A DNA stretch of 64,000 bases from Planktosalinus lacus (GTDB lineage Bacteria > Bacteroidota > Bacteroidia > Flavobacteriales > Flavobacteriaceae): positions 196,589 through 260,588 of the forward strand of contig NZ_BMGK01000002.1 of the NCBI RefSeq assembly GCF_014640155.1, read 5' to 3'. Both the position numbers and the translations under genes were made by a program. The notes under the pieces are model-generated. The model ran no database searches, was not told the origin of the DNA, and saw nothing but the letters and a program-made list of their open reading frames with translations. Below, piece by piece: positions 1 to 64,000 of this stretch; position 1 is the first letter of the stretch, and each line of letters starts with the position of its first letter.

Positions 1-349
1 AACTACTTTCAACTTTCTCATTTGTAAATCGAACCACTTTTAATCCTTGAGATTCTAAGTCAAATGTTTTTTGTTTGTCGATAACTTTTTGTTCTTTAGT
101 TTTGTGATATGCTCCATCAATTTCAATAACAAGTTTAAGTTTGTGGCAATAGAAATCAGCGATATAAAGATGGATTGGATGCTGCCTCCTGAATTTAAAC
201 CCATCAAGTTGATTATTTTTTAGCGCTTCCCAAAGCAAAGTCTCAGCATTAGTCATTTTATTTCTAAGCGATTCTGCTTTTGAAAAGGAGCTGGTAGGAG
301 CACCTCTAAACATACTCTCATCATGATATGGGTTTAATTTTTTTGACAT
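1..349 (-). CDS. DUF559 endonuclease-like protein (partial, 3' end outside window)
   Basis: I translated this by eye from the minus strand; the start ATG is at 347-349 and the gene runs off the left edge. It opens MSKKLNPYHDESMFRG and contains the DUF559 core FKFRRQHP, IADFYC, LVIEIDG and VVRFTNE, a Vsr-like PD-(D/E)xK nuclease fold in the known family. It is a clear paralogue of the complete gene at 19003-19410, sharing the N-terminal NPYHxESM motif. The substrate of such proteins is not established. A nested GC-rich hairpin lies just upstream of its start, as hairpins also flank the second copy. The family call is firm; nuclease activity is inferred. Confidence 0.8.
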   Translation of the reverse strand, partial: MSKKLNPYHDESMFRGAPTSSFSKAESLRNKMTNAETLLWEALKNNQLDGFKFRRQHPIHLYIADFYCHKLKLVIEIDGAYHKTKEQKVIDKQKTFDLESQGLKVVRFTNEKVESS

Positions 350-763
350 TTATTCTAAGTGTGGTTTATCAAATTTAAAAAAAAATCTTAAAATTTATCC
401 AACCCTCCTACCCGCCAAAGGCGGGCCAGGGAAAGGGAGGGTTGGAGGAGTTTCGTCAGCTTTGCCCCGCCAAAGGAGGGTACAGGAGGAATCTAGATTT
501 GGAATGTCATCAATAAGTTGTCATTCGCAATGACTCCATATTTGTCTTCCTGAGCTTGACAAAGGGTCGAAAGGCAAGTTCCAAGCGATATTTGATCCAT
601 TAACTAGCATAGCATTAACTAAAATCAGTAATCAGTTTATTTTTAAAATTGTATCAGTAAAAACCTGCATAATCAGTGTCATCCGCGTGCCACCCTAAGC
701 TAATAGTTGATTGTTATGGTGCATTTATACCAAACAAAATCATCCAACAAAAATTTGGAAAAT
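350..763. other. Non-coding stretch with dispersed repeats
   Basis: I find no gene here. It holds a nested inverted repeat (401-443), a second Cys-like GC-rich block near 463-490, and a sequence around 552-577 of the type CCTGAGCTTGAC...GGTCGAAAGG. A related copy occurs near 5663-5687 (CCCTGAGTTTATCGAAGGG), and this motif is dispersed in many bacterial genomes. A stretch near 660-690 (CATAATCAGTGTCATCCGCG) is another dispersed type, seen again in variant form near 60840-60870. Confidence 0.5.
401..443. repeat. Nested GC-rich inverted repeat
   Basis: Outer arms AACCCTCC and GGAGGGTT enclose inner arms CCCGCC and GGCGGG with an AAA loop. It belongs to the class of Pu/Py-rich hairpins seen at many intergenic sites in this window. 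It is not followed by a T tract, so a terminator role is unlikely. Confidence 0.65.
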
Positions 764-781
764 GTTATCTTTTGAGATAAC
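764..781. promoter_or_regulatory. Candidate operator of the HigBA-type gene
   Basis: This is a perfect inverted repeat, GTTATCT-TTTG-AGATAAC, ending 8 bases before the GTG start at 790. HigA-type antitoxins bind inverted repeats in their own promoter, so this is the likely autoregulatory operator. The placement is seen directly; binding is inferred. Confidence 0.55.
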
Positions 782-789
782 TTTGCTGA

Positions 790-1428
790 GTGAGCAGAAA
801 GATTATCTTCTATGAGAACCACTTTATTGAGTTTTACCAAAAGCAAGATCAAAAAGTCAAAGGTAAAATTCAATATGTTTTCGAACTGATTCAACAAGTA
901 GACCGAGTTCCTAAAAAGTTTTTAGACCATATCACCGGAACTGACGGACTTTATGAGATTCGTGTTGAATATCAATCGAACATCTACAGGATTTTTTGCT
1001 GCTTTGATAAAGGACAACTTGTTGTACTCTTTAACGGGTTTCAAAAAAAGACACAAAAAACACCGCAAAATGAAATTGACAAAGCGGTACAATTAATGAA
1101 TCGATATTTTAGCAAAAAAAATAAGAAAATGAAAGATTATAAAGACATACAGTCATTTGACGAGCTAATCGAACTTGAACACGGAAAAATTGGAACTGAA
1201 AGTCGTAACAAATACGAAGAAGGTGCTCAAATGTTTATCATTAGTGAAATGCTTAAATCGGCTCGAAAAGAAGCAAATATGACACAAGAACAATTGGCAG
1301 ATAAGTCAGGAACCAAAAAAAGTTACATATCGAAACTAGAAAATGCAAAAGGAAATATTCAGCTCTCAACTTTAATCAGAATTTTTGAGCAAGGTCTGAA
1401 CAGAAAAATCGGACTAACCTTTCTATAA
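790..1428 (+). CDS. HigB-type toxin fused in frame to HigA-type antitoxin
   Basis: Residues 1-111 match a HigB/RelE-superfamily (Gp49-like) mRNA interferase, with GTDGLYEIRVE, YRIFCCFD and LVVLFNGFQKKTQKTP. Residues 114-212 match a HigA-type antitoxin, with an XRE helix-turn-helix at about 155-200 (LTQEQLA-like MTQEQLADKSGTKKSYISKLE). These are normally two separate genes. The start must be GTG 790 because TGA 787-789 is directly upstream in frame. The fusion depends on an A8 run at 1114-1121: one extra A, or a -1 slip, reads TAA at 1122-1124 and releases a 111-residue toxin. ATG 1129 could start antitoxin alone. A terminator follows. The call is confident; how two products arise is open. Confidence 0.85.
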   Translation: MSRKIIFYENHFIEFYQKQDQKVKGKIQYVFELIQQVDRVPKKFLDHITGTDGLYEIRVEYQSNIYRIFCCFDKGQLVVLFNGFQKKTQKTPQNEIDKAVQLMNRYFSKKNKKMKDYKDIQSFDELIELEHGKIGTESRNKYEEGAQMFIISEMLKSARKEANMTQEQLADKSGTKKSYISKLENAKGNIQLSTLIRIFEQGLNRKIGLTFL

Positions 1429-1450
1429 CCGATTAAAAAACGACACATAG

Positions 1451-1485
1451 AATCCCCGTGGTTTTTGACTGCGGGGATTTTTTTT
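1451..1485 (+). terminator. Rho-independent terminator of the HigBA gene
   Basis: The arms AATCCCCG (1451-1458) and CGGGGATT (1472-1479) are followed by a run of Ts to about 1485. It lies 23 bases after the stop codon of the fused toxin-antitoxin gene. Confidence 0.85.
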
Positions 1486-1497
1486 GACTTAGGACGG

Positions 1498-1553
1498 TAA
1501 TATGTAAGATTTAAGATTTAAGACGTAAGACGATAAGACGTAAGACATAGGAC
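1498..1553. repeat. Degenerate heptanucleotide repeat (GTAAGAC type)
   Basis: Units GTAAGAT, TTAAGAT, TTAAGAC, GTAAGAC, GATAAGAC, GTAAGAC and ATAGGAC follow each other at a 7-base (once 8-base) period. The same family recurs at 45914-45972. Confidence 0.75.
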
Positions 1554-1562
1554 TTTAGCCTA

Positions 1563-1775
1563 CACATATGTGACCCGCCTCTGGCGGGGTCAAAATGGAA
1601 TTCATGCTCTTTGCTACTACTACTACTACTACAACAACAAATATGTGACCCCGCTGGGGTCAAATTTAAATCGTTGCCCGTTGCTACAAAGATGTGACCC
1701 CGCTGGGGTCAAATTTGAATCGTTGCCTGTTGCTACAAATATATGACTCGCCTTTGGCGGGGTCGCATATATTTT
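1563..1775. repeat. Palindrome array R1 (GACCCC-GCT-GGGGTC family)
   Basis: Four units of about 50 bases each have an ACAAATATGTGAC-type left flank, a palindrome, and an AATCGTTGCCCGTTGCT-type right flank. Two palindromes are GACCCCGCTGGGGTC and two are the longer CGCC...GGCG form. An expanded TAC triplet run lies at about 1613-1631. This is the same family as the arrays at 17128, 22397 and 23478 but far from the transposase. It is not coding. Confidence 0.8.
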
Positions 1776-1985
1776 GAATATTTCAATAATATGGCAACCC
1801 ATTCCCAAAACGTACAAACACAAAAAGGCAGGATCAAGTGTGGGGTTTAAATTGGAAATGATTTTTCATTCTTACGAAAACCCATTCAACCTCCGTATCC
1901 GCCTGAGGCGGAGAAGGAGGGAATTGCTACTCAGAAATCATATTGATAGACAAACAATACTGGTAGGATACTCCCTATATAAATT

Positions 1986-2101
1986 CGTTTATCTTTCGTC
2001 CATCCTTCGAGTCTCTTCCGTATAAAGTCCCTATTTACGCAAGATAAACGTTGTTTACTCGAAGGATGCACGTGTTAATATAGCCTTAACCCTTGCTATA
2101 T
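1986..2101. other. Interlocked inverted repeats (pseudoknot topology) plus hairpin
   Basis: CGTTTATCTT at 1986-1995 is complementary to AAGATAAACG at 2041-2050. CATCCTTCGAG at 2001-2011 is complementary to CTCGAAGGATG at 2058-2068. The order A, B, A', B' cannot form two nested hairpins, but it can form an H-type pseudoknot in RNA. A third perfect hairpin, ATATAGC/GCTATAT, follows at 2078-2101. I do not recognise a known RNA family or recombination site. It precedes the DUF6266 promoter. Confidence 0.6.
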
Positions 2102-2124
2102 CTATACTCAAAGATACCATTATT

Positions 2125-2155
2125 TTGGGAAATTAAACTATTTGTTTTATGTTTG
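2125..2155 (+). promoter_or_regulatory. Bacteroidetes-type promoter of the DUF6266 gene
   Basis: TTG at 2125-2127 and TATGTTTG at 2148-2155 are separated by 20 bases, matching the -33 TTG and -7 TAnnTTTG consensus of this phylum. The predicted leader to ATG 2246 is about 85 bases. Confidence 0.5.
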
Positions 2156-2245
2156 GTGGAGTATAACCACGTTTTCATTTGCTGTTTTGGGTATTGTTTT
2201 GTTTCTGTAGCGGGATGGTAATGAAAACCTTAAAAACCTACTGTT

Positions 2246-2902
2246 ATGGCAATTATTACAGAAAATCCGTTGGGTAGCATGTCCGGAAAGCTTGGGGATG
2301 CGGTCCTGAAAAAGTACAAAAAAACCAATAAGCAGGTCATCACTATCAAACCGGATATGAGCAGGGTGAAGCCCTCCCCGCTTCAAAAGTTCCAGCGTTC
2401 CAAGATGAAACTGGCTATGGATTTTCTATCGCCTTTAAAAGGCTTGATCAAAGAGGCTTTTATGCCTTTTAGAAAGAATACCTACGGTTTTGATGCAGCC
2501 AAGTCCTATTTTATGAAGGAAGCCCTTTATCCTGCCGAGGAAGGAGGTTATGCCATTGATTATGCCAAAGTCCTCGTCACTTTTGGTGACCTGCGTATTC
2601 CTGAAGGAATCTTGATTGATGTGGATGAAACAAGTGAAAAACTGAATATCTCTATTCATTGGGAGGACAATACGCACCAGGCGGTGGCCTATCCCGATGA
2701 CCGCTTGCTACTGGTGATGAATGTAACGGGACGCTCCCGCTTTATTTACTATAAAAACAAGGCCCACCGCGAGACGCTTAGTGCAACAATCTCCTTATCA
2801 CAATCCAAAGAACCCGTAGAATATCAGCTATGGATGGCCTTTGTACGCCCCGAGGAAAAACGGGCTTCGCCCAGTGTGTATTTAGGGACGGTGAATGGGT
2901 AA
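2246..2902 (+). CDS. DUF6266 family protein
   Basis: This 218-residue protein has the pattern of DUF6266: an N-terminal NPLGSMSGKLGDAVLKKYK segment, then SPLQKFQRSKMKLAMDFLSPLKGLIKEAF, then a beta-rich C-terminal part. The family is common in Bacteroidetes and, as far as I know, has no assigned function. No signal peptide or membrane segment is visible. It stands alone behind its own promoter and is followed by repeat DNA with no clear terminator. The family assignment is from sequence pattern; the function is unknown. Confidence 0.7.
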   Translation: MAIITENPLGSMSGKLGDAVLKKYKKTNKQVITIKPDMSRVKPSPLQKFQRSKMKLAMDFLSPLKGLIKEAFMPFRKNTYGFDAAKSYFMKEALYPAEEGGYAIDYAKVLVTFGDLRIPEGILIDVDETSEKLNISIHWEDNTHQAVAYPDDRLLLVMNVTGRSRFIYYKNKAHRETLSATISLSQSKEPVEYQLWMAFVRPEEKRASPSVYLGTVNG

Positions 2903-2904
2903 CT

Positions 2905-3420
2905 CCCCCCTTCTCCGCCTCAGGCGGATACGGAGGGTGAAAGGTTGACTGGTATGTAAATGAAGAATTAATAATGAATAATTAAAAATGACTTGATTGT
3001 TTCAAAATGGTCAACTCTGATCATGTAGGCTGTAGGCTGTAGGCTGTAGGCTGTAGGCAAAATAAAAATTAAGAAATAATCATAAATAATAGTCAACCTA
3101 TATCAGGGAAGTAAATGGTGGGTGATGGGTGATTAGTAATTAGTGATTAGTTTTTTAACACTAACCCCTAATCACTAATTACTAGTTACTTTTATCTGGT
3201 TGACTCCCTCCTTCTCCGCCTCAGGCGGATTCGGAGGGTGAAAGGTTTACTGGTATGTAAATGAAGAATTAATAATGAATAATTAAAAATGACTTGATTG
3301 TTTCAAAATGGTCAACTCTGATCATGTAGGCTGTAGGCTGTAGGCTGTAGGCTGTAGGCTGTAGGCTGTAGGCTGTAGGCTGTAGGCTGTAGGCAAAATA
3401 AAAATTAATAATGAAAAATT
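2905..3420. repeat. Directly duplicated composite repeat with 5 versus 10 TGTAGGC units
   Basis: Two near-identical segments start near 2905 and 3205. Each has a hairpin CTCCGCCTCAGGCGGA, then GAGGGTGAAAGGTT, an AT-rich 7-base-period stretch (GAAGAAT, TAATAAT, GAATAAT, TAAAAAT), TGGTCAACTCTGATCA, and a pure TGTAGGC run. The run has 5 copies in the first (3024-3058) and 10 in the second (3325-3394). A partial third copy lies at about 3440-3580 and related pieces at 17455-17530. GGTTGACT and AGTCAACC occur as inverted boundaries. There is no coding content. Confidence 0.8.
3129..3190. repeat. Heptanucleotide repeat folded into a long hairpin
   Basis: Units GTGATTA, GTAATTA and GTGATTA on the left are complementary to CTAATCA, CTAATTA and CTAGTTA on the right across a TTTTTTAACACTAACCC loop. 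A similar but more diverged copy is at 17385-17450. Confidence 0.7.
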
Positions 3421-3607
3421 ATCAAACTATATCAGGGAAGTTCAAATTGCGCAGTGGCCTCTCCGCCTATGGCGGATCGGGGGGTCTGCGGAGGGTGAAA
3501 GGTGGATGAATGAAGAATTAATAATTAACAATTAAAAAATAAAAAATAAAAAAGGTCAACTCTAATAAGGGACGTAAAGCCTATGCGTTCATAATATTTT
3601 ATCCAGC

Positions 3608-4474
3608 TTATGTTTGGAGACCGGCAATTTGATTCCGGAGCAGTGTTTCCGTTTTGGAATAGAGTTTATAACAGCGTTCTACAAGCACAAGCAATTGGGT
3701 ATGGGTAAACTGTTTAGGATGCATAGCCCGCAGTGATTGTGGGGAGGTGTGTAGCATCGAAAGGATGGCTTGATCTTCCTCAGTCTCATTGGGGAACACC
3801 TCGTTTACTAGGGGTGTACAATGTGCACACAATGAAAAAAGGTGGTCTAAATGAAACTGATTGGGGTGATACCCCAAACAGGCGTAAATGATGGCCAGGC
3901 AAAGCTGTTCTAACCCTGAACGCATCAAACTTACCCGCAAATGCCCTCCTTCTACTCCCGTGATCGCATCTTCCAGTTGAAACAGTTGCTGCGCATTGTA
4001 TAAGCGCCGTGTGGTGATTTTTTTTACGTGTGAGGCTTTTAAGCTATACACTCGGGTATCTGAATGCACTGCATTCCAAGAAGGGTGTGCATACAACAAC
4101 CGACCCTGCTTCAGGATGTTGTGGAACAGGAACCCGTTTTTGGAGGTGGCTGCCCGTACTTGTGAAGGGGTATGTAAAAGCAATGACACATTGTAACGCC
4201 CCCGGGTTTGTTTCTCAATAAGGGCACTCAAATGGGTGGTAGCCCGGGGAGGGATTTTTGTGGGTATCACCAATAAGTCAAGGTGAATCCTTTGTTGTGC
4301 ACGCTCAGTGCCGGGAACGATAAAACTTGTTTGTAACCCATTTTGTTGACGCAAACCAAAACAATACAACGCCCGGATATCCAGTTTGGACTTTAAGGTT
4401 TTGACTACATCAATGAGTTCCACACTCAGGCATGAAAAGGGGTGTTTTGGTAGTGTTTGAGCAATTGTTTCCAT
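3608..4474 (-). CDS. Nucleotidyltransferase-like/HEPN domain protein (copy A)
   Basis: This 288-residue protein has two parts. Residues about 25-135 look like a degenerate nucleotidyltransferase-like domain (YCFGLRQ...HLDLLVIP, then VSLLLHTPSQV and a FHNILKQGRLLYA end). Residues about 150-285 look like a HEPN domain (LRVSLMRSGLEQLCLAIIYACLGYHP, then a late SLRAMHPKQFTHTQLLVLVERC helix). The catalytic pattern of active nucleotidyltransferases and the RxxxxH motif of HEPN ribonucleases are not clear, so activity is uncertain. It is divergent from the XRE regulator at 4636 and paralogous to 6252-7223, which has the same architecture. A toxin or stress role is inference. Confidence 0.65.
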   Translation of the reverse strand: METIAQTLPKHPFSCLSVELIDVVKTLKSKLDIRALYCFGLRQQNGLQTSFIVPGTERAQQRIHLDLLVIPTKIPPRATTHLSALIEKQTRGRYNVSLLLHTPSQVRAATSKNGFLFHNILKQGRLLYAHPSWNAVHSDTRVYSLKASHVKKITTRRLYNAQQLFQLEDAITGVEGGHLRVSLMRSGLEQLCLAIIYACLGYHPNQFHLDHLFSLCAHCTPLVNEVFPNETEEDQAILSMLHTSPQSLRAMHPKQFTHTQLLVLVERCYKLYSKTETLLRNQIAGLQT

Positions 4475-4539
4475 AAGTATACAGGTTTAAATGAAAAAGT
4501 ACCGGAATTCACAAAGTTTAAAAACAAAGAAATTGTTAG

Positions 4540-4617
4540 TATATTTGTAAAGGTCTAGGAAAACAATCAACTGTTTCCTATACAAAACTAATTTACAACT
4601 TTATGTTGTATATAACA
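4540..4617. promoter_or_regulatory. Divergent control region between HEPN copy A and its XRE regulator
   Basis: A -7 type box TATATTTG lies at 4540-4547 on the plus strand. It is followed by an inverted repeat AGGAAAACA/TGTTTCCT (4557-4579) and the near-palindrome TGTTGTATATAACA (4604-4617) just before ATG 4636. These are candidate operators for the XRE protein. Binding is inferred. Confidence 0.45.
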
Positions 4618-4635
4618 AACTTTTTAAGATAAAAA

Positions 4636-4947
4636 ATGCCGGTTGGACAAAAAATAAAGAAGCACCTGAAAGCGCGGGGCATTTCCATCAAGCAATTTGC
4701 TGAAGACCTCGATGAAAACCGTTCGTTGGTAAGTAATTACCTCAACGACAAATCAAAACCCTCCGTCAAGTTTCTGTATAAAACCATCGCCTATTTTCCT
4801 GACTTGGATTTGAATTATTTGTTTCGTGACCATTCAGAAGTTAGTGAAACCGCTCCTGTCTATGAGACCCCGCCTGAAAAATTGATTCGCGAAATTGAAG
4901 AACGTCTTAACGAATTGAAACTGCAGTTAAATAATAAGGACCTTTAA
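4636..4947 (+). CDS. XRE-type helix-turn-helix regulator (partner of HEPN copy A)
   Basis: This 103-residue protein has a helix-turn-helix at about residues 5-60 (IKKHLKARGISIKQFAEDLDENRSLVSNYLN, then PSVKFLYKTIAYFPDLDLNYLF). A proline-rich linker and a short acidic coiled-coil-like tail (IREIEERLNELKLQLNN) follow and probably mediate dimerisation. It is transcribed divergently from the HEPN gene across 161 bases that hold two inverted repeats. By analogy with antitoxins and phage-type repressors it probably controls that promoter. It is only distantly similar to the smaller XRE protein at 5865-6077. Confidence 0.75.
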   Translation: MPVGQKIKKHLKARGISIKQFAEDLDENRSLVSNYLNDKSKPSVKFLYKTIAYFPDLDLNYLFRDHSEVSETAPVYETPPEKLIREIEERLNELKLQLNNKDL

Positions 4948-5864
4948 ATTTGAAATTCCAAATTACAAGTACCCAACCTACAGTAAACTTTCCGCCTTGC
5001 GCTTCAAAGCTTCAAGCGACGAAGCGGTTGGCGAAGCAAATTCCAAATACCAAGTACCAAGCACCAAATTCCAAGCACCAAGTACCAAGCACCAAGTACC
5101 CAACCTACAGTAAACTTTCCGCCTTGCTCCGCCAAAAGGCGGATCCAGGGCGCCTACGCTATCCACCTTCTCCGCCTCAGGCGGATTCGGAGGATAAAAA
5201 GCTTCTGCGACAGCGTGCGACGAAGCGGTTGGCGAGGCAAATTACAAGTACCAAGTACCAAATTCCAAGCACCAAGCACCATACGAGGGCCCCGGCTGAA
5301 CTGAGCGTTAGCTAAATTCCAAACTTGTCTTCCGAAGCTTTAGCGTAGGGAGATTCCAAATTCCAAATACCAAATTCAAAACTCATAATTCCCCAAATAA
5401 TCCTTATTTTTAACCCCACCTTCTCCGCCTTTGACGGATACGGTGGGCGAAGCCCAAATCTGACAGTAACACCCTTGAAAGAAACTGATACCCCAGCCGC
5501 ACCCCTGTGTCCCTAAAGGGATCCACCGCGCATAAAAAATTCCAAATCTAAAACTCCAATCCCAAAACCCGCAAATCAACAAATATGCAAATTCGCAAAT
5601 CTGCAAATTCCAAGCACCACACGAGGCCCCCGGCTGAACTGAGCGTTAGCTATATTCCAATTTGTCACCCTGAGTTTATCGAAGGGCAAATTCCAAATAA
5701 GCCTAAAGCAAATTCAAAATTCAAAATTCAAAACTCATAATTCCCCAAATAAGCCTACAGCCTACTGCTTATAGCCTAAAGCTAATTCAAAATTCCAAAA
5801 ATCAAACTTTAAACCCGAAACCTTGAACCTTGAACTCTGAACCTTGAACCTTGAACCCAAAACC
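4948..5864. repeat. Non-coding block of 7-base-period repeats and GC-rich hairpins
   Basis: The block is built from ACCAAGT/ACCAAGC/AATTCCA units (5036-5105, 5240-5280), ATTCCAA and ATTCAAA units (5356-5392, 5715-5745), GCCTACA units (5753-5780) and ACCTTGA units (5809-5860), all at a 7-base period. Between them are CTCCGCC...GGCGGA hairpins near 5115-5200 and 5415-5445, and a 35-base stretch GGCTGAACTGAGCGTTAGCT present twice (about 5290 and 5630). ORFs in it are translations of the repeat. Confidence 0.75.
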
Positions 5865-6077
5865 CTATTTTGTCTTAACAAGCAAGTCCCTGATATCGAC
5901 GTCCAGTATTTTTGAAATGGTATAGAGTACTTCCAAAGGGGGTTGTGCGTTGTTGTTGCAGTAATTGGTGACGACTACATAACTCCTGTCTATTTGCTCA
6001 GCCAGCCAGGTTTGGGTGCGTCCCTGCTCTTTCAGTATGGCTTTGATCCTGTTTAATTCCATCTTTTTTTTATGCAT
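5865..6077 (-). CDS. Small XRE-type helix-turn-helix regulator (partner of HEPN copy B)
   Basis: This 70-residue protein is essentially one Cro/C1-type domain: NRIKAILKEQGRTQTWLAEQIDRSYVVVTNYCNN, then PLEVLYTISKILDVDIRDLLV. An alternative start is ATG 6062 (MELNRIK). It is divergent from HEPN copy B, and the space between them has a perfect 19-base palindrome over a promoter box. It most likely represses its neighbour and itself. Its orientation mirrors the pair at 3608-4947. Confidence 0.8.
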   Translation of the reverse strand: MHKKKMELNRIKAILKEQGRTQTWLAEQIDRSYVVVTNYCNNNAQPPLEVLYTISKILDVDIRDLLVKTK

Positions 6078-6159
6078 AGCTTTTTCAAATATAAGGTTTT
6101 TTTTAAGCCCTGTTGTACTCCCCCATTTTAAGTGTGTTAAATTATAGTATAAAAATATA

Positions 6160-6207
6160 TTGTAAAATAATATTTTTTAATATATATTTGTATTGTAATA
6201 CAATACA
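6160..6207 (+). promoter_or_regulatory. Promoter with overlapping perfect palindromic operator for HEPN copy B
   Basis: TTG at 6160-6162 and TATATTTG at 6183-6190 are 20 bases apart, a good match to the Bacteroidetes promoter consensus. The palindrome TGTATTGTAATACAATACA (6189-6207; 9-base arms around one central base) overlaps the end of the -7 box and the expected start site. Binding there would block transcription. The likely binder is the XRE protein encoded next door. Confidence 0.6.
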
Positions 6208-6251
6208 TATTTATATTGAAGTACTCACTGCATTTATTAAACCAACGCCTT

Positions 6252-7223
6252 ATGAAAACAACTTCCACTTCAGAAAATGCTGCTACAGCAGCCGGCAAAA
6301 CAACTGTTCAAGCGTCTGTTTTGCACACCAAAGACACCTTACTGAAAAAAATCATTGCCTATCTGCGGCTTCACCATCATTTGGACGCTGCCTTTTTGAT
6401 CAGCAAGCAAACCCACAGTAAGGAGACCCGATGTTACTTTCCTCCCAGGGAAACATCCCTGAAACGGGAATATACCTATACCCTTTTTCTCATTACTGCC
6501 AAACCCCTTTACACTGGTAATGGCACCAACCCCGCCCAACTTATGGATGCCCTTTACAACCACACCCAAAACAGGGCTAAAGTGTATCTGATTGCCTATT
6601 CAGCAACAGAGTTTGAAGCAAAAATAACCTGTGGAAATAACTTTCTTAAGCATATACTCAATTACAGCCGGTGCGTTTATACGGTTACTGACAAATGGTT
6701 ACACTTTAAATCAAACAAAATAAACCGTCATGAACAAATTGTTGACAAAATAACCAGGCACTGGGAAACACGTATTGAAAGAGCAAACTACCTGATGGAA
6801 ATCACCGGCTGTGTAGGTACTTATGATAATCCAATCGCGCATTTTGAAGTATTGCAAAATGTACTCAGGCAAAGTTGTTTGGGATTAATTTATCTGTTTT
6901 GGGAGTATAAGCCCTCTTATGCCGCACTTCCTTACCTTCTGCATCTGTGTAGTCATTTTGGTGATTTCCCTAAGCAATTGTTTCACAACAATACCTATGA
7001 AAACCATCTTCTCTACCACCATCTTATTAAAGCAGACCAGTATATGAAATTTAAAGTGAATACCCCCTTAAGTTTAGAACAAGCTAATAAAGCATGGAAA
7101 AAATGTCAAACATTTCTAATGGAATCGCAAAACATCGCTGACCAACAGCTCTTACTTTTGGAAAAAGAACGTGAAAGGTATATGGATAGATTGTTTAACA
7201 GAAAAAACCAACAATCCATTTAA
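6252..7223 (+). CDS. Nucleotidyltransferase-like/HEPN domain protein (copy B)
   Basis: I start this at ATG 6252 (MKTTSTSENA), giving 323 residues; the open frame extends to a TTG at 6216, but that lies at the expected transcript start. The architecture equals copy A: an N-terminal alpha/beta part (KEYTYTLFLITAKP-like YTYTLFLITAKP, then KVYLIAYSATEFEAK and NNFLKHILNYSRCVY), then a HEPN-like helical part (VLQNVLRQSCLGLIYLFWEYKPSY, then KADQYMKFKVNTPLSLEQANKAWKKC). Sequence identity to copy A is low but the blocks align in order. Active-site residues are not obvious. Gene and promoter pair with the XRE gene at 5865. Confidence 0.65.
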   Translation: MKTTSTSENAATAAGKTTVQASVLHTKDTLLKKIIAYLRLHHHLDAAFLISKQTHSKETRCYFPPRETSLKREYTYTLFLITAKPLYTGNGTNPAQLMDALYNHTQNRAKVYLIAYSATEFEAKITCGNNFLKHILNYSRCVYTVTDKWLHFKSNKINRHEQIVDKITRHWETRIERANYLMEITGCVGTYDNPIAHFEVLQNVLRQSCLGLIYLFWEYKPSYAALPYLLHLCSHFGDFPKQLFHNNTYENHLLYHHLIKADQYMKFKVNTPLSLEQANKAWKKCQTFLMESQNIADQQLLLLEKERERYMDRLFNRKNQQSI

Positions 7224-7539
7224 AGTCCTGCTAAAGGTCATGGGCATTGAAAATACCCCGTGTTTAGTAAGCACGCATCAGATGGGTAACCAAACCGTAC
7301 TCATTCGTTTTCAAACCAGTAGATAGTATGAAACACATTTTCATTGTTTTGAAGATTGCATGTGGCATTGGATCAGCCCTGCCGGAATTTACTTAGCATT
7401 GTTATGTGAAAATGTGAGAACTCTGTTACTTAAATCATCCTTAACAACAGTAACTTCAATGTGTTTCTTTAGGTGGAAGTACGCTAGGTATGTTTTATAG
7501 GTGATTATGAGAAGATTCAATTTTGCGGTTCTTTCTTTA
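7224..7539. other. Non-coding gap between HEPN copy B and the polysaccharide genes
   Basis: The flanking genes converge here. I see no T-tailed terminator. A perfect 10-base inverted repeat, GAAACACATT (7330-7339) and AATGTGTTTC (7458-7467), encloses about 118 bases and could be the ends of a small relic element. Within it CTGTTACT and AGTAAC can also pair. Confidence 0.4.
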
Positions 7540-8463
7540 TTATAAGTAATGTTCCCCTGGTTCTATATTTTTTTTACGGCTAACTGCAATTGGCTCAATT
7601 AATGATTTCAAAAGTGTTAGTTGTGTTTTGGTTTTTGAGGCATTTGAAAACTGCAGTTTTAAATAGTGTCTCAATAACTTTTTCTTTAATTGATTGATTT
7701 CTTTTTGAATTGTAAACTCTTTCTTGTTTACATCTCCATAAATCAATTTATAGCGTCTTTCAAGTTGCTTATAATAGGCATTACTATATTTCATTATCGG
7801 CTTGATTACTCTGTCTTCCCTATCATGACGTAAAAAAGTGTCAAGAACAATCCCTATTTTTAAGCCATGATATAAAACACGCTGGCAATAGTTATCATCC
7901 TCCCCATAATGAAAAAAGATTGGATCAAAACCGCCCACAGTTTCTATACATTCACGAGATAGTAACCACCCTGCAGCGTTGACAAAGGGCACTTCATACA
8001 GCTCCCCTGATTTGTCAATAAGTAGGTCTGACATTAATTTAGGGGCTTTTTGAAAACTGATGTAGTTGCCAAAATTTCTATCCAGCACATTGCCTTTTCC
8101 ATTAAGATGAATGGGACTCAAAATACCAAATTGCGGATTGACTTGTTGTTTTTTGACAAGAACTTCTAAACAGTCATCAACCAAATAAGCATCCTGGTTC
8201 AATAAAAATATGCTTTCTGCTCCATGTTTTAAAGCATACGAAATACCCACATTGTTGCCCTGACCAAAGCCTATGTTTTTGTCTTGGGGCAATAGCGTAA
8301 CTTTTGGATAATTGGATTGTATGTGAGCAACTGTTTTGTCTGTTGAAGCATTGTCAACAACTATTACCGGATGATTGCCGGCGCTTTGCAAACAGCGGTC
8401 AATCCAGGGCATGGCGTTGTAGGTGACGGTTACAATAAATATTTTTTTCGTTATGTTACTCAT
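7540..8463 (-). CDS. Glycosyltransferase family 2 (rhamnosyltransferase-like)
   Basis: This 307-residue GT-A fold enzyme has VTVTYNAMPWIDRCLQS and VIVVDNASTDKT for the nucleotide site, NIGFGQGNNVGI, and an LLNQDAYL motif in place of the DxD. VNAAGWLLSRECIETVGGFDPIFFHYGEDDNYCQR supplies the acceptor-side acidic residues. It resembles rhamnosyl- or other deoxysugar transferases of surface polysaccharides; donor and acceptor cannot be read from sequence. It overlaps the upstream glycosyltransferase gene by 4 bases (ATGA), so they are co-translated. It is the last gene of the polysaccharide set on this strand. Confidence 0.85.
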   Translation of the reverse strand: MSNITKKIFIVTVTYNAMPWIDRCLQSAGNHPVIVVDNASTDKTVAHIQSNYPKVTLLPQDKNIGFGQGNNVGISYALKHGAESIFLLNQDAYLVDDCLEVLVKKQQVNPQFGILSPIHLNGKGNVLDRNFGNYISFQKAPKLMSDLLIDKSGELYEVPFVNAAGWLLSRECIETVGGFDPIFFHYGEDDNYCQRVLYHGLKIGIVLDTFLRHDREDRVIKPIMKYSNAYYKQLERRYKLIYGDVNKKEFTIQKEINQLKKKLLRHYLKLQFSNASKTKTQLTLLKSLIEPIAVSRKKNIEPGEHYL

Positions 8464-9266
8464 TTACCGGAATTAACAATTAATGACTTTATCCATTTTT
8501 TAAAAAAATACAAGGTGCTTCTAAAAGGACTTTCATTAAATTCTGCTAGTTCTTTGAAATTTTTATTAAAATAAAAAAAATAATAATCACAATATTTTTT
8601 CCTTATATAACTTTTATTAGCAGCAAACATTTCAGAGTTAAATGAATTTATCATTGAATTTTTAGAAACCCTATAATCAAAAGTAATTTCATTTAAATGT
8701 TTAAAAGTCGTTTTAATTGAACCAAATGCAAGCCATAAATCCCAATCTTCATTCCCCTGATAGGGCATTTTAGTATCATAACCATTTACATTCTTCCACA
8801 ATGATTTTCTATAAACAGCACAGGCATCTATATAGTTTTTTATTAACATTTGTTCAAAATTATATTGATTAATAATCCACTCTTCTTCTTTTTCTCCAAA
8901 AAACATCGCATTTCCATGGACTACACCAACGCTTGGCTCTTGGTCCAATATATTTATAGCTTTTTTAGTGAAATCAGGTCTTATTTTATTGTCAGAATCT
9001 AAAGGGAGGATATAGACACCATTTGATTTTGAAATTCCAAAATTTCGGGCATCGCCTAAACCACCGTTTTCTTTTTTATAGTATTTGAAACGAGAATCTT
9101 TATCTACCCAATCTAATGCAATTCGTTCTAAACCATCTGGAGAACTGTCATTGACAATAATGGCCTCCCAATTTTCAAAAACTTGTGTTTTAACAGAAGT
9201 TAAAGTTTCTCCTAGCGTTGACTCAGTATTGTAGCAAGGAATTATTATGGATAACTTGGGTGTCAT
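8460..9266 (-). CDS. Glycosyltransferase family 2
   Basis: This 268-residue protein begins LSIIIPCYNTESTLGETLTSV with EAIIVNDSSPDG, the classical GT2 nucleotide-binding start. LPLDSDNKIRPDF is the metal-binding DxD-like motif and GYDTKMPYQGNEDWDLWL carries the ED pair near the catalytic base. It has no membrane segment. The gene is AT-rich compared with cysD or wzm. It is divergent from the sulfotransferase gene at 9376 and overlaps the next glycosyltransferase gene by 4 bases. Its role in building the sulfated glycan is inferred from position. Confidence 0.85.
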   Translation of the reverse strand: MTPKLSIIIPCYNTESTLGETLTSVKTQVFENWEAIIVNDSSPDGLERIALDWVDKDSRFKYYKKENGGLGDARNFGISKSNGVYILPLDSDNKIRPDFTKKAINILDQEPSVGVVHGNAMFFGEKEEEWIINQYNFEQMLIKNYIDACAVYRKSLWKNVNGYDTKMPYQGNEDWDLWLAFGSIKTTFKHLNEITFDYRVSKNSMINSFNSEMFAANKSYIRKKYCDYYFFYFNKNFKELAEFNESPFRSTLYFFKKWIKSLIVNSGK

Positions 9267-9375
9267 ATAAATAATTTAAGGCAAGATATAACTTGTCATT
9301 AAATAAAAAAAGTGTACTAAAGATTTGAATCAAATTATTTAACTAATTTAGTTTTCTCAACTTTTTTTTGTTTCA

Positions 9376-10206
9376 ATGGCTAGATATAATGAACAAAATA
9401 TTATTTTTTTACATCTTCCAAAAAATGGGGGTAATACACTTCACGGAATACTAGATATATTGTATTCTAAAGAAAACACCTTTAGTATAAAAGTAGTTGA
9501 TAATACTAAACTAAATATCTCTGAATTCAAGGAGCTTCCTGAAAAAGAAAGAGCTAAAATAAAATTATTAAAAGGTCATATGTATTTTGGGCTTCATAAA
9601 TATCTAGTAGGTCCTTCTGATTATTTTACCTTTTTAAGAAAACCGGAAGACCGAATTGTTTCATTTTATCATTATGCAAAAAGCCGACCTCAACACCGGC
9701 TATATAATCAAATTAAAGACAATAATTGGTCCTTAAAGGAATTTGTAGCTAATTCTATCGATGAAGATGTTCATAACGCTCAAATAAGATGGATAAGTGG
9801 TTTAAAAGGTGCAAGTGAGCAAAAAATGCTAGATAAAGCAAAAAAAAATATTGACCAACATTTTTCATTTGTTGGACTTCAAGAACAGTTTGACATTTCT
9901 TTAATTATCTTAAGTAAATTATATGGATGGGGGTTACCTTATTATAAATATTTAAACAAAGGAACTCATCATAATAAAAAAAAATCAATTGATTTAGAAA
10001 CCAAAAAAATAATTACCGCTAAAAATTATGGAGATGAGCAGTTATATTCCTATGTAGAAAAACTTTTTTTGGAATATCAAACAAAAATTAAAGGATTATC
10101 TTTTCAATTGAAGTTATTATGGTTGAGTAATAAACTCTATTCAAATCCATTTGGAAAAATAATTTTGCAGCGCGTGGTAAACATTAACTCTTCAAAGGAT
10201 ACCTAA
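9376..10206 (+). CDS. Sulfotransferase (Sulfotransfer_2 type)
   Basis: This 276-residue protein has the PAPS 5'-phosphosulfate loop IIFLHLPKNGGNTLHGIL near residue 10. The 3'-phosphate region is FTFLRKPEDRIVSFYHYAKS near residue 90. These are the two hallmarks of PAPS-dependent carbohydrate sulfotransferases. It is the only gene on the plus strand inside the glycosyltransferase cluster. Its 3' end overlaps the convergent gene at 10184 by 23 bases. The donor would come from the cys operon at 17.6-22.3 kb. The acceptor is unknown but is probably the glycan made by the neighbours. Confidence 0.8.
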   Translation: MARYNEQNIIFLHLPKNGGNTLHGILDILYSKENTFSIKVVDNTKLNISEFKELPEKERAKIKLLKGHMYFGLHKYLVGPSDYFTFLRKPEDRIVSFYHYAKSRPQHRLYNQIKDNNWSLKEFVANSIDEDVHNAQIRWISGLKGASEQKMLDKAKKNIDQHFSFVGLQEQFDISLIILSKLYGWGLPYYKYLNKGTHHNKKKSIDLETKKIITAKNYGDEQLYSYVEKLFLEYQTKIKGLSFQLKLLWLSNKLYSNPFGKIILQRVVNINSSKDT

Positions 10207-11080
10207 AACTTAAATATAATTTATATAAATATTGCTTCCATTCAAACTTTGGGTATTTTAGCTTAGATAAATTTTCAATTTTATATTCTTGCTTTTTGAC
10301 TACAATTTGCTTCTCTTCTTTACTTAGAATTGGATAAATAATAGAATAAAATGTTAGATAATTTTTATCTTTTTCTTTTTTGTTGAACTTTGAATAAATA
10401 CCTTTTTCATGAATTCTATAAACAGACATGACTTCATTCAAACATTTAATGCTTCCACCATTTAAGGTTAATATTTTATAGAGTCCTAAATCTCCAAATG
10501 GGATTTTTGTAAACCAAATAGGAATTGAAAACTTAATTGGCTTCCTAAACACAACACTCGAAGTGGTAATAAAATTGTGATACCTCAAGAGATCAGAATA
10601 TTTAAATTCAAAAAAATCCGAAATTTCAGGAATGGGATGAAGCGATAAAGAATTGTTTTCACGCAATAAATTTGCACGATGAAAACAAATAACACACTCC
10701 TTATTTACCTCCAAAAAATCTACTTGCTTTTGCAATTTTAACGGGTCTGTCCAGTAGTCGTCGCCATCTAATAAAGCAATATATTTACCTTCACAATTAT
10801 TGAGAATATCGATAAAATTATAGATTCTACCTTTCTTTTTTCTTACTTTCCAATATGAATCATAAGGTTTTCTATCTAAAATTTTGAATGTTATGTTTTG
10901 TGTGTTTGAATACGATTTTACAATTTCTAAAGTTCGATCAGTCGAAAAATCATCACCTACAACAACCTCAATGGGAAAATCTGTTTTTTGAATCAGAATA
11001 CCTTCTATAGCCTCATTAATATAATCTTCATTGTTGAAAATCATAAACCTAATACTTAATAGAGGTTTTATTTGATTCAT
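10184..11080 (-). CDS. Glycosyltransferase family 2
   Basis: This 298-residue GT2 enzyme has LSIRFMIFNNEDYINEAIEGIL and IEVVVGDDFSTDRTLEIV at the N-terminus and a clear ALLDGDDYWTDPLKLQKQV motif with DxD. The C-terminal third is rich in Lys and aromatic residues. It follows the methyltransferase gene with a 4-base overlap, so it belongs to the same transcript as the genes up to wzt. Its 3' end runs 23 bases into the convergent sulfotransferase gene, which suggests that the sulfotransferase was inserted or that the ends drifted together. The sugar specificity is unknown. Confidence 0.85.
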   Translation of the reverse strand: MNQIKPLLSIRFMIFNNEDYINEAIEGILIQKTDFPIEVVVGDDFSTDRTLEIVKSYSNTQNITFKILDRKPYDSYWKVRKKKGRIYNFIDILNNCEGKYIALLDGDDYWTDPLKLQKQVDFLEVNKECVICFHRANLLRENNSLSLHPIPEISDFFEFKYSDLLRYHNFITTSSVVFRKPIKFSIPIWFTKIPFGDLGLYKILTLNGGSIKCLNEVMSVYRIHEKGIYSKFNKKEKDKNYLTFYSIIYPILSKEEKQIVVKKQEYKIENLSKLKYPKFEWKQYLYKLYLSFRYPLKS

Positions 11081-11781
11081 TTATTTGTTATTTTATAAAA
11101 AAGCTGTCCTTCAAAAAATGTATCTTTTATTTCACCAGTATTATAATCAAGAAACCAGGTTTTTTGAATTTCTAAGTTCAAATTTTTAACGTAAGATGTT
11201 AAATCAAAAGGGTTATGAATAAAAACTTTAGTTTTCTTATCACCTTCACCAATATGAAAAACTCCATTATTATCACTAGGACTTAAAAAATCTATCTTCA
11301 GGTTTTTCATAACGTTTGAATAACCGTAATGAGTAATGTTGTATCTGTTATTTACATCTAAATAAAAGACTCCTCCACTGTTTAAACGTTTTTCAATTAT
11401 CTGAAAAAATTGCTTTCTTAAGGTATTTGAATTTATATGGCCAATTACATTCCACAAACAGGTAATTAAATCAAATTTTCTGTCAGTTTTATAATCAAAA
11501 AAAGAATTATTAGCTATAGTTAAATTTTTAACTGATTTGATTTGCTCCAGCATTTTTGAACTATCGTCAACCAATGTCGAATTTAAGGGATTCAATGAAT
11601 TAATCATTTTGAGACTTCTTCTGCCATCTCCTGAACCAATGTCTAAATAATTATTGATTTTTTTATTCTTATTTTCTGATATAATAATATCATCAACGGC
11701 GTTTAAATAATTTATTCTCTCTTTAGAGATTAATGTATAATCCTTGGCAATTACATTGTAATATTTTTTTGAATCTAACAT
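11077..11781 (-). CDS. SAM-dependent methyltransferase (class I)
   Basis: This 234-residue protein has the Rossmann SAM-binding motif NNYLDIGSGDGRRSLKMI near residue 45, then LVDDSSKML for the acidic residue that binds ribose. FDLITCLWNVIGHI and RLNSGGVFYLDVNN follow as motifs II and III. It probably methylates a sugar or a glycan end. Its gene overlaps both neighbours by a few bases, so it lies inside the polysaccharide operon. Composition is AT-rich like the flanking genes. Chain-end methylation of O-antigens exported by Wzt systems with a C-terminal binding domain is known, which makes a capping role a reasonable guess only. Confidence 0.75.
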   Translation of the reverse strand: MLDSKKYYNVIAKDYTLISKERINYLNAVDDIIISENKNKKINNYLDIGSGDGRRSLKMINSLNPLNSTLVDDSSKMLEQIKSVKNLTIANNSFFDYKTDRKFDLITCLWNVIGHINSNTLRKQFFQIIEKRLNSGGVFYLDVNNRYNITHYGYSNVMKNLKIDFLSPSDNNGVFHIGEGDKKTKVFIHNPFDLTSYVKNLNLEIQKTWFLDYNTGEIKDTFFEGQLFYKITNK

Positions 11782-12647
11782 AAGTAACCATGCTTTTCAA
11801 GGGTTGCTTTTGCAATATTGTTGAAAGTTTTAATATCCATTTTTGTAAGGTCCTTATTAAATTTACCGATGTTATTAATATCCGGGGGTTGCATTAATTT
11901 TTCTTTCCAATTCAAAAACTCAAGCGGTTCAATATTTGAAGACTCATTTTTATAATAAAACAATTGATTGTCCATAAAGTCTAAATTCAGTTTATCTAAC
12001 ACTTTTTTTGTGGTCAATTTTAAATTTCTAACTAAATCTTCATAATAAATTGTTATTTTATTATCAGAATGTATGGTATCTAAGAACCTCTCTATAGATG
12101 CTATGTTTGTTTTCCAATCTTGCGCTATGACTTCAATTTTATTTGACAGCTTTGGGGCATATTTGTGTTTCAACTCCTTTTTAGCCAGATTTTTATAAGA
12201 ACAAGCAATATCTCTACCATCTCTAATTATATGAACATAGAGCGCGTTTGGATAATAGTGTTTAATCCGTTCAAGTTTGTCTTTCCATAAACTATTCTTA
12301 TCTCCCCAATAAAAAATTTGTTCAGTGCTATTTCTGGAATAAAAATAATATATAAGACTAGTTAAATGTGCATAGTTTTGAATTTTTTCTGATTCAAGAA
12401 ATCTGATTAATTCAGATTTAGAAATATTCCAAGTTTCAAACTTTGTTGAATTAAATAAGTCCTCAATATATTGATGTAAATAATCATCTTTCCAATTACC
12501 ATATTTTTCTTCTAACCAAAGAAAAAAATGAGATTCAGGTGGAATAGAAATACGGTCGTTGTTGTGAAGTATAAGTCTCAAAAGTGATGTCCCAGATCGT
12601 GGGTTTCCTAAAATAAAAATTGGCTTATCCCATATAAAGCTTTTCAT
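11775..12647 (-). CDS. Sulfotransferase (Sulfotransfer_3 type)
   Basis: This 290-residue protein has the PAPS-binding loop PIFILGNPRSGTSLLRLILHN near residue 14 and the 3'-phosphate motif YVHIIRDGRDIACSYKNLAK near residue 140. It differs from the sulfotransferase at 9376, so the locus encodes two non-redundant enzymes. The gene lies 2 bases after the aminotransferase gene and overlaps the methyltransferase gene by 7 bases, placing it firmly in the operon. It needs PAPS from the nearby cysC-cysD-cysN products. The acceptor is unknown; an amino sugar made by the DegT enzyme would be one candidate. Confidence 0.85.
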   Translation of the reverse strand: MKSFIWDKPIFILGNPRSGTSLLRLILHNNDRISIPPESHFFLWLEEKYGNWKDDYLHQYIEDLFNSTKFETWNISKSELIRFLESEKIQNYAHLTSLIYYFYSRNSTEQIFYWGDKNSLWKDKLERIKHYYPNALYVHIIRDGRDIACSYKNLAKKELKHKYAPKLSNKIEVIAQDWKTNIASIERFLDTIHSDNKITIYYEDLVRNLKLTTKKVLDKLNLDFMDNQLFYYKNESSNIEPLEFLNWKEKLMQPPDINNIGKFNKDLTKMDIKTFNNIAKATLEKHGYLC

Positions 12648-12649
12648 TT

Positions 12650-13726
12650 TTATTCTTTAAGATTGTTTATAATACGAACCACCAATTCAATTTCGTCAGC
12701 AGCTAAACCTTTGTAAATAGGCAAACATAGTATTCTTTTAGAAATATCTTCAGAAACTATCATTTCTTTATACTGTAAATAGTTTAATGTATTTAATGAA
12801 GGGTAAAAATACCTTCTTGTATTAATTTGTTTTTCTGTGAGATTAAACATGAGTTGTTTTAAGGTCTCTTCAGATTTTAAAATAATAGGGTAATAACTAT
12901 AATTCCAATAAGTTCCTTCACGTAATGATATCCTTCTTTTATCATTAAAATTAATTGTTGAGTTATAGGTGTCATATATTTGTTTTCTTTCTTCTATTAA
13001 CGAATCTACATAGGGTAAAACAGCTAAACCCAATGCAGCTTGAAGTTCACTCATTTTAGCATTTATTCCAACATCAAAATATTGCTCAGGTTTAAAGTGT
13101 CCAAAATTATGACTGTAAAACATCAAGTCATTTAATTCCTTATTTTTTGTAATCCAACATCCACCCTCACCCGTATGAAAGAGTTTCGTAGCGTGAAAGC
13201 TACAGGTACTTACATCGCCATAGGTAAAAAGGGATTCACCTTTGTAGCTCACGCCAAAAGCGTGGGCAGCATCATAAATCACTTTGAGTCCATGCTTGTA
13301 AGCAATGGCCTCAATTGCTTCCACCGCACAAGGGTTGCCAAAGACATGGGTAGCGAGAATGGCCGTCGTTTTGGGCGTAATCGCAGCTTCAATCAACCGT
13401 TCATCAATGGTTAAATACTCCGGGTGGATGTCCACAAACACCGGCGTACAATGTTGCCATACGATGGCTGCTGTGGTGGCAACATAGCTAAAGGGAGTGG
13501 TAATAATTTCACCGCCCTTGCCCAGCAGCTCGAGTGCAATTTGCAAGGGTACTGTCCCGTTGTTGGTACAGGTAAGGTTAGGTACTTCTAAATAGGTTTT
13601 TAGTTTGCCTTCAAGTTCCAACACCAGTTCGCCCCGGTTGGTCAACCACTGCTTGTCCCAGGCGCGCTGTAGAATGGCGCGGTACTCTTCTATGGGTGGG
13701 AGAAAAGTTTTGGTGACGGTGATCAT
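12650..13726 (-). CDS. DegT/DnrJ/EryC1/StrS sugar aminotransferase
   Basis: This 358-residue PLP enzyme has the family blocks: TNNGTVPLQIAL, ITTPFSYVATTAAI, IYDAAHAFGVSYKG (PLP-contacting Asp and His) and SFHATKLFHTGEGG with the Schiff-base Lys. It should convert a keto-sugar nucleotide to an amino sugar. By eye the 5' part (about 13150-13726) is markedly richer in GC than the 3' part (12650-13150), so the gene may be a recombinant. It overlaps the FkbM gene by 4 bases. Confidence 0.85.
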   Translation of the reverse strand: MITVTKTFLPPIEEYRAILQRAWDKQWLTNRGELVLELEGKLKTYLEVPNLTCTNNGTVPLQIALELLGKGGEIITTPFSYVATTAAIVWQHCTPVFVDIHPEYLTIDERLIEAAITPKTTAILATHVFGNPCAVEAIEAIAYKHGLKVIYDAAHAFGVSYKGESLFTYGDVSTCSFHATKLFHTGEGGCWITKNKELNDLMFYSHNFGHFKPEQYFDVGINAKMSELQAALGLAVLPYVDSLIEERKQIYDTYNSTINFNDKRRISLREGTYWNYSYYPIILKSEETLKQLMFNLTEKQINTRRYFYPSLNTLNYLQYKEMIVSEDISKRILCLPIYKGLAADEIELVVRIINNLKE

Positions 13727-14511
13727 TTTGTAGTAAATTGATAATTCTTATCTAATTTTCCATTTTTTTTAATAAAAACAAATTCACAAAGCCAAAGAAT
13801 TTTATTCTCAAATGGTCTGTTTAAGTCAGTAATATCAAAAAACATAAATCCTTTTTCATCTAAGAAGTTTACAACCTCCTTTACATTATTTGGAACTCTT
13901 TTGTTCATAACACCAACTTCAACTAATATGATTTCAATTTCAATTAAATACTTACCCGCTCCTTTCAGTACTTTTATATCAAATCCTTCAGCATCAATCT
14001 TAAGGATATCAGGTAAAGGTAATCTATGTTTTTCAATTACATTATCCAATCGATTTACCGGTAGTTCTATTTGTTTAAATCCGAGATTATTTGCTTCTGT
14101 TCCACTATAAGAAAAACTTCTACCATCATCCCGGCTATGTAATGTAAAACTCATTGTGCTTTCTGTATCCCCTATACCAATATTAAATAAAGTAATGTTT
14201 TTATCTAAAGGTATATTTGTTGAAATATCATTTTTAAGTTCTAATTGGGGTTCAAATAGATAATATTGAGCGTTTGGAAAATAGAGTAAACATTGTTTTG
14301 TCCATGTGCCTTTATGAGCACCTACATCAAATATTACTTCCGGATTAAAATTTTGGTTTTTTAATAACGTAAAGAAATTGTGCAATAAATTATTCTTAGA
14401 ATATTCATCTTTTCGACTAGGCTTGGCTCTTAATAGTTTTAAATGAGTAGACTTTTTAATAATGGTGAATCCCAAAAAATTAAAAAACCTCTTTAGTATC
14501 TTTTTTACCAT
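13723..14511 (-). CDS. FkbM family methyltransferase
   Basis: This 262-residue protein carries the SAM-binding motif PEVIFDVGAHKGTWTKQ near residue 58 and the FkbM signature PDILKIDAEGFDIKVLKGA near residue 165, followed by EIILVEVGV. FkbM enzymes O-methylate hydroxyls on sugars and polyketides. The basic N-terminus (MVKKILKRFFNFLGFTIIKK) could touch the membrane. The gene is AT-rich, in contrast with the GC-rich 5' parts of wzt and the aminotransferase gene on either side. It overlaps wzt by 7 bases and so is read from the same message. Confidence 0.85.
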   Translation of the reverse strand: MVKKILKRFFNFLGFTIIKKSTHLKLLRAKPSRKDEYSKNNLLHNFFTLLKNQNFNPEVIFDVGAHKGTWTKQCLLYFPNAQYYLFEPQLELKNDISTNIPLDKNITLFNIGIGDTESTMSFTLHSRDDGRSFSYSGTEANNLGFKQIELPVNRLDNVIEKHRLPLPDILKIDAEGFDIKVLKGAGKYLIEIEIILVEVGVMNKRVPNNVKEVVNFLDEKGFMFFDITDLNRPFENKILWLCEFVFIKKNGKLDKNYQFTTK

Positions 14512-15722
14512 GTTGTATTTATTTCAGTAATTTTTGCATCAAGTAGAAAAGGAGTCCACATTTGTCTGTTATGGATTATCCTAAGTGAAATTGCCTTATG
14601 TTCTTTGTAAAATACATTATTCTCTAGCTTTTCAGATGCCGTGAAGGTTATATAATATATCCCCTTTGACAATTGTAAATTACTCAATTGAATTGTAACT
14701 CTTAATAAATTATCATCAATTTTATCAATATTAAAAAGATCTTGATTTTCAATAATTGCTTCTGCTACACCCCTTTGCTCTTTATCATACACTGCTAAAG
14801 AAATATTAGGGACTTTATCATGGTCTATTAATCTTATTTCAAATGTAATTTTAATTGAACTTCCCCATTCAACATCATATAAATTTTCAAAAGGTTGAAC
14901 GCCTTCAACAAAAGAATTCGTTAGTTTTATATTTCCGGAATCAAATACAACATTTGATTCTTGACCAGTATAAAACCTTTGGTAATATAAATCAATTCCT
15001 TCAGAAACCTGATTACCTTGAAACAAAGCCTTTCCTGACTCTAACATCATTATACTTGTTGCAACTCTGGACACCATGGGCATATTGTGTGACACAAAAA
15101 TCACAGCAGTTCTGGGTAAAATGGTATCAATGGTTTTGAAACACTTCAACACAAACCCTAGGTCGCCCACCGCCAGTACCTCATCAATAATCAATACATC
15201 CGGCTCCATTTGTGCTGCCACGGCAAAGCCCAAGCGCACTTTCATACCGCTGCTGTAATTCTGTACGGGCATATCGATAAAGTCTTCCAGCTCGGCAAAG
15301 GCAATGATGGCATCGAGCTTGCTGTCAATCTCCTTTCTGCTAAAGCCCAGGATGGCGCCGTTGTTGTAAATGTTTTCGCGTCCGGTCAAAATGGGGTTAA
15401 AGCCGGCACCCAGTTCAATCAAAGCGCCCACCCGGCCTTTGATGGTGACCTTTCCGGCATCGGGGTTGATGAGTCCGTTGAGTATTTTAAGCAGCGTACT
15501 CTTCCCGGCCCCGTTATGGCCAATAAGTCCTAAGCACTCGCCGCGGCGCAATGTAAAACTAATGTCCTTCACCGCCCAAAACTCCTTGTCCCGCAACAGG
15601 CGTTCGTTCTTATTGCCCGTCACCCCGCTCCACAGGTCCTTGACGCCATACCAAAGGCTGGTCTTGAGGTCTTTGCAGAACTTTTTGGAGAGGTTTTCAA
15701 CGATGACCAGGGGTTCTTCCAT
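14505..15722 (-). CDS. wzt: Polysaccharide ABC exporter, ATP-binding subunit (Wzt-type)
   Basis: This 405-residue protein has an ATPase domain (to about residue 245): Walker A GLIGHNGAGKSTLLK, signature NYSSGMKVRLGFA and Walker B VLIIDEVLAVGD. A beta-rich C-terminal domain (about 265-405) is typical of Wzt proteins that recognise the finished glycan before export. The membrane partner is at 16274-17113, but divergent and separated by repeats, whereas the two are usually adjacent in one operon. By eye, the DNA for the ATPase part is GC-rich and that for the C-terminal domain AT-rich, with the switch near 15060. It is the first gene of the minus-strand polysaccharide operon. Confidence 0.85.
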   Translation of the reverse strand: MEEPLVIVENLSKKFCKDLKTSLWYGVKDLWSGVTGNKNERLLRDKEFWAVKDISFTLRRGECLGLIGHNGAGKSTLLKILNGLINPDAGKVTIKGRVGALIELGAGFNPILTGRENIYNNGAILGFSRKEIDSKLDAIIAFAELEDFIDMPVQNYSSGMKVRLGFAVAAQMEPDVLIIDEVLAVGDLGFVLKCFKTIDTILPRTAVIFVSHNMPMVSRVATSIMMLESGKALFQGNQVSEGIDLYYQRFYTGQESNVVFDSGNIKLTNSFVEGVQPFENLYDVEWGSSIKITFEIRLIDHDKVPNISLAVYDKEQRGVAEAIIENQDLFNIDKIDDNLLRVTIQLSNLQLSKGIYYITFTASEKLENNVFYKEHKAISLRIIHNRQMWTPFLLDAKITEINTTW

Positions 15723-16273
15723 GGATGTTTTGATTGTTTTTGGGGAGGTTGTTTTTAAAAGTCGAAGATAAAAAGAAATTTTGAATTTGCTGTAGGTTTT
15801 AAGCTGTAGGCTTTAGGCTTTAGGCATTAGGCTGTAGGCTTTAGGCTGTAGGCTTTAGGCTTATTTGGAATTTGAGATTTGACACGAGCGAAGCGAACTG
15901 GCGAAGCAAATTTGGAATTTTTATACGTGGTGGATTTGGGTTTAAAAATAAGGTACCGATAAAGTTGTACCACAGAGTTTCACAAAGAAGCACAAAGTTG
16001 CACAGAGGTTTTAGTAAAGATTCAATGCGCAGTAGACTCTCTGCCAATGGCAAACCGGGGGGTCTGTAGCTGGGGTTATTTGGAATTTGGAATTTGGAAT
16101 TTGGTGCTTGGAATTTGGTGCTTAAATGCGCGATGGACTCTCCGCCTGTGGCGGACCGGGGGGTCTGCAGCTGGGCTTATTTGGAATTTGATACTTGGTG
16201 CTTGGTGCTTGGAATTTGTAATTTTTCTATCTTAGCACCCATTAACCATTCACTTAATAACCAATATCCAAAT
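15723..16273. repeat. Repeat-filled gap between wzt and wzm
   Basis: From 15785 to 15862 it holds TGTAGGC/TTTAGGC units at a 7-base period. From 16078 to 16125 and from 16184 to 16221 it holds TTTGGAA/CTTGGTG units, the reverse complement of those at 5036-5105. Between them are CTCTCCGCC...GGCGGACCGG hairpin segments with GGGGGGTCTG (about 16035-16070 and 16135-16170). Promoters for the two divergent genes must lie at its edges; none is obvious. Confidence 0.7.
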
Positions 16274-17113
16274 TTGGAAACCCGTATTTACCAAAAAGAA
16301 AGTCAGCTAAAGCTTGGGCGGATGCTGAAGGAGAGTTTTAAGGACATTAAAAGCTCCCGTTTTCTCGCGTGGCAACTGGCGGTGCGTGATATCAAAGCGC
16401 AGTACCGGCAGTCTTATTTTGGGATTTTGTGGGCCTTTGTGACGCCACTGGCCACAGCCCTGGTGTGGATTGTACTGAATGGTACCGGCACCGTGCGGCT
16501 CTCTGATACCGGGATTCCCTATCCCCTGTATGTGTTTACCGGAACTTTGTTGTGGTCGATTATCACCGAGGCGATCAACTCCCCGATGGCAAGCACCAAT
16601 GCAGCGCGGGGCATCCTTTCTAAAATCAATTTTCCCAAAGAGGCCTTGATCCTCTCGGGTATTTATAAATTATTGTTCAATACCTCCATCAAGATCATCC
16701 TGCTGCTCATCTTTGTGTTTCTATATGGCGTGGGACTGCAGTGGAGTTTATTATTTTTTCCCCTAGCCATCATCGGCGGACTGCTGATTGGTACAACCCT
16801 GGGGTTGTTTATCACCCCCCTGGGATTGTTATATAAGGACGTGGGGAAGATTATTGGTTTTGCGATGCAGTTTTTGATGTATATCACCCCGGTGGTCTAT
16901 GCCATCCCCAAAGACGGCATTATGAAGACAATCATGGAACTCAACCCCCTCACCCCCATCATCCTCACAGGTCGTGACCTCGCGGTGGGTAACTCTCCGG
17001 AATATTTGACTTACTTTCTGATTGTGATTGCAGCCTGTATCCCGTTGTTTGTAATTGCGTTGTTGTTGTATAGGATATCGATTCCGGTGTTGGTGGAACG
17101 ATTGTCGGGGTAA
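16274..17113 (+). CDS. wzm: Polysaccharide ABC exporter, membrane subunit (Wzm/ABC-2 type)
   Basis: An ABC-2 permease with six or so hydrophobic segments and the motif AWQLAVRDIKAQYRQSYFGILWAF at the N-terminus. Family homology (IYQKESQLK...) begins before the first in-frame ATG at 16322, so I place the start at TTG 16274, giving 280 residues. The frame stays open further upstream, but that part only translates the TTTGGAA repeat. It pairs with Wzt to export the glycan across the inner membrane. Composition is GC-richer than the glycosyltransferase genes. The absence of an ATG may mean that repeat expansion replaced the original start region. Confidence 0.75.
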   Translation: METRIYQKESQLKLGRMLKESFKDIKSSRFLAWQLAVRDIKAQYRQSYFGILWAFVTPLATALVWIVLNGTGTVRLSDTGIPYPLYVFTGTLLWSIITEAINSPMASTNAARGILSKINFPKEALILSGIYKLLFNTSIKIILLLIFVFLYGVGLQWSLLFFPLAIIGGLLIGTTLGLFITPLGLLYKDVGKIIGFAMQFLMYITPVVYAIPKDGIMKTIMELNPLTPIILTGRDLAVGNSPEYLTYFLIVIAACIPLFVIALLLYRISIPVLVERLSG

Positions 17114-17127
17114 TTGTTCCATTTTTA

Positions 17128-17369
17128 TACAAATATGTGACCCGCCGGGGTCAGATTGAAATCATTGTTCTTTGCTACAAATATACGACCCGCCTCCGGC
17201 GGGGTCAGGGTGAAATTCTTGCTCGTTGCTACAAATATGTGACCTCGCTGAGGTCAGGTTGGAATTCTTGCTCGTTGCAGCTACAAATATGTGACCCCGC
17301 CGGGGTCAAATTGGAATCATTGTTCTTTGCTACAAATATACGACCCGACTTTGGCGGGGTCGGGGTCAG
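17128..17369. repeat. Palindrome array R2 (GACCCC-GCT-GGGGTC family)
   Basis: Five units share the CTACAAATATGTGAC left flank and the GGAATTCTTGCTCGTTGC right flank. Palindromes vary in step on both arms: GACCCGCCGGGGTC, GACCTCGCTGAGGTC, GACCCCGCCGGGGTC and two long forms. It lies just after wzm. Confidence 0.8.
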
Positions 17370-17602
17370 GTGGACTGAGTGATTGGTGACTACTTATTTT
17401 TACTAACACAAACCCCTAGTTACTAATCACTAGTTACTAGTTACTATTAACTGGTGGACTCCCTCCTTCGGTAAACCTTCGGAGGGTGAAAGTTGACTAA
17501 TAAACAAAATAATTGGTCAACTTTAATCAAATACATTCAACAAATTATCCCTTTAAAATTCGCCCCATTCGCATAAATTCGGATACATTCGGATCATTCG
17601 GA
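17370..17602. repeat. Heptanucleotide and composite repeats between wzm and cysN
   Basis: A CTAGTTA/CTAATCA unit run (about 17430-17450) pairs with GTGATTG/GTGACTA upstream. A copy of the composite GGTGGACTCCC...GGAGGGTGAAAGTTGACT element follows, then an ATTCGGAT-type run to 17600. There is no coding content. Confidence 0.6.
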
Positions 17603-18859
17603 TTATACTACCATTCCCGCTGCCACTGTTTCGTTGGTGGTTTCATCTATTAAGATGATGCTGCCTGTCATCCGGTTGTCGCGGTAGGAGTCCAGCATAA
17701 ACGGACGTGTGGTTTTGATGGTTACCCGCGCAATGGCATTCATGGTCAGGTTTTTGTTTTCGGTATTGCGGGCGTAGGTATTGATGTCTATTTGATAAAC
17801 CACTTCCTTGATCATCGCCTTTTGCTCGTTGGTGGTTTGCATCAGGCTGTATTTAGCCCTTGGCCGCGCCGGTTGGTCGTTGAGCCAGCACAGCATCACG
17901 TCAAACTCCTGATGCATTTCAGGCTGGTTGTTGGTCTTGACAATCATATCCCCCCGGCTGATGTCGATATCATCTTCCAGCGTCATCGAAACTGACATAG
18001 GTGCAAAGGCTTCCGAAACCTCCTCCTCACCGGAATTGATGGAGGCTATCTTAGAAGTAAAGCCCGAAGGCAACACCGTGACCGCATCCCCCACCCGGTA
18101 GATGCCGCTGGCAATGCGCCCGGCATACCCGCGGTAGTCCAAAAAGCCTTCCCGCTGCGGACGCAACACGGTTTGCACCGCAAAACGCGCGTCAATTTTA
18201 TTGGTATCACTACTGATGTGCAGGGTTTCCAGTGTGTGTAACAAAGGCGAACCCTGATACCAATTCATCTGCTCTGAACGGTTCACCACATTGTCGCCGT
18301 TCAAGGCGCTGATGGGGATAAAACGCACATCCTGTACATCGAGCTTGGACGAAAACACCTCAAATTGTGAAACGATGTCGTTGAACACCGCTTCCTGATG
18401 GTCTACCAAGTCCATTTTATTGATACAGACAATCATATGCGGTATCTGTAGCAACGAAGCTATAAAGGCATGCCGTTTGGTTTGTTCTATCACCCCGTGA
18501 CGGGCGTCGATCAATATAATGGCTGCATTGGCCGTAGAAGCACCGGTCACCATATTGCGGGTGTATTGTATATGACCGGGTGTGTCGGCAATGATGAATT
18601 TACGTTTGGGCGTGGTAAAATAACGGTAGGCCACATCGATAGTGATGCCCTGCTCCCGTTCATCTCGCAGTCCGTCAGTAAACAATGCCAGGTCTACCCC
18701 CTCGTGTCCTTTGCGTTTACTGGTTGCCTCTATCGAAGCGAGTTGGTCTTCAAAAATAGACTTACTGTCATACAACAATCGCCCAATGAGCGTGCTCTTG
18801 CCGTCATCAACTGAACCGGCGGTGGTGAAACGTAGTAGTTGGTTGTTATTTAATTCCAT
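17603..18859 (-). CDS. cysN: Sulfate adenylyltransferase subunit 1 (GTPase)
   Basis: This 418-residue EF-Tu-like GTPase has the P-loop TAGSVDDGKSTLIGRLL (Gly15 to Thr23), switch region EQGITIDVAYRYF, DTPGHIQYTRNM and NKMD. With CysD it forms ATP sulfurylase, which makes APS from sulfate, driven by GTP hydrolysis. The C-terminal part (about 230-418) has the two EF-Tu-like barrels. Length is normal for subunits without a fused APS kinase. It is the last gene of the operon cysQ, DUF2061, cysC, cysD, DUF559, cysN. I see no APS or PAPS reductase nearby, which fits a dedicated sulfation role. Confidence 0.95.
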   Translation of the reverse strand: MELNNNQLLRFTTAGSVDDGKSTLIGRLLYDSKSIFEDQLASIEATSKRKGHEGVDLALFTDGLRDEREQGITIDVAYRYFTTPKRKFIIADTPGHIQYTRNMVTGASTANAAIILIDARHGVIEQTKRHAFIASLLQIPHMIVCINKMDLVDHQEAVFNDIVSQFEVFSSKLDVQDVRFIPISALNGDNVVNRSEQMNWYQGSPLLHTLETLHISSDTNKIDARFAVQTVLRPQREGFLDYRGYAGRIASGIYRVGDAVTVLPSGFTSKIASINSGEEEVSEAFAPMSVSMTLEDDIDISRGDMIVKTNNQPEMHQEFDVMLCWLNDQPARPRAKYSLMQTTNEQKAMIKEVVYQIDINTYARNTENKNLTMNAIARVTIKTTRPFMLDSYRDNRMTGSIILIDETTNETVAAGMVV

Positions 18860-18936
18860 TTTCTTTTCTAATATAATTACACGGATTTAAAGCGGATTAC
18901 GCGGATTGGCAAATTTACCCCGCACTGACCCCCCGT

Positions 18937-18953
18937 CCCCGCCTTAGGCGGGG
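18937..18953. repeat. GC-rich hairpin beside the DUF559 gene
   Basis: A perfect CCCCGCC-TTA-GGCGGGG hairpin lies between cysN and the DUF559 gene. A second GC-rich hairpin (CCCCCC-TTTA-GGGGGG type) lies on the other side at about 19449-19475. Together they bracket the DUF559 gene. Confidence 0.7.
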
Positions 18954-19002
18954 AGAGCAAAAGCACGGAAATTTATTTCATCCCTTTTTCACTTCATTCT
19001 TT

Positions 19003-19410
19003 TTATGATTGCGGAGTTGCTCGCTGTTTAATTTCATTTTTAATCTCCAGAAGAACTTGATCTAACTCGTTAAGGACTTGTTGGTTTGTAAAACGAATAA
19101 CATCAATTCCATTAGAGTTTAATATTTCTGTTCGTTCCTGGTCAATTTTTATTTGTTTTTTTGTTAAGTGAATTTCTCCGTCCACCTCAATCACTAATTT
19201 TAAAGAATGACAATAAAAGTCTGCTATAAAATTTTGCAACGGATGTTGTCTTCTAAACTTATAACCTTCTAGCTTATTCATTTTTAATTCTTCCCATAAT
19301 GCTTTTTCTGCCTCAGTCATATTCAACCTAAGTTGCTTTGCTTTATTAAAAGTGTTTTGTGTGGCTCCTTTCCACATACTTTCATGGTGATATGGATTTT
19401 GGTCATTCAT
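19003..19410 (-). CDS. DUF559 endonuclease-like protein
   Basis: This 135-residue protein contains LRLNMTEAEKALWEELKMNKLEGYKFRRQHP, then FIADFYCHSLKLVIEVDGEIH and GIDVIRFTNQQV. That is the complete DUF559 domain, related to Vsr-type PD-(D/E)xK nucleases. It splits the cys operon between cysD and cysN and is bracketed by GC-rich hairpins at 18937-18953 and about 19449-19475. It has no plausible role in sulfate activation, so it is probably an insertion. It is paralogous to the partial gene at 1-349. The cellular role of DUF559 proteins is unknown to me. Confidence 0.85.
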   Translation of the reverse strand: MNDQNPYHHESMWKGATQNTFNKAKQLRLNMTEAEKALWEELKMNKLEGYKFRRQHPLQNFIADFYCHSLKLVIEVDGEIHLTKKQIKIDQERTEILNSNGIDVIRFTNQQVLNELDQVLLEIKNEIKQRATPQS

Positions 19411-19448
19411 TTAAAAAACATTATTAATATAATTTAATTTTAGCAAAA

Positions 19449-19475
19449 GCCCCCCCTTTAGGGGGCCGGGGGGTA
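19449..19475. repeat. GC-rich hairpin upstream of the DUF559 gene
   Basis: Runs of C and G around a TTTA centre (CCCCCC-TTTA-GGGGGG) are followed by CCGGGGGG. It sits between the DUF559 start and the cysD stop, and is one of the two hairpins flanking this gene. Confidence 0.55.
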
Positions 19476-19553
19476 CTTTCTTCCTTGAATAGTATTTTAT
19501 TATTTTCCATTTATAATTCGTGTAATTCGGATTAATTCGGATAATTCGGATTA

Positions 19554-20459
19554 TCAGAAATACCCCTCCCGCTTTCTATCTTCCATTGCGCTCTCGCTGC
19601 GTTTGTCGTCGGTGCGGTTGCCGCGTTCTGTTTGTCGCATGGCGGCGACTTCGGTGACGATTTTTTCGAGGGTATCGGCGTCTGATTCGATACCGCCGGT
19701 GATGGTGATGTCTCCCAGGGTCCTGAAACGGATCTTTTTTATTTCTATGGCCTCACCGGGTTCCAGCTTTAAATGATCGGAAACGGGAATCCAGGAATCA
19801 TTGCGCCACACCACTTGTCGCTCGTGGGCGAAATAGAGTGATGGAATGTCTATTTGCTCCCTGAGGAGGTAGTTCCACACGTCCATTTCGGTCCAGTTAC
19901 TGATGGGAAAGGCCCTGAAGTGTTCGCCTTCAAACTGTTTTCCGTTGAACAGGTTCCACAACTCGGGTCGTTGGTTTTTGGGGTCCCACTGGCCAAAGTC
20001 ATCCCTGTGGGAGAAAAAACGTTCCTTGGCGCGTGCTTTTTCTTCATCGCGGCGCCCGCCGCCAATGGCGCAGTCAATTTTTTGAGCTTCAATGGTGTCC
20101 AGCAACGTGGTGGTCTGAAGGATATTGCGGGTGGCATTTTTACCACGCTCCTCCGCTACCCTACCCGTATCAATGGATTGCTGCACAGAACCCACCAGCA
20201 ACTGCAAACCCTTTTCTGAAGCCAGCCGGTCACGGAATTCGATGGTTTCGGGAAAATTGTGCCCGGTGTCAATATGCAGTAACGGAAAAGGAACCCTGGC
20301 CGGATAAAAGGCCTTGTGCGCCAGGTGGGTGACCAATATAGAATCTTTACCTCCCGAAAACAGGATGACGGGGTTTTCAAATTGTGCCCATACTTCGCGC
20401 AATACAAATATGGCTTCTGATTCTAGTTCGTCCAGATAATTGAGAAAATATTTACTCAT
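19554..20459 (-). CDS. cysD: Sulfate adenylyltransferase subunit 2
   Basis: This 301-residue member of the PP-loop (adenine nucleotide alpha hydrolase) family has ILFSGGKDSILVTHLA with the SGGKDS loop at residues 35-40. HIDTGHNFPETIEFRD, CAIGGGRRDEEKARAKERFFSHRD and FRAFPISNWTEMDVWNYL are all typical of CysD. It binds ATP and sulfate and forms APS together with CysN. It starts 1 base after the cysC stop codon, so translation is probably coupled. A DUF559 gene and hairpins separate it from cysN. The charged C-terminal tail ends KREGYF, as usual for the family. Confidence 0.95.
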   Translation of the reverse strand: MSKYFLNYLDELESEAIFVLREVWAQFENPVILFSGGKDSILVTHLAHKAFYPARVPFPLLHIDTGHNFPETIEFRDRLASEKGLQLLVGSVQQSIDTGRVAEERGKNATRNILQTTTLLDTIEAQKIDCAIGGGRRDEEKARAKERFFSHRDDFGQWDPKNQRPELWNLFNGKQFEGEHFRAFPISNWTEMDVWNYLLREQIDIPSLYFAHERQVVWRNDSWIPVSDHLKLEPGEAIEIKKIRFRTLGDITITGGIESDADTLEKIVTEVAAMRQTERGNRTDDKRSESAMEDRKREGYF

Positions 20460-20460
20460 A

Positions 20461-21057
20461 CTATTTTTTTTCGATCAGTGATTGTACAAAGGTAAGTACT
20501 TTTTTGACGAGCTCAGGCACGGGTTCCTCCTCAGTTTTGAGAATCAGGTCCGGTTGAAGGGGTGCTTCATAAGGCGCATCGATGCCCGTAAAGTTTTTGA
20601 TTTCACCGGCCCGCGCTTTTTTGTAGAGTCCCTTGGGGTCTCGTTGCTCGCAGATATGCAGCGGTGTATCGACATAAATCTCAAAGAAATCGGTCTCGCC
20701 AATGATGTTCCTTACCTGTGCCCTGTCTTTATGGGTGGGGGAAATAAATGCTGCCAGGGTGATGATCCCGGCATCGACAAAGAGTTTTGCCACTTCAGCA
20801 ATGCGCCTCAGGTTTTCAGTGCGGTCGGCTTCAGAAAAGCCCAGCCCTTTATTGATTCCGCCACGAATGTTATCACCATCCAGGGAATAGGTGTGCATGC
20901 CTTTTTCAAACAAGGCTTTTTCCACGGCATTGGCAATGGTGGACTTGCCGGAGCCCGAAAGTCCGGTAAACCACAGCACAAAAGCGGGATGCTGATGTGA
21001 ATAGGCCCGGTCTTCTCGGGTGATGCTAAACTGATGGGGAGTGATGTTACTGTCCAT
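20461..21057 (-). CDS. cysC: Adenylylsulfate kinase
   Basis: This 198-residue APS kinase has FTGLSGSGKSTIANAVE as P-loop near residue 33. TYSLDGDNIRGGINKGLGFSEADR and VDAGIITLAAFISPTHKDR are APS-binding segments, and FFEIYVDTPLHICEQRDPKGLYKKARAGEIKNFTGIDAPYE is also diagnostic. It phosphorylates APS to PAPS, the donor for sulfotransferases. PAPS made here probably feeds the two sulfotransferases at 9.4-12.6 kb. The start overlaps the DUF2061 gene by 11 bases. Confidence 0.95.
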   Translation of the reverse strand: MDSNITPHQFSITREDRAYSHQHPAFVLWFTGLSGSGKSTIANAVEKALFEKGMHTYSLDGDNIRGGINKGLGFSEADRTENLRRIAEVAKLFVDAGIITLAAFISPTHKDRAQVRNIIGETDFFEIYVDTPLHICEQRDPKGLYKKARAGEIKNFTGIDAPYEAPLQPDLILKTEEEPVPELVKKVLTFVQSLIEKK

Positions 21058-21490
21058 TTTCTGAAGTATTTTGTCGTTTATTTAATCCGAATGATACGCG
21101 GTACCACACCCGTTCGTGGAAGTAGTAGAGCAGCATCTTGGTGAGCAGTTCGGCGACCCCTATCTGTACACCCACCCAGGGATTGCCGGTTATGAACCAG
21201 GAAATCAGCATGGTGTCCATCGTTCCCACCACCCTCCATGTGAGTGTTTTTGCCAGGTGACGCTTGCGGCTTTCCCTCAGCAAACCGTTTTCGGAAAGGT
21301 TGATTTTATACCATAGCCGCTCGTGGAGGTAATACAAAAGCATTTTAGTGAGTACCTCGGCCACACCAATTTTTAATCCGGTCATGGGATTGCCGGAAAT
21401 CCACCACGCCAGCAGCATGGTGTCCATGGTGCCCACAACGCGCCAGGTCACTGCTTTTAAAATATGTCTTTTATGGGACTGATCACTCAT
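21047..21490 (-). CDS. DUF2061 membrane protein, two tandem domains
   Basis: This 147-residue protein consists of two copies of one unit. Residues about 7-62 have KAVTWRVVGTMDTMLLAWWISGNP, then VLTKMLLYYLHERLWYKI. Residues about 77-132 have KTLTWRVVGTMDTMLISWFITGNP, then LLTKMLLYYFHERVWYRV. Each has two hydrophobic segments, so the whole should span the membrane about four times. The gene overlaps cysQ by 8 bases and cysC by 11 bases, tying it to PAPS metabolism. A role in sulfate, sulfite or PAP handling at the membrane is speculation. The internal duplication is clear. Confidence 0.8.
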   Translation of the reverse strand: MSDQSHKRHILKAVTWRVVGTMDTMLLAWWISGNPMTGLKIGVAEVLTKMLLYYLHERLWYKINLSENGLLRESRKRHLAKTLTWRVVGTMDTMLISWFITGNPWVGVQIGVAELLTKMLLYYFHERVWYRVSFGLNKRQNTSENGQ

Positions 21491-22274
21491 GGCTTACCAA
21501 AAAATGATTGTTTAAGAGGTTCTCTTTGTTGTAACGCATTTCGTTTCCGGTGGTCCTGTCCTGTACCCGGACGCCCACTGCTTTGCAAATGGCGTGTCCG
21601 GCCGCGGTGTCCCATTCCATCGTAGGAGCAAAACGCGGATAGACATCGGCCGCCCCTTCGGCGATGAGACAGAGTTTTAAGGAGCTGCCCCTGGAAACGA
21701 TTTCGATTTCCTTTCCCTTGTTTTTCATTTGCTCTACAAAGTCCAAGGTGGCCTCATTCATATGAGACCGGCTGCCTACCACCCGTATTTTTCCGGGGAC
21801 TGATTGCGGTGCTATGGGGGTCGCTTTCGCGAACAGCGTTTCAGGCGTGGAATCTGCCTCAACGGCGACCCTGTAAGCTTTTCCTTCTTCTACGATTGCA
21901 TAGTATAAGAGATTTTCGGCGGGGACCAGAATGACTCCCATCACGGGTGCTCCCTGAGAAACCAGCGCAATGTTTACTGTAAACTCGTCATTTTTCTTAA
22001 TAAACTCTTTGGTGCCGTCTAACGGATCGACAATCCAGCAGCGTTCCCAGCCGGTGCGTTCTGAATAGGGCAATTGTTTGTTTTCCTCACTGATGATGGG
22101 GATGGGTGTTTGGTTGAGTAAATTGACAATCACGGTATTGGCCGCCTGATCGGCTTCTGTGAGCGGGGAGGCGTCTTCTTTGTATTCCACTTCAAAATCG
22201 CGGGCATAGATGTGCATAATTTCTTTTCCGGCAAGAAGGGCCGCTTCAACAGCAATTTTGAGGAGTTTGTTCAT
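21483..22274 (-). CDS. cysQ: 3'(2'),5'-bisphosphate nucleotidase
   Basis: This inositol-monophosphatase-superfamily enzyme has the metal motifs PLTEADQAAN, PIISEEN, WIVDPLDGTKEFI and, near the C-terminus, TMEWDTAAGHAI. It hydrolyses PAP, the inhibitory by-product of sulfotransferases, to AMP. I use ATG 22274 (MNKLLKIAVE); a TTG at 22286 is the only start further up, and a promoter box lies at 22294-22301. It is the first gene of the operon, so PAP removal and PAPS synthesis are transcribed together, which suits a sulfation pathway. Confidence 0.95.
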   Translation of the reverse strand: MNKLLKIAVEAALLAGKEIMHIYARDFEVEYKEDASPLTEADQAANTVIVNLLNQTPIPIISEENKQLPYSERTGWERCWIVDPLDGTKEFIKKNDEFTVNIALVSQGAPVMGVILVPAENLLYYAIVEEGKAYRVAVEADSTPETLFAKATPIAPQSVPGKIRVVGSRSHMNEATLDFVEQMKNKGKEIEIVSRGSSLKLCLIAEGAADVYPRFAPTMEWDTAAGHAICKAVGVRVQDRTTGNEMRYNKENLLNNHFLVSHE

Positions 22275-22293
22275 AGTTCCGGTCAATTTATGA

Positions 22294-22301
22294 CAAATGT
22301 A
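22294..22301 (-). promoter_or_regulatory. -7 box of the cys operon
   Basis: TACATTTG on the minus strand fits TAnnTTTG and lies 20 bases before the cysQ ATG, which predicts a very short leader. I see no matching TTG at the expected distance, so this call is tentative. Confidence 0.35.
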
Positions 22302-22396
22302 TTATAAACGAATGTTTTTTTAGGGTTGATTTTGTCATCATTTTTGCAATAGGGCAAAAATGCCGCCAAAAGAGATGGAAGATGTTTTATCGTTTG

Positions 22397-22958
22397 TTAC
22401 AAAGATGCGACCCGCCTTTGGCGGGGTCAGGGTGGAATTCATGCTCTTTGCTACAAATATGTGACCTCGCTGAGGTCAGGGTGGAATCGTTGCTCGTTGC
22501 TACAAATATATGACCCCGCTGGGGTCATGTTGGAATTGTTCTTCTTTGCTACAAAGACCCCGCTGGGGTCAAATTGGATTTGTTGCTCGTTGCTACAAAG
22601 ATGTGACCTCGCTGAGGTCATGTTTGATTCGTTGTTCCTTGCTACTACAAAGATGTGACCCCGCTGGGGTCAGATTGGAATCGTTGCTCGTTGCTACAAA
22701 TATATGACCCCGCTGGGGTCATGTTGGAATTGTTCTTCTTTGCTACAAAGATGTGACCCCGCTGGGGTCAAATTTGGATCGTTGCTCCTTGCTACAAAGA
22801 TGTGACCCGCCTCCGGCGGAGTCAGGATGAAATCGTTGCTCGTTGCTAAAAATAGGTGACAGCTAATCCACGACCCCAGCGGGGTCGTATATTTGTAGAA
22901 AAACACCCCATATAAAACCGACCCGCCTGAGGCGGGTCGCATATTAAGGGGTGTTTCC
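22397..22958. repeat. Palindrome array R3, downstream of the IS200-like gene
   Basis: Nine head-to-tail units of about 49 bases have the palindromes GACCCCGCTGGGGTC, GACCTCGCTGAGGTC or longer CGCC-type forms. They are followed by a unit in reverse orientation (GACCCCAGCGGGGTC then GTATATTTGTAG). The array closes with a nested structure at about 22902-22958: outer arms AAACACCCC and GGGGTGTTT, inner palindrome GACCCGCC-TGA-GGCGGGTC. The transposase stop codon (22944-22946) lies inside this last hairpin. Confidence 0.85.
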
Positions 22959-23414
22959 ATACCATTCAAACAAATATTGCTCTTTGTATTCTATTTCAAA
23001 CTCTTTTAAAAACTCAATATATTCCTCTTTAAAACTTTTCTTCCTATGATGTTCTTTTTGATTCAACACATAGTTGACCACCGTATCAATATCTGAACGT
23101 TTATATGTAAATGCACCATAACCGGATTGCCATTGAAAAGGATAATTGCTGAATCTTCTTTCATTCATAAATGCATTTGAAGCCTTTTTTATTTCACGAA
23201 CCAGATCGGAAATGGAGTCGCTTGGATGTAAACCCAAGAAAATATGTATATGGTCAGGCATCCCATTAATTGCAAGCATTTTGTGTTTACGGTTTTGAAT
23301 AATGCCGGTGATGTATTTATACAATTCATCCTCAAAAGCAGAACGGATTAAAGATACTCTTCCCTGAACGGCAAAAACAATTTGGACGTATAATTGTGTG
23401 TATGTGTCAGCCAT
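22944..23414 (-). CDS. IS200/IS605-like HUH transposase (Y1, RAYT-like setting)
   Basis: This 156-residue Y1 transposase has the HUH metal motif MPDHIHIFLGL (His55, His57) and the catalytic Tyr115 in VVNYVLNQKEHHRKK. Length is normal for TnpA, so it looks intact. The family cuts single-stranded DNA at hairpins. It is bracketed by arrays R3 and R4 of one covarying palindrome family, and its stop codon lies in the last palindrome of R3. That setting is like REP-associated transposases, though the protein itself looks closer to IS200 TnpA. No tnpB or accessory gene is present. Confidence 0.9.
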   Translation of the reverse strand: MADTYTQLYVQIVFAVQGRVSLIRSAFEDELYKYITGIIQNRKHKMLAINGMPDHIHIFLGLHPSDSISDLVREIKKASNAFMNERRFSNYPFQWQSGYGAFTYKRSDIDTVVNYVLNQKEHHRKKSFKEEYIEFLKEFEIEYKEQYLFEWYGNTP

Positions 23415-23477
23415 CGATTATGATAAGGTCACATTGGTTTTATAAATTTATAAAAAATGTATCGTTTTTTAAATATT

Positions 23478-24032
23478 GTTGCTACAAATATGTGACCTCG
23501 CTGAGGTCAGATTGGAATTGTTGCCCGTTGCTACAAATATACGACCCCGCTGGGGTCATGTTGGAATTGTTCTTCTTTGCTACAAAGATGTGACCCCGCT
23601 GGGGTCAAATTTGGATCGTTGCTCGTTGCTACAAATATATGACCTCGCTGAGGTCGGATTTGAATCGTTGCCCGTTTCTACAAATATGTGACCTCGCTGA
23701 GGTCAGATTCGAATCGTTGCTCGTTGCTACAAATATGCGACCCCGCTGGGGTCGGATTTGAATCGTTGCTCGTTGCTACAAATATGTGACCTCGCTGAGG
23801 TCAAATTCGAATCGTTGCCCGTTGCTACAAAGATGTGACCCGCCTCTGGCGGGGTCAAATTCGAATCGTTGCTCGTTGCTACAAAGATGTGACCTCGCTG
23901 AGGTCATATTGGAATTGTTGTTCTTTGCTACAAATATTGACAGCTAATTCACGACCCGCCTTTGGCGGGTCGCATATTTGTAGTAGAACCCCCCGTATAA
24001 AGCCGACCCCGCCAGAGGCGGGTCGCATATTA
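23478..24032. repeat. Palindrome array R4, upstream of the IS200-like gene
   Basis: Nine forward units of about 49 bases alternate between GACCTCGCTGAGGTC and GACCCCGCTGGGGTC, with one long CGCCTCTGGCG form. Then GACAGCTAATTCACGACC starts an inverted unit ending GCATATTTGTAG, and a last palindrome GACCCCGCC-AGA-GGCGGGTC closes the array. The layout matches the end of R3. The array stops just before the rluF promoter region. Confidence 0.85.
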
Positions 24033-24151
24033 ATCTAGACATATGATGGTGTCAATCTTCACAGATTATTCTATATTATTCAATAACGCCCGAAAGCACC
24101 TTTGATTCTTTATCTAACAATAAACTCCTGTCTTCATTCTTCAAACTTCAG

Positions 24152-24159
24152 TATCTTTG
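24152..24159 (+). promoter_or_regulatory. -7 box of rluF
   Basis: TATCTTTG fits TAnnTTTG and lies 15 bases before ATG 24175. No good TTG is seen at -33. Confidence 0.35.
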
Positions 24160-24174
24160 CCTTAAAACACGTCT

Positions 24175-24951
24175 ATGGAGTATCATCCTGATTCGATTCG
24201 ACTAAACAAAGCCATGAGTGAAAGCGGCTATTGTTCCCGCCGGCAGGCTGACAGCCTGATTGAACAGGGTCACGTGGCCATCAACGGAGAGACCGCTACC
24301 CTGGGCGACCGTGTGATGCCCGATGACACCATTACTGTGAAGGGCAAACCCATTAAGGGAACTGACCAGGAAGTCTTTATTGCTTTGAACAAGCCTGTGG
24401 GAATTACTTGCACGACTGACCGGCGTGTGGAAGGGAATATCGTGGATTTTGTAAACCATCCTGAACGCATTTTTCCCGTGGGGCGGCTGGACAAACCTTC
24501 TGAAGGCCTGATCTTTTTAACCAACGACGGCGATATTGTCAATAAGATATTGCGTGCCGGCAATCAACATGAAAAAGAATACATCGTGACCGTGGACCGC
24601 CCTGTTACTGACGAATTTGTCAAACGCATGAGCCATGGCATTCCCATACTGGATACGGTCACCAAAAAGTGTGTCGTAGAACGCGTGAGCCGTTTTGTAT
24701 TCAGAATTATATTGGTGCAGGGGCTGAACCGTCAAATCAGGCGTATGTGTGAATATTTGGGTTATGAAGTCACGGCACTGAAGCGCATAAGAATTATGAA
24801 TATTACGCTGGACGATTTACCTGTAGGCACCTGGCGTGACCTGAGTAAAGGGGAGTTGGATACAATTAAAAAAATGGTTCAAGAATCTAAAAAAACTGCG
24901 GCGGCAGAATCTATGCCACAAAAAATCCAACCAAAAAGAAGAAAAAAATAA
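24175..24951 (+). CDS. rluF: 23S rRNA pseudouridine synthase (RluF type)
   Basis: This 258-residue protein has an N-terminal S4 RNA-binding domain ([30 protein letters not shown]) and a catalytic domain with [20 protein letters not shown], whose Asp is the nucleophile. [22 protein letters not shown] and [17 protein letters not shown] are typical of the RluF/RluB group that modifies large-subunit rRNA (position 2604 in Escherichia coli). A Lys-rich tail (KRRKK) probably binds RNA. It stands alone between array R4 and an exported protein gene. Confidence 0.85.
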
Positions 24952-25007
24952 TTAAATTATGTGACTTTTTTTATATCTTGTTGATAGAAAACAACTTATA
25001 ACTAATA

Positions 25008-25793
25008 ATGCTACTTCTTCAAAATTTAAACTCTTCCCGAATTACGCTTTGCATGACAGTTATTCTCTGTGTGAATTTTTTTTTCGCACACAAACTTTAT
25101 GCACAAGACCCCATATTGTTTGAACATACTTGGTATCTCGAAAAGGTTTTTGATGGGGAGGATGAATTTTATATTGCGGATTACACCAATTATACAGCGA
25201 CAACAGAGTTTTTTGAAGAAGAAAATTACATTTTTGTAAAGTTGTGTGATTTTGACTGGCTTATGAGTACCCCTGAATATTTTCCTAATAACGAACATGG
25301 GTTTACGCTAACAACGTTTGATTATAATGTATTTGCAACCGATTCCGATGAATTACATTACAACCCAGACTTTTCTTTTATTCGCAATAAAATGTTTACT
25401 GTATTTTTTGAATGGCCCGAGCCTGTTCTCTTTTATAACCCTTTTACTTACACGTTCACTCAAACTGGCAATGAGGCACATCTTGTAATTGAAAATGTAA
25501 ATGGCAAGAAAGCTTATTACAATAGTTTTCCATTATCAACACAAGATTTGCAAGAGCAAAAATTAGTTGTTTACCCCAATCCTGTTCAGGAAAAACTTTT
25601 TATATATCATTTAAAAGCCGACGTATCTTACTCCGCTAAAGTGTACAACCTTAACGGAAATAAACTATTTGACTTCCACTTAAAAAACAGTCAAAGTCAA
25701 ATAAACCTGCAAAGTATAAAACAAGGCATTTACTTTTTGGTAATTGAAAGTGAGAATGGCATGAAATTTACAGAAAAGATTATCAAAAGATAA
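25008..25793 (+). CDS. Exported protein with T9SS C-terminal sorting domain
   Basis: This 261-residue protein has a signal peptide (hydrophobic core CMTVILCVNFFFAHKLYAQ at about residues 15-33). An acidic, aromatic-rich central region (about 34-175) has no family I recognise. The C-terminal sorting domain has LVVYPNPVQEKLFIYHL, AKVYNLNGNKLF and IKQGIYFLVIESENGMKFTEKIIKR, the hallmark of type IX secretion type A. It should be exported and then anchored or released at the cell surface. The function of the middle part is unknown. Confidence 0.8.
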   Translation: MLLLQNLNSSRITLCMTVILCVNFFFAHKLYAQDPILFEHTWYLEKVFDGEDEFYIADYTNYTATTEFFEEENYIFVKLCDFDWLMSTPEYFPNNEHGFTLTTFDYNVFATDSDELHYNPDFSFIRNKMFTVFFEWPEPVLFYNPFTYTFTQTGNEAHLVIENVNGKKAYYNSFPLSTQDLQEQKLVVYPNPVQEKLFIYHLKADVSYSAKVYNLNGNKLFDFHLKNSQSQINLQSIKQGIYFLVIESENGMKFTEKIIKR

Positions 25794-25795
25794 CA

Positions 25796-25831
25796 AAAAA
25801 AGACTGCCCCCCGATTGCGAAGGGGACAGTC
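25796..25831 (-). terminator. Terminator of hsp20 (minus strand)
   Basis: On the minus strand, GACTGTCCCC and GGGGGCAGTC form the stem and are followed by TTTTTTG. It lies about 50 bases past the hsp20 stop codon. It may also act on the convergent gene, but no T tract is present in that direction. Confidence 0.7.
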
Positions 25832-25879
25832 CAACTAACTAACCAACCAAATTATTGAATTTCGCCGGGTGGCGAAAAA

Positions 25880-26347
25880 CTATGAAACTGCAATCATTCT
25901 CTTAGGCTTTTGCTTACTTTCTTCTCGTTTGGGCACTTGTATGCTCAAAACACCGTTGTCGTAAGTCGCCTTAATTTTTTCTTGCTCTACCGTTTCGGGT
26001 AGTGTAAACGCTCTTTTAAAAGCGGTGTAGTTAAACTCTTTGCGAGAGTAACGGCCATCATCTGAAGATTCTTCATTTTCAGATTTTTCTTCTGATGAAA
26101 TGGTCAGTACATTCTGATCCAATTCAATGTTGAAATCTTCTTTTTTCTTTCCGGGAACGGCTACTTCAACCAGAAAGTCGTCGGCTGTTTCTTTGATGTT
26201 CACGGCAGGTAATGTGCTTCCAAAAGTAGACACATCTGCCAGGCGGCTGTCGTTGAATAAATCTTCAAAAATTGAAGGCAGCCAGCCGTCCATCGGCCGC
26301 CATAGGCTTGTCGACGGCGATGCTTGATTTCTCTTAACTAAACTCAT
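25880..26347 (-). CDS. Hsp20/alpha-crystallin small heat-shock protein
   Basis: This 155-residue protein has an N-terminal arm (about 1-45) with WLPSIFEDLFNDS and an alpha-crystallin domain (about 46-145). PAVNIKETADDFLVEVAVPGKKKEDFNIEL, FKRAFTLPETVEQEKIKATYDNGVLSIQVPKRE and a terminal IAVS are visible. It is an ATP-independent holdase chaperone that forms large oligomers. It is transcribed alone and ends in a terminator at 25796-25831. No operator was recognised in the 190 bases upstream. Confidence 0.95.
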   Translation of the reverse strand: MSLVKRNQASPSTSLWRPMDGWLPSIFEDLFNDSRLADVSTFGSTLPAVNIKETADDFLVEVAVPGKKKEDFNIELDQNVLTISSEEKSENEESSDDGRYSRKEFNYTAFKRAFTLPETVEQEKIKATYDNGVLSIQVPKREESKQKPKRMIAVS

Positions 26348-26480
26348 AACATTAATTTTTTAAGGTTAGACATATTTTTTATCTGAACCATCTAATGCAA
26401 ATAGAGTTCCATTTACAAAAGTAAGTCATAATGTCTTGATTTAGTGTTAATAAGGTGCCAAAATGTCAATATGAAATCAT

Positions 26481-26513
26481 AAAAAAATCCCGGATTTATT
26501 GAACCCGGGATTT
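26481..26513 (-). terminator. Terminator of sucC (minus strand)
   Basis: AAATCCCGG and CCGGGATTT form the stem, followed on the minus strand by a T run (26481-26487). It lies about 28 bases after the sucC stop codon. Confidence 0.8.
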
Positions 26514-26540
26514 GCATCTTGTGTGTATCTTGGTGTTTGC

Positions 26541-27731
26541 TTATGAAAGCACTTCCTGTACCTTATCAGCTGCTTCCTGAAATTGTATGACAGAATGTAC
26601 GTTGAGTCCGCTATTGTCGATCAATTCCTTGGCAATATCGGCATTGGTTCCCTGCAAACGCACGATGATGGGTACTTTGATTTCGCCAATGTTTTTATAG
26701 GCATCCACAATTCCCTGTGCGACTCTGTCACAGCGAACAATTCCTCCAAAGATATTTACCAGGATGGCTTTTACTTTGGGGTCTTTTAAAATGAGTTTGA
26801 ACGCTGATTCCACCCGTTCTGCATCGGCTGTACCACCCACGTCCAGGAAGTTGGCCGGCTCACCACCTGCCTGTTTGATCAGGTCCATCGTAGCCATTGC
26901 CAAACCGGCACCGTTGACCATACACCCCACGTTTCCGTCCAGGTCAACATAGTTCAATCCTTTGGCCCTTGCTTCCACTTCGGTGGCGTTTTCTTCACGC
27001 AGGTCACGCATTTCTGCATAGTCTTTATGACGGTACAGCGCATTGTCATCAAGTGTTACTTTAGCATCCACGGCTATGATTCTGTCGTCGCTGGTTTTCA
27101 ACACCGGGTTGATTTCAAACAGGGACGAGTCAGATTTTTCATAAGCTGTGTAGAGTGCGGTTACAAACTTGGTCATTTCTTTAAAGGCTTTGCCCTCAAG
27201 ACCTAGATTGAACGCTACCCGGCGTGCCTGAAAGGGCAGGATTCCCACTGAGGGATCAATTTCTTCGGTAAAGATCAGATGGGGTGTTTTTTCTGCTACG
27301 GTTTCGATATCCATCCCCCCTTCGGTAGAATACATAATCATATTTTTTCCTGTAGCGCGGTTGAGCAACACACTCATATATATTTCGCTGGGCTCACTGT
27401 CACCCGGATAGTACACATCTTCTGCTACGAGCACCTGGTGTACATGTTTTCCTTCTGCAGAGGTTTGTGGGGTGACCAGATCCATTCCAATAATTTGTCC
27501 GGCGACCTCCTCTACATGTTCAATTCCTTTGGCCAATTTGACACCGCCCCCTTTTCCGCGGCCACCGGCATGCACCTGTGCTTTGATAACATACCAGCTG
27601 GTGCCGGTTTCATCGGTTAATTTTTTTGCTACTTCTACTGCTTCCTGTGGGGTTTGTGCCACATAACCACGTTGAATGTCAACGCCAAAGCTGTTTAATA
27701 TCTGTTTTCCTTGATACTCGTGTAGATTCAT
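26541..27731 (-). CDS. sucC: Succinyl-CoA ligase (ADP-forming) beta subunit
   Basis: This 396-residue enzyme has an ATP-grasp domain (about 1-240: [42 protein letters not shown]) and a CoA-ligase domain (about 241-396: [44 protein letters not shown]). With SucD it interconverts succinyl-CoA and succinate in the TCA cycle with nucleotide phosphorylation. sucD is not adjacent here. Length and motifs are normal. It is followed by its own terminator. Confidence 0.95.
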
Positions 27732-27848
27732 AGTGAAGGCTTTGTCTTTTAATAATTAAGGTGCAAAAGTAAGAAAAGCTACTTAGTGAAGCAATGTTTT
27801 TTCTATTTTAAAAATATTGGAATGACATTTAAAAATCAACAGGCTTTG

Positions 27849-29303
27849 TTATCTTTTTAAAAGCTTAAAGGTCTGTGAACTGTCAGCTATTTTTAGGAAA
27901 TAAACCCCTGCATTTACATGGCTCAAATCAATTAAAGGTGGGGTTTGATTGAAGTGACCTGAGCTGACTTTTTTGCCCAAACTGTCAAAGATTTCATAGG
28001 GTGTGTTCATAAGGGGAGTACTACTTTGGATATAAAAAATACTGTTTGACGGATTGGGAGTGACCACAACATTATTTTTTTCAAAGTCTGGAACAGTCAG
28101 GGGGTCATTGTTGAAGCGTTGAAGGACAACATTTCTGATGGGACTGTACCAAATATCACTGCTAACCATCAACATCTTGCCGTTTTGTAAATGTTTTATA
28201 TGTTTATCACCTAGAGTCGCTAAATAGAGTGAATAAAAACCAAAGCTGGTATCACTGGTACCATTTGCATAATATCTTTTAAAAATTGGGATCATTCCGC
28301 CTTCAAAATCTGAGATACTGGCATCTACTATAAACCTTTGATTTTCTTGAATATAACCACCCGAATAGTTGTTTAACACACCATTATTCGCGAAACTTTG
28401 TATGATTTCTCCCTGAGGGTTTATTTTTATAGTCTTTTTTATCATAGTTTCGGTGTTGTAATCAAAGTAATTACCCCCAATTAGAAAATCGCCATTATTA
28501 AACACATTGAAATTTGTATTAAACTCTTCCTCTATCGGAATTTCTATCATTCCGTTGCTTCCAAAAGTTGTATCAATTTCTCCATTTAATAAAAAGCGGT
28601 AAATGTATTTTGACCCTATGTCGTTGATGTAATATTTTACGTCTGCATATAGATAATCATCTGTTTTTTTAATAGTTGAACCACTCATTGAGACATTTCC
28701 CAAAGAATGCATGACAACACCATCATTGCCAAAAGTAGTATCGGGGGTTCCGTCATCAAAAAACTTCATAAAAAGCAAGTGTGGAATTCCTTCTACGGTT
28801 TTTAATCCATAAATATAAAAGGTAAGATCATCATTCAGGATTATTGAATAATAGGACCCTCCATTTAAAAAAGGTTGTAAAATACCATTGTCTCCAAAAT
28901 CAACTATCTGAGTGCCCGCTTCAGTATATTTTGAGATTGTATAGGTATTGTTTTTTAAGCTGTAAATAAAAAAGCTATTATCAGACAGAACGTTGATTCC
29001 TATATGAAAAAAATCAGGATGTGTGATGTCTACTACTCCATTAACACCAAAATCTGAATCTGGAGTACCGTCTTCGTTAAACGAAAAAACTTCGGTAACA
29101 TAATCATTTGAAGTACTCTCAAAACTTATTAATACTAAAAAATCACTTTCTGATTTTTCATCAATGCCCCATACGCTGTGCTCGTCCCCTGACAAATCAA
29201 GAATTACGATACCATTGTCTCCAAAAGACAAATCAGGACTACCGTCTTGAGGATAGGCCCAAAAGAACAGTAAACAGCTACAAAAACCAAGTATTTTTTT
29301 CAT
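27849..29303 (-). CDS. Exported delta-60 repeat protein with T9SS sorting domain
   Basis: This 484-residue protein has a signal peptide (ILGFCSCLLFFWAYPQ) and at least five delta-60/DUF5122-type repeats. They are marked by SPDLSFGDNGIV, TPDSDFGVNGVV, VDFGDNGIL, TPDTTFGNDGVV, EIDTTFGSNGMI and TSDTSFGFY, and probably form a beta-propeller. The C-terminus (about 410-484) is a T9SS sorting domain with VVVTPNPSNSIFYIQ and VNAGVYFLKIADSSQTFKLLKR. It is a surface or secreted protein of unknown ligand. It stands alone between sucC and lysA. Confidence 0.8.
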   Translation of the reverse strand: MKKILGFCSCLLFFWAYPQDGSPDLSFGDNGIVILDLSGDEHSVWGIDEKSESDFLVLISFESTSNDYVTEVFSFNEDGTPDSDFGVNGVVDITHPDFFHIGINVLSDNSFFIYSLKNNTYTISKYTEAGTQIVDFGDNGILQPFLNGGSYYSIILNDDLTFYIYGLKTVEGIPHLLFMKFFDDGTPDTTFGNDGVVMHSLGNVSMSGSTIKKTDDYLYADVKYYINDIGSKYIYRFLLNGEIDTTFGSNGMIEIPIEEEFNTNFNVFNNGDFLIGGNYFDYNTETMIKKTIKINPQGEIIQSFANNGVLNNYSGGYIQENQRFIVDASISDFEGGMIPIFKRYYANGTSDTSFGFYSLYLATLGDKHIKHLQNGKMLMVSSDIWYSPIRNVVLQRFNNDPLTVPDFEKNNVVVTPNPSNSIFYIQSSTPLMNTPYEIFDSLGKKVSSGHFNQTPPLIDLSHVNAGVYFLKIADSSQTFKLLKR

Positions 29304-29380
29304 TCTACTGAAGTAAATTAGATGAACCGGTTCTAAAAAAGGTAACGGAATTAATCAGTAAGATATAAAAAATTATTAAA

Positions 29381-29425
29381 ACCACGTGGTCTGTTTTTTT
29401 TACAGCTGAATACCCCTTATTTTTG
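29381..29425 (+). promoter_or_regulatory. Control region of lysA
   Basis: TATTTTTG at 29418-29425 fits the -7 consensus, 38 bases before the ATG. The perfect palindrome ACCACGTGGT (29381-29390) sits about 28 bases before that box, where a regulator could act. Neither has independent support. Confidence 0.35.
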
Positions 29426-29462
29426 CGCGCTTATACAAGAATTCATTCAATAACTTAAAAAA

Positions 29463-30671
29463 ATGACAAATCAAGACCTTTTAAAAATTGCCGGGGACTA
29501 TGGAAGTCCTGTGTATGTGTATGACGCCGAGAAAATTGCTTCTCAGTATAAACGCTTAACCACTGCATTTAAAAAGGTCAAACAGTTGAAGTTGCATTAT
29601 GCCGTCAAGGCCAACTCCAACATTTCGGTTTTAGGTTATTTACGTTCACTGGGGGCTGCCCTCGATACGGTTTCTATACAGGAAGTGCAACTGGGTCTGG
29701 AGGCAGGATATGCTCCGGCTGACATCATCTACACGCCCAATGGGGTTTCGATGGAAGAAATTGAAGCTGTAGCGGCCCTGGGCGTGCAAATAAACATTGA
29801 CAATCTATCCATACTGGAGCAGTTTGGTACCAAACATCCTAACATCCCGGTGTGCATACGCATCAATCCGCATGTCATGGCCGGTGGCAACACCAATATT
29901 TCTGTGGGGCACATCGACTCCAAGTTTGGTATTTCGATTCATCAAATGCCGCTCTTGTTGCGCATTGTTGAAAACACCGGAATGCACATCAACGGAATTC
30001 ATATGCATACCGGAAGTGACATTCTGGATATAGATGTGTTTTTATATGCCAGTGAAATTTTATTTGACGCTGCCAAAAATTTCAAAACGCTGGAGTTTAT
30101 TGATTTTGGAAGCGGTTTTAAAGTGCCTTACAAGGAAGGTGACATACAGACCAACATAGAGGAACTGGGCAAAAAACTCAGCAAGCGTTTCAATGATTTT
30201 TGTTTGGAATACGGTCGTGACCTGACCCTGGCTTTTGAACCGGGAAAGTTTCTCGTGAGCGAAGCCGGCAAGTTCCTTGTCAAGGTAAACGGAATTAAAC
30301 AAACTACGTCCACTGTTTTTGCACAGGTGGACAGCGGGTTCAATCACCTGATACGTCCTATGTTTTATGGGGTAACGCATTATATAGAAAACATATCTAA
30401 TCCCAAAGGCAAGGAGCGTTTTTACTCGGTAGTGGGTTATATTTGTGAAACCGACACCTTTGCCAACAACCGCCGGATTTCTGAGATCAGCGAGGGTGAT
30501 CTGCTGGCGTTTCAAAATGCCGGAGCCTATTGCTTTACGATGGCCAGCAACTACAATTCGCGTTTCCGTCCGGCGGAAGTGCTGTGGCTGAATGGCGAGG
30601 CCCACCTCATCAGAAAACGGGAAACCCTGGAGGATTTATTGAGAAATCAAATATTGCTATCAGTTGACTAA
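29463..30671 (+). CDS. lysA: Diaminopimelate decarboxylase
   Basis: This 402-residue fold-III PLP enzyme has LHYAVKANSNISVL with the Schiff-base Lys, VCIRINPHVMAGGN, GIHMHTGSDI, FIDFGSGF, FEPGKFLVSEAG and GYICETDTFANNR, whose Cys comes from the partner subunit. GAYCFTMASNYNSRFRPAEVL closes the active site. It makes L-lysine from meso-diaminopimelate, the last step of lysine synthesis. Length is normal. The gene is monocistronic with a promoter box upstream and a terminator at 30681. Confidence 0.95.
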   Translation: MTNQDLLKIAGDYGSPVYVYDAEKIASQYKRLTTAFKKVKQLKLHYAVKANSNISVLGYLRSLGAALDTVSIQEVQLGLEAGYAPADIIYTPNGVSMEEIEAVAALGVQINIDNLSILEQFGTKHPNIPVCIRINPHVMAGGNTNISVGHIDSKFGISIHQMPLLLRIVENTGMHINGIHMHTGSDILDIDVFLYASEILFDAAKNFKTLEFIDFGSGFKVPYKEGDIQTNIEELGKKLSKRFNDFCLEYGRDLTLAFEPGKFLVSEAGKFLVKVNGIKQTTSTVFAQVDSGFNHLIRPMFYGVTHYIENISNPKGKERFYSVVGYICETDTFANNRRISEISEGDLLAFQNAGAYCFTMASNYNSRFRPAEVLWLNGEAHLIRKRETLEDLLRNQILLSVD

Positions 30672-30680
30672 ACAAGACGA

Positions 30681-30718
30681 CCCTTTCAGCTCTTCATAAA
30701 TGAAACTGAAAGGGTTTT
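30681..30718 (+). terminator. Terminator of lysA
   Basis: CCCTTTCAG (30681-30689) pairs with CTGAAAGGG (30706-30714) and is followed by TTTT. It lies 10 bases after the lysA stop codon and just before the convergent gene end at 30722. Confidence 0.75.
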
Positions 30719-30721
30719 AGT

Positions 30722-31474
30722 TTATTCAAAGCTATACAACAGCCCAGTGGAAAGTTCATAAAATGTATTGGGCACATTGGTCGCCGGGGTAGCATCAAAG
30801 GTGAGGGTATAAGAAACTTTCAGTGAGAGCTTTTCAACGATTCCCAATACAAAGGAATTTTCTGTGGCAATTCTGTAATCGCCCATCTCTTTGAGTACCG
30901 GCTGGTAATAGGTTGTACTCACAAATGATATGTTATCTGTGGGGTACAGGCTCATAGAAAGATATGCGCTGGCCCTCCAGTCGCGGTTGATGATGAGGGT
31001 CTCTTCATTGAGTTCCTCGTGTTCATACATCAGCAAACTTCCTACATACAGTCTGTATTTATCGAGCCCTATGACTTTAAATCTTGGTCCCGTTCCTGCC
31101 AATCCCCTAAATTGAATTTTTGCGATGGAATTGTATTGTGATTGTACAAAAGCTTCCCACACAAAAGCGTCCCTGATTTTATAGTTGTAACGCAAATGCT
31201 GAGAGCCCTGATTGAGAAAACTCTCGCCACCGGAGCGTTCAAAGCCCAGGTTATTGACAAAGAGTGCCAGGTGTTTGTTCATTTTGTACTGAACGTGAAT
31301 GTTGTTTTTTAGCCGAATGAGGGTCTTGGTGTTTTTGGTCAGCGAAAAGGTAAGGCTGGTGTTCCCACTCCATCCCGAGGTGTCAGTTACCTTGCGAAGG
31401 GATTCTACATTGATGATTTGTGAAAATGTAAGAATGGGTATAAAAAATAAGGTGATGAAAAATAACGTTCTCAT
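30722..31474 (-). CDS. DUF481-like outer-membrane protein
   Basis: This 250-residue protein has a signal peptide (TLFFITLFFIPILTFSQ) and alternating beta strands ending in an aromatic residue (TGLLYSFE), as expected of an outer-membrane barrel. The blocks NTSLTFSLTKNTKTLIRLKNNIHVQYK, YNYKIRDAFVWEAFVQSQYNSI and RDWRASAYLSMSLYP resemble DUF481 (putative salt-induced outer-membrane protein). The function is unknown. It is separated from the next gene upstream by a pair of CTTGAAGG palindromes (31489-31522). Confidence 0.65.
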   Translation of the reverse strand: MRTLFFITLFFIPILTFSQIINVESLRKVTDTSGWSGNTSLTFSLTKNTKTLIRLKNNIHVQYKMNKHLALFVNNLGFERSGGESFLNQGSQHLRYNYKIRDAFVWEAFVQSQYNSIAKIQFRGLAGTGPRFKVIGLDKYRLYVGSLLMYEHEELNEETLIINRDWRASAYLSMSLYPTDNISFVSTTYYQPVLKEMGDYRIATENSFVLGIVEKLSLKVSYTLTFDATPATNVPNTFYELSTGLLYSFE

Positions 31475-31488
31475 TTAAATAATTTTTC

Positions 31489-31522
31489 AACCCTTCAAGG
31501 GTTCTAAACCCTTGAAGGGTTT
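31489..31522. repeat. Pair of CCCTTGAAGGG-type palindromes
   Basis: AACCCTTCAAGGGTT (31489-31503) and AAACCCTTGAAGGGTTT (31506-31522) lie side by side. They belong to the family around the RAYT gene at 34187-34837 but are 2.7 kb away, so they are a dispersed copy. Confidence 0.8.
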
Positions 31523-31528
31523 ATCAAT

Positions 31529-32473
31529 TTACAATTTATAAACTTCATTTTTAGCAGCTTCAAATTCAGCTACCATCTCCCGGACAATTTGGGCGGCGGG
31601 CTTGATGTCGTGTATCAGTCCTGAAATTTGCCCGATTTCCAACTCCCCTTCTTCCAGGTCGCCTTCAAACATTCCTTTTTTGGCACGTGCTCTTCCCAGC
31701 AGATCCCGGAGTTGGTCAACACTTGCTTTTTGGGCATACAAGGCCTGTATATCCTCATAAAATTTATTTTTAATGAGTCTCACCGGCGCCAATTCTTTTA
31801 GAGTCAAAATAGTATCTCCTTCTTTGGCCTGCACCACTGCTTCTTTGAATGCGCTGTGTGCCGATGATTCTTCACTGGCTGCAAAGCGGCTCCCCACCTG
31901 CACGCCGTCTGCTCCCAGCACCATTGCGGCCAGCATGGCTCTTCCGGTGGCGATTCCACCGGCAGCGATGAGCGGGATTTGCAGTTGTTCTTTTACCATA
32001 GGGATGAGTGTGAGCGTAGTGGTTTCTTCCCTTCCATTGTGGCCACCGGCTTCAAAGCCTTCTGCTACAACAGCATCCACCCCGGCCTCCTGCGCTTTTA
32101 GGGCAAATTTGACGCTGCTCACCACGTGTACTACTGTAATTCCTTTTTCCTTTAAAAAGGAGGTGTATGTCTTCGGGTTTCCGGCTGAAGTAAACACAAT
32201 GGATACCCCTTCTTCCACGATGATTTCCATAATCTTTTCCAAATCAGGATAGAGCATGGGCACATTGACAGCAAAGGGTTTGTATGTTGCCTGTTTACAT
32301 TTTTGAATATGCTCCCTGAGCACTTCGGGATACATAGAGCCGGAACCTATAATTCCCAGTCCGCCGGCATTGCTCACGGCTGATGCCAGTCGCCAGCCGC
32401 TGTTCCAGATCATGCCGCCCTGAATGATGGGGTATTGAATATTGAATAGTTTAGTAATTGGGTTGTGTGTCAT
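31529..32473 (-). CDS. Nitronate monooxygenase / enoyl-ACP reductase II-like flavoprotein
   Basis: This 314-residue TIM-barrel FMN protein of the 2-nitropropane dioxygenase family has YPIIQGGMIWNSGWRLASAVSNAGGLGIIGSG, VVAEGFEAGGHNG with the catalytic-type His, and PLIAAGGIATGRAMLAAMVLGADGVQVGSRF for the phosphate. The family includes nitronate monooxygenases and FabK; the sequence does not decide between them. Its ATG overlaps the stop of the upstream protease gene by one base (TAATG), so the two are co-transcribed. Confidence 0.8.
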   Translation of the reverse strand: MTHNPITKLFNIQYPIIQGGMIWNSGWRLASAVSNAGGLGIIGSGSMYPEVLREHIQKCKQATYKPFAVNVPMLYPDLEKIMEIIVEEGVSIVFTSAGNPKTYTSFLKEKGITVVHVVSSVKFALKAQEAGVDAVVAEGFEAGGHNGREETTTLTLIPMVKEQLQIPLIAAGGIATGRAMLAAMVLGADGVQVGSRFAASEESSAHSAFKEAVVQAKEGDTILTLKELAPVRLIKNKFYEDIQALYAQKASVDQLRDLLGRARAKKGMFEGDLEEGELEIGQISGLIHDIKPAAQIVREMVAEFEAAKNEVYKL

Positions 32474-34077
32474 TATTCTTTTAAAACTTTAATGGTCTGA
32501 ACCTGTGATGCTGACTGCACCTTTAATAAATACACTCCAGCTGCAAGGGTCTCCACGGGAATCCTGTTGGTGTTTTGATTGAGTGTGGTTTCAAAAAGCA
32601 AGCTTCCGGAGGTTGAATACAACCCTAACCGGGCTTCTGTGATGGTATCAGGAAATTCGAGGTTGATAGTGTGCGTAACCGGATTGGGATAGATCCGAAA
32701 TGGGTTTGACACAAAAGCATTTGTACTGAGGAGCGTTTCCAATGCGGTTTCAAAATTGGGAATTCCATACCCCATCTTGTCAGTGGGGTTGTTAAAAAGG
32801 TGTGCCGATTCCCTGAGGAGTTGCATCAGTTCGTCATTATTATATTCAGGGCGTGCCTGCCACAAACAAGCGACCAATCCGGCAGTGATGGGTGAGCTAA
32901 AGGAAGTACCGCTGTTTGAAACAATTTCATTATCTTGATTGATGACATAGGCCGGTGCTCCCTGCGCCATAATATCGGGTTTAACTCGTCCATCGACTGT
33001 GGGTCCTTGCGAGCTAAAGCCGGCAGCATTTTCATTCTCATCAACAGCACCAATGGTGAGCATTCCGGGGGAATCTCCGGGAGTTCCTATCCAGGGAAAA
33101 CTTCCGTTTCCACTGTTTCCTGCGGAAGTAACGAGCAGGAGCCCTTTGTCAAAACCGTGATTGGCACCCCGGGCACCAAAGGTGGTTTGACCGTCTAAGT
33201 CTTCATAGGTATGTGAATAGGCCGGATTGTCATATTCCCTGTAACCCAGAGAGGTATTCACCACGTGGACCCCCAGACTGTCGGCTCGCTCCAGTGCTTC
33301 TACCCAATAAGCTTCTTCTACCGGGGTTTCTGAAGAAACATCTTCAGTAATGAATAAGTAATATGAAGCATCAGGTGCGGTTCCTGCAAAGTCATTTTCA
33401 AGGAGTCCTCCCATGGTACTCAAAACACGGGTGCCGTGTGTATGGCTGCCATAAGATGTTGTTCTGTTTACAAAATCATAGACTCCCAGTATTCTGTTGT
33501 CATCTCTTATATAAGCAAAACCTGTTTCAGTATCCACCCCTTCAAAACCACTGTCCAGCACAGCGATGACCATGCCTTCACCAGTGAACCCTTCAGTGTG
33601 CAATACATCGCCTGAGAGCATTTCAATTTGATTGGTGGCCAGGCCGTATTCGAAGTTTTTGGCAGTACTTTCCAAGGCAAATTTATCCTCCAGCGGCTGG
33701 GTGCCCGAAACAAAATTGAGGGATTTATCAGCATACTCAATGTGCTGAACAAAAGCCAGGTCCAGCAAATTTTCTATCTGACTTTGTGAGCCACGCACAT
33801 AGGCACAGTTCATCCACTTTGACTTGGCGTGGACTGTAATACCGGTTTGATTTTTAAGTTGGGTGATGTAAGCCTCGTTTACCGGCACATCGCGTTCATC
33901 CACCGGGATGTTGTGTAATGCTTTGCGGTCGACGGCAGCCTGCGTAAGGATGGTGAGCGGGTTATCGATGGATTGCTCAACATTTTCCTTATCGGTGAAA
34001 AATACCCAGGCATCTTCCACTTGCGCGAAAAATAGCTGTGAAATTAATAAGGTAAAAAAAAGGGCGGTGTATTTCAT
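32473..34077 (-). CDS. Subtilisin-like serine protease (S8) with T9SS sorting domain
   Basis: This 534-residue protein has a signal peptide (TALFFTLLISQLFFAQ), a propeptide-like region to about residue 150, and a subtilisin domain with the triad in VIAVLDSGFEG (Asp), SHTHGTRVLSTMGG (His) and SNSGTSFSSPITAGLVA (Ser). The oxyanion Asn lies in LLVTSAGNSG. The C-terminal sorting domain has FRIYPNPVTHTINLEF and LAAGVYLLKVQSASQVQTIKVLKE. It is a surface or secreted protease exported through the type IX system. It is co-transcribed with the flavoprotein gene downstream, a link I cannot explain. Confidence 0.9.
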   Translation of the reverse strand: MKYTALFFTLLISQLFFAQVEDAWVFFTDKENVEQSIDNPLTILTQAAVDRKALHNIPVDERDVPVNEAYITQLKNQTGITVHAKSKWMNCAYVRGSQSQIENLLDLAFVQHIEYADKSLNFVSGTQPLEDKFALESTAKNFEYGLATNQIEMLSGDVLHTEGFTGEGMVIAVLDSGFEGVDTETGFAYIRDDNRILGVYDFVNRTTSYGSHTHGTRVLSTMGGLLENDFAGTAPDASYYLFITEDVSSETPVEEAYWVEALERADSLGVHVVNTSLGYREYDNPAYSHTYEDLDGQTTFGARGANHGFDKGLLLVTSAGNSGNGSFPWIGTPGDSPGMLTIGAVDENENAAGFSSQGPTVDGRVKPDIMAQGAPAYVINQDNEIVSNSGTSFSSPITAGLVACLWQARPEYNNDELMQLLRESAHLFNNPTDKMGYGIPNFETALETLLSTNAFVSNPFRIYPNPVTHTINLEFPDTITEARLGLYSTSGSLLFETTLNQNTNRIPVETLAAGVYLLKVQSASQVQTIKVLKE

Positions 34078-34096
34078 GAATTTTATTTAAGATTCT

Positions 34097-34937
34097 CAGA
34101 CCTTCAAGGTTTTTGAAACCTTGAAGGTCTGAGGGGTCTCAAAGATAAAGAATATTTTTTGTTGGACATCAACCCTTGAAGGGTTCTTAACCCTTCAAGG
34201 GTTGAGCTTGGGTTTGGAACCCTGAAAGGGTTAAATTGGATGGATATTTATGACAGTATTTAAAATGCTCCATATCTCCAAAATAATCGACTACTTCTTC
34301 CTTAAGTAGCGTGGGTGCATTTGAAGAAATAATGGATTTATAAGAACAATACTTCCATTCTTCAGCACGTTGAGTCAAGCCTGCTTTTATGGGGTTAAAA
34401 TGTATGTAGTGAATTAATTTCCTCAGGTAGTTTTCATCTGTAATCACCTTTCTTTTAAAGGTATGCATAAACAGGTTGCCTTTTCGGTTGTGTTGTTTGT
34501 TGAAGGCTTTTGCATATGCATTAAAGAAATTGCTGAATTGTCTGGAAATCAAACATTCAAGGTTTTTGAAACCTTGAAGGTTTGAGTTCGCTCTTTCAAT
34601 TTTATCTTTAAAATATTCATTTAAAACCGCTTCTTTTTTTACCCTCACCAAAAAATGAAAATGATTGGGCATTAAGCAATAGCAAAACGTGTCGACAATG
34701 GGAGAGATGTACTCATCGTATTTTTTAAGGAAGTACCGGTAATTATCGTCAGATAAAAACAACTGTTCGTTTCCGTTGGCACGATTGTAAATGTGGTAGG
34801 TGTTTTCCGGTTCCAGAATGGCTTTGGTGTCTTGCATCGTATAACCATTTAACCCTTGAAGGGTTGAGGTTGTTTGTGGTAATAAAAATAAAGAAAAGAT
34901 TTCAAACCTTCAAGGTTTTTTGAAACCTTGAAGGTTT
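34097..34937. repeat. CCTTGAAGG palindrome cluster around and inside the RAYT gene
   Basis: Members are at 34097-34131 (16-base arms, 3-base loop), 34171-34185 and 34189-34203 (AACCCTTGAAGGGTT and AACCCTTCAAGGGTT), 34218-34232, 34551-34583 (inside the coding sequence), 34851-34865 and 34904-34937. Two stem types, ACCCTT and ACCTT, recur, with centres TGAA or TCAA. The transposase stop codon is between the two palindromes of the 34171-34203 pair. Confidence 0.85.
34187..34837 (-). CDS. REP-associated tyrosine transposase (RAYT-type, HUH/Y1)
   Basis: This 216-residue protein has NTYHIYNRANGNEQLF at the start, the HUH motif CLMPNHFHFLVRV (His59, His61), the RAYT-typical NKQHNRKGNLFMHTFKRKVI and the catalytic Tyr144 in LRKLIHYIHFNPIKAG. 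Residues 85-96 (SNLQGFKNLECL) are encoded by a complete palindrome of its own repeat family. The last 16 residues (NLTLSGFQTQAQPLKG) also come from such palindromes, so the C-terminus has been rewritten. The core motifs remain intact. It is not closely related to the IS200-like protein at 22944. Confidence 0.9.
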   Translation of the reverse strand: MQDTKAILEPENTYHIYNRANGNEQLFLSDDNYRYFLKKYDEYISPIVDTFCYCLMPNHFHFLVRVKKEAVLNEYFKDKIERANSNLQGFKNLECLISRQFSNFFNAYAKAFNKQHNRKGNLFMHTFKRKVITDENYLRKLIHYIHFNPIKAGLTQRAEEWKYCSYKSIISSNAPTLLKEEVVDYFGDMEHFKYCHKYPSNLTLSGFQTQAQPLKG

Positions 34938-34942
34938 TGAAG

Positions 34943-36121
34943 TTAAGAGATTACCCCACTACCCAGTAATTCTTCATCGTTATACCATGCAACAAACTGT
35001 CCTTCGGTGATGGCCGATTGCGGGTTTGCAAAGAGTACATACAGTCCGTTATCTGTTTGATGGAGTGTTGCCTGATCGAGTGGCTGGCGGTATCTGATTC
35101 TTGCTTGTACCTCCATTGTTTCTCCTTCGTTGAGCTTTAAATCTTCACGTACCCAATGAATTTCATCTTGTTTTACAAAAAGTCCTTTGCGGTATAAACC
35201 CGGATGGTTTTTGCCCTGGCCTGTATAAATAATGTTGTTATCCACATCGGTTTCGATGATAAAAAGGGGGTCTTTGGTGCCACCCACAGCGAGCCCTTTG
35301 CGCTGTCCTTTGGTAAAGAAATGAGCTCCCTGATGTTTGCCCACCACTTTACCATCCTGAGGGGTATACACAAACTTTTTACTTTCTGTGAGTAACTTAT
35401 TTTCATCAGTTGCTGATTGCCCGTTAAAAACGGGGCTGTTTTCAGGCACTTCAACGATGACTCCTTCTTTAGGCTTGAGTTGTTGCTGTAAAAAATCGGG
35501 TAAACGCACTTTACCAATAAAACAGAGTCCTTGAGAGTCTCGTTTATCGGCAGTGACAAGTCCTTGTTCTTTAGCGATTTGGCGTACTTCCGGTTTGAGT
35601 AGTTCTCCAACCGGAAACAGGGTCTTTGCCAATTGTTCTTGTGACAGCTGACACAGAAAATAAGATTGATCTTTGTTGGGGTCTTTCCCTGCCAGCAAAC
35701 GATGGATGGTTTTATCATCTTTAGTCACAGTATCTTTACGGCAGTAATGGCCTGTGGCAACAAAATTTGCTCCCAGGTCGAGGGCAATTTTAAGGAAGAC
35801 ATCAAATTTGATTTCGCGGTTACAAAGCACGTCGGGGTTTGGTGTGCGGCCCCTTTCATATTCCCTGAACATATAATCAACGATGCGTTCTTTGTACTCC
35901 TCGCTCAGGTCAACGGTTTGGAAGGGAATGCCCAGTTTATTGGCCACAATCATGGCATCGTTACTATCCTCCAGCCAGGGGCATTCATCTGAGATGGTGA
36001 CTGAATCGTCGTGCCAGTTTTTCATGAATAACCCAATCACCTCATACCCTTGTTCTTTTAACAGGTATGCGGCCACACTTGAATCTACACCTCCGCTAAG
36101 TCCTACTACTACTCTTTTCAT
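34943..36121 (-). CDS. mnmA: tRNA-specific 2-thiouridylase
   Basis: This 392-residue enzyme has the PP-loop [31 protein letters not shown] with the first catalytic Cys, [11 protein letters not shown], and [11 protein letters not shown] with the second catalytic Cys. It places sulfur on U34 of tRNAs for Lys, Glu and Gln. I use ATG 36121 (MKRVVVG); ATG 36127 and a GTG at 36130 are possible. It lies between the RAYT cluster and yidC. A GC-rich hairpin CACCCGC/GCGGGTG (about 36127-36144) overlaps its start region. Confidence 0.95.
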
Positions 36122-36187
36122 ATCCATCACCCGCGCAGGCGGGTGCCTTGTTATTTATTTTTAGAACTGCAAAATTACAAAATAAAA

Positions 36188-36211
36188 AAGAGGAAGTACA
36201 GGCTTCCTCTT
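36188..36211 (-). terminator. Terminator of yidC (minus strand)
   Basis: AAGAGGAAG and CTTCCTCTT form a 9-base stem with a 6-base loop, followed on the minus strand by TTTTTATTTT. It lies about 27 bases beyond the yidC stop. Confidence 0.75.
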
Positions 36212-36237
36212 TCTTTAACTCCTTGTTTAGAAAAGGA

Positions 36238-38136
36238 TTATTTTTTCTTTTTTTGTTCCTGTATTTGTTTTTGTTTTTCTGCCTGCTCCATAATTTCAGA
36301 CATTTTTCGCTGAAAGCGGTTTTGCTTTTTAGGTTGTTTCTTTTTCTCTTCAATCTTGGCCAGGATTTTTTGTTCGTCCAGCACAAAATATTTAATTACC
36401 AACATAATTCCAATCGTAATCACGTTGGAGATGAAGTAGTATAATGAGAGTCCGCTGGCAAAATTGTTAAAGAACACCAACATAATGAGTGGTGACAAAT
36501 ACATGATGAATTTCATGTTTGGCATCCCTGGTTGTTGTTGCATTTGCATGGTTTGTCCTGTGGTCATCATCATATAAATAAAGATGGCGATGGATGCCAG
36601 GATGGGGAACAAACTCACGTGGTCTCCATAAAAAGGAATGTAAAACGGCAACTCGGCGATGCTGTCATAACTCGATAAATCGTCTGCCCATAAGAATCCT
36701 TTTTGCCTTAAATCAAACGCAGACGGGAAAAACATAAAGAGCGCATAAAACACCGGGAGCTGCATCAATGCCGGTATACAACCCGCCATGGGGCTTGCTC
36801 CTGCTTTGCTGTACAGCTTCATGGTTTCCTGCTGTTTTTTCATTGCGTTGTCTTTGTACTTCTTGGTGATTTCCTCAATTTCAGGACGCAGTATTTTCAT
36901 TTTCGCCTGGGAGAGGTATTGTTTGTACTGTACCGGTGACAAGGCGATTTTTATCAAAATGGTCATCACAATGATGATGATTCCATAGCTGGTGATCCAG
37001 GTTGCCAGCCAGGTAAACAAGGGCATGAAAAGGAATTTGTTAATCCACCCAAAAATACCCCATCCCAGTGGAATGATTTCATCGAGGTTACGCTCATAGC
37101 CATCCAGGATTTTAAAATCGCTGGGGCCATAATACCAGTTCATCGTATAAGAAAGCTCTCCTGCTTTGAATTCCAACGGAAATTTGGAAACAAAGTTTTT
37201 TGTATAAAGGGAATCAATTTCTTCGTCTTCCACCAGGTTTTCTGAAGTGAAGTGTGCCGTTTTAAACGGTGTGTCTGTCAATAAGACCGAAGTAAAGAAA
37301 TGTTGTTTGTATGCAATCCAGGTGACATCGCGGGCATCATCTTCGGTTAAGCTGCCTTGCCCTAGGTAATCGTCTTTTCCGTCTTCATATTCCCACAACA
37401 TTTCAGTATATCTGTTTTCATAGGAAATACTTTTTGCTTTACGGTGGGCTTTGAGCTGCCATAGTGCTTCAGCCGGGTTGGAGGTGTTGATGATATTGTT
37501 CAACCCTTGCGTTTGAATTGCAAAATCGAGCATATATTCGCCCGGTTTCAACTCATAGCGGTATTCCAGGTATTGATTTTCTGACGCTTTAAGTTTCATT
37601 GAGAGAATGGTGTTTTCACCACTTTGTGTCAATGAAGGTTCAAAGAACAGGTCGCGTGTGTTTAAGAGGCGGTTATCTGCCTGAAACTGCAGGTTGAAAT
37701 CGGCATTTCCATCTTTAATAAGATACACCGGAATGGAGTCGAATGTTTTGTGCTTTTTTAGGGTAGCTTCAACTATATAGCCCCCTTTGTTGCTGATTTT
37801 TAACTCAAGGATATCGTTTTCAAGGGTAGTGACCTCTTCGGTTGCTGAAGGCAGGGTAGCCGCGTATGCAAAAGAACCCAATTGATTTTTCAGGGCTTCC
37901 ATTCGTAACGAATCTGAAGCCGGCTCCTGAGTAGTTGTTTCTGTTACGACCGGTGTAGCGGGAGTTTCAGCAGGTGTTGTTGTGGTATCTGCCGCTTTTT
38001 CTACTTGTTCAGTTTTTGCCCGTTCTATCAGTTCTTCTTCTGTTGGAGCGTTTTGATAAAGCATCCAGATAAGGATGAGTGCGATGAGCACAAATCCTAT
38101 CAACGAATTATAGTCAAATTTCTTTTCTTCTATCAT
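36238..38136 (-). CDS. yidC: Membrane protein insertase YidC
   Basis: This 632-residue protein has one N-terminal membrane segment (LIGFVLIALILIWMLYQ), an acidic and Thr-rich linker, a large periplasmic domain (about 90-370) and a five-helix insertase core. The core begins near LFMPLFTWLATWI and includes SYGIIIIVMTILIKIALSPVQYKQYLSQAKM, the cytoplasmic loop with RPEIEEITKKYKDNAMKKQQE, and LYYFISNVITIG. A Lys/Gln-rich tail binds ribosomes. It inserts proteins alone or with SecYEG. The gene follows pyrG by 26 bases, probably in the same transcript, and ends in a terminator. Confidence 0.95.
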   Translation of the reverse strand: MIEEKKFDYNSLIGFVLIALILIWMLYQNAPTEEELIERAKTEQVEKAADTTTTPAETPATPVVTETTTQEPASDSLRMEALKNQLGSFAYAATLPSATEEVTTLENDILELKISNKGGYIVEATLKKHKTFDSIPVYLIKDGNADFNLQFQADNRLLNTRDLFFEPSLTQSGENTILSMKLKASENQYLEYRYELKPGEYMLDFAIQTQGLNNIINTSNPAEALWQLKAHRKAKSISYENRYTEMLWEYEDGKDDYLGQGSLTEDDARDVTWIAYKQHFFTSVLLTDTPFKTAHFTSENLVEDEEIDSLYTKNFVSKFPLEFKAGELSYTMNWYYGPSDFKILDGYERNLDEIIPLGWGIFGWINKFLFMPLFTWLATWITSYGIIIIVMTILIKIALSPVQYKQYLSQAKMKILRPEIEEITKKYKDNAMKKQQETMKLYSKAGASPMAGCIPALMQLPVFYALFMFFPSAFDLRQKGFLWADDLSSYDSIAELPFYIPFYGDHVSLFPILASIAIFIYMMMTTGQTMQMQQQPGMPNMKFIMYLSPLIMLVFFNNFASGLSLYYFISNVITIGIMLVIKYFVLDEQKILAKIEEKKKQPKKQNRFQRKMSEIMEQAEKQKQIQEQKKKK

Positions 38137-38162
38137 GTCAATTTATTGGTTTCCCCTAGGGG

Positions 38163-39803
<1,641 letters not shown>

Positions 39804-39874
39804 TCAGATGTTAGATTTGAGAAAAACAGATTTTAGAACTGGTAAAATCACCTTTCTCATATTTTTTCAATGCG

Positions 39875-39882
39875 CAAAAATA
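39875..39882 (-). promoter_or_regulatory. -7 box of pyrG
   Basis: TATTTTTG on the minus strand fits TAnnTTTG and lies about 87 bases before the pyrG ATG. No convincing -33 element is visible. Confidence 0.3.
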
Positions 39883-39943
39883 CAAAGAAGAAATGATACT
39901 CGGTAATGAATTTTTGTTTATCTAAAGGGAATTACTGTGGGTG

Positions 39944-40171
39944 TTACTTAGGATAGGTTCGCCTGATGTTGTAGATAAGTTCTTCCAGACCGTTGAGCTT
40001 GATTTCATACATTTGCTCCATCATGTGTCCCAGTTTACCCTCCGGAAAGCCTTTTTGTTTAAACCACACAAAATAAAATTCAGGGATGTCAATCAGGTCA
40101 ATGTTTTTGTACTTGCCAAAAGGCATTTTGTAATGCGCCAGTTCGATGAGCTTATGGGGATTTGGTTCCAA
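39944..40171 (-). CDS. DUF3820 family protein
   Basis: This 75-residue protein has the DUF3820 core YKMPFGKYKNIDLIDIPEFYFVWFKQKGFPEGKLG, followed by MYEIKLNGLEELI. The start is TTG 40171 (residues EPNPHK follow), because family members extend about 15 residues before MPFGKY and no ATG occurs there. The family may bind nucleic acid or be part of DNA-handling proteins, but no function is established to my knowledge. It is the last of a small minus-strand group with the toxin-antitoxin pair. Confidence 0.7.
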   Translation of the reverse strand: MEPNPHKLIELAHYKMPFGKYKNIDLIDIPEFYFVWFKQKGFPEGKLGHMMEQMYEIKLNGLEELIYNIRRTYPK

Positions 40172-40183
40172 TTATTTTAATAT

Positions 40184-40486
40184 TTATTGATTTCTTTTAG
40201 TCCAGGCCTTCGGATTCAATGCCATATGGAATACTCCTGAAACAAAAATTATTTTTTCTTCTTCGTAGTACTTATAGTGAATTGTAAAAGGAAAGCTTTT
40301 TACGATACAAACTCTTATTTTAGAATAAATTACTGGTGAGGCTAAAGGGTTTTTTCTTATATAATTTACTGTAGACTCAACATTACTTAAAAACCGTAAA
40401 CCTAGTCCGCTTTGTTTGTGCTCGTACCAGTTTACTGCTTCATCGAGATCAAACTGAGCTTCATTTGAAATTACTACATAAATCAT
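40184..40486 (-). CDS. RelE/ParE-type toxin
   Basis: This 100-residue protein matches the ParE/RelE fold: EAQFDLDEAVNWYEHKQSGLGLRFLSNVESTVNYIRKNP, then RVCIVKSFPFTIHYKYYEEEKIIFVSGVFHMALNPKAW. It should be either an mRNA interferase or a gyrase poison; the sequence does not settle this. It overlaps the upstream antitoxin gene by 4 bases, the usual arrangement. Its stop is 12 bases from the start of the DUF3820 gene. Confidence 0.85.
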   Translation of the reverse strand: MIYVVISNEAQFDLDEAVNWYEHKQSGLGLRFLSNVESTVNYIRKNPLASPVIYSKIRVCIVKSFPFTIHYKYYEEEKIIFVSGVFHMALNPKAWTKRNQ

Positions 40487-40704
40487 TTGTATTTATTCGC
40501 AATCGATTCCATGGCTTTATCAAACGCTATTGCTTTATCAGGGTTTTCCTCATATTCTTTCACTCTTTTTAAAACCTCTTTTCTTTGCCAATCGGGAATT
40601 GATTGGGTAAATGACATTGCATCGATATAACCCAAAATTCTTTCCAAAACATCTTGAGGAGCATGTTTCAGTCTTTCATTTATTTCTTCTAAAGTGCTCT
40701 GCAT
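40483..40704 (-). CDS. Antitoxin of the RelE/ParE-type pair
   Basis: This 73-residue acidic, helical protein has LEEINERLKHAPQDVLERILGYIDAM, then a C-terminal IPDWQRKEVLKRVKEYEENPDKAIAFDKAMESI. That ending resembles the putative addiction-module components that partner ParE-like toxins, in which the C-terminal helix wraps the toxin. It precedes and overlaps the toxin gene by 4 bases. No DNA-binding motif is clear. Confidence 0.75.
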   Translation of the reverse strand: MQSTLEEINERLKHAPQDVLERILGYIDAMSFTQSIPDWQRKEVLKRVKEYEENPDKAIAFDKAMESIANKYK

Positions 40705-40756
40705 CTTTTTATAATTTTTCAGATTAAAGATAAAAATAATTAAAGAAATAAATAAA

Positions 40757-41290
40757 CTAGCTGTCTATATTCCATTTTTCCAGTTTCTTAAGTTCTTCTT
40801 CAATATATTTTTGCCAATCCCTTTCTTTTTCAATGTTCATGGAGTGATTGGTTTCCTTGTCAAAGCGGTCTTGCATTTGCTGACGTTCACGGTTTAATTT
40901 TGTAAAAATAGCGGGGAGTTCGTTTTTATATTTCTTTGTCACTGTATATTCAGCAAAGGCCTTTCGCAACTTTCGGGCGTGTATTTCAGTGATATCAAAA
41001 TGGGCTTGCTCGTGTTTTAAAATATGGTCATTGATTTTATCGGGCTTTGCCCAGGACATTTCCGGGTAGAAATAGGCATCTACTTTGGTAGTGAGGTGAA
41101 TGATTTCGTTTTCAATTGTAACTCCATAATTAAAGGCAATGCCTGAGTGGGTTAATGCCGCAAAAGAACTCCTGGTATCGGGTTTACCCTGGAAGTCTTC
41201 CCAGCTCAATTGTTGGTGCTCATTCCAGGAAATAACCATGGGATCTTCTGCCTGAAAAAGAAACAATACTAAAAACGCAACAAGTTTCAT
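40757..41290 (-). CDS. DUF922 family predicted periplasmic metalloprotease-like protein
   Basis: This 177-residue protein has a short signal peptide (LVAFLVLFLFQAED). The core matches DUF922: LSWEDFQGKPDTRSSFAALTHSGI, and SWAKPDKINDHILKHEQAHFDITEIHARKL. HEQAH is the HExxH-like zinc motif and the later EIHAR could supply further ligands. The C-terminal helix is charged (YIEEELKKLEKW). The substrate is unknown. It lies 30 bases after the LysM protein gene and is probably co-transcribed with it. Confidence 0.75.
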   Translation of the reverse strand: MKLVAFLVLFLFQAEDPMVISWNEHQQLSWEDFQGKPDTRSSFAALTHSGIAFNYGVTIENEIIHLTTKVDAYFYPEMSWAKPDKINDHILKHEQAHFDITEIHARKLRKAFAEYTVTKKYKNELPAIFTKLNRERQQMQDRFDKETNHSMNIEKERDWQKYIEEELKKLEKWNIDS

Positions 41291-41320
41291 AGGCCGGTAT
41301 TATTTAATTTTGCACTGATT

Positions 41321-43285
41321 TTATTCAACTTCAACCAACAGCAGTTCTTTGGTATATTTAACAATATAGACTGCATTGTTGTTGTAACCACCCTGTGCAT
41401 TTCTCACATAGTTAAATTTATTTTCAACATAGACTGTTTCCCCGTCGATGGCTTCATTGGCATCAAAAATGTTATCGGCGGAAGCCATCCTCAACAAGGC
41501 GTCATAGGTAATATCAAACCCTCTGGTTGCAAAACGATTGGGTAAGGACCCATAACGGGTTTGGTATTCATTTATAAAATCATTTTCCTTAGTAAAGTCA
41601 AAACCTTTATTCCAGGAAGGATAAGTAAAATCCAGATTTGCCAGGTGCATATTTGAAACCTCCCTGAAGTCAAACGCATCATTTTTATCTGTTGTAAATA
41701 ATTGAATTGAATTGCTTCTGCTCAAGCTGTTTAAAACTCCGATGGCACTACTCACCACAGAAATATTGGATGATTCCAGTAACACCCAGTTTTCGGTTTC
41801 TTTATTAATGCCTTTGGCGATGTCTTCAGTTCTAAAAAAGTTGCCTTCCCTAGGTTTTATGACCACGATGCCCGGAAACAAGTTTTGTATGCGTTGAATC
41901 TTTGAAGACCCGGGTTGATCTGTAATTAAAATCAATTTTTTGCCGGTGCTGTTGGCGGTCAAATAAGACAGCATTCTATTTTCAAGTATTTTGTCCTGTG
42001 GGATGCTTTGAATAAAATTGGAATACATTTTTCCCTGACGGTTGCTCAATGGAGAGATTACCGGGATGTTTTGGCTTGACAATTCGGAAGCAGTGCGCTC
42101 CACCAAGGTTTGTCGTAATGGACCAATCACCAAATCAACGTCTTGAATATTTTTTGAACGGAAAAGAGATAGCACACCGCCTTCTGTTTCACGGGAATCA
42201 AACACATGCATTTTTACAGAGATGCCTTTTTGTTTGGCAAACTCGGTCGCAATCAGCATACCGGTATAAAAGTCCAGCGCCAGCCGCATGGTTGAATTGT
42301 TCTTAAGTTGTTCTTCATTTAATTCAAGTGAATCTTTTTGAATTTTCTGTAATTCAAAAGGAAGAAAAACCACGAGGTTTTTCGTTTCAAAATTTGAAAG
42401 GCTATACTCCAGGTTTATAATTCTTTCAGGGGTGATTACAACTTCAGAAGGGGTTTCACCACTAGTTGCTTTGGGCACTTTTATGACCATTCCTTCTTTA
42501 AGGCCGTCAATAATATGTGGGTTGAGTGCTTTGAGTTCTTCTTCGGTCAGACCAAAAAGTACTTTCATTCTGTAAAAACCTTCTTTTGGTTTTACGGTGT
42601 AGAAGGTATAGTTACTGTCTTCTTCCTCTAAGGGTTTTTCATCGATGGATTTTTTAGGAACATTGAGCACGGTTCCAACTGAAATATCATCACTCCCATA
42701 AATAGAAGGGTTGAGAGCTTCCAGCTCGGCTACTGAAATATTGTATTGTTTTGCAATGCCAAATTTAGTTTCCTGTGATGCTACTTTGTGTTTTCCCGGC
42801 AAAAGTTCCTCTGAGGTCGACTGGGTGACAGCGCTGTTGTATGGAGAAATGATGGTTACTTTTTTTAGAGGAATCTTGATTTTCTCTCCCCGTCTCAGTT
42901 CGCTGGAATAAAGATGTTTGTTGTATTTTTTTATTTCTTCTACGGAAGTGCCATAGGCTGTTGCTATTCCAAAAATAGTTTCTTTGCGTTTAACTTTGTG
43001 TGTTTTAAAACTCACCTCCCCATTGTCTGGGTTTGAAACTGTTTCCAGCACCTTTGGAATAATCAATACCGTGTTTTCTTTCAATCCCTTTTTCACTTCC
43101 GGATTTAAACGAAACAAATCTGCTTCTGAAATTTGGTATTTTTGGGTAATGCTAAAAACGGTTTCCCCATCCTGCACGCGATGACTCATATAAGAAGTCT
43201 GCGGAAAACACAAGCCGGTATAAAAAATAAGCGATAAAACTAGGATTAACTTCTTCACACTAATTGATTTGGTTTTTGTTATCAT
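41321..43285 (-). CDS. LysM-repeat protein with periplasmic-binding (PBP1-like) domain
   Basis: I start this at ATG 43285 (MITKTKSISVKKLILVLSLIF), giving 654 residues; the longer frame to 43396 only translates intergenic repeat. After a signal peptide there are four LysM domains, beginning near MSHRVQDGETVFSITQKY, KTHKVKRKETIFGIATAYG, KHKVASQETKFGIAKQYN and FYTVKPKEGFYRMKVLFG. A type I periplasmic-binding fold follows (about 295-650: NLVVFLPFELQ, DLVIGPLRQTLVE, NFIQSIPQDKI). It should bind peptidoglycan and a small ligand or partner. This architecture next to guaA is frequent in Flavobacteriia. Confidence 0.8.
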   Translation of the reverse strand: MITKTKSISVKKLILVLSLIFYTGLCFPQTSYMSHRVQDGETVFSITQKYQISEADLFRLNPEVKKGLKENTVLIIPKVLETVSNPDNGEVSFKTHKVKRKETIFGIATAYGTSVEEIKKYNKHLYSSELRRGEKIKIPLKKVTIISPYNSAVTQSTSEELLPGKHKVASQETKFGIAKQYNISVAELEALNPSIYGSDDISVGTVLNVPKKSIDEKPLEEEDSNYTFYTVKPKEGFYRMKVLFGLTEEELKALNPHIIDGLKEGMVIKVPKATSGETPSEVVITPERIINLEYSLSNFETKNLVVFLPFELQKIQKDSLELNEEQLKNNSTMRLALDFYTGMLIATEFAKQKGISVKMHVFDSRETEGGVLSLFRSKNIQDVDLVIGPLRQTLVERTASELSSQNIPVISPLSNRQGKMYSNFIQSIPQDKILENRMLSYLTANSTGKKLILITDQPGSSKIQRIQNLFPGIVVIKPREGNFFRTEDIAKGINKETENWVLLESSNISVVSSAIGVLNSLSRSNSIQLFTTDKNDAFDFREVSNMHLANLDFTYPSWNKGFDFTKENDFINEYQTRYGSLPNRFATRGFDITYDALLRMASADNIFDANEAIDGETVYVENKFNYVRNAQGGYNNNAVYIVKYTKELLLVEVE

Positions 43286-43533
43286 TTTTGGCAGATTGCT
43301 TCTCCGCCTCTGGCGGATCGCAATGACGCTTATGCCGCCAAAAAGATTTAAATTTTCAAATAGTTGACCCGCCTTTGACGGGGTCAGGGTCTTCAAAATT
43401 ATTATTTGAGCTACTAATAGTTGACTCCTCCGGAGTCACTTCTTATATTGCCATTAAGTTAGAATTCATCAAAGTTTCCGGGGTTTAATAATTAAAAATA
43501 ATAATTCAACCTTAAACCTTGAACCTAAAACCC
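43286..43533. repeat. Repeat-containing gap between guaA and the LysM gene
   Basis: It holds CTCCGCC-TCT-GGCGGA (about 43301-43318), GACCCGCC-TTTG-ACGGGGTC (about 43366-43385), GACTCC-TCC-GGAGTC (about 43424-43438) and an ACCTTAA, ACCTTGA, ACCTAAA, ACCCTTA run at a 7-base period (43503-43533). These are single members of the families seen as arrays elsewhere. Confidence 0.6.
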
Positions 43534-45063
43534 TTATTCCCACTCAATAGTTGCAGGGGGTTTTGAGCTGATGTCATATACTACTCTATTAACGCCTTTT
43601 ACCCTATTTATTATATAATTGGATGTTTCCTGCAGAAATTCGTAGGGTAGATTTACCCAGTCTGCGGTCATACCGTCTGTACTTTCAACGGCTCTAAGGG
43701 CCACCACTTTTTCATAAGTACGCTCATCACCCATCACTCCCACAGAGTCAACCGGAAGCAAAATTGCTCCTGCCTGCCAGACTTTTTCATAGAGGTTCCA
43801 TTTTTTCAGGTTATTTATAAAAATGGCATCAACTTCCTGCAAGATACGCACTTTTTCGGGAGTGATGTCTCCTAAAATCCGAATTGCCAAACCGGGACCC
43901 GGAAAGGGATGTCTTCCTAAAATATCCTGTGAAATGCCCAGTTCAGCTCCTACCCGTCTCACCTCATCTTTAAACAACATTCTGAGTGGTTCTACTATTT
44001 TTAACTTCATAAAATCGGGCAAACCACCCACGTTGTGATGTGATTTGATGGTAACTGAGGGTCCGTTTACTGAAACTGATTCGATCACATCGGGGTAAAT
44101 CGTGCCTTGTGCCAGCCAGCTCACATCCTGAATTTGATGGGCTTCATCGTCAAACACTTCTATAAATGCGTTTCCAATGGCTTTCCTTTTGAGTTCAGGA
44201 TCACTTAGCCCGGCAAGTGCACCCAAAAAGCGGGCTGAGGCATCCACTCCTTTTACATTGAGGCCCATGTCTTTATACTGGTGTAGCACATTTTCAAATT
44301 CATCTTTGCGTAACAAGCCATTGTTGACAAAAATGCAATATAAATTTTTCCCTATCGCTTTGTGCAGTAACATCGCCGCTACAGAAGAATCCACACCACC
44401 GCTTAAACCCAGTACGACTTTGTCGTTCTTTAATTTTGCTTTCAATTCATTTACGGTTGTTTCCACAAATGCTGAAGGTGTCCAGGACTGCTCCACACCG
44501 GCAATATTCACCAGAAAGTTTTCAAGCAATTGCTTTCCATCAGTAGTGTGGTACACTTCGGGATGGAACTGAATGGCATAAGTTTGTTCACCGTCAATGC
44601 GGTAGGCTGCGTTTTCGACATCGTGAGTGCTTGCCAGTAAGATACCGTTTTCGGGTAATTTTTTAATAGAGTCACCGTGGCTCATCCACACCTGACTTCC
44701 GGTGGAAATGTTTTGAAAAAGCCCATTGTTTTCTACAATTTTAGAAAGCTTTGCCCGACCATATTCACGGGTATCAGACCGTTCTACACTACCGCCGTAA
44801 AAATGGGCGAGGTATTGTGCTCCATAACAAACAGCCAGCAGTGGTTTGTGGCCGCGAATTACAGACAAATCAGGATGCGGTGCATCTTCTGCTCTAACAG
44901 AAAATGGACTACCTGAGAGGATAACTGCCTTAAATTTTTTGATATCGGCCGGAATTTTGTGGTATGGATGGATCTCGCAATAGATATTTAATTCTCTTAC
45001 ACGTCTTGCGATAAGCTGTGTATATTGCGATCCAAAATCTAGGATGAGGACGTTGTTTTGCAT
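43534..45063 (-). CDS. guaA: GMP synthase (glutamine-hydrolysing)
   Basis: I start this at ATG 45063 ([22 protein letters not shown]), giving 509 residues; the extra 20 residues of the longer frame are not conserved in the family. It has a class I glutaminase ([17 protein letters not shown] with the Cys, and QFHPEVYHT) and an ATP-pyrophosphatase domain with [17 protein letters not shown]. The dimerisation domain ends [16 protein letters not shown]. It converts XMP to GMP. Confidence 0.97.
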
Positions 45064-45186
45064 AGGCAAAAATAGGTCATTTTGATTTTTTGGGCAATGG
45101 AAAATAAGGTAATTTTTACCCAAATTTTGAAAAGGCAGCTTTGGAGTTCAAAAAAAGTTTATCTTAGATTCACTAAACTCGTTACT

Positions 45187-45912
45187 ATGAAATATATCAC
45201 GGCCATATTTTTTTCCATTGCCATTGTTTTGGCTTCCATTTTTTTGGGCAATGCCTATGTGAATCGTGCAAATCCCGATGGAAAAATTTCTGTAACCGGT
45301 TCGGGGTCGACAGATTTCACTTCAGATTTAATCGTTTGGGAAGGTCAGTTTTCAAGGTTTAATTCAAATTTAAAAACTGCTTTTGACCAATTGATTACTG
45401 ATAAACAAGCGGTTGAAGACTATTTGATTTCAAAAGGCATTCCCCGTGAGGAGATTGTTTTTAATTCGATGCAAACCAGTGATCGCACCCAGAGTCAGTA
45501 TGAAAATGGCAATTTTGTGGGCAGTGTTTTTGTGGGTTATGACTTGACACAAACTGTTAAAGTGGAGTCTAAAGATGTTGAACTTATTGAAAGTGTGTCA
45601 AGAGAGGTGACCGAATTGCTCAACAAAGGCGTACAATTTAACAGCTATGCGCCCAGATATTACTACACCAAACTGGCCGATTTAAAGATTGAAATGATCT
45701 CCAAAGCCACTGAAGACGCACACCTGCGTGCTGAAAAAATTGCAGAAAACAGCGGTGGCAAATTGGGAAAACTCAAGGATGCGAAGATGGGTGTCTTTCA
45801 AATCACCGGTCAAAACAGCGGTGAGGATTTTAGCTGGGGCGGCAGTTTCAATACTTCCGATAAAAACAAAACCGCTTCCATCACGATGCGGCTGGAGTAT
45901 GATATTAAGTAA
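45187..45912 (+). CDS. SIMPL domain (DUF541) exported protein
   Basis: Starting at ATG 45187 (MKYITAIFFSIAIVLASIFLG) this is 241 residues with an N-terminal signal or anchor segment. The body matches SIMPL/DUF541: KISVTGSGSTDFTSDLIVWEG, LISKGIPREEIVFNSMQTSDRT, VGYDLTQTVKVESKDVELIESVS, and ISKATEDAHLRAEKIAENSGGKLGKLKDA. The family is periplasmic or membrane-bound and forms oligomers; no biochemical role is firm. It is divergent from guaA with about 120 bases between starts. An upstream in-frame extension to 45082 is not supported. Confidence 0.8.
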   Translation: MKYITAIFFSIAIVLASIFLGNAYVNRANPDGKISVTGSGSTDFTSDLIVWEGQFSRFNSNLKTAFDQLITDKQAVEDYLISKGIPREEIVFNSMQTSDRTQSQYENGNFVGSVFVGYDLTQTVKVESKDVELIESVSREVTELLNKGVQFNSYAPRYYYTKLADLKIEMISKATEDAHLRAEKIAENSGGKLGKLKDAKMGVFQITGQNSGEDFSWGGSFNTSDKNKTASITMRLEYDIK

Positions 45913-45913
45913 A

Positions 45914-45972
45914 ATATTGGCGTAAGACTGCAGGACTTAGGACGTAAGACTGCAGGACTTAAGACTTAGGAC
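45914..45972. repeat. Heptanucleotide repeat (GTAAGAC type)
   Basis: GTAAGAC, TGCAGGAC, TTAGGAC, GTAAGAC, TGCAGGAC, TTAAGAC and TTAGGAC follow one another with periods of 7 and 8. It sits between two convergent genes and is the same family as 1498-1553. Confidence 0.7.
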
Positions 45973-45983
45973 AGGTTTAAAAT

Positions 45984-47594
45984 TTAATCTTTTAATTCCA
46001 AACATATAAACTCCTGTTGCAGTGGGTCTAATTTTTCAAAAAGCAGTTCTAAAAGGCTGTCGCCATATTCCAGGTAAAACTCAGAAAAGTTAGCGGTGCG
46101 TTCTTGCAGGCTGCCATTGGGGAAGAGTTTGTTTTGCAACAGTGTCACCCTATTTAAGTGGTCTTCAAGTTTTCGTTTTTGAGCTTTGAGGAGTCTTTTC
46201 TCCAGTCTATCGAGCCCATTAATTTGCTTGGTTTCCTGTGCTGCTACCATTTTTTCAAAAGTGGGATCGGTTTTTTTGGCCAGCTCATAGAGTTCATTAA
46301 ACTGATTGCGTAGGTGCTTGCGTTGAGAAGAAAGGTCTATAGAAATGTTTGAGAGCTGTTTAGTGACATTCGTTTCCAATTTGTGTTGTGGAAGGAATAA
46401 ATCATCCACATCGATTGAAAGTTTTTCCAATTTCTCAAGTTGCTTTTGGGTACATAGAAGGGCTGAATTTCGCAACAGCAATACAGGAAATGGTACTCCA
46501 GATTTTTCAAAAAATGACTTGAGCTGTAACCAGTAAGCCAATTCTCCACCTCCACCAATGTAGCATACGTTGGGTAAAATCACTTCCTGATACAGAGGCC
46601 TGAAAATCACATTGGGGCTGAACCGCTCAGGATGGTTTTCTAATTCCGATTGTAGTTTGGTTTCAGAAAACTGAATTTGTGTATTATTAATAAAATAAAG
46701 GTCATTTTTTTTGATGATGCGTTCCCGCAGCCCTTCCCGGAGATAAAACAAATTAATTTCACGGGGGTTTACCTGCAATTTATAGTTTTTTCCTGCTAAC
46801 GCATTTATTTTAGCGTTTGTTTTTTCAACTTCGGTAGTTGCTTCGTTTGTGAACAATTCCGTTTTCATTTGAGGCACAAAAAGCTGTTTGAGCGCGTGCT
46901 CATTGGCATCGAGGATTATCAGTCCATAGACGTCAAAAAGTGAATGCGCTAAAAAGCGAGTCGCCTCAGTCAGGTTGTTGTGGTTGAGGTAGGCCTCTTT
47001 AAAAAGTGTTTTTAGTTTTTGGGCTTTTGGCGAACTGCCCAAAGATTTTGCAAAAGATTCATAAACGTTCTCCAGTCCCTCGGTAGAAATTTCACCCACT
47101 GCTCCGCCTGAATTTCTTTCCCACACTACTTTTTTATCTTTAAAATTAAAGAAATTGATCTCGTCAAAATCATGGTCTTCGTTTGCCATCCAGTAAAGGG
47201 GAACAAAGTTATTTTCAGGGTATTCTTTCTTCAGTTTCTTACATAAATTAATGGTGGAAATAATCTTGTATAAAAAATACAAAGGCCCGGTAAACAGGTT
47301 TAACTGGTGACCTGTGGTAACTGTAAATGTATTGAGTTTTTCTAAGTTTTTCAGGTGGGTTGCTGTAGCTTCAGAAACCTTCAGGTTTTTATACTGTTTG
47401 TTGATGGTCTCGACCAGCACTTTTCTGTTTTGGTTCGGGTAGTGTTTTGTTTTCTCCTGAATTTGTACACCAAAATTTTCAAGAGTTGGAAAACGGTGGT
47501 ATAAAAATTCGACGGATTTATCCTGATTGAGATAGTCCAGAATCAGGTCAGTAAAATATCCGGTATCACGATAGGGAATACAGTCTTTTGGCAT
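45984..47594 (-). CDS. bshC: Bacillithiol synthesis cysteine-adding enzyme
   Basis: This 536-residue protein matches BshC: YFTDLILDYLNQ, VTTGHQLNLFTGPLYFLYKIIS, PLYWMANEDHDFDEINFF (adenylylation site-type HxxE/D residues), FSPNVIFRPLYQEVILPNVCYIGGGGELAYWLQL, and a long C-terminal coiled coil (about 380-470) ahead of a short end domain. It adds cysteine to glucosaminyl-malate in the last step of bacillithiol synthesis. The sequence has the normal length. The minus-strand box TATATTTG at 47615-47622 lies 20 bases upstream of the start. Neighbours are unrelated. Confidence 0.9.
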   Translation of the reverse strand: MPKDCIPYRDTGYFTDLILDYLNQDKSVEFLYHRFPTLENFGVQIQEKTKHYPNQNRKVLVETINKQYKNLKVSEATATHLKNLEKLNTFTVTTGHQLNLFTGPLYFLYKIISTINLCKKLKKEYPENNFVPLYWMANEDHDFDEINFFNFKDKKVVWERNSGGAVGEISTEGLENVYESFAKSLGSSPKAQKLKTLFKEAYLNHNNLTEATRFLAHSLFDVYGLIILDANEHALKQLFVPQMKTELFTNEATTEVEKTNAKINALAGKNYKLQVNPREINLFYLREGLRERIIKKNDLYFINNTQIQFSETKLQSELENHPERFSPNVIFRPLYQEVILPNVCYIGGGGELAYWLQLKSFFEKSGVPFPVLLLRNSALLCTQKQLEKLEKLSIDVDDLFLPQHKLETNVTKQLSNISIDLSSQRKHLRNQFNELYELAKKTDPTFEKMVAAQETKQINGLDRLEKRLLKAQKRKLEDHLNRVTLLQNKLFPNGSLQERTANFSEFYLEYGDSLLELLFEKLDPLQQEFICLELKD

Positions 47595-47614
47595 AGCGAG
47601 TTTGAAATTCTTTT

Positions 47615-47622
47615 CAAATATA
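47615..47622 (-). promoter_or_regulatory. -7 box of bshC
   Basis: TATATTTG on the minus strand fits TAnnTTTG and lies about 20 bases before the bshC start codon. No clear TTG at -33. Confidence 0.35.
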
Positions 47623-47926
47623 AGTTGTTTGGTTGTTTAATTTTATAAATATAAAGTTAATGTCACAATTGATATTTTAATACTATTGAATTGTCTCATT
47701 AAAATATCTGAAACTTTTATGGCACGGTAAATGAATTTAAACACTTAATAAACCAAAGATACAAGCCCCTTTAGTTTCTTTTTGTTTATCTTTGAAAACA
47801 GACAGCTTATGACCTATTCAGTAAGCAAAAAGTCACCCTCACAAAACCGCCTTTTTGAAATCACAGGATTTTCAATCTCTTTAGGCCTTCAAGCATCCTA
47901 TTTTTACCTAACCAATAACAAAATCA

Positions 47927-48487
47927 ATGATTCTACATATAAAATATATGGTAAGCATGCGCTGTAAAATGCTGGTGACAGATAAACTACAGCAACTAGG
48001 TCTCAACTATTTTACTGTTGATCTGGGCCAGATTAATGTGCTCGAAAATATTACAGACCAACAGTTAGAACAACTTAAAGCTGAATTGTTTAAATCAGGT
48101 TTGGAGCTGATGGATGACAAGCGGGCCATTATCATTGAAAAAGTAAAAAATGTAATTATCGATTTGATACATCACACTGAAGAGTTGCCGAAATCGAAAT
48201 TTTCTGTTTTTCTTAGTGAAAAATTAGACTATGACTATACCTACCTCGCCAATCTTTTTTCACAAACCGAAGGAATTACCATACAGCAATTCATTCTCAA
48301 TCATAAAATTGAACGCATCAAGGAACTCATTCTTTATAACGAGCTCAGTCTCTCGGAGATTTCCCATAGATTAAATTACAGCAGTGCTGCTGCCCTTTCC
48401 AATCAGTTTAAAAAAATAACCGGTTTAACGCCTTCTTTTTACAAACAACTCAAAGAAAAACGCCAAAAAAATCTTGAACATATTTAA
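47927..48487 (+). CDS. AraC-family regulator with HMA-like N-terminus
   Basis: This 186-residue protein has an N-terminal HMA-like fold (ILHIKYMVSMRCKMLVTDKLQQLGLNYFTVDLGQINV) and a C-terminal AraC domain (about 90-180) with two helix-turn-helix units: SKFSVFLSEKLDYDYTYLANLFSQTEG, and LSLSEISHRLNYSSAAALSNQFKKITGLTPSFYKQ. Relatives I know of usually have a CxxC-type pair in this N-terminus; here it reads SxxC. It is a sensor-regulator candidate for the ice-binding and OmpA genes that follow on the same strand. The 332 bases before it hold TATCTTTG at 47787-47794 and nothing else clear. Confidence 0.8.
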   Translation: MILHIKYMVSMRCKMLVTDKLQQLGLNYFTVDLGQINVLENITDQQLEQLKAELFKSGLELMDDKRAIIIEKVKNVIIDLIHHTEELPKSKFSVFLSEKLDYDYTYLANLFSQTEGITIQQFILNHKIERIKELILYNELSLSEISHRLNYSSAAALSNQFKKITGLTPSFYKQLKEKRQKNLEHI

Positions 48488-48660
48488 CTATTTTAAATTG
48501 TTCCATCACTCATTCAGTCCTATCCGTTTCTCACTTACCTGATTTTAGCTTACCTATAAATAATTCTCATTCAAATAAAACAACAGGCTTCAACTTATTA
48601 TTGTTATCCTAGTCTGAACGGCACTTTACATCTATTTTTTCTACTAGTTCCTATTTCCAT

Positions 48661-48675
48661 GTGTGAATATTGTAA
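48661..48675 (+). promoter_or_regulatory. Shared 15-base motif upstream of the ice-binding protein gene
   Basis: GTGTGAATATTGTAA lies about 100 bases before ATG 48776. The identical 15 bases recur at 53109-53123 upstream of the beta-barrel gene. It may be a binding site of the AraC protein or of a common regulator. The match is seen directly; the role is inferred. Confidence 0.45.
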
Positions 48676-48775
48676 GTAGCAACTCTTATTCTGTAAGATA
48701 AAAGGGTAGTTACTATCGCACTTTTGCCTAAACAATCTTTATCCACCCCAAACCCGTCACTTACGGGAATTAAAA

Positions 48776-50875
48776 ATGAAAACCATGAAAATAAATAACT
48801 TAGTAACAATTGTTTCCCTACTGATGATTGGCTTATTCGCAGGATGCGAAAAAGACGATTATCAGGAGACCATTGGAATTTGTCCGCTTGTAGTATCAAC
48901 TGATCCTGCAGACGGTGACACAAATGTGTTCCTTGATAAAGTAATTACTGTGACCTTCAATGAAGAAATGAACCCTGCTACATTAAATGCAGGTTCTATT
49001 ACAATTGAAGGACTATCAGAAATTACAGGAACCATAACATACGATCAAAGTACGCTTACAGCGTCCTTTACTCCTTCAGAGTTGCTGACAAGCAGCACTA
49101 CTTATGCAGGAAGGGTAAAAACTACGGTAAAAGATTTAGACGGTAATGCGCTTCAGGAAGACTATGTTTGGACATTTAGTACCGGTGAAAACATTGCGCC
49201 AATGGTAATCGCCACCGACCCTGAAACCGATGAAACAGATGTTGTAATAAATAAAATTATTACAGCAACATTCAACCAACCTATGAATCCTCAAACAATT
49301 AATGAAACAACTTTCATTGTTATGCAAGGAGGGACAGCTGTAACCGGTGCAATTACTTATACCGGCACAACAGTAAGTTTTGCTCCAACAGTAGAACTGG
49401 ATTTAAACACTGTTTATACTGCGACAATTACTGCAGAAACTGAAAACACAGCCGGCATTGCTTTGCAAAGTGATTATATCTGGGAATTTACTACCGGAGC
49501 ATTGGTTGCTCCAACAGTAATTTCAACTGACCCGGAAAATGATGAAACAGACGTTGCCCTTAATAAAGTAATCCGTGCTACATTCAGTGAGCCCATGGAT
49601 GTCACAACTATTAATGGTACAACGTTTACACTAAATGAAGGTACAAACGTTATTACCGGAGTAGTTACCTATAGTGGAACAACAGCAAGCTTTACACCTT
49701 CTGCAAACCTGACCGCAAATACTACTTATACAGCTAACATTACAGCAGGTGCTGAAAACGTTGCAGGTATTTCACTGGCAGGTGACTATAGCTGGAAATT
49801 TACCACCGGAGCATTTATTGCCCCAACAGTAATTTCAACTGACCCTGAAGATGAAGAAACAGGTGTTGCCCTTGATAAAGTAATCGAAGCCACATTTAGT
49901 GAGCCTATGGATGCTGCCACTATCAATACCACAACGTTTACCTTGACAGAAGGGACAAACACTATTACAGGATTAATTACCTATACCGGAACAACAGCCT
50001 CTTTTGATCCTAATGGTGAGTTGGACCCAAATACCCTCTATACAGCAACGATTACCGCAGGAGCTGAAAATATAGCCGGTATTGGACTGGAAAATGTTTA
50101 TATCTGGAGTTTTACAACACTATCTGCTACAGTAGAGTTACCGGATATAGGGACTCTTGAATTTTTTGGTGGATTTGGCGGAAATGCCGGATTGACAAAC
50201 GAGGGATTAAATACTGTAATCAATAATGGTGGAATAGGCACTACTGCTGCTTCTACATTGGTTACAGGTTTCGAAGATGGCCTAACAGGGGACATTTATA
50301 CCCAAACTCCATTAAATGAAGGATTAGTAACAGGAGGAATTTTCACGGCTCCACCGGCTCCCGGAACTGCTACAAGCATGGCTATAGCAGAACAAGCACT
50401 ACTGGATGCGCAAGCACTCTATAATGCAATTTCACCTGCAGCAATGCCCGGCGGCACTGATCCCGGGGATGGAGAACTTGGAGGTCTTACTTTAGCTCCC
50501 GGTGTGTATCAATCTGCCAGTGGCACTTTTAATATTTCTACCGGCGATTTAACCCTTGATGCTCAGGGTGACCCTAACGCACTGTGGGTTTTTCAAACTG
50601 CTTCCGGTTTAACAGTTGGTATTGCAGGTCCTACCGGAGCTAAAAATGTTAATATTATAAATGGTGGAGATGCTGCAAATGTATTTTGGCAAGTTGGTAG
50701 CGCCGCTACTATTAATGCTGCCGGTGGCGGAACGATGACAGGAACTATCGTGTCTATGGCCGGAGTAACTCTATCAACAGCCGGTAATGCAGCACAAACT
50801 GTCCTTAACGGAAGAGCTATTTCCCTGGTTGCCTCTGTAACTATGGTAAATACCACAATCAATGTACCTAATTAA
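48776..50875 (+). CDS. Ice-binding-like lipoprotein with four Ig-like repeats and DUF3494 domain
   Basis: This 699-residue protein has a lipoprotein signal peptide (VTIVSLLMIGLFAGCEKDD, lipid-modified Cys). Four bacterial Ig-like (Big_5) repeats of about 105 residues follow, each starting with a STDPxxxETDV-type block and ending in WxFTTGA (about 35-455). The C-terminal 240 residues are a DUF3494 ice-binding-like beta-solenoid: FFGGFGGNAGLTNEGLNTVINNGGIGTTAASTLVTGF, LTLAPGVYQSASGTFNIS and NVFWQVGSAATINA. It should be exposed at the cell surface. DUF3494 proteins can bind ice or act as adhesins. It is followed by an OmpA-type gene. Confidence 0.9.
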   Translation: MKTMKINNLVTIVSLLMIGLFAGCEKDDYQETIGICPLVVSTDPADGDTNVFLDKVITVTFNEEMNPATLNAGSITIEGLSEITGTITYDQSTLTASFTPSELLTSSTTYAGRVKTTVKDLDGNALQEDYVWTFSTGENIAPMVIATDPETDETDVVINKIITATFNQPMNPQTINETTFIVMQGGTAVTGAITYTGTTVSFAPTVELDLNTVYTATITAETENTAGIALQSDYIWEFTTGALVAPTVISTDPENDETDVALNKVIRATFSEPMDVTTINGTTFTLNEGTNVITGVVTYSGTTASFTPSANLTANTTYTANITAGAENVAGISLAGDYSWKFTTGAFIAPTVISTDPEDEETGVALDKVIEATFSEPMDAATINTTTFTLTEGTNTITGLITYTGTTASFDPNGELDPNTLYTATITAGAENIAGIGLENVYIWSFTTLSATVELPDIGTLEFFGGFGGNAGLTNEGLNTVINNGGIGTTAASTLVTGFEDGLTGDIYTQTPLNEGLVTGGIFTAPPAPGTATSMAIAEQALLDAQALYNAISPAAMPGGTDPGDGELGGLTLAPGVYQSASGTFNISTGDLTLDAQGDPNALWVFQTASGLTVGIAGPTGAKNVNIINGGDAANVFWQVGSAATINAAGGGTMTGTIVSMAGVTLSTAGNAAQTVLNGRAISLVASVTMVNTTINVPN

Positions 50876-50956
50876 ATAACAACTATAACAAGGTAGGACC
50901 CGGGAGGAAATCCCGGTGTTCTGCTTACTTGTTATTAACAACCTAATATTCTCATA

Positions 50957-52990
50957 ATGAAAAACACAAATCATTCAACAAGCAAACTGCTTAGTATGCA
51001 GTTACCTGATACCTTGCCCTTAAAGAGCATATTTCTCTCCCTTTTATTTTTACTTGGTTTATTTACATCTCTTTCTGCACAAGAAATAGAATATACAAAA
51101 CCAACATGGAAGTTTGGTGTAGCAGCCGGAGCAAACTTTAACTTCTATCAGGGCAGCACCCAACAACTGAGTACTGATTTAAGAGTTCCCGCTGCCTTTC
51201 ACGACGGATTTGGCACCGGATTATATCTTGCGCCAAGCATAGAATATTACCGCCCAAACACACGTTTTGGTATGCTATTTCAATTTGGTTATGACAGCCG
51301 TCGCGGAACATTTGATGAGGTGATGAGCCCGTGTGATTGTCCTATGGATTTATCCACTAATCTGAGCTACCTGACCATCGAACCAAGTTTACGTTTTGCA
51401 CCGTTCAAGTCTGATTTTTATCTCTATGCAGGACCGCGACTGGCCTTCAATATGGATAAATCTTATGAATATCAGCTGAAAGCAAACCCGGATTTCCCTG
51501 AGCAAACCGATGGCCCTGTAATGACAGGAGATTTCAGTGAAGTGGAGAAAACCATTCTTTCTATGCAAATTGGTGCCGGATATGATATCCCACTTACGGG
51601 ACAAAACAAGAAAACACAATTTGTGTTGTCTCCTTTTGTTGCATTCCACCCTTATTTTGGTCAAAATCCACGCTCCATTGAAACATGGAACATGACCACT
51701 GTAAGAGCCGGTGCAGTTCTTAAGTTTGGTGTTGGAAAAAACACTTCCGTTGAAGAAGAAGAAACAATTGTTGTTGTGGCTGAACCTAAGGTTGACTTCT
51801 CTGTGAATTCTCCAAAAAATGTTCCTTCTGAAAGAACGGTCAAAGAAACTTTCCCTGTTATCAACTATGTATTTTTTGATTTAGGCTCTACTGAGATTCC
51901 AAATCGTTATGTGCAACTGAACAAAAATCAGGTAAAAGACTTTAAAGAAGACCAGGTTGAATTGTTTACACCTAACAATCTTTCAGGTCGTTCAGACAGA
52001 CAAATGATCGTGTATTATAACATCCTGAATATTCTTGGTGACCGTATGGTGAAAAACCCATCGTCATCTGTCAAATTAGTTGGATCCTCAGAAAAAGGAC
52101 CTGATGATGCCCGACTATTGGCAGAATCTGTAAAAACTTATTTAGTTGACATTTTTGAAATAAATGCTTCAAGAATTTCAACTGAAGGTCGTAACAAACC
52201 CGCCATCCCATCAGAAAAGCCGGGTGCTACAACTGAACTTGCTCTCCTTCGTCAGGGCGATCGCAGAGTGAGTATAGAAAGCAATTCACCTGCTTTGCTT
52301 ATGGAGTTTCAAAGTGGACCAGACAGCCCCTTGAAGCCCATCCAGATTATTGACAGACAAGAAGCTCCTGTTGACAGTTATGTTACATTTGACAACGAAG
52401 GGTCTGAAGACGCTTTTAAATCGTGGTCTTTAGAAATAGAAGATAAAAACGGAACTGTCCAATACTTCGGACCTTACACTCAGCGAAAAGTTGCCATACC
52501 CGGAAAAGCTATTTTAGGCACAAATGCTAAAGGTGACTATACTGTTAAAATGATTGGTACCACGCCAGAAGGATCTAAAATTATCAAAGAAACCAATGTT
52601 AGTATGGTGCTTTGGACGCCCTCTACATCAGAAGAAGTCATGCGTTTTAGTGTGCCTTATAATTTTAATGAATCAAATTCAATCGTGAGATATGAAAAAT
52701 ACCTGACTGAAGTTGTAGCTCCTAAAATTCCCGAAAACGGAAAAGTAATCATCCACGGATATACTGATATTATTGGAGAGGCGGCTTACAATCAATCCTT
52801 ATCTGAACGAAGAGCCAAGGATGTAAAAACCATTCTTCAGAACGCTTTGACAAAAGCTGGAAAAAAGGGTGTGACATTTGAATCCAATGGATTTGGTGAA
52901 GATCTTCAAACAGCGCCCTTTGAAAATAAAAAACCAGAAGAACGTTTTTATAACAGAACAGTTATCATTGATATTCTTCCTGTTAATTAA
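50957..52990 (+). CDS. OmpA-family outer-membrane protein
   Basis: This 677-residue protein has a signal peptide (SIFLSLLFLLGLFTSLSAQ) and an N-terminal outer-membrane beta-barrel (about 40-265: WKFGVAAGANFNFYQG, PSLRFAPFKSDFYLYAGPRLAF, RAGAVLKFGVGKNTS). A repeated OmpA-like region follows, with SSVKLVGSSEKGPDDARLLAESVKTYLVD in the middle and KVIIHGYTDIIGEAAYNQSLSERRAKDVKTIL at the end, where peptidoglycan is bound. The gene starts 81 bases after the ice-binding protein gene and is probably co-transcribed with it. It may anchor or present that protein. A terminator follows at 53011. Confidence 0.85.
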   Translation: MKNTNHSTSKLLSMQLPDTLPLKSIFLSLLFLLGLFTSLSAQEIEYTKPTWKFGVAAGANFNFYQGSTQQLSTDLRVPAAFHDGFGTGLYLAPSIEYYRPNTRFGMLFQFGYDSRRGTFDEVMSPCDCPMDLSTNLSYLTIEPSLRFAPFKSDFYLYAGPRLAFNMDKSYEYQLKANPDFPEQTDGPVMTGDFSEVEKTILSMQIGAGYDIPLTGQNKKTQFVLSPFVAFHPYFGQNPRSIETWNMTTVRAGAVLKFGVGKNTSVEEEETIVVVAEPKVDFSVNSPKNVPSERTVKETFPVINYVFFDLGSTEIPNRYVQLNKNQVKDFKEDQVELFTPNNLSGRSDRQMIVYYNILNILGDRMVKNPSSSVKLVGSSEKGPDDARLLAESVKTYLVDIFEINASRISTEGRNKPAIPSEKPGATTELALLRQGDRRVSIESNSPALLMEFQSGPDSPLKPIQIIDRQEAPVDSYVTFDNEGSEDAFKSWSLEIEDKNGTVQYFGPYTQRKVAIPGKAILGTNAKGDYTVKMIGTTPEGSKIIKETNVSMVLWTPSTSEEVMRFSVPYNFNESNSIVRYEKYLTEVVAPKIPENGKVIIHGYTDIIGEAAYNQSLSERRAKDVKTILQNALTKAGKKGVTFESNGFGEDLQTAPFENKKPEERFYNRTVIIDILPVN

Positions 52991-53010
52991 ACTTAAAATT
53001 TATTAAATTG

Positions 53011-53046
53011 AAAAGGGGCTGTCTGAAAAGAAAGCCCTTTTTTTTT
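53011..53046 (+). terminator. Terminator after the OmpA-type gene
   Basis: AAAAGGGGCT and AGCCCTTTT can pair with one bulge, followed by a long T run. It lies 20 bases after the stop codon. Confidence 0.75.
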
Positions 53047-53108
53047 AAAAAAACTATCAGGCCAATTAAAATTAATGAGATTGCAGCTGTTTCAATTCAT
53101 ATTTAAAA

Positions 53109-53123
53109 GTGTGAATATTGTAA
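53109..53123 (+). promoter_or_regulatory. Second copy of the shared 15-base motif
   Basis: GTGTGAATATTGTAA, identical to 48661-48675, lies 121 bases before ATG 53230. It suggests co-regulation of the beta-barrel gene with the ice-binding gene. Confidence 0.45.
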
Positions 53124-53229
53124 TTTAAATCTAAAGTTATGCAAGCCTTCTAGTTGAAACTAATTGCACCTTTGCACAGTGAAAATGCATTCACAACTGC
53201 CGAAAGTATTCGGAAAAAATTGTAAAAAA

Positions 53230-53733
53230 ATGAGAAACGTATATTTAACATTGATTTTATTAATTGCAGCAACTGCAACTAGCTTTGCTCAAAATCCGTT
53301 ACCAAAAGGTGACGCACAATTAAACATGGGAGTTGGATTATCAAACAGGGGAATTCCTGTTTATATAGGACTTGATTACGGTATCCATAAAGACATTACC
53401 ATTGGAGCCGAGTTATCATACCGAGGTTATAATGACAGATTCAATAACTCAAGATATAAGCATTCCATCATTGGATTTTCTGGTAATGCAAACTATCACT
53501 TTAACCACGTATTGAAAATTCCAACCGAATGGGATTTTTACGCCGGTCTTAACATTGGTTTCTATCATTGGAACTCTGATGAAAATTATCCGGGTGATTT
53601 CAACTCCGGTGTAGGTATTGGTGCCCAGGTGGGTGGTCGTTACTTTTTTACTGACCACTTTGGAATCAATCTTGAATTTGGTGGGAACAACGCCTTTTCA
53701 GGTGGGAAGTTTGGGATAACTTTAAAGCTTTAG
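53230..53733 (+). CDS. Small outer-membrane beta-barrel protein
   Basis: Starting at ATG 53230 (MRNVYLTLILLIAATATSFAQ) this is 167 residues with a clear signal peptide. The mature part shows amphipathic strands (LNMGVGLSNRGIPVYIGLDYGI, ITIGAELSYRGY, HSIIGFSGNANYHF, WDFYAGLNIGFYHW, GIGAQVGGRYFFTDHFGINLEFGG) and ends KFGITLKL, as in OmpX/OmpW-like barrels. Ligand and role are unknown. It shares an upstream motif with the ice-binding gene, and a strong terminator follows. Confidence 0.8.
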   Translation: MRNVYLTLILLIAATATSFAQNPLPKGDAQLNMGVGLSNRGIPVYIGLDYGIHKDITIGAELSYRGYNDRFNNSRYKHSIIGFSGNANYHFNHVLKIPTEWDFYAGLNIGFYHWNSDENYPGDFNSGVGIGAQVGGRYFFTDHFGINLEFGGNNAFSGGKFGITLKL

Positions 53734-53768
53734 GATTTAATACATATTAGCTAATTTTTATTAAATTC

Positions 53769-53804
53769 AAAAAAGGGAGTGCTTTTAAAAGCACTCCCTT
53801 TTTT
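53769..53804 (+). terminator. Strong terminator after the beta-barrel gene
   Basis: A perfect palindrome with 18-base arms: AAAAAAGGGAGTGCTTTT then its complement ending in TTTTTT. It can act on either strand; on the plus strand it closes the ice-binding to beta-barrel region. Confidence 0.85.
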
Positions 53805-53911
53805 CGTTTCATAGTTCACTTCATTTAAAATTTGGGTAAGCAACTTCAACTTTCATTAGTTTTTAGTAGATTTAGCGTCTAAATAAATTAACCACTTTCA
53901 ACTCATTGTTC

Positions 53912-56392
53912 ATGAAACACGCATTAACTTCCGCTATTTTTCTACTTGTTTTTAGTTTTGGGTTTAGTCAAAACATCCAATCACCCTCAGAGTTTTTAGG
54001 GTATGAAATTGGCACTCAATTTACCCGTCACGCCGATATTGTCAACTATTTCAATCAAGTGACTGAAACCAGTGCTCTAGTGACTTATCACAATTATGGT
54101 CAAACCAATGAACGACGCCAATTGACTTATGCCGTTGTCACTTCAGAGAGTAACCAGAATAATATTGAGACCATTCGTCTCAACAACCTGAAACAAATTG
54201 GCCTTGCCGATGGAAGTGCCAGTCCTGAAGTTGCCATCGTCTGGTTGAGTTACAATGTGCACGGAAATGAAGCCTCCAGTGCTGAAGCAGCTATGCAAAC
54301 CGTTTATGAGTTGATCACTCAAAAACAAGCCTGGCTTGAAAATACGGTTGTGATTATCGACCCCAACTTAAACCCGGACGGGCGCGATCGTTATGTCAAC
54401 TGGTACAATCAGGTAAAGTCAACACCCTACAACAGTGCTCAGGTTGCCGCAGAGCATATGGAGCCCTGGCCCGGAGGAAGACCCAACCATTATCTGTTTG
54501 ACCTCAATCGCGACTGGGCCTGGGCGACACAAGTGGAAACACAACAACGGTTGAAAGTATATAACCAATGGATGCCACACATTCACGTTGACTTTCACGA
54601 GCAGGGCATCAATGAGCCTTATTATTTTGCTCCGGCAGCTGAACCTTTTCATGAAATCATCTCTGACTGGCAACGTGATTTTCAAATTCAAATTGGTCAA
54701 AACCATGCCGGCTATTTTGACAAAGAAGGGTGGTTGTTTTTTACCCGTGAACGCTTTGACTTACTTTACCCCAGTTATGGCGACACCTATCCTACCTATG
54801 TGGGTGCTATTGGTATGACCTATGAACAAGCAGGACACGGACGTGCCGGTTTGGGTATTGATACTGATGAAGGTTATGAACTCACATTGGTTGACCGTGT
54901 AGAACATCAAAAAACCACCGGACTATCCACTGTGGAAATATCATCTAAAAATGCTAAACGGCTGAATACTGAATTTCAGAAATTCTTTCAACCCAATTTA
55001 AAATATAAAAGCTTTGTACTTCAAGGTGAGGAAGACAAAGTCAACGCACTGGTTCAATTGCTTGACCTACATGAAATAAAATACGGTTTTGCCAACAGTG
55101 GAAAGGCAACAGGCTTTCATTACGGAACCAATAAAAACGGAAGTCTGGAAATGAAAAACGCTTTGGTTGTGAACACCAATCAGCCTAAGGGAAGAATGGT
55201 ACAGGCACTTTTTGAACCTGAAACAAAATTGAGTACTCCATTGACCTATGACATTACTGCCTGGAATTTACCCCACGCTTACGGTTTGGAGGCCATTGCC
55301 AGTACCACCCTGGTAAACACAAGCTCAACAATGACTTCATCGCAACACACCAACACACCCAACCCCGGTGCTGCGGGATATATTGCCAAATGGAGCAGTA
55401 TGCAGGATGCTACATTTTTGGCTGAACTACTTCAGGAAGGAATAAAGGTGCGTTTCAGCGAAAAGAAATTCGGTGTCAGCGGTCAAACATTTGATCGTGG
55501 AAGCCTTATCATTACTAAAAGTGATAACCGCAACAACCCGGAATTTAATGAACAAGTCACAGAAATAGCCAACAAACACAACCGAAAACTTTTTGCTTCA
55601 AGCACCAGTTTTTCAGATACAGGAACCGACTTTGGATCACCTGATGTAAAAATAATTCACGCACCACGCATTGCGCTTTTAAAAGGAAATTATACTTCTT
55701 CTTTAAGCTATGGTGCGCTTTGGCATTTCTTTGAGCAACAATTGCACTACCCGGCAACCTCCATTGACACAGATTATTTCAAAAACATCACTTTAGACCA
55801 GTTTGACGTTTTGATTCTTCCGTCAGGTTATTATCAGAGTTATTTGGATGAATCTGCACTCACAAAAATTAAAGAATGGGTTTCAGAAGGTGGCACCCTG
55901 GTTGCCATTGATAATGCTCTAAGTACTTTTGCAGATAAAGATGGTTTTGGTTTAAAAAGAAACAGCCCTGATGAAGAAGATAAAGCAGCACCCAATCTAC
56001 TGATTCCATATGATCAAAGAGAGCAGGAAAGTGTAAAGAACTTTATTACAGGGACTATTTTTAAAACTAAAGTAGATGTATCCCACCCATTGGCTTTTGG
56101 GTATGATGAAAACTACTTTACCCTCAAAGCAGGCCGCAGTTCCTATAGTTTTCTTGAAAACGGATACAATGTTGCCTATATTGAAGGTGAAGCTGAGCGT
56201 GTAAGTGGTTTTGCCGGAGAAGAAGCTTTGAAAGGATTACAAAATTCATTGGTATTTGGCGAACACCGTATGGGCAAAGGGAGTATAATTTACCTGGCTG
56301 ATGATGTGATGTTCCGCTCCTTTTGGGAAAACGGCAAGTTGTTTTTTGTCAACAGTTTGTTTTTTATCAACAATAAAGTGGTTGTTTTTTAA
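53912..56392 (+). CDS. M14-family zinc carboxypeptidase, exported
   Basis: I start this at ATG 53912 (MKHALTSAIFLLVFSFGFSQ), giving 826 residues. The M14 domain (about 40-330) has NVHGNEASSAEAAMQ with the HxxE zinc pair, DPNLNPDGRDRYVNWYNQ, and HVDFHEQGINEPYYFAPA with the third zinc His; GMTYEQAGHGRAG supplies the catalytic-type Glu region. The long C-terminal part (about 560-826) contains a Rossmann-like region (RIALLKGNYTSSLSYGALWHFFEQQL) resembling a class I glutamine-amidotransferase fold. The protein should work in the periplasm or outside the cell on peptides. Confidence 0.85.
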   Translation: MKHALTSAIFLLVFSFGFSQNIQSPSEFLGYEIGTQFTRHADIVNYFNQVTETSALVTYHNYGQTNERRQLTYAVVTSESNQNNIETIRLNNLKQIGLADGSASPEVAIVWLSYNVHGNEASSAEAAMQTVYELITQKQAWLENTVVIIDPNLNPDGRDRYVNWYNQVKSTPYNSAQVAAEHMEPWPGGRPNHYLFDLNRDWAWATQVETQQRLKVYNQWMPHIHVDFHEQGINEPYYFAPAAEPFHEIISDWQRDFQIQIGQNHAGYFDKEGWLFFTRERFDLLYPSYGDTYPTYVGAIGMTYEQAGHGRAGLGIDTDEGYELTLVDRVEHQKTTGLSTVEISSKNAKRLNTEFQKFFQPNLKYKSFVLQGEEDKVNALVQLLDLHEIKYGFANSGKATGFHYGTNKNGSLEMKNALVVNTNQPKGRMVQALFEPETKLSTPLTYDITAWNLPHAYGLEAIASTTLVNTSSTMTSSQHTNTPNPGAAGYIAKWSSMQDATFLAELLQEGIKVRFSEKKFGVSGQTFDRGSLIITKSDNRNNPEFNEQVTEIANKHNRKLFASSTSFSDTGTDFGSPDVKIIHAPRIALLKGNYTSSLSYGALWHFFEQQLHYPATSIDTDYFKNITLDQFDVLILPSGYYQSYLDESALTKIKEWVSEGGTLVAIDNALSTFADKDGFGLKRNSPDEEDKAAPNLLIPYDQREQESVKNFITGTIFKTKVDVSHPLAFGYDENYFTLKAGRSSYSFLENGYNVAYIEGEAERVSGFAGEEALKGLQNSLVFGEHRMGKGSIIYLADDVMFRSFWENGKLFFVNSLFFINNKVVVF

Positions 56393-56436
56393 TCCTCCCC
56401 CTAGTCCCCTCCCAGCGAGGTGGAATTAATTATGTT

Positions 56437-57120
56437 ATGGATGTTCTCTTTTTAATAGGTTTAGCATTAGCGCCCGGGGCGGCGATTGGTTTGTTCATTT
56501 GGTTGAAAGATCAATATGATCGTGAGCCTTTAAAGCATTTGTTTATCAGTTTTATGCTGGGTGTCTTGTGTGCGGTACCGGCTGTGATTTTGTCAATTGT
56601 TTTGGGAAAGCTCTTTCCGGTAGATTATTCCAGTTTGATCTCTGTTGCTGTATTTGCATTTATAACCGTTGCTTTTGCCGAAGAATTTGCCAAGTTTTTA
56701 ATCCTCCGGTTCTACGCCTATCGCCAAAAAGAATTCAATGAACCTTTTGACGGAATTGTCTATGGCGCTATTATCAGTCTGGGTTTTGCAGGAATTGAAA
56801 ACATTCTATATGTCACTGACGGAGGGGTACAGGTGGGCTTATTAAGAATGTTTACTGCCGTTCCTGCTCACGCTAGTTTTGGAATCATTATGGGGTATTA
56901 TTTTGGCCTGGCCTGGCAACATAAAGAAAGAGCTTTTGAATACAAACTCAAGGGATTGCTGGCTGCAGTTTTTCTACATGGTTTGTATGACTTTTTCCTG
57001 ATGCAGCAAAGCTACCCGGCATTCTGGTTTTTATCATTTGTGGGACTGGCCCTCAGTATACGTTTGTGTTTCAAGGCAATGAAAGCACACAATTTACGGT
57101 CGCCGTTTAAGACCAAGTGA
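56437..57120 (+). CDS. PrsW-family intramembrane metalloprotease
   Basis: This 227-residue protein has about seven hydrophobic segments and the CPBP/PrsW motifs: AFAEEFAKFLILRFYAY (EExxK-type), DGIVYGAIISLGFAGIENILY, AVPAHASFGIIMGYYFG and LKGLLAAVFLHGLYDFFL. Glu and His residues in these segments coordinate zinc in the family. PrsW cleaves anti-sigma factors in Bacillus; the target here is unknown. The region just before it (56395-56425) holds CCCCTAGTCCCCTCCCAGCGAGG and looks like a degraded GC-rich repeat. Confidence 0.85.
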   Translation: MDVLFLIGLALAPGAAIGLFIWLKDQYDREPLKHLFISFMLGVLCAVPAVILSIVLGKLFPVDYSSLISVAVFAFITVAFAEEFAKFLILRFYAYRQKEFNEPFDGIVYGAIISLGFAGIENILYVTDGGVQVGLLRMFTAVPAHASFGIIMGYYFGLAWQHKERAFEYKLKGLLAAVFLHGLYDFFLMQQSYPAFWFLSFVGLALSIRLCFKAMKAHNLRSPFKTK

Positions 57121-57146
57121 TTTATTTAAATAAATTCTTATTATTT

Positions 57147-57180
57147 AAGTACGTGATTAAGTACTTTTATAATATATTTG
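57147..57180 (+). promoter_or_regulatory. YefM-type operator and -7 box
   Basis: Two GTAC cores at 57149-57152 and 57161-57164 lie 12 bases apart centre to centre, in AAGTACGT and AAGTACTT. The -7 box TATATTTG is at 57173-57180, just before ATG 57185. In Escherichia coli the YefM-YoeB complex binds two palindromes with a TGTACA core, so this arrangement fits autoregulation. Confidence 0.5.
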
Positions 57181-57184
57181 CACT

Positions 57185-57433
57185 ATGGAAACAGTCAATT
57201 ATTCAGCCTTTCGGGCAAACCTAAAACATTGGTTTGATAAGGTCATCAATGATGTTAGCGATGTTATCATCAAACGGAAAGATGGAAAAGACCTAGTTCT
57301 AATTTCTCTTGATGAATACAATTCACTCAAAGAAACAACCTATCTATTAACCGGAAAAAACAGAGATGTATTACTGAATTCTATCGAAGAGTTGGAGCAA
57401 GGCAAAGGATTTGAGAAACATATCACTGAATAA
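57185..57433 (+). CDS. yefM: YefM-type antitoxin
   Basis: This 82-residue protein of the Phd/YefM family has METVNYSAFRANLKHWFDKVINDVSDVIIKRKDGKDLVLISLDEYNSLKETTYLL, the DNA-binding and dimerisation part. Its acidic tail (NSIEELEQGKGFEKHITE) neutralises the toxin. Its stop codon touches the toxin ATG directly (TAAATG), giving coupled translation. It is normally an autorepressor together with the toxin. Confidence 0.9.
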   Translation: METVNYSAFRANLKHWFDKVINDVSDVIIKRKDGKDLVLISLDEYNSLKETTYLLTGKNRDVLLNSIEELEQGKGFEKHITE

Positions 57434-57688
57434 ATGAAACTCATCTGGTCAAAAACCTCCTGGGAAGATTATTTATATTGGCAAAGAGTGGATAAAAAAA
57501 TTGTCAAACGTATCAACGAACTCATAAAAAGTAGTTTGCGCACTCCTTTTGAAGGAATAGGAAAACCGGAAGCATTAAAAGGAGATTTGCAAGGCTACTG
57601 GTCCAGACGCATTACCTCAGAACATCGTTTGGTTTACAAATATAAAGATGACCAACTTTTTATTGCTGCGTGCAGGTATCATTACTAA
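57434..57688 (+). CDS. yoeB: YoeB-type ribosome-dependent mRNA interferase
   Basis: This 84-residue toxin has the full family pattern: WSKTSWEDYLYWQRVDKKIVKRINELIKS, PFEGIGKPEALKGDLQGYWSRRITSEHRLVYKY and a terminal IAACRYHY. The Glu, Arg and terminal His-Tyr residues of the active site are all present. It cleaves mRNA on the ribosome when released from YefM. It follows the antitoxin gene with no gap. Confidence 0.95.
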   Translation: MKLIWSKTSWEDYLYWQRVDKKIVKRINELIKSSLRTPFEGIGKPEALKGDLQGYWSRRITSEHRLVYKYKDDQLFIAACRYHY

Positions 57689-57730
57689 TTGAGAATGATA
57701 TAAATAAAACTCAGCATTCTTTCTATTGGT

Positions 57731-58969
57731 TTACTCAAACCGAATCGCTTTCACCGGAGAAATTTTGGTAATGATGTAGGATGGAATCAACAACATTAAT
57801 AAACAAAGTAAAAAAGTGCCTGCGTTAAGTATCATAATATATCCTAAATCCAGATACACGGGTGCTTCGGTTACATAATAAGTATCCGGGTTTAGAGGGA
57901 AGAGTTTCAGGTATTTTTGCGCAAGCAACAAGCCTATTCCAATAAAATTTCCCCAAAAAAGCCCCACTCCAATAAGGTAGACCGCATTGTAAATAAACAC
58001 TTTCCGAATACTCCAATTGGAGCTGCCCAGTGATTTTAAAATCCCAATCATTTTGGTGCGTTCCAGAATTAATACCAGCAAAGCTGTTATCATATTGATG
58101 CCCGCCACGAGAATCATAATTCCAATGATGAGGGCAATATTAAAATCAAACAAATCCAGCCATTCAAAAATGGAAAAATACTTGTCCCTGACGGTTTGGG
58201 TATCGAGTGTGGAGTCAACGGAATAATAGACTTTATTACCGGTTTCCTGAATTTTATCAAAATCAGTTACGAAGAGCTCAAAAGCTCCAATTTGGTTTTC
58301 CTCCCAGTGGTTCAACCGTTGAATGTGTCTGATATCAGCAATTAAATAGCTTTCATCAAACTCCTGAAAGCCGCTATTGTAAATCCCAACCAAAGTAAAC
58401 CCACGGGGTCTTAACGGGCGTTCGTTACTCTCTTCATCAAAAAAATAAGTAACTACTTTATCTCCGATTTTTAAGTCCAGTCTGTTGCTGATGAATTCTG
58501 AAAGTAAAATTTCATCGTTGAGTGTTTCACCATAGACAGGCAAGCGGCCTTCCCTTAAAAATTCTTCAAAATACTGCCAATTATAATCATCGCCCACTCC
58601 TTTTACCACAACGCCTTCAAAATCGGTTTCGGTACGGATGATTCCGCCTTTTAGTGCCGTAACTTGAATGTGTTTGATATCCGGTATCTCATGAAAGACG
58701 GGATAAAAGGGTTGGTCTTTTGAAATGGGGTTTTGGGAGTCTTTAGAAAAATTGGTATCAAAATTAGAAATAATGATATCGCCATTGAATGCAGAAACTT
58801 TTTCACGCACTTTTTGTTGCAGACCAACCCCTGTGGCAATGGCAACCAACATCATAATCATACCCAACGCAATTGCCGTAATGGCAATTTTTATTATTGG
58901 CGCCGAAATACTACTTTTATAGTCTTTAGACCGAATGATTCTTTTTGCTATGAAAAACTCAAAATTCAC
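57731..58969 (-). CDS. lolE: Lipoprotein-release type ABC permease (LolE/FtsX family)
   Basis: This protein has four membrane segments: one near the N-terminus (IIKIAITAIALGMIMMLVAIATGVG) and three in the C-terminal half with the FtsX pattern (NIALIIGIMILVAGINMITALLVLILERTKMIGILKSLGSSNWSIRKVFIYNA, ending KISPVKAIRFE). A periplasmic MacB-like domain lies between. I start at GTG 58969, since relatives begin MNFEFFIAKR; a second GTG at 59002 would add 11 residues and overlap the divergent namZ gene more. The ATPase partner is not in the window. Confidence 0.8.
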   Translation of the reverse strand: MNFEFFIAKRIIRSKDYKSSISAPIIKIAITAIALGMIMMLVAIATGVGLQQKVREKVSAFNGDIIISNFDTNFSKDSQNPISKDQPFYPVFHEIPDIKHIQVTALKGGIIRTETDFEGVVVKGVGDDYNWQYFEEFLREGRLPVYGETLNDEILLSEFISNRLDLKIGDKVVTYFFDEESNERPLRPRGFTLVGIYNSGFQEFDESYLIADIRHIQRLNHWEENQIGAFELFVTDFDKIQETGNKVYYSVDSTLDTQTVRDKYFSIFEWLDLFDFNIALIIGIMILVAGINMITALLVLILERTKMIGILKSLGSSNWSIRKVFIYNAVYLIGVGLFWGNFIGIGLLLAQKYLKLFPLNPDTYYVTEAPVYLDLGYIMILNAGTFLLCLLMLLIPSYIITKISPVKAIRFE

Positions 58970-60281
58970 CAGATACCTTTTAATTCGCTTCAAAAATAGC
59001 ACTTTATTTTTGATGGCTCTTGTTCTGGTTTCTATTTCCTGTAAAGGGCAGGAAAAAAACTTTGAAGTAAAAACATCCTTTGATTCTACGGCAGTAAAAA
59101 GCTATCCGGTGGTAGGTGCCAATCAAACTGGCGAATACCTTCCTTATTTAAGAAATAAAAAAGTGGGTGTGGTGGCCAACCAAACCAGTGTGGTGTTCAA
59201 GCCCGAAAACTTTATTTTTATGGAGGACTACTGGGATGAAAGCAGCCGATCTTACAAACAGCGTCAAACCCAAAAGTGGATTTTCAGTAAACACACTCAT
59301 TTGGTAGATTCACTCCTGTCACATACTATTCAAGTCACCAAAGTTTTTGCTCCTGAGCACGGTTTCAGGGGTACTGCCGATGCCGGTGAACTTGTTAAAG
59401 ACGGAAAAGACAGCAGAACCGGATTGCCTCTCATTTCCCTTTACGGAAGCAATAAAAAACCAACCCAAGATCAAATGCAAGGTCTGGATGTGATGGTATT
59501 TGACATTCAGGATGTGGGGGCGCGTTTTTACACTTATATTTCCACTTTACATTATGTGATGGAAGCTTGTGCTGAAGCCGGCATACCGCTTTTAATTCTA
59601 GACCGGCCCAATCCAAACATACATTATATTGACGGCCCCCTACTGGAACCCGAACACCAAAGTTTTGTGGGTATGCATCCTGTACCGGTCGTTCATGGAA
59701 TGACCATCGCTGAATATGCCCAAATGATCAATGGCGAGGGCTGGCTGGAAAACGGCCAAAAATGTGAACTGAACATTGTTTCTGTAAAAGAGTATGACAG
59801 AGCCACTTTTTATTCACTTCCCATCAAACCTTCGCCCAACCTACCCAATGACCAGGCAATCAACCTCTACCCGAGTTTGTGTTTTTTTGAAGGCACACCA
59901 CTCAGTGAAGGGCGCGGTACAAACAAACAATTTCAGGTGTTTGGAAGTCCAACCTTACCCAAGGATAAATACACTTTCACGTTTACACCCCAACCCAATG
60001 AAGGTGCTAAAAACCCGAAGTTCAACGGTCAATTGTGTCATGGAAAAGACCTCAGCAATGTAGATAAGCTTGATCATATCAACTTACAATGGTTGCTAGA
60101 CGCATACCGTGACTCAGGTAAACAAACGTCATTTTTTACTAATTTCTTTACAACCCTGGCCGGCACCAAAACTTTACAACAACAAATTGAACAGGGTATG
60201 AATGCTGAACAAATCAGATTGAGCTGGAAAAAAGGGCTCGAAGAATATGATGCAATGAGAAAGAGGTATATGATTTATTAG
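58950..60281 (+). CDS. namZ: Exo-beta-N-acetylmuramidase NamZ (DUF1343), lipoprotein
   Basis: This protein has a lipoprotein signal (STLFLMALVLVSISCKGQE). The body matches DUF1343/NamZ: YLPYLRNKKVGVVANQTSVV, KVFAPEHGFRGTADAGELVKDGKDSRTGLPLISLYG, MVFDIQDVGARFYTYISTLHYVMEAC, LDRPNPN, PVVHGMTIAEYAQMINGEGWL and FEGTPLSEGRGTNKQFQVFGSP. It removes terminal MurNAc in peptidoglycan recycling. ATG 58950 overlaps the divergent lolE gene by 20 bases; ATG 59013 (MALVLVSISC) is an alternative start. Confidence 0.85.
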   Translation: MKNSKFTRYLLIRFKNSTLFLMALVLVSISCKGQEKNFEVKTSFDSTAVKSYPVVGANQTGEYLPYLRNKKVGVVANQTSVVFKPENFIFMEDYWDESSRSYKQRQTQKWIFSKHTHLVDSLLSHTIQVTKVFAPEHGFRGTADAGELVKDGKDSRTGLPLISLYGSNKKPTQDQMQGLDVMVFDIQDVGARFYTYISTLHYVMEACAEAGIPLLILDRPNPNIHYIDGPLLEPEHQSFVGMHPVPVVHGMTIAEYAQMINGEGWLENGQKCELNIVSVKEYDRATFYSLPIKPSPNLPNDQAINLYPSLCFFEGTPLSEGRGTNKQFQVFGSPTLPKDKYTFTFTPQPNEGAKNPKFNGQLCHGKDLSNVDKLDHINLQWLLDAYRDSGKQTSFFTNFFTTLAGTKTLQQQIEQGMNAEQIRLSWKKGLEEYDAMRKRYMIY

Positions 60282-60323
60282 CGGTCAATGATTGGTGAAT
60301 ACTAATTAAAATCTAAATACATT

Positions 60324-60539
60324 ATGGAAAAAGTTAATGAATATTCAAACGGTGAAATCACCATTTTCTGGAAACCAGGGCTTTGCACACATTCAGGTGT
60401 TTGTGTAAGGACATTACCAAAAGTTTACAACCCCAAAGAACGCCCGTGGATAAAAATTGAAAACGCTACTACAGAGGAATTGATGAATCAGGTGAGTCAA
60501 TGCCCATCAGGAGCATTGAGTTACAAGAAAAACAACTAA
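60324..60539 (+). CDS. Divergent 4Fe-4S mono-cluster protein (YjdI-like)
   Basis: This 71-residue protein has ITIFWKPGLCTHSGVCVRTLPKVYNPKERPWIKIENAT and NQVSQCPSGALSYKK. Three Cys residues are visible (LC, VC, QC), the pattern of the Fer4_19/YjdI family, which probably binds an iron-sulfur cluster. The next gene (1 base on) encodes the YjdJ-like acetyltransferase that travels with YjdI in many genomes. The pair's role is unknown. Confidence 0.8.
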   Translation: MEKVNEYSNGEITIFWKPGLCTHSGVCVRTLPKVYNPKERPWIKIENATTEELMNQVSQCPSGALSYKKNN

Positions 60540-60540
60540 A

Positions 60541-60819
60541 ATGGAAATTCAGCAAATCAACAGGGAGAACAAAGGTTTATTTAAAGCTGTTTCAGATGGA
60601 AGTGAAGCCGGAAGAATGACTTATTCATGGGCTGGTAAAGAGAAATTTATCATTGACCACACCGAGGTAAATGACGCATTTAACGGTCAGGGCGTGGGTA
60701 AAAAAATGGTATTGGCTGCCGTGGATTATGCCCGTGAAAACAATTTGAAAATCATTCCTTTATGCCCGTTTGCCAAAGCGATGTTTGATAAGGTAAAGGA
60801 AATAAGGGATGTACTTTAG
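60541..60819 (+). CDS. GNAT-type N-acetyltransferase (YjdJ-like)
   Basis: This 92-residue short GNAT protein has the acetyl-CoA motif HTEVNDAFNGQGVGKKMVLAAVDYARENNLKIIPLCPFAKAMFDKV. GQGVGKK holds the pyrophosphate. It belongs to the minimal family typified by YjdJ. It is coupled to the iron-sulfur protein gene just upstream (1-base gap). The acceptor is unknown. Confidence 0.8.
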   Translation: MEIQQINRENKGLFKAVSDGSEAGRMTYSWAGKEKFIIDHTEVNDAFNGQGVGKKMVLAAVDYARENNLKIIPLCPFAKAMFDKVKEIRDVL

Positions 60820-60981
60820 GGTTGTTTATTAAAAAAAATCTCTGTGATAATCAGCGTAATCTGCGGGAGCTTATTACCACATTTTGGCCGCAGATCTCAC
60901 AGATAGGTGCAGAAGACGTTCTAAACCAGATGCTATAAATTATAAATTTTTATCGAAGATAACTTCTATAAAATTACTTAA

Positions 60982-61341
60982 ATGATTAAGCAAATACTTT
61001 TAATCCTCCTTGGTTTGTTTTTTCTCTTGAACGGAGTCAATCACTTTTACAACACCCACATTTTAAAGGAATATGCTGACAAACGTTCATTGATTGCCCC
61101 CAAACTGATGGTGATTTTAAGTGGCTTATTACTTATTGCCGGTGGTTTGACGCTCATCACCGGTTATTTTGTAATTGAGGGTATTATTGCACTTTGTATT
61201 TTTCTTGCAGTGGCCTCTTTTATGCTGCACAAATTCTGGGCAGTCAAAAAACGGGAAACTGTCATGATGGAAGCTATGCACTTTGTCAAAAACTGGGCAA
61301 TTCTTTTTGAGTTGGTTTATATTGCGACTACTTTAGAATAA
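60982..61341 (+). CDS. DoxX-like membrane protein
   Basis: This 119-residue protein has four hydrophobic segments (ILLILLGLFFLLNGVNHFY, LMVILSGLLLIAGGLTLITGY, GIIALCIFLAVASFML, NWAILFELVYIATTL). NGVNHF and AMHFVKNWAILFELV are typical of the DoxX family. Its role is uncertain in most bacteria. The gap before it (60820-60981) holds a dispersed element with ATAATCAGCGTAATCTGCGG. Confidence 0.7.
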   Translation: MIKQILLILLGLFFLLNGVNHFYNTHILKEYADKRSLIAPKLMVILSGLLLIAGGLTLITGYFVIEGIIALCIFLAVASFMLHKFWAVKKRETVMMEAMHFVKNWAILFELVYIATTLE

Positions 61342-61378
61342 AAAGCAACCCGTCAACAACCCTCATCACTATTTTCTA

Positions 61379-61876
61379 TCATCTATTTTCAATTAATTCC
61401 TTCATACGCTCGACTATATTAAATGCCGCCGGGCAAATGGCGACATTTTTTAAAGTCAAATTTGAAATCTGCTGAAACTTTTTACGGTCAGTATGAGGAA
61501 ATTCACGGCACGCTTTGGGTCGCACATCATAGATGGAGCAGTAATTATCAGCTCCCAAAAAGGTGCAGGGCACACTTTGTAACACATAATCTTTGTCTTC
61601 GTCAATCCGCAGGTAGGTATTTATAAACTGTTGCGGTTTCATTTTGAAGTGTTTGGAAATACGCTCAATGTCCTTATCGGTAAACAAAGGACCGGTGGTT
61701 TTACAACAATTGGCGCACTTAAGGCAATCGGTTTGCTGAAACTCTTCTTCATGCAATTGTTGCATTACCACATCCAGATTCCTGGGTGGTTTTTTCTTTA
61801 ATTTGGCGAAAAACTTTTTTGACTCGTTATGCTTATCTTTGGCCTTTTGAGGGAGTTGTTTTAGCAATTCTTCCAT
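61379..61876 (-). CDS. YkgJ-family cysteine-cluster protein
   Basis: Starting at ATG 61876 (MEELLKQLPQ) this is 165 residues. The cluster CLKCANCCKTTGPLFTDKDIERISKHF, then VLQSVPCTFLGADNYCSIYDVRPKACREFPH, gives the Cys pattern of the YkgJ/CxxCxxCC family, which is thought to bind zinc or iron. No function is firm. The alternative start at 61897 would overlap the divergent methyltransferase gene; at 61876 the two starts are 15 bases apart. Confidence 0.85.
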   Translation of the reverse strand: MEELLKQLPQKAKDKHNESKKFFAKLKKKPPRNLDVVMQQLHEEEFQQTDCLKCANCCKTTGPLFTDKDIERISKHFKMKPQQFINTYLRIDEDKDYVLQSVPCTFLGADNYCSIYDVRPKACREFPHTDRKKFQQISNLTLKNVAICPAAFNIVERMKELIENR

Positions 61877-61891
61877 AATGCAAAGATACAC

Positions 61892-62596
61892 ATGCAAAAA
61901 GACATTTTAGGCAACGCCCTGCTTGATTATTTTTACGGAAAATACACCGAGGACATCCTTACCGAAACCAACATTTCTGAAGAGGACACTTTGCCCCTTC
62001 CCTATTTATTCAGGAATTATGAACAAATGCCTGCTATTGAACAAAAGGCCCTGACGCTAGCCAGTGGTAAAGTACTGGATGCAGGTTGTGGTGCCGGCAG
62101 CCACGCATTGTATTTGCAGGAACAAGGACTGGACGTGACAGCGATTGACGTTTCGCCGGGTGCGATTGAAGTGTGTACCGGCAGAGGGGTCCAGAAGGCA
62201 AAAGTGGCAGACTTGTTGGATGTAACAGAAAGATATGATACCATTCTACTATTGATGAACGGCACTGGGATCTTTCAAAACCTGGAAAAAGTGCCACACT
62301 TTTTAAAACATCTTAAAAACCTTCTTACCCCCGGTGGGCAAATTTTGATTGACTCCAGTGACCTCATTTATATGTTTGATATCGATGAAGATGGCGGGGT
62401 TTGGGTGTCGACAGACAAAGAATACTATGGTGAACTTACTTTTAAAATGAGTTATAAAGGTGATTCCTCCAAAGAATTTGAGTGGTTGTACCTGGATTTT
62501 AACTTACTAAAAGAATTGGCTGCTGAATCAGGCCTTCAAGCTGAACTTGTTCAGGAGGGTGATCACTATGACTATTTAGCGCGCCTTACTTTTTAA
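61892..62596 (+). CDS. Class I SAM-dependent methyltransferase
   Basis: This 234-residue protein has motif I KVLDAGCGAGSHALYLQEQG near residue 63, LDVTAIDVSPGAIEVC for the ribose, YDTILLLMNGTGIF and LLTPGGQILIDSSD. The substrate is unknown. It is divergent from the YkgJ-type gene by only 15 bases, so their promoters must overlap or lie within the genes. Its 3' end overlaps the convergent amidohydrolase gene by 11 bases. Confidence 0.8.
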   Translation: MQKDILGNALLDYFYGKYTEDILTETNISEEDTLPLPYLFRNYEQMPAIEQKALTLASGKVLDAGCGAGSHALYLQEQGLDVTAIDVSPGAIEVCTGRGVQKAKVADLLDVTERYDTILLLMNGTGIFQNLEKVPHFLKHLKNLLTPGGQILIDSSDLIYMFDIDEDGGVWVSTDKEYYGELTFKMSYKGDSSKEFEWLYLDFNLLKELAAESGLQAELVQEGDHYDYLARLTF

Positions 62597-64000
62597 ACAC
62601 CATTTTTCCATCCATAAAGGTAGCTTCTACATTTATGTTGGGAATTTCGGTTTCCTCAACGGTCATAATGTCTTTGTCCAAGACGATAAAATCAGCAAAT
62701 TTTCCAAGTTCGATACTTCCTTTTTCGTGATCTTCAAAGTTAGAATAGGCTGCCCAAATGGTCATTCCCTTTAATGTTTCTTCACGTGAAAGTGCTTCTT
62801 CGTTTTGAAAACCTCCTTCTGGAAATTGCTCTAAATCTTTTCGCGCTACAGCGGCATAAAAGGTATAAAACGGACTCACCTGCTCCACCGGGAAGTCGGT
62901 TCCCAGTGCTACAATTCCGGCTTTATCTAATAAGGTTTTGTATGCATAAGCACCTTTCATTCTTTCAGACCCCAGTCGGTCTTCTGCCCAGTACATATCA
63001 CTGGTGGCGTGTGTGGGTTGCACTGAAGGGATGATTCCGTTTGAGAAGTAGTCAAAATCAGCTACATCTACTATTTGAGCATGTTCAATTTTCCATCTTC
63101 GGTTGCTGGCGGTTCCAATAGCGTCTTTATAAGCTTCCAGCACTACAAGATTGGTTGAATCACCAATGGCGTGTGTATTCATTTGGTAGAGTGACTCACC
63201 GATGCGTTTGGCAAGGTTTTTAATTTCATCAACAGAAGTCACAAACACGCCGTAATGTCCGGCATGGTCGTGATAAGGTTCTTTTAGTGCAGCCCCTCTT
63301 GAACCCAACGCACCGTCACCATACACTTTTACAGAGCGCACATTGAGTTTTTTAGTTTTGATGACTCCGCGAGGGAGGTAATAATCCAAGTTTTCAGGTG
63401 TGTTTGAAACCATGGCATAAATGCGCATGTCGAGTTCGCCGGTAGTTTGTAAACTATCGATGAGTTCAATAATCTCTCTGTCGAGGCCTGCATCGTTGAC
63501 TGTGGTCAAACCGTATGAAAAGCAAATTTCCTGTGCTGTTTTCAGGGCTTCTGCTGAAACATCTTTAGTTACTTTGGGCTTGATGGCATCCACAAGGTCC
63601 ATAGCAGTATCTATTAAAATTCCGGTGAGTTTGCCCTCTTTTACTTCGGCATAACCACCTTCCATTTTAGTTTCAGTTGTTATTCCGGCAAGGTCAAGTG
63701 CTTTTTGGTTTACAAGATAAGCATGGCCGTCAATCCGGGTAAGGGCAACGGGGGTATCGGGAAAGAGTTCGTCGAGTTTTGTCTTATTTGGAAATTCTTT
63801 TACGTCCCACAGGTTTTGGTTCCAACCGCGTCCTTCAATAAATTCAAGCTGCTTTCCTTCATTAAAATCCACTACACGGCTGATCATTTCATCATGACTT
63901 TGGGCACCTACCAGATTGACAACCCGCTGGTTTAATCCCAACCCATAAAAATGGGCATGTGCATCAATGAAGCCCGGTAAAATGGTTTTTCCGGCAAAGT
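62586..64000 (-). CDS. Amidohydrolase family protein (YtcJ-like), 5' end outside window
   Basis: The frame continues to the right edge, so the gene is partial. The last bases encode FAGKTILPGFIDAHAHFYGLG with the metal-binding HxH motif (His-Ala-His, about 63950-63958). Further motifs are QMNTHAIGDSTN, KIEHAQIVDVADFDYF, PSVQPTHATSDMYW and VALGTDFPVEQVSPFYTFYAAVARKD, all typical of the amidohydrolase_3/YtcJ group. It should hydrolyse an amide or related bond; the substrate is unknown. The C-terminus ends MDGKMVFKK, as usual. A signal peptide cannot be judged. Confidence 0.85.
   Translation of the reverse strand, partial: FAGKTILPGFIDAHAHFYGLGLNQRVVNLVGAQSHDEMISRVVDFNEGKQLEFIEGRGWNQNLWDVKEFPNKTKLDELFPDTPVALTRIDGHAYLVNQKALDLAGITTETKMEGGYAEVKEGKLTGILIDTAMDLVDAIKPKVTKDVSAEALKTAQEICFSYGLTTVNDAGLDREIIELIDSLQTTGELDMRIYAMVSNTPENLDYYLPRGVIKTKKLNVRSVKVYGDGALGSRGAALKEPYHDHAGHYGVFVTSVDEIKNLAKRIGESLYQMNTHAIGDSTNLVVLEAYKDAIGTASNRRWKIEHAQIVDVADFDYFSNGIIPSVQPTHATSDMYWAEDRLGSERMKGAYAYKTLLDKAGIVALGTDFPVEQVSPFYTFYAAVARKDLEQFPEGGFQNEEALSREETLKGMTIWAAYSNFEDHEKGSIELGKFADFIVLDKDIMTVEETEIPNINVEATFMDGKMVFKK

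Follow-up and report, generated by a model that had tools for sequence, protein, structure and literature searches.

A REPtron-like association between a class 1 Y1 transposase and families of hairpins in Planktosalinus lacus and its relatives

The window, a stretch of 64,000 nucleotides, lies on contig C2 of the 2.97-Mb genome of Planktosalinus lacus, a member of class Bacteroidia judging by its relatives. It contains a gene for a Y1 (HUH) transposase, with one array of hairpins downstream of the gene and a second one upstream, between divergent genes (Table 1). We call the repeated hairpin A and a second hairpin, which has no TATAG, B. Hairpin A has a stem of 6–7 bp and a 3-nt loop, and is followed by the foot AT-g-TTTATAG; in the window CTACAAATAT precedes the hairpin, and the other orientation reads hairpin-nnATgTTTATAG. 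A preliminary description had reported about 18 units of roughly 49 bases around one Y1 transposase, and we counted nine on each side, spaced at 49 nt in the short-stem form and 54 nt in the long-stem form, with one unit of 44 nt (deletion at 22548). As it had also stated, both arrays end in an inverted unit and then a palindrome, the transposase stop codon lies inside one of these palindromes, and further arrays of the family stand without a transposase near 1563 and 17128 (we place their starts at 1559 and 17126). The outer nested stem that it gave to both ends exists only at the gene-adjacent terminal copy, where 22902–22909 pairs with 22948–22955. The pair of palindromes at 43357–43438 is likely a dispersed relic. 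The units do not form a CRISPR array: the segments between the hairpins are conserved from unit to unit and are not unique spacers.

Table 1 Features of the window. R1 is a covariance model of A units, described in the text.
Feature	Position	Strand	Basis or remark
Y1 (HUH) transposase gene, 156 aa, subclass 1.2 motifs	22944..23414	-	Y1_Tnp profile and motifs
Array 1, nine A units of 49–54 nt each, downstream of gene	22396..22844	+	CTACAAA-n-AT foot, then hairpin
Array 1, inverted terminal A hairpin, foot ATATTTGTAG on 3' side	22871..22900	+	R1, 42.8 bits
Array 1, terminal B palindrome (22919–22939) within outer stem AACACCCC/GGGGTGTT	22902..22955	n/a	contains transposase stop codon 22944–22946
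Array 2, nine A units, upstream of gene	23481..23926	+	unit alignment and R1
Array 2, inverted terminal A hairpin, long-stem form	23952..23985	+	unit alignment and R1
Array 2, terminal B palindrome (24005–24025) plus CATATT	24005..24031	n/a	follows the inverted A hairpin
Gene-free array, four A units, family of arrays 1 and 2	1559..1768	+	R1
Gene-free array, five A units, family of arrays 1 and 2	17126..17378	+	R1
Weak, degenerate relic hairpin, single R1 match (E 0.005)	43357..43438	-	second imperfect palindrome ~50 nt off

The transposase matches the Pfam Y1_Tnp profile (E 2.6e-24). Its length of 156 residues and its motifs (HuH, DHIH; W, WQ; Y, YVLNQKEHH) agree with the definition of TnpA-Y1 subclass 1.2 (DH[IV]H, WQ, Y---Q--HH / YIKNQKEHH, ~150 aa; PMC6006769), as does its low copy number of one intact gene and one relic in the genome. 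The residues H55, H57, W95, Q96, Y115, Q119 and H123 are invariant across 52 homologues. An AlphaFold2 model (pLDDT 93.5) is nearest to the structures of the ISDra2 and IS608 TnpA, followed by E. coli TnpA-REP (4er8). The protein does not belong to the RAYT/TnpA-REP class 2: it reads YVLNQ instead of Y---NP, and it scored 33.1 bits against the REP_Tyr_transpos profile, below the cut-off of 80. A tree built from 121 proteins places it in a 99-member clade (support 99/95), from which nine IS200-side proteins are set apart by a long branch, with bootstrap values that are not fully settled. Calling the protein IS200-type, as the preliminary description did, is correct in that it passes the NCBIfam IS200 profile cut-off, but its subclass 1.2 motifs, the long-branch separation and the absence of TnpB, which we searched for in the window genome and did not find, mean that it is no typical IS200 transposase. 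The relic of a second Y1 transposase is decayed and interrupted by stop codons (C12:12540-12698, or L035:1041-1199; 51% over 53 aa), and no hairpins were found around it.

We then asked how widely the hairpins occur in this genome, using a covariance model of 44 A units trained on gene-adjacent units (R1). Its matches in the 2.97-Mb genome are confined to the arrays, apart from weak relics, with E values down to 3e-7, and a chance origin of the arrays is therefore excluded. One more gene-free array of A units, 52 kb upstream of the transposase gene (C2:166442-167136), repeats the architecture of the transposase locus: units, an inverted A, a B and more units. A related second palindrome family lies at C2:22051-22540 (B hairpin, ~50 nt, CTACAAATAG-hairpin), with a period of ~156 nt and no adjoining transposase. 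All of the ~35 copies that R1 found in the window genome are on a single contig, which suggests local spread of the units; in relatives, the palindromes are dispersed through the genome in multiple copies.

The arrays themselves carry traces of how they grew. For many units the best match is a unit in another array and not a neighbour, and blocks of two to three units recur: 22644–22790 is 95% similar to 23481–23627, 22742 and 23579 agree at 98%, and 22499 equals 22693 at 100%. These block similarities show that part of the growth is plain duplication; because the closest units are often in another array and blocks recur, transfer and block duplication probably both shaped the arrays. Near-identical blocks within and between arrays are what would be seen if the arrays were ordinary tandem repeats made by replication slippage and recombination, with the transposase as a chance IS-like arrival, and such an origin would also agree with the fact that most relatives have no tandem arrays. 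We nevertheless consider it highly improbable, since homologues from several phyla are accompanied by hairpins with this foot, at a density that falls away from the gene, and since a chance landing predicts neither this nor the A-B geometry, the genome-level association and the correlated divergence described below.

Is it pairing or sequence that is kept in the stems? In an alignment of 34 units of the window genome, the two arms match in 97.8% of stem cells, and none of 500 shuffles reached the covariation score. Double changes here are mainly at one stem position (C-G 15, T-A 12), so the changes in step on both arms that the preliminary description saw within the window are real but thin. 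Across genomes the same claim is strongly supported: double changes occur at all seven stem pairs (83 cells; score 0.78 versus 0.25 shuffled), a count that is partly selected, since the alignment took only units with at least five paired bases. A foot-first test is not selected on pairing. Here we took every motif AT[GA]T[TC]T[AG]TAG that lies no more than 1 kb from the gene at 80 homologue loci; 87 of 141 such feet directly follow a perfect hairpin with 5 bp or more in its stem, compared to 3 of 141 on the mirror side. Stem variants include GACCCC, GATGCC, GGTGC, TTGCTCC and GCACTCC, and the forms that the preliminary description gave for the window (GACCCC/GGGGTC, GACCTC/GAGGTC, CGCC/GGCG) were confirmed. 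Because of the foot-first result we conclude that the stems retain their capacity to pair and vary freely in sequence.

These 80 loci are those of the best homologues in species-representative genomes. They come mainly from Bacteroidota, with Ignavibacteriota and Poribacteria also represented and other phyla contributing one record each. Palindrome families stand beside most of them. The density falls from 6.2 palindromes per kb in the 100 bp next to the gene to 4.3 at 100–200 bp, 1.1 at 400–700 bp and 0.25 beyond 2 kb, and neighbouring hairpins are ~50 nt apart. The geometry is fixed: in 96 of 97 units the distance between the loop centre and the start of the foot is exactly 10 nt; out of 223 cases, 119 have B on the side of A where the foot is and 17 on the opposite side; and the A-B centre spacing is 48–54 nt in 117 of those 119. 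B is typically within about 100 nt of the gene's 3' end, and the nearest A is oriented to give mirrored pairs (A-B-gene-B-A) in 53 of 76 cases (p = 8e-4). On its two sides the gene has its own palindromes in inverted orientation, which is the arrangement of a REPtron. What is conserved across the phylum is an A-B pair ~50 nt apart; on this reading, the inverted unit and last palindrome at the ends of the window's arrays are the ancestral pair. The tandem units of long fixed spacing that the preliminary description noted do have their 49–54 nt spacing in the window, but the long arrays are a local elaboration of A. Seven IS200-side control loci (L141–L146, L148) gave no R1 match.

A group of relatives with shorter proteins (~138–145 aa; L050, L051, L152, L156, L158, L165 and L168–L170) lies mostly beside longer palindromes with TTTAAA-type loops, for example TCATAGCCCACGGTTTAAACCGTGGGCTATGA, and without R1 matches; these are possibly another palindrome type of subclass 1.2.

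The position of B raises the question of whether the palindromes act at the RNA level (as bidirectional terminators, by stabilising mRNA or in autoregulation of the transposase) and not as substrates of transposition. A hairpin at the 3' end of a gene could end its transcript, and 18 terminator-like sites were scored where 1.5 were expected. The sequence conserved 3' of the hairpin, however, is TATAG at a fixed distance and not a T run; array 2 has divergent genes on its two sides, a setting that needs no terminators; Rfam gave no match; and the palindromes occur as mirrored pairs around the gene and, in other genomes, also far from it. We hold an RNA device to be an improbable account of the family, and a terminator or other RNA function may be a secondary role.

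Among 149 Bacteroidia genomes, 60 have R1 matches, 91 have a homologue of the protein and 56 have a close homologue (E ≤ 1e-40). Elements are present in 47 of the 56 genomes with a close homologue and in 13 of the 93 without; the odds ratio of 32 (p = 1e-17, not corrected for the tree) is an upper guide, since genomes are not independent and training R1 on gene-adjacent units favours genomes with close homologues. The other 9 of the 56 yield no R1 match. Of four sister species, two carry elements without a detectable gene, with 7 (G003) and 11 (G004) matches as compared to 28–47 in gene carriers. The preliminary description had named equal presence of the arrays in genomes without the transposase as counting against its reading; the elements are not equally present there, and those that do occur in such genomes may be relics or may be served in trans. 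Protein and hairpin divergence correlate over 47 loci (Mantel r = 0.50, p ≤ 0.0005; 0.51 after G+C correction), part of which could come from shared vertical descent alone. A correlated divergence of RAYTs and REPs has been reported in Stenotrophomonas (PMC2817692). The likeness to REP/RAYT units and the tie to the transposase that had been proposed for the window are supported by gene-proximal enrichment, fixed geometry, co-occurrence and correlated divergence: a palindrome family of fixed design goes with this lineage of proteins.

Several observations bear on mobility. In the sister species G001, a homologue 77% identical to the window protein (L181:1837-2301) lies at an unrelated genomic place, between genes that resemble neuA and neuC as read from their open reading frames. 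We sought an empty site in sister species, and none could be demonstrated: the pseudouridine synthase is retained there and the neighbouring gene order is not. Gene-free scattered copies in relatives take the form of A-B pairs (G166) or A-B-B-A palindromes (G139, G085). A search for clean element ends at dispersed copies gave mixed results; in G166 (L202–L208), A-B pairs lie inside a dispersed element of ~130 nt with terminal inverted repeats ACGACAAAAATCC/GGATTTTTGTCGT, and the ends of this element are not those of the A-B pair.

The 77%-identical homologue reads PDHIPIFV, with the second HUH histidine lost and the frame open, and only three hairpins remain beside it. A second paralogue in the same genome (L182, contig C80; 49% identical) has a different hairpin family beside it on both sides, ACCCCTTTGGGGT, as expected for cognate pairs. 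In G002 (L187:12-1982), the gene and a two-family hairpin array occur twice in tandem (972 bp) at the end of a contig, and this duplication could be real or an assembly artefact.

One reading of these observations is that the locus is an insertion sequence of the IS200/IS605 type, with hairpins as its ends, that transposes whole. The non-syntenic location in the sister species and the tandem copy of gene and array in G002 fit with this, as do the IS200 profile score and the nearest folds, those of ISDra2 and IS608. Yet the window genome has one intact copy and one relic, with no TnpB found; paralogues are divergent and not near-identical; the hairpins come in mirrored multiple pairs and in gene-free copies; and the tree separates the protein from IS200-side proteins. 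We regard transposition of the locus as a whole as very unlikely.

Taken together, we consider it probable that the locus is a REPtron-like system built on a class 1 (subclass 1.2) Y1 HUH transposase, with A units amplified locally. Since it stands among a hairpin family of its own both here and in dozens of relatives, the transposase most likely recognises, moves and multiplies that family. In the model for the family, one strand folded as a hairpin is bound, cut under the guidance of the sequence 5' of the hairpin and re-joined (PMC8266576). Here, the transposase would bind the A and B hairpins as single strands, as TnpA of IS608 and ISDra2 and TnpA-REP do; Tyr115 and the HUH metal site would make a cut close to the foot's conserved CTA, and the ends would be rejoined. 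Our guess for the cut site is the CTA that is invariant between B and A on the CTATAAACAT-hairpin strand. In this way A-B units would travel as non-autonomous elements of miniature size. The arrays of A that flank the gene and occupy nearby sites on the same contig would have arisen from many transfers among like units and from block duplication; tandem arrays would follow from units of ~50 nt being transferred next to like units.

A more specific proposal, to which we give somewhat less than even weight, is that the HUH-Y1 family contains on its IS200 side, in the form of subclass 1.2, a second REP-type system, organised independently and with a distinct foot code, CTAYAAAYAT. The A-B unit would then resemble the junction of right end and left end of a single-stranded transposon, and the transposase would excise and re-insert units of ~50 nt, building the arrays.

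The association offers a substrate, and hence a testable function, for a transposase lineage whose role was unassigned and which had been listed without REP. It also means that REP-type palindromes with a different recognition signature exist and are missed by GTAG-based surveys. IS200 transposases can now be compared with domesticated RAYTs from the IS200 side, and the dozens of natural array units, varied in stem and foot, are a ready-made series of substrates.

Among known systems, the protein is closest to TnpA-Y1 subclass 1.2 as defined by Quentin et al. in 2018, with which it shares its motifs, a length of ~150 aa, low copy number and occurrence in Bacteroidetes. Subclass 1.2 was recorded there in Cyanobacteria and Bacteroidetes, at low copy and with 'no' in the REP column, in a survey that sought GTAG or GTGG 0–2 nt 5' of a hairpin (PMC6006769). 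The present hairpins have the foot CTAYAAAYAT and no GT[AG]G at this position, and a GTAG-based search could not detect them for that reason. Unlike in the published listing, palindromes are consistently associated with the protein here, which contradicts the 'no REP' entry, a property that was reported for the subclass but does not define it; in our literature search of open-licence papers, palindromes for subclass 1.2 were undescribed. IS200/IS605 elements (IS608, ISDra2) have the same fold, catalytic residues and hairpins near the gene, but the present system lacks near-identical multicopy insertion sequences and TnpB, and has mirrored multiple hairpins and gene-free copies. TIRYTs and TIRtrons (PMC3733652) likewise consist of a Y1 gene with flanking inverted repeats; they fall, however, mostly in class 2.1, and their terminal inverted repeats bear no relation to the hairpins described here (PMC6006769). 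The REPtrons of E. coli, Pseudomonas and Stenotrophomonas (RAYT/TnpA-REP with REP, BIME and REPIN; PMC2817692, PMC3116915, PMC8266576) share a lone, low-copy Y1 HUH gene between inverted cognate palindromes, dispersed pairs without a gene (here seen in relatives), palindromes that diverge in correlation with the protein, and a strand-asymmetric foot motif. They differ in that the protein here is of class 1 (Y-NQ--HH) and theirs of class 2 (Y-NP), that the foot here is the 10-nt CTAYAAAYAT in place of GT[AG]G, and that the palindromes here form A-B pairs of ~50 nt and, in the window genome, long direct tandem arrays.

Follow-up and report, generated by a model that had tools for sequence, protein, structure and literature searches.

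A 33-nt palindromic unit within the RAYT transposase gene of Planktosalinus lacus: repeated insertion in one loop and probable retention among Bacteroidota

We have analysed a stretch of 64,000 nucleotides from Planktosalinus lacus (contig NZ_BMGK01000002.1), which we will call the window. In positions 34187–34837 of its minus strand there is an open reading frame of 216 aa, which codes for a transposase of the HUH-Y1 type (RAYT or TnpA_REP). Its HUH motif is H59-F60-H61; the catalytic tyrosine is, by homology, Y144 in the sequence YIHFNP. Y144 is invariant in 75 aligned rows, while H59, H61, N148 and P149 are nearly so. The protein has a score of 67.7 bits with the NCBIfam model NF047646 (REP_Tyr_transpos), whose curated cut-off is 80. 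Pfam gives no match at E 0.001; with E values up to 1, weak Y1_Tnp matches appear in 16 of 20 members of the family. A phmmer search with the window protein against PDB gives no match. A profile search with the family finds 4er8, the structure of E. coli TnpA_REP (E 1.3e-6), and the same structure is the top PDB match in Foldseek (E 2.9e-7) of an AlphaFold2 model built from 75 relatives, which shows a TnpA_REP fold. The mean pLDDT of this model is 90.7, falling below 50 in residues 210–216. A RAYT gene is expected to be flanked by REP-like palindromes with further copies elsewhere in the genome, and both are found here. The product of 34187–34837 is a RAYT, and it is the sole match to its own protein in the 2.97-Mb genome.

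The palindromes around the gene are units of 33 nt with arms of 15 nt. One of them, with 15/15 pairs, is found downstream of the gene at 34098–34130. A second one (34171–34203, 15/15 pairs) gives residues 212–216 and the TAA stop codon; the RNA fold of 34169–34205 is predicted at −28 kcal/mol (z −7.8). Next to it, at 34218–34232, a degenerate single arm with two mismatches to AACCCTTSAAGGGTT corresponds to residues 202–207. About 15 C-terminal residues and the stop thus derive from palindromes, close to the 16 residues counted by the sequence-only reading; at this point most relatives end with ..TGI(E/N). On the other side, a lone arm with the exact sequence AACCCTTGAAGGGTT lies just upstream of the start codon (34851–34865), and a 34-nt unit with a 4-nt spacer and 15/15 pairs is placed between mnmA and the RAYT gene (34904–34937). 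Another 33-nt unit of the same family, also with 15/15 pairs, is intergenic, 2.6 kb away (31489–31521). The whole genome has eight exact copies besides the copy in the gene. The four copies found elsewhere in the genome lie between likely genes, as judged from lists of open reading frames, with one exception which ends a regulator-like frame. In this exception (L008:1501–1527, which is C11:80875–80901 in the same genome) a frame of 343 aa takes its final residues (..KPSRPQRP) and its TGA stop from a palindrome of the family; by eye the frame resembles an HTH/WYL-type regulator. The window also has four imperfect inverted repeats of another type, with a core like CTCCGCCTCAGGCGGA, outside the RAYT region (1889–1921, 2905–2937, 3206–3238 and 5415–5447).

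The unit of most interest lies inside the gene, at 34551–34583 on the minus strand. It corresponds to nucleotides 255–287 of the coding sequence, SNLQGFKNLECL, and to residues 85–96. It is found in frame between the HUH motif and the catalytic tyrosine, as the sequence-only reading had it, and it belongs to the same family as the neighbouring palindromes, which was also part of that reading. The description of a complete palindrome is slightly too strong: the length is exactly 33 nt, but 14 of the 15 pairs around the 3-nt spacer are kept, and the broken pair gives LECL where relatives have LEGL. RNA folding predicts a hairpin of −12.1 kcal/mol (z −3.7) for it. The structural model has a helix in residues 77–86, a loop and a second helix in residues 93–115, with a mean pLDDT of 71 in residues 81–90. 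According to the model, residues 85–96 would form the β3–αC loop, that is the loop before αC and the first turn of αC, in agreement with the loop position proposed earlier. A comparison with relatives supports the view that these residues are an insertion: in Aequorivita and Pedobacter, among others, the loop is shorter and free of palindromes.

There is no support for an insertion which is recent, local or unique. In Mesonia (L011) and in loci L012 and L013 the identical codon junction is occupied by a unit, so that the insertion in this loop is probably older than the genus. A one-off invasion was rejected as well, since relatives share the in-gene palindrome. The same residues in homologues with no palindromes nearby had been named as a ground for refutation. 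L011 comes near to it: it has the same peptide, although the palindromes in its neighbourhood are of another type. In L011, however, the DNA which codes for this peptide is a perfect palindrome too; the insertion therefore stands and only its recent local origin falls.

Within the genus, two genomes (G003 and G004) have an S8 peptidase directly after mnmA and no RAYT: they represent an empty site of the whole RAYT. The RAYT cassette was therefore either gained at the window locus or lost in these two genomes. In a further genome of the genus, G002, a separate RAYT stands at another place, and its corresponding loop contains a CCCTTCAAGGG-type palindrome. The genus gave no empty site for the in-gene unit: three of five genomes have no match to the gene, and the loop of G002 is occupied. 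After mnmA, where other genomes have the S8 peptidase, G002 has a gene which by eye resembles the N-terminus of a type II Cas9 (L186:3141–4181), with palindrome remnants in between.

We have searched for related genes in a scan of species genomes and in 397 family, 395 class, 395 order and 148 genus genomes; these sets overlap in part. The matches listed gave 142 distinct RAYT frames, in which loci below the best 30 of each search are only partly included. We kept 124 full-length RAYTs for all counts, after removal of 18 frames which were incomplete or had a low coverage; the loci of a genus, g238, were analysed apart from the 142. An in-gene hairpin with a score of at least 12 is present in 40 of the 124 genes, while 20 codon shuffles gave 0–2 of 124 each. 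A looser definition, 33 nt with 12/15 pairs, gives 47/124 versus 0–10 in the shuffles. A scan at 11/15 pairs was left unused as too permissive (70/124). Practically all the palindromes occupy this loop: 39 of the 40 correspond to residues 73–95 of the window protein. L017 and L069 have a second copy near residue ~172, and L142 has its only in-gene palindrome at the C-terminus. In L142, as in the window, the overlapping unit at the 3' end supplies the stop codon of the RAYT. Hairpins in the flanks are found in 93 of the 124 RAYTs, less often when the gene has a unit (25/40) than when it does not (68/84; Fisher p 0.044). On a FastTree tree calculated without the loop columns, the presence of the palindrome is clustered (0/500 shuffles are as low), yet it requires at least 16 gain or loss changes, at least 6 of them forced by starred branches. 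The in-gene palindrome is thus inherited in some lineages, while in others it has come or gone on several occasions; this tree, the only one used, does not separate gain from loss. In Psychroflexus planctonicus (L023:5001–5789) the RAYT frame is interrupted between αC and the helix of the tyrosine.

The unit has a well defined anatomy. It measures exactly 33 nt, with a 15-nt arm, a free spacer of 3 nt and a second 15-nt arm, it starts with A and ends with T, and it equals 11 codons. Its ends are sharp. Pairing 16 nt from the centre is 0.82 in the flanks and 0.95 in the genes and drops to chance level, 0.22 and 0.33, at 17 nt; the pairing values are biased upward, since the units were found by their hairpin score. 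A unit begins with A and ends with T in 36 of 40 in-gene cases and in 139 of 179 flank cases; two even-length in-gene hairpins, those of L017 and L069, are omitted from these counts of 33-nt units. We detected no target duplication in the 179 flank units, where counts are close to those of shuffled sequences; of 362 feet examined, only 5 have GT[AG]G. With a length of 11 codons and no target duplication, insertion in frame into its own gene becomes easy.

Several features indicate that such insertions recur. The 40 in-gene units are read in phase 2 (31 cases) or phase 0 (9 cases); phase 1, though open in 26 of them, is never used. The same type of palindrome may appear in two frames, as NFSKVSNFGKV in L125 and TFPKFETLEKL in L014, which implies independent insertions. 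Palindromes which differ in type, and which are read in two frames, are found in the same loop, so that insertion has occurred repeatedly. By eye, the loop of L072 contains a decayed unit together with an intact one of a different type; L017 has two units and L073 one decayed unit.

The origin of the in-gene units may be judged from their likeness to neighbouring sequences. The likeness to their own flanks is 0.84, compared with 0.66 for other loci (24 loci, 0/20000 permutations); L142 was left out of this test, as its unit overlaps its own 3' flank. The own flanks rank first for 14 of the 24 units and fall outside the first three for 7 of them. The genome G1146 has 54 forward matches to the family, with up to two mismatches, versus none in the control. 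The RAYT gene of this genome has one copy in frame, and the 21 sampled copies outside it are all free of any open frame of more than 150 aa.

We will now consider whether the unit is kept once inserted. In genus g238 the same codons contain the unit, or what is left of it, in 16 orthologues: nine are perfect, six decayed and one half deleted. The last case is L166, where 18 nt between CAAG repeats have been deleted and half of the palindrome is gone from the loop, a loss which keeps the frame. In the arms the synonymous difference rate is 0.099, versus 0.280 in random codon sets (3/2000 are as low). Lysine is coded by AAG at 28 of 29 arm sites and at 44 of 223 sites elsewhere, while the spacer codon is the most variable one, with 0.473 differences per site. 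When all nucleotide differences are counted, the contrast is moderate, with 0.123 in the arms and 0.176 in the rest of the gene, and the arms take rank 32 among 194 windows, because decayed copies are included. We found no compensatory change of a pair among the 16 orthologues. Nor is there any clear relation between intactness and the number of REP copies: the nine genomes with an intact unit have 5–54 matches and the seven with a decayed one 5–25.

A second group is formed by L125, L040, L088 and L091. Their proteins have 62–80% identity. In the arms only 0–2 of 30 positions differ, where the remainder of the gene would predict 6.6–11.2, and in the spacer 0–3 of 3 positions differ. The sole change in the arms is a compensatory one, from a C-G to a T-A pair. 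The genomes of this clade (G533, G026, G782 and G664) have one match to the unit each; in all, ten genomes were searched, of which six have one match and four have 3–12, counts which refer to draft genomes and to one pattern with up to two mismatches. In L125, L088, L091 and L134, moreover, the surrounding DNA examined has no further unit of the in-gene type. The clade of the window shows a weaker contrast, with a synonymous rate of 0.214 versus 0.503. The sequence-only reading considered the insertion as tolerated; with two groups of relatives conserving the unit at the nucleotide level, this term is probably too weak. From these comparisons we infer that selection may be the cause of arm retention in the two orthologue groups.

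Pairing is also maintained between families. In 34 distinct in-gene units, 98.2% of the cells pair and 12 of the 15 pairs change on both sides. The first figure is inflated, as the units were selected as hairpins; the set also pools different palindrome families, so that it shows pairing across families and not events within a lineage. None of 500 shuffles reproduces this covariation, and versions slid along the sequence are at most 65% paired. L142 and L143 are outside this set.

Our preferred interpretation, to which we assign a probability of about 0.6, is that a 33-nt REP-like unit inserts recurrently into a permissive loop of the RAYT and is then retained as a nucleic acid element, probably as a putative cis site. 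As the sequences show, the unit leaves no detectable target duplication, so that it adds 11 codons and keeps the frame. The loop between β3, which carries the HUH motif, and αC accepts it, and the clustering of units around the RAYT gene would help repeated insertion. From one RAYT to another, this loop has received palindromes of different types, read in two of the three frames and in some cases one after the other. After insertion the unit would often be kept as a DNA or RNA hairpin: in two groups of orthologues the arms are constrained at synonymous sites and the spacer drifts, even in genomes where we found no other copy of that type. It might be a cis site for the RAYT, either as an autoregulatory hairpin in the gene or its mRNA, or as a copy of the substrate linked to the enzyme. 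The case for retention is weakened by the decay seen in 7 of the 16 orthologues of g238 and by the broken pair in the window: since those seven are decayed or half deleted, the unit is dispensable in g238, as judged from its sequences, and with one pair already broken the window copy may be in an early stage of decay. A stronger version, which we hold tentatively and at rather less than even odds, is that the palindrome has become a domesticated, dual-coding part of the gene, in which the recognition site of the enzyme has moved into its own reading frame. Selection would keep it there, either for autoregulation through the hairpin or because it is a heritable master copy. Such a master copy would keep enzyme and substrate linked when the flanking REPs are lost.

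A simpler possibility is that the insertions are purely tolerated and refreshed: REPs would land near the RAYT by a preference in cis, those in the loop would survive, and the identity of the arms would be due to recent re-insertion or conversion from genomic copies. The units do cluster around RAYT genes, as the hairpins in the flanks of 93 of 124 show, they were inserted serially in L072 and L017, they mostly match their own flanks, and they decay in 7 of the 16 orthologues of g238. We nevertheless consider this account unlikely. Searches of G026, G533, G664 and G782 gave no donor copy. Moreover, the second pair is A-G..C-T in all nine perfect units of g238, whereas the 21 sampled genomic copies of one genome, G1146, are split into 11 AT, 6 AG and 4 AC, a difference that speaks against replacement at random. 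Perfect arms and compensatory changes would also result if the hairpin directed its own correction, by template switching in a quasi-palindrome, with no selection at all. We give this mechanism little credence, as it equalises the two arms within a copy but not between species, while the arms of orthologous genes are nearly identical; the 16 orthologues of g238 have no compensatory change either. Selection could act instead on the encoded peptide, for example as a DNA-contact loop, with the palindrome as a by-product. One peptide type (..LQGFxNLEGL..) does recur in the same frame, but the conserved sites are the synonymous ones, the two frames give unrelated peptides and, within the core of the model, confidence is lowest in the loop; we find this explanation very improbable. 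There remains a chance origin of hairpins in AT-rich coding sequences. L068 has one AT-rich hairpin which looks like such a case; as a general explanation, chance is refuted by the presence of hairpins in 40 of 124 genes compared with 0–2 in the codon shuffles.

The recurrent self-insertion that we favour may be compared with other palindromes found in genes. In Rickettsia palindromic elements (RPE) a palindromic sequence is present in frame in many unrelated proteins; RPE-1 is longer than the unit described here. To our knowledge RPEs have no transposase of their own. They share with our unit the insertion of a palindrome in frame in a protein, but they affect many unrelated genes, while the 21 copies sampled in G1146 outside the RAYT are all outside open frames of more than 150 aa.

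REPs within genes have been described in other systems. Di Nocera et al. 2013 (PMC3733652), who also mention the Rickettsia elements, report intragenic GTAG/CGTC REPs, REP termini used as stop codons and some RAYT-like genes flanked by self-complementary (TIR) repeats. All these features have a parallel in our family, but the REPs of that study are found in many unrelated genes, while our sampled copies are extragenic except for the one in the RAYT itself. Closest to our case are the tnpA_REP genes of subclass 2.4 (RAYT group 4) in Quentin et al. 2018 (PMC6006769), which have REPs in frame, generally between HuH and Y and away from the active site, in a variable β3–αC extension modelled as peripheral. 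Such self-invasion had been considered unusual in the sequence-only reading; given these published genes, in-frame self-insertion of a REP is a known kind of event. There are differences in detail. The REPs of subclass 2.4 have a GT[AG]G foot, which may be double, and its proteins have WQ and YIxNNP, while here we find a 33-nt unit with no such foot (5/362), F-M at the position of W-Q, and YIHxNP. The window family lacks the signatures of subclass 2.4 that were tested; the two may overlap. Subclass 2.6 (group 5) is also found in Bacteroidetes and has atypical palindromes without GT[AG]G, but it is described with WQ and with an insertion of 21 aa between αC and β4, both absent here: in the model of the window protein αC covers residues 93–115 and the next strand 128–132, with no extra domain of that size, and F-M again stands at W-Q. 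The window family fits none of the listed subclasses fully.

New features are the exact 33-nt unit with neither target duplication nor GT[AG]G foot, its recurrent insertion in one loop and the conservation of its arms at the nucleotide level. In the literature searched, none of the entries listed shows an in-gene REP retained at the nucleotide level. The exact length of 33 nt also indicates at which ends a cutting enzyme would have to act. Recoding the arms with synonymous codons would separate the protein from the DNA or RNA element and would tell whether the RAYT needs or senses a copy in cis. The relation between RAYTs and REPs is unsettled, and a RAYT which conserves its own palindrome within its reading frame, sometimes as the sole copy found in the genome, bears directly on it.
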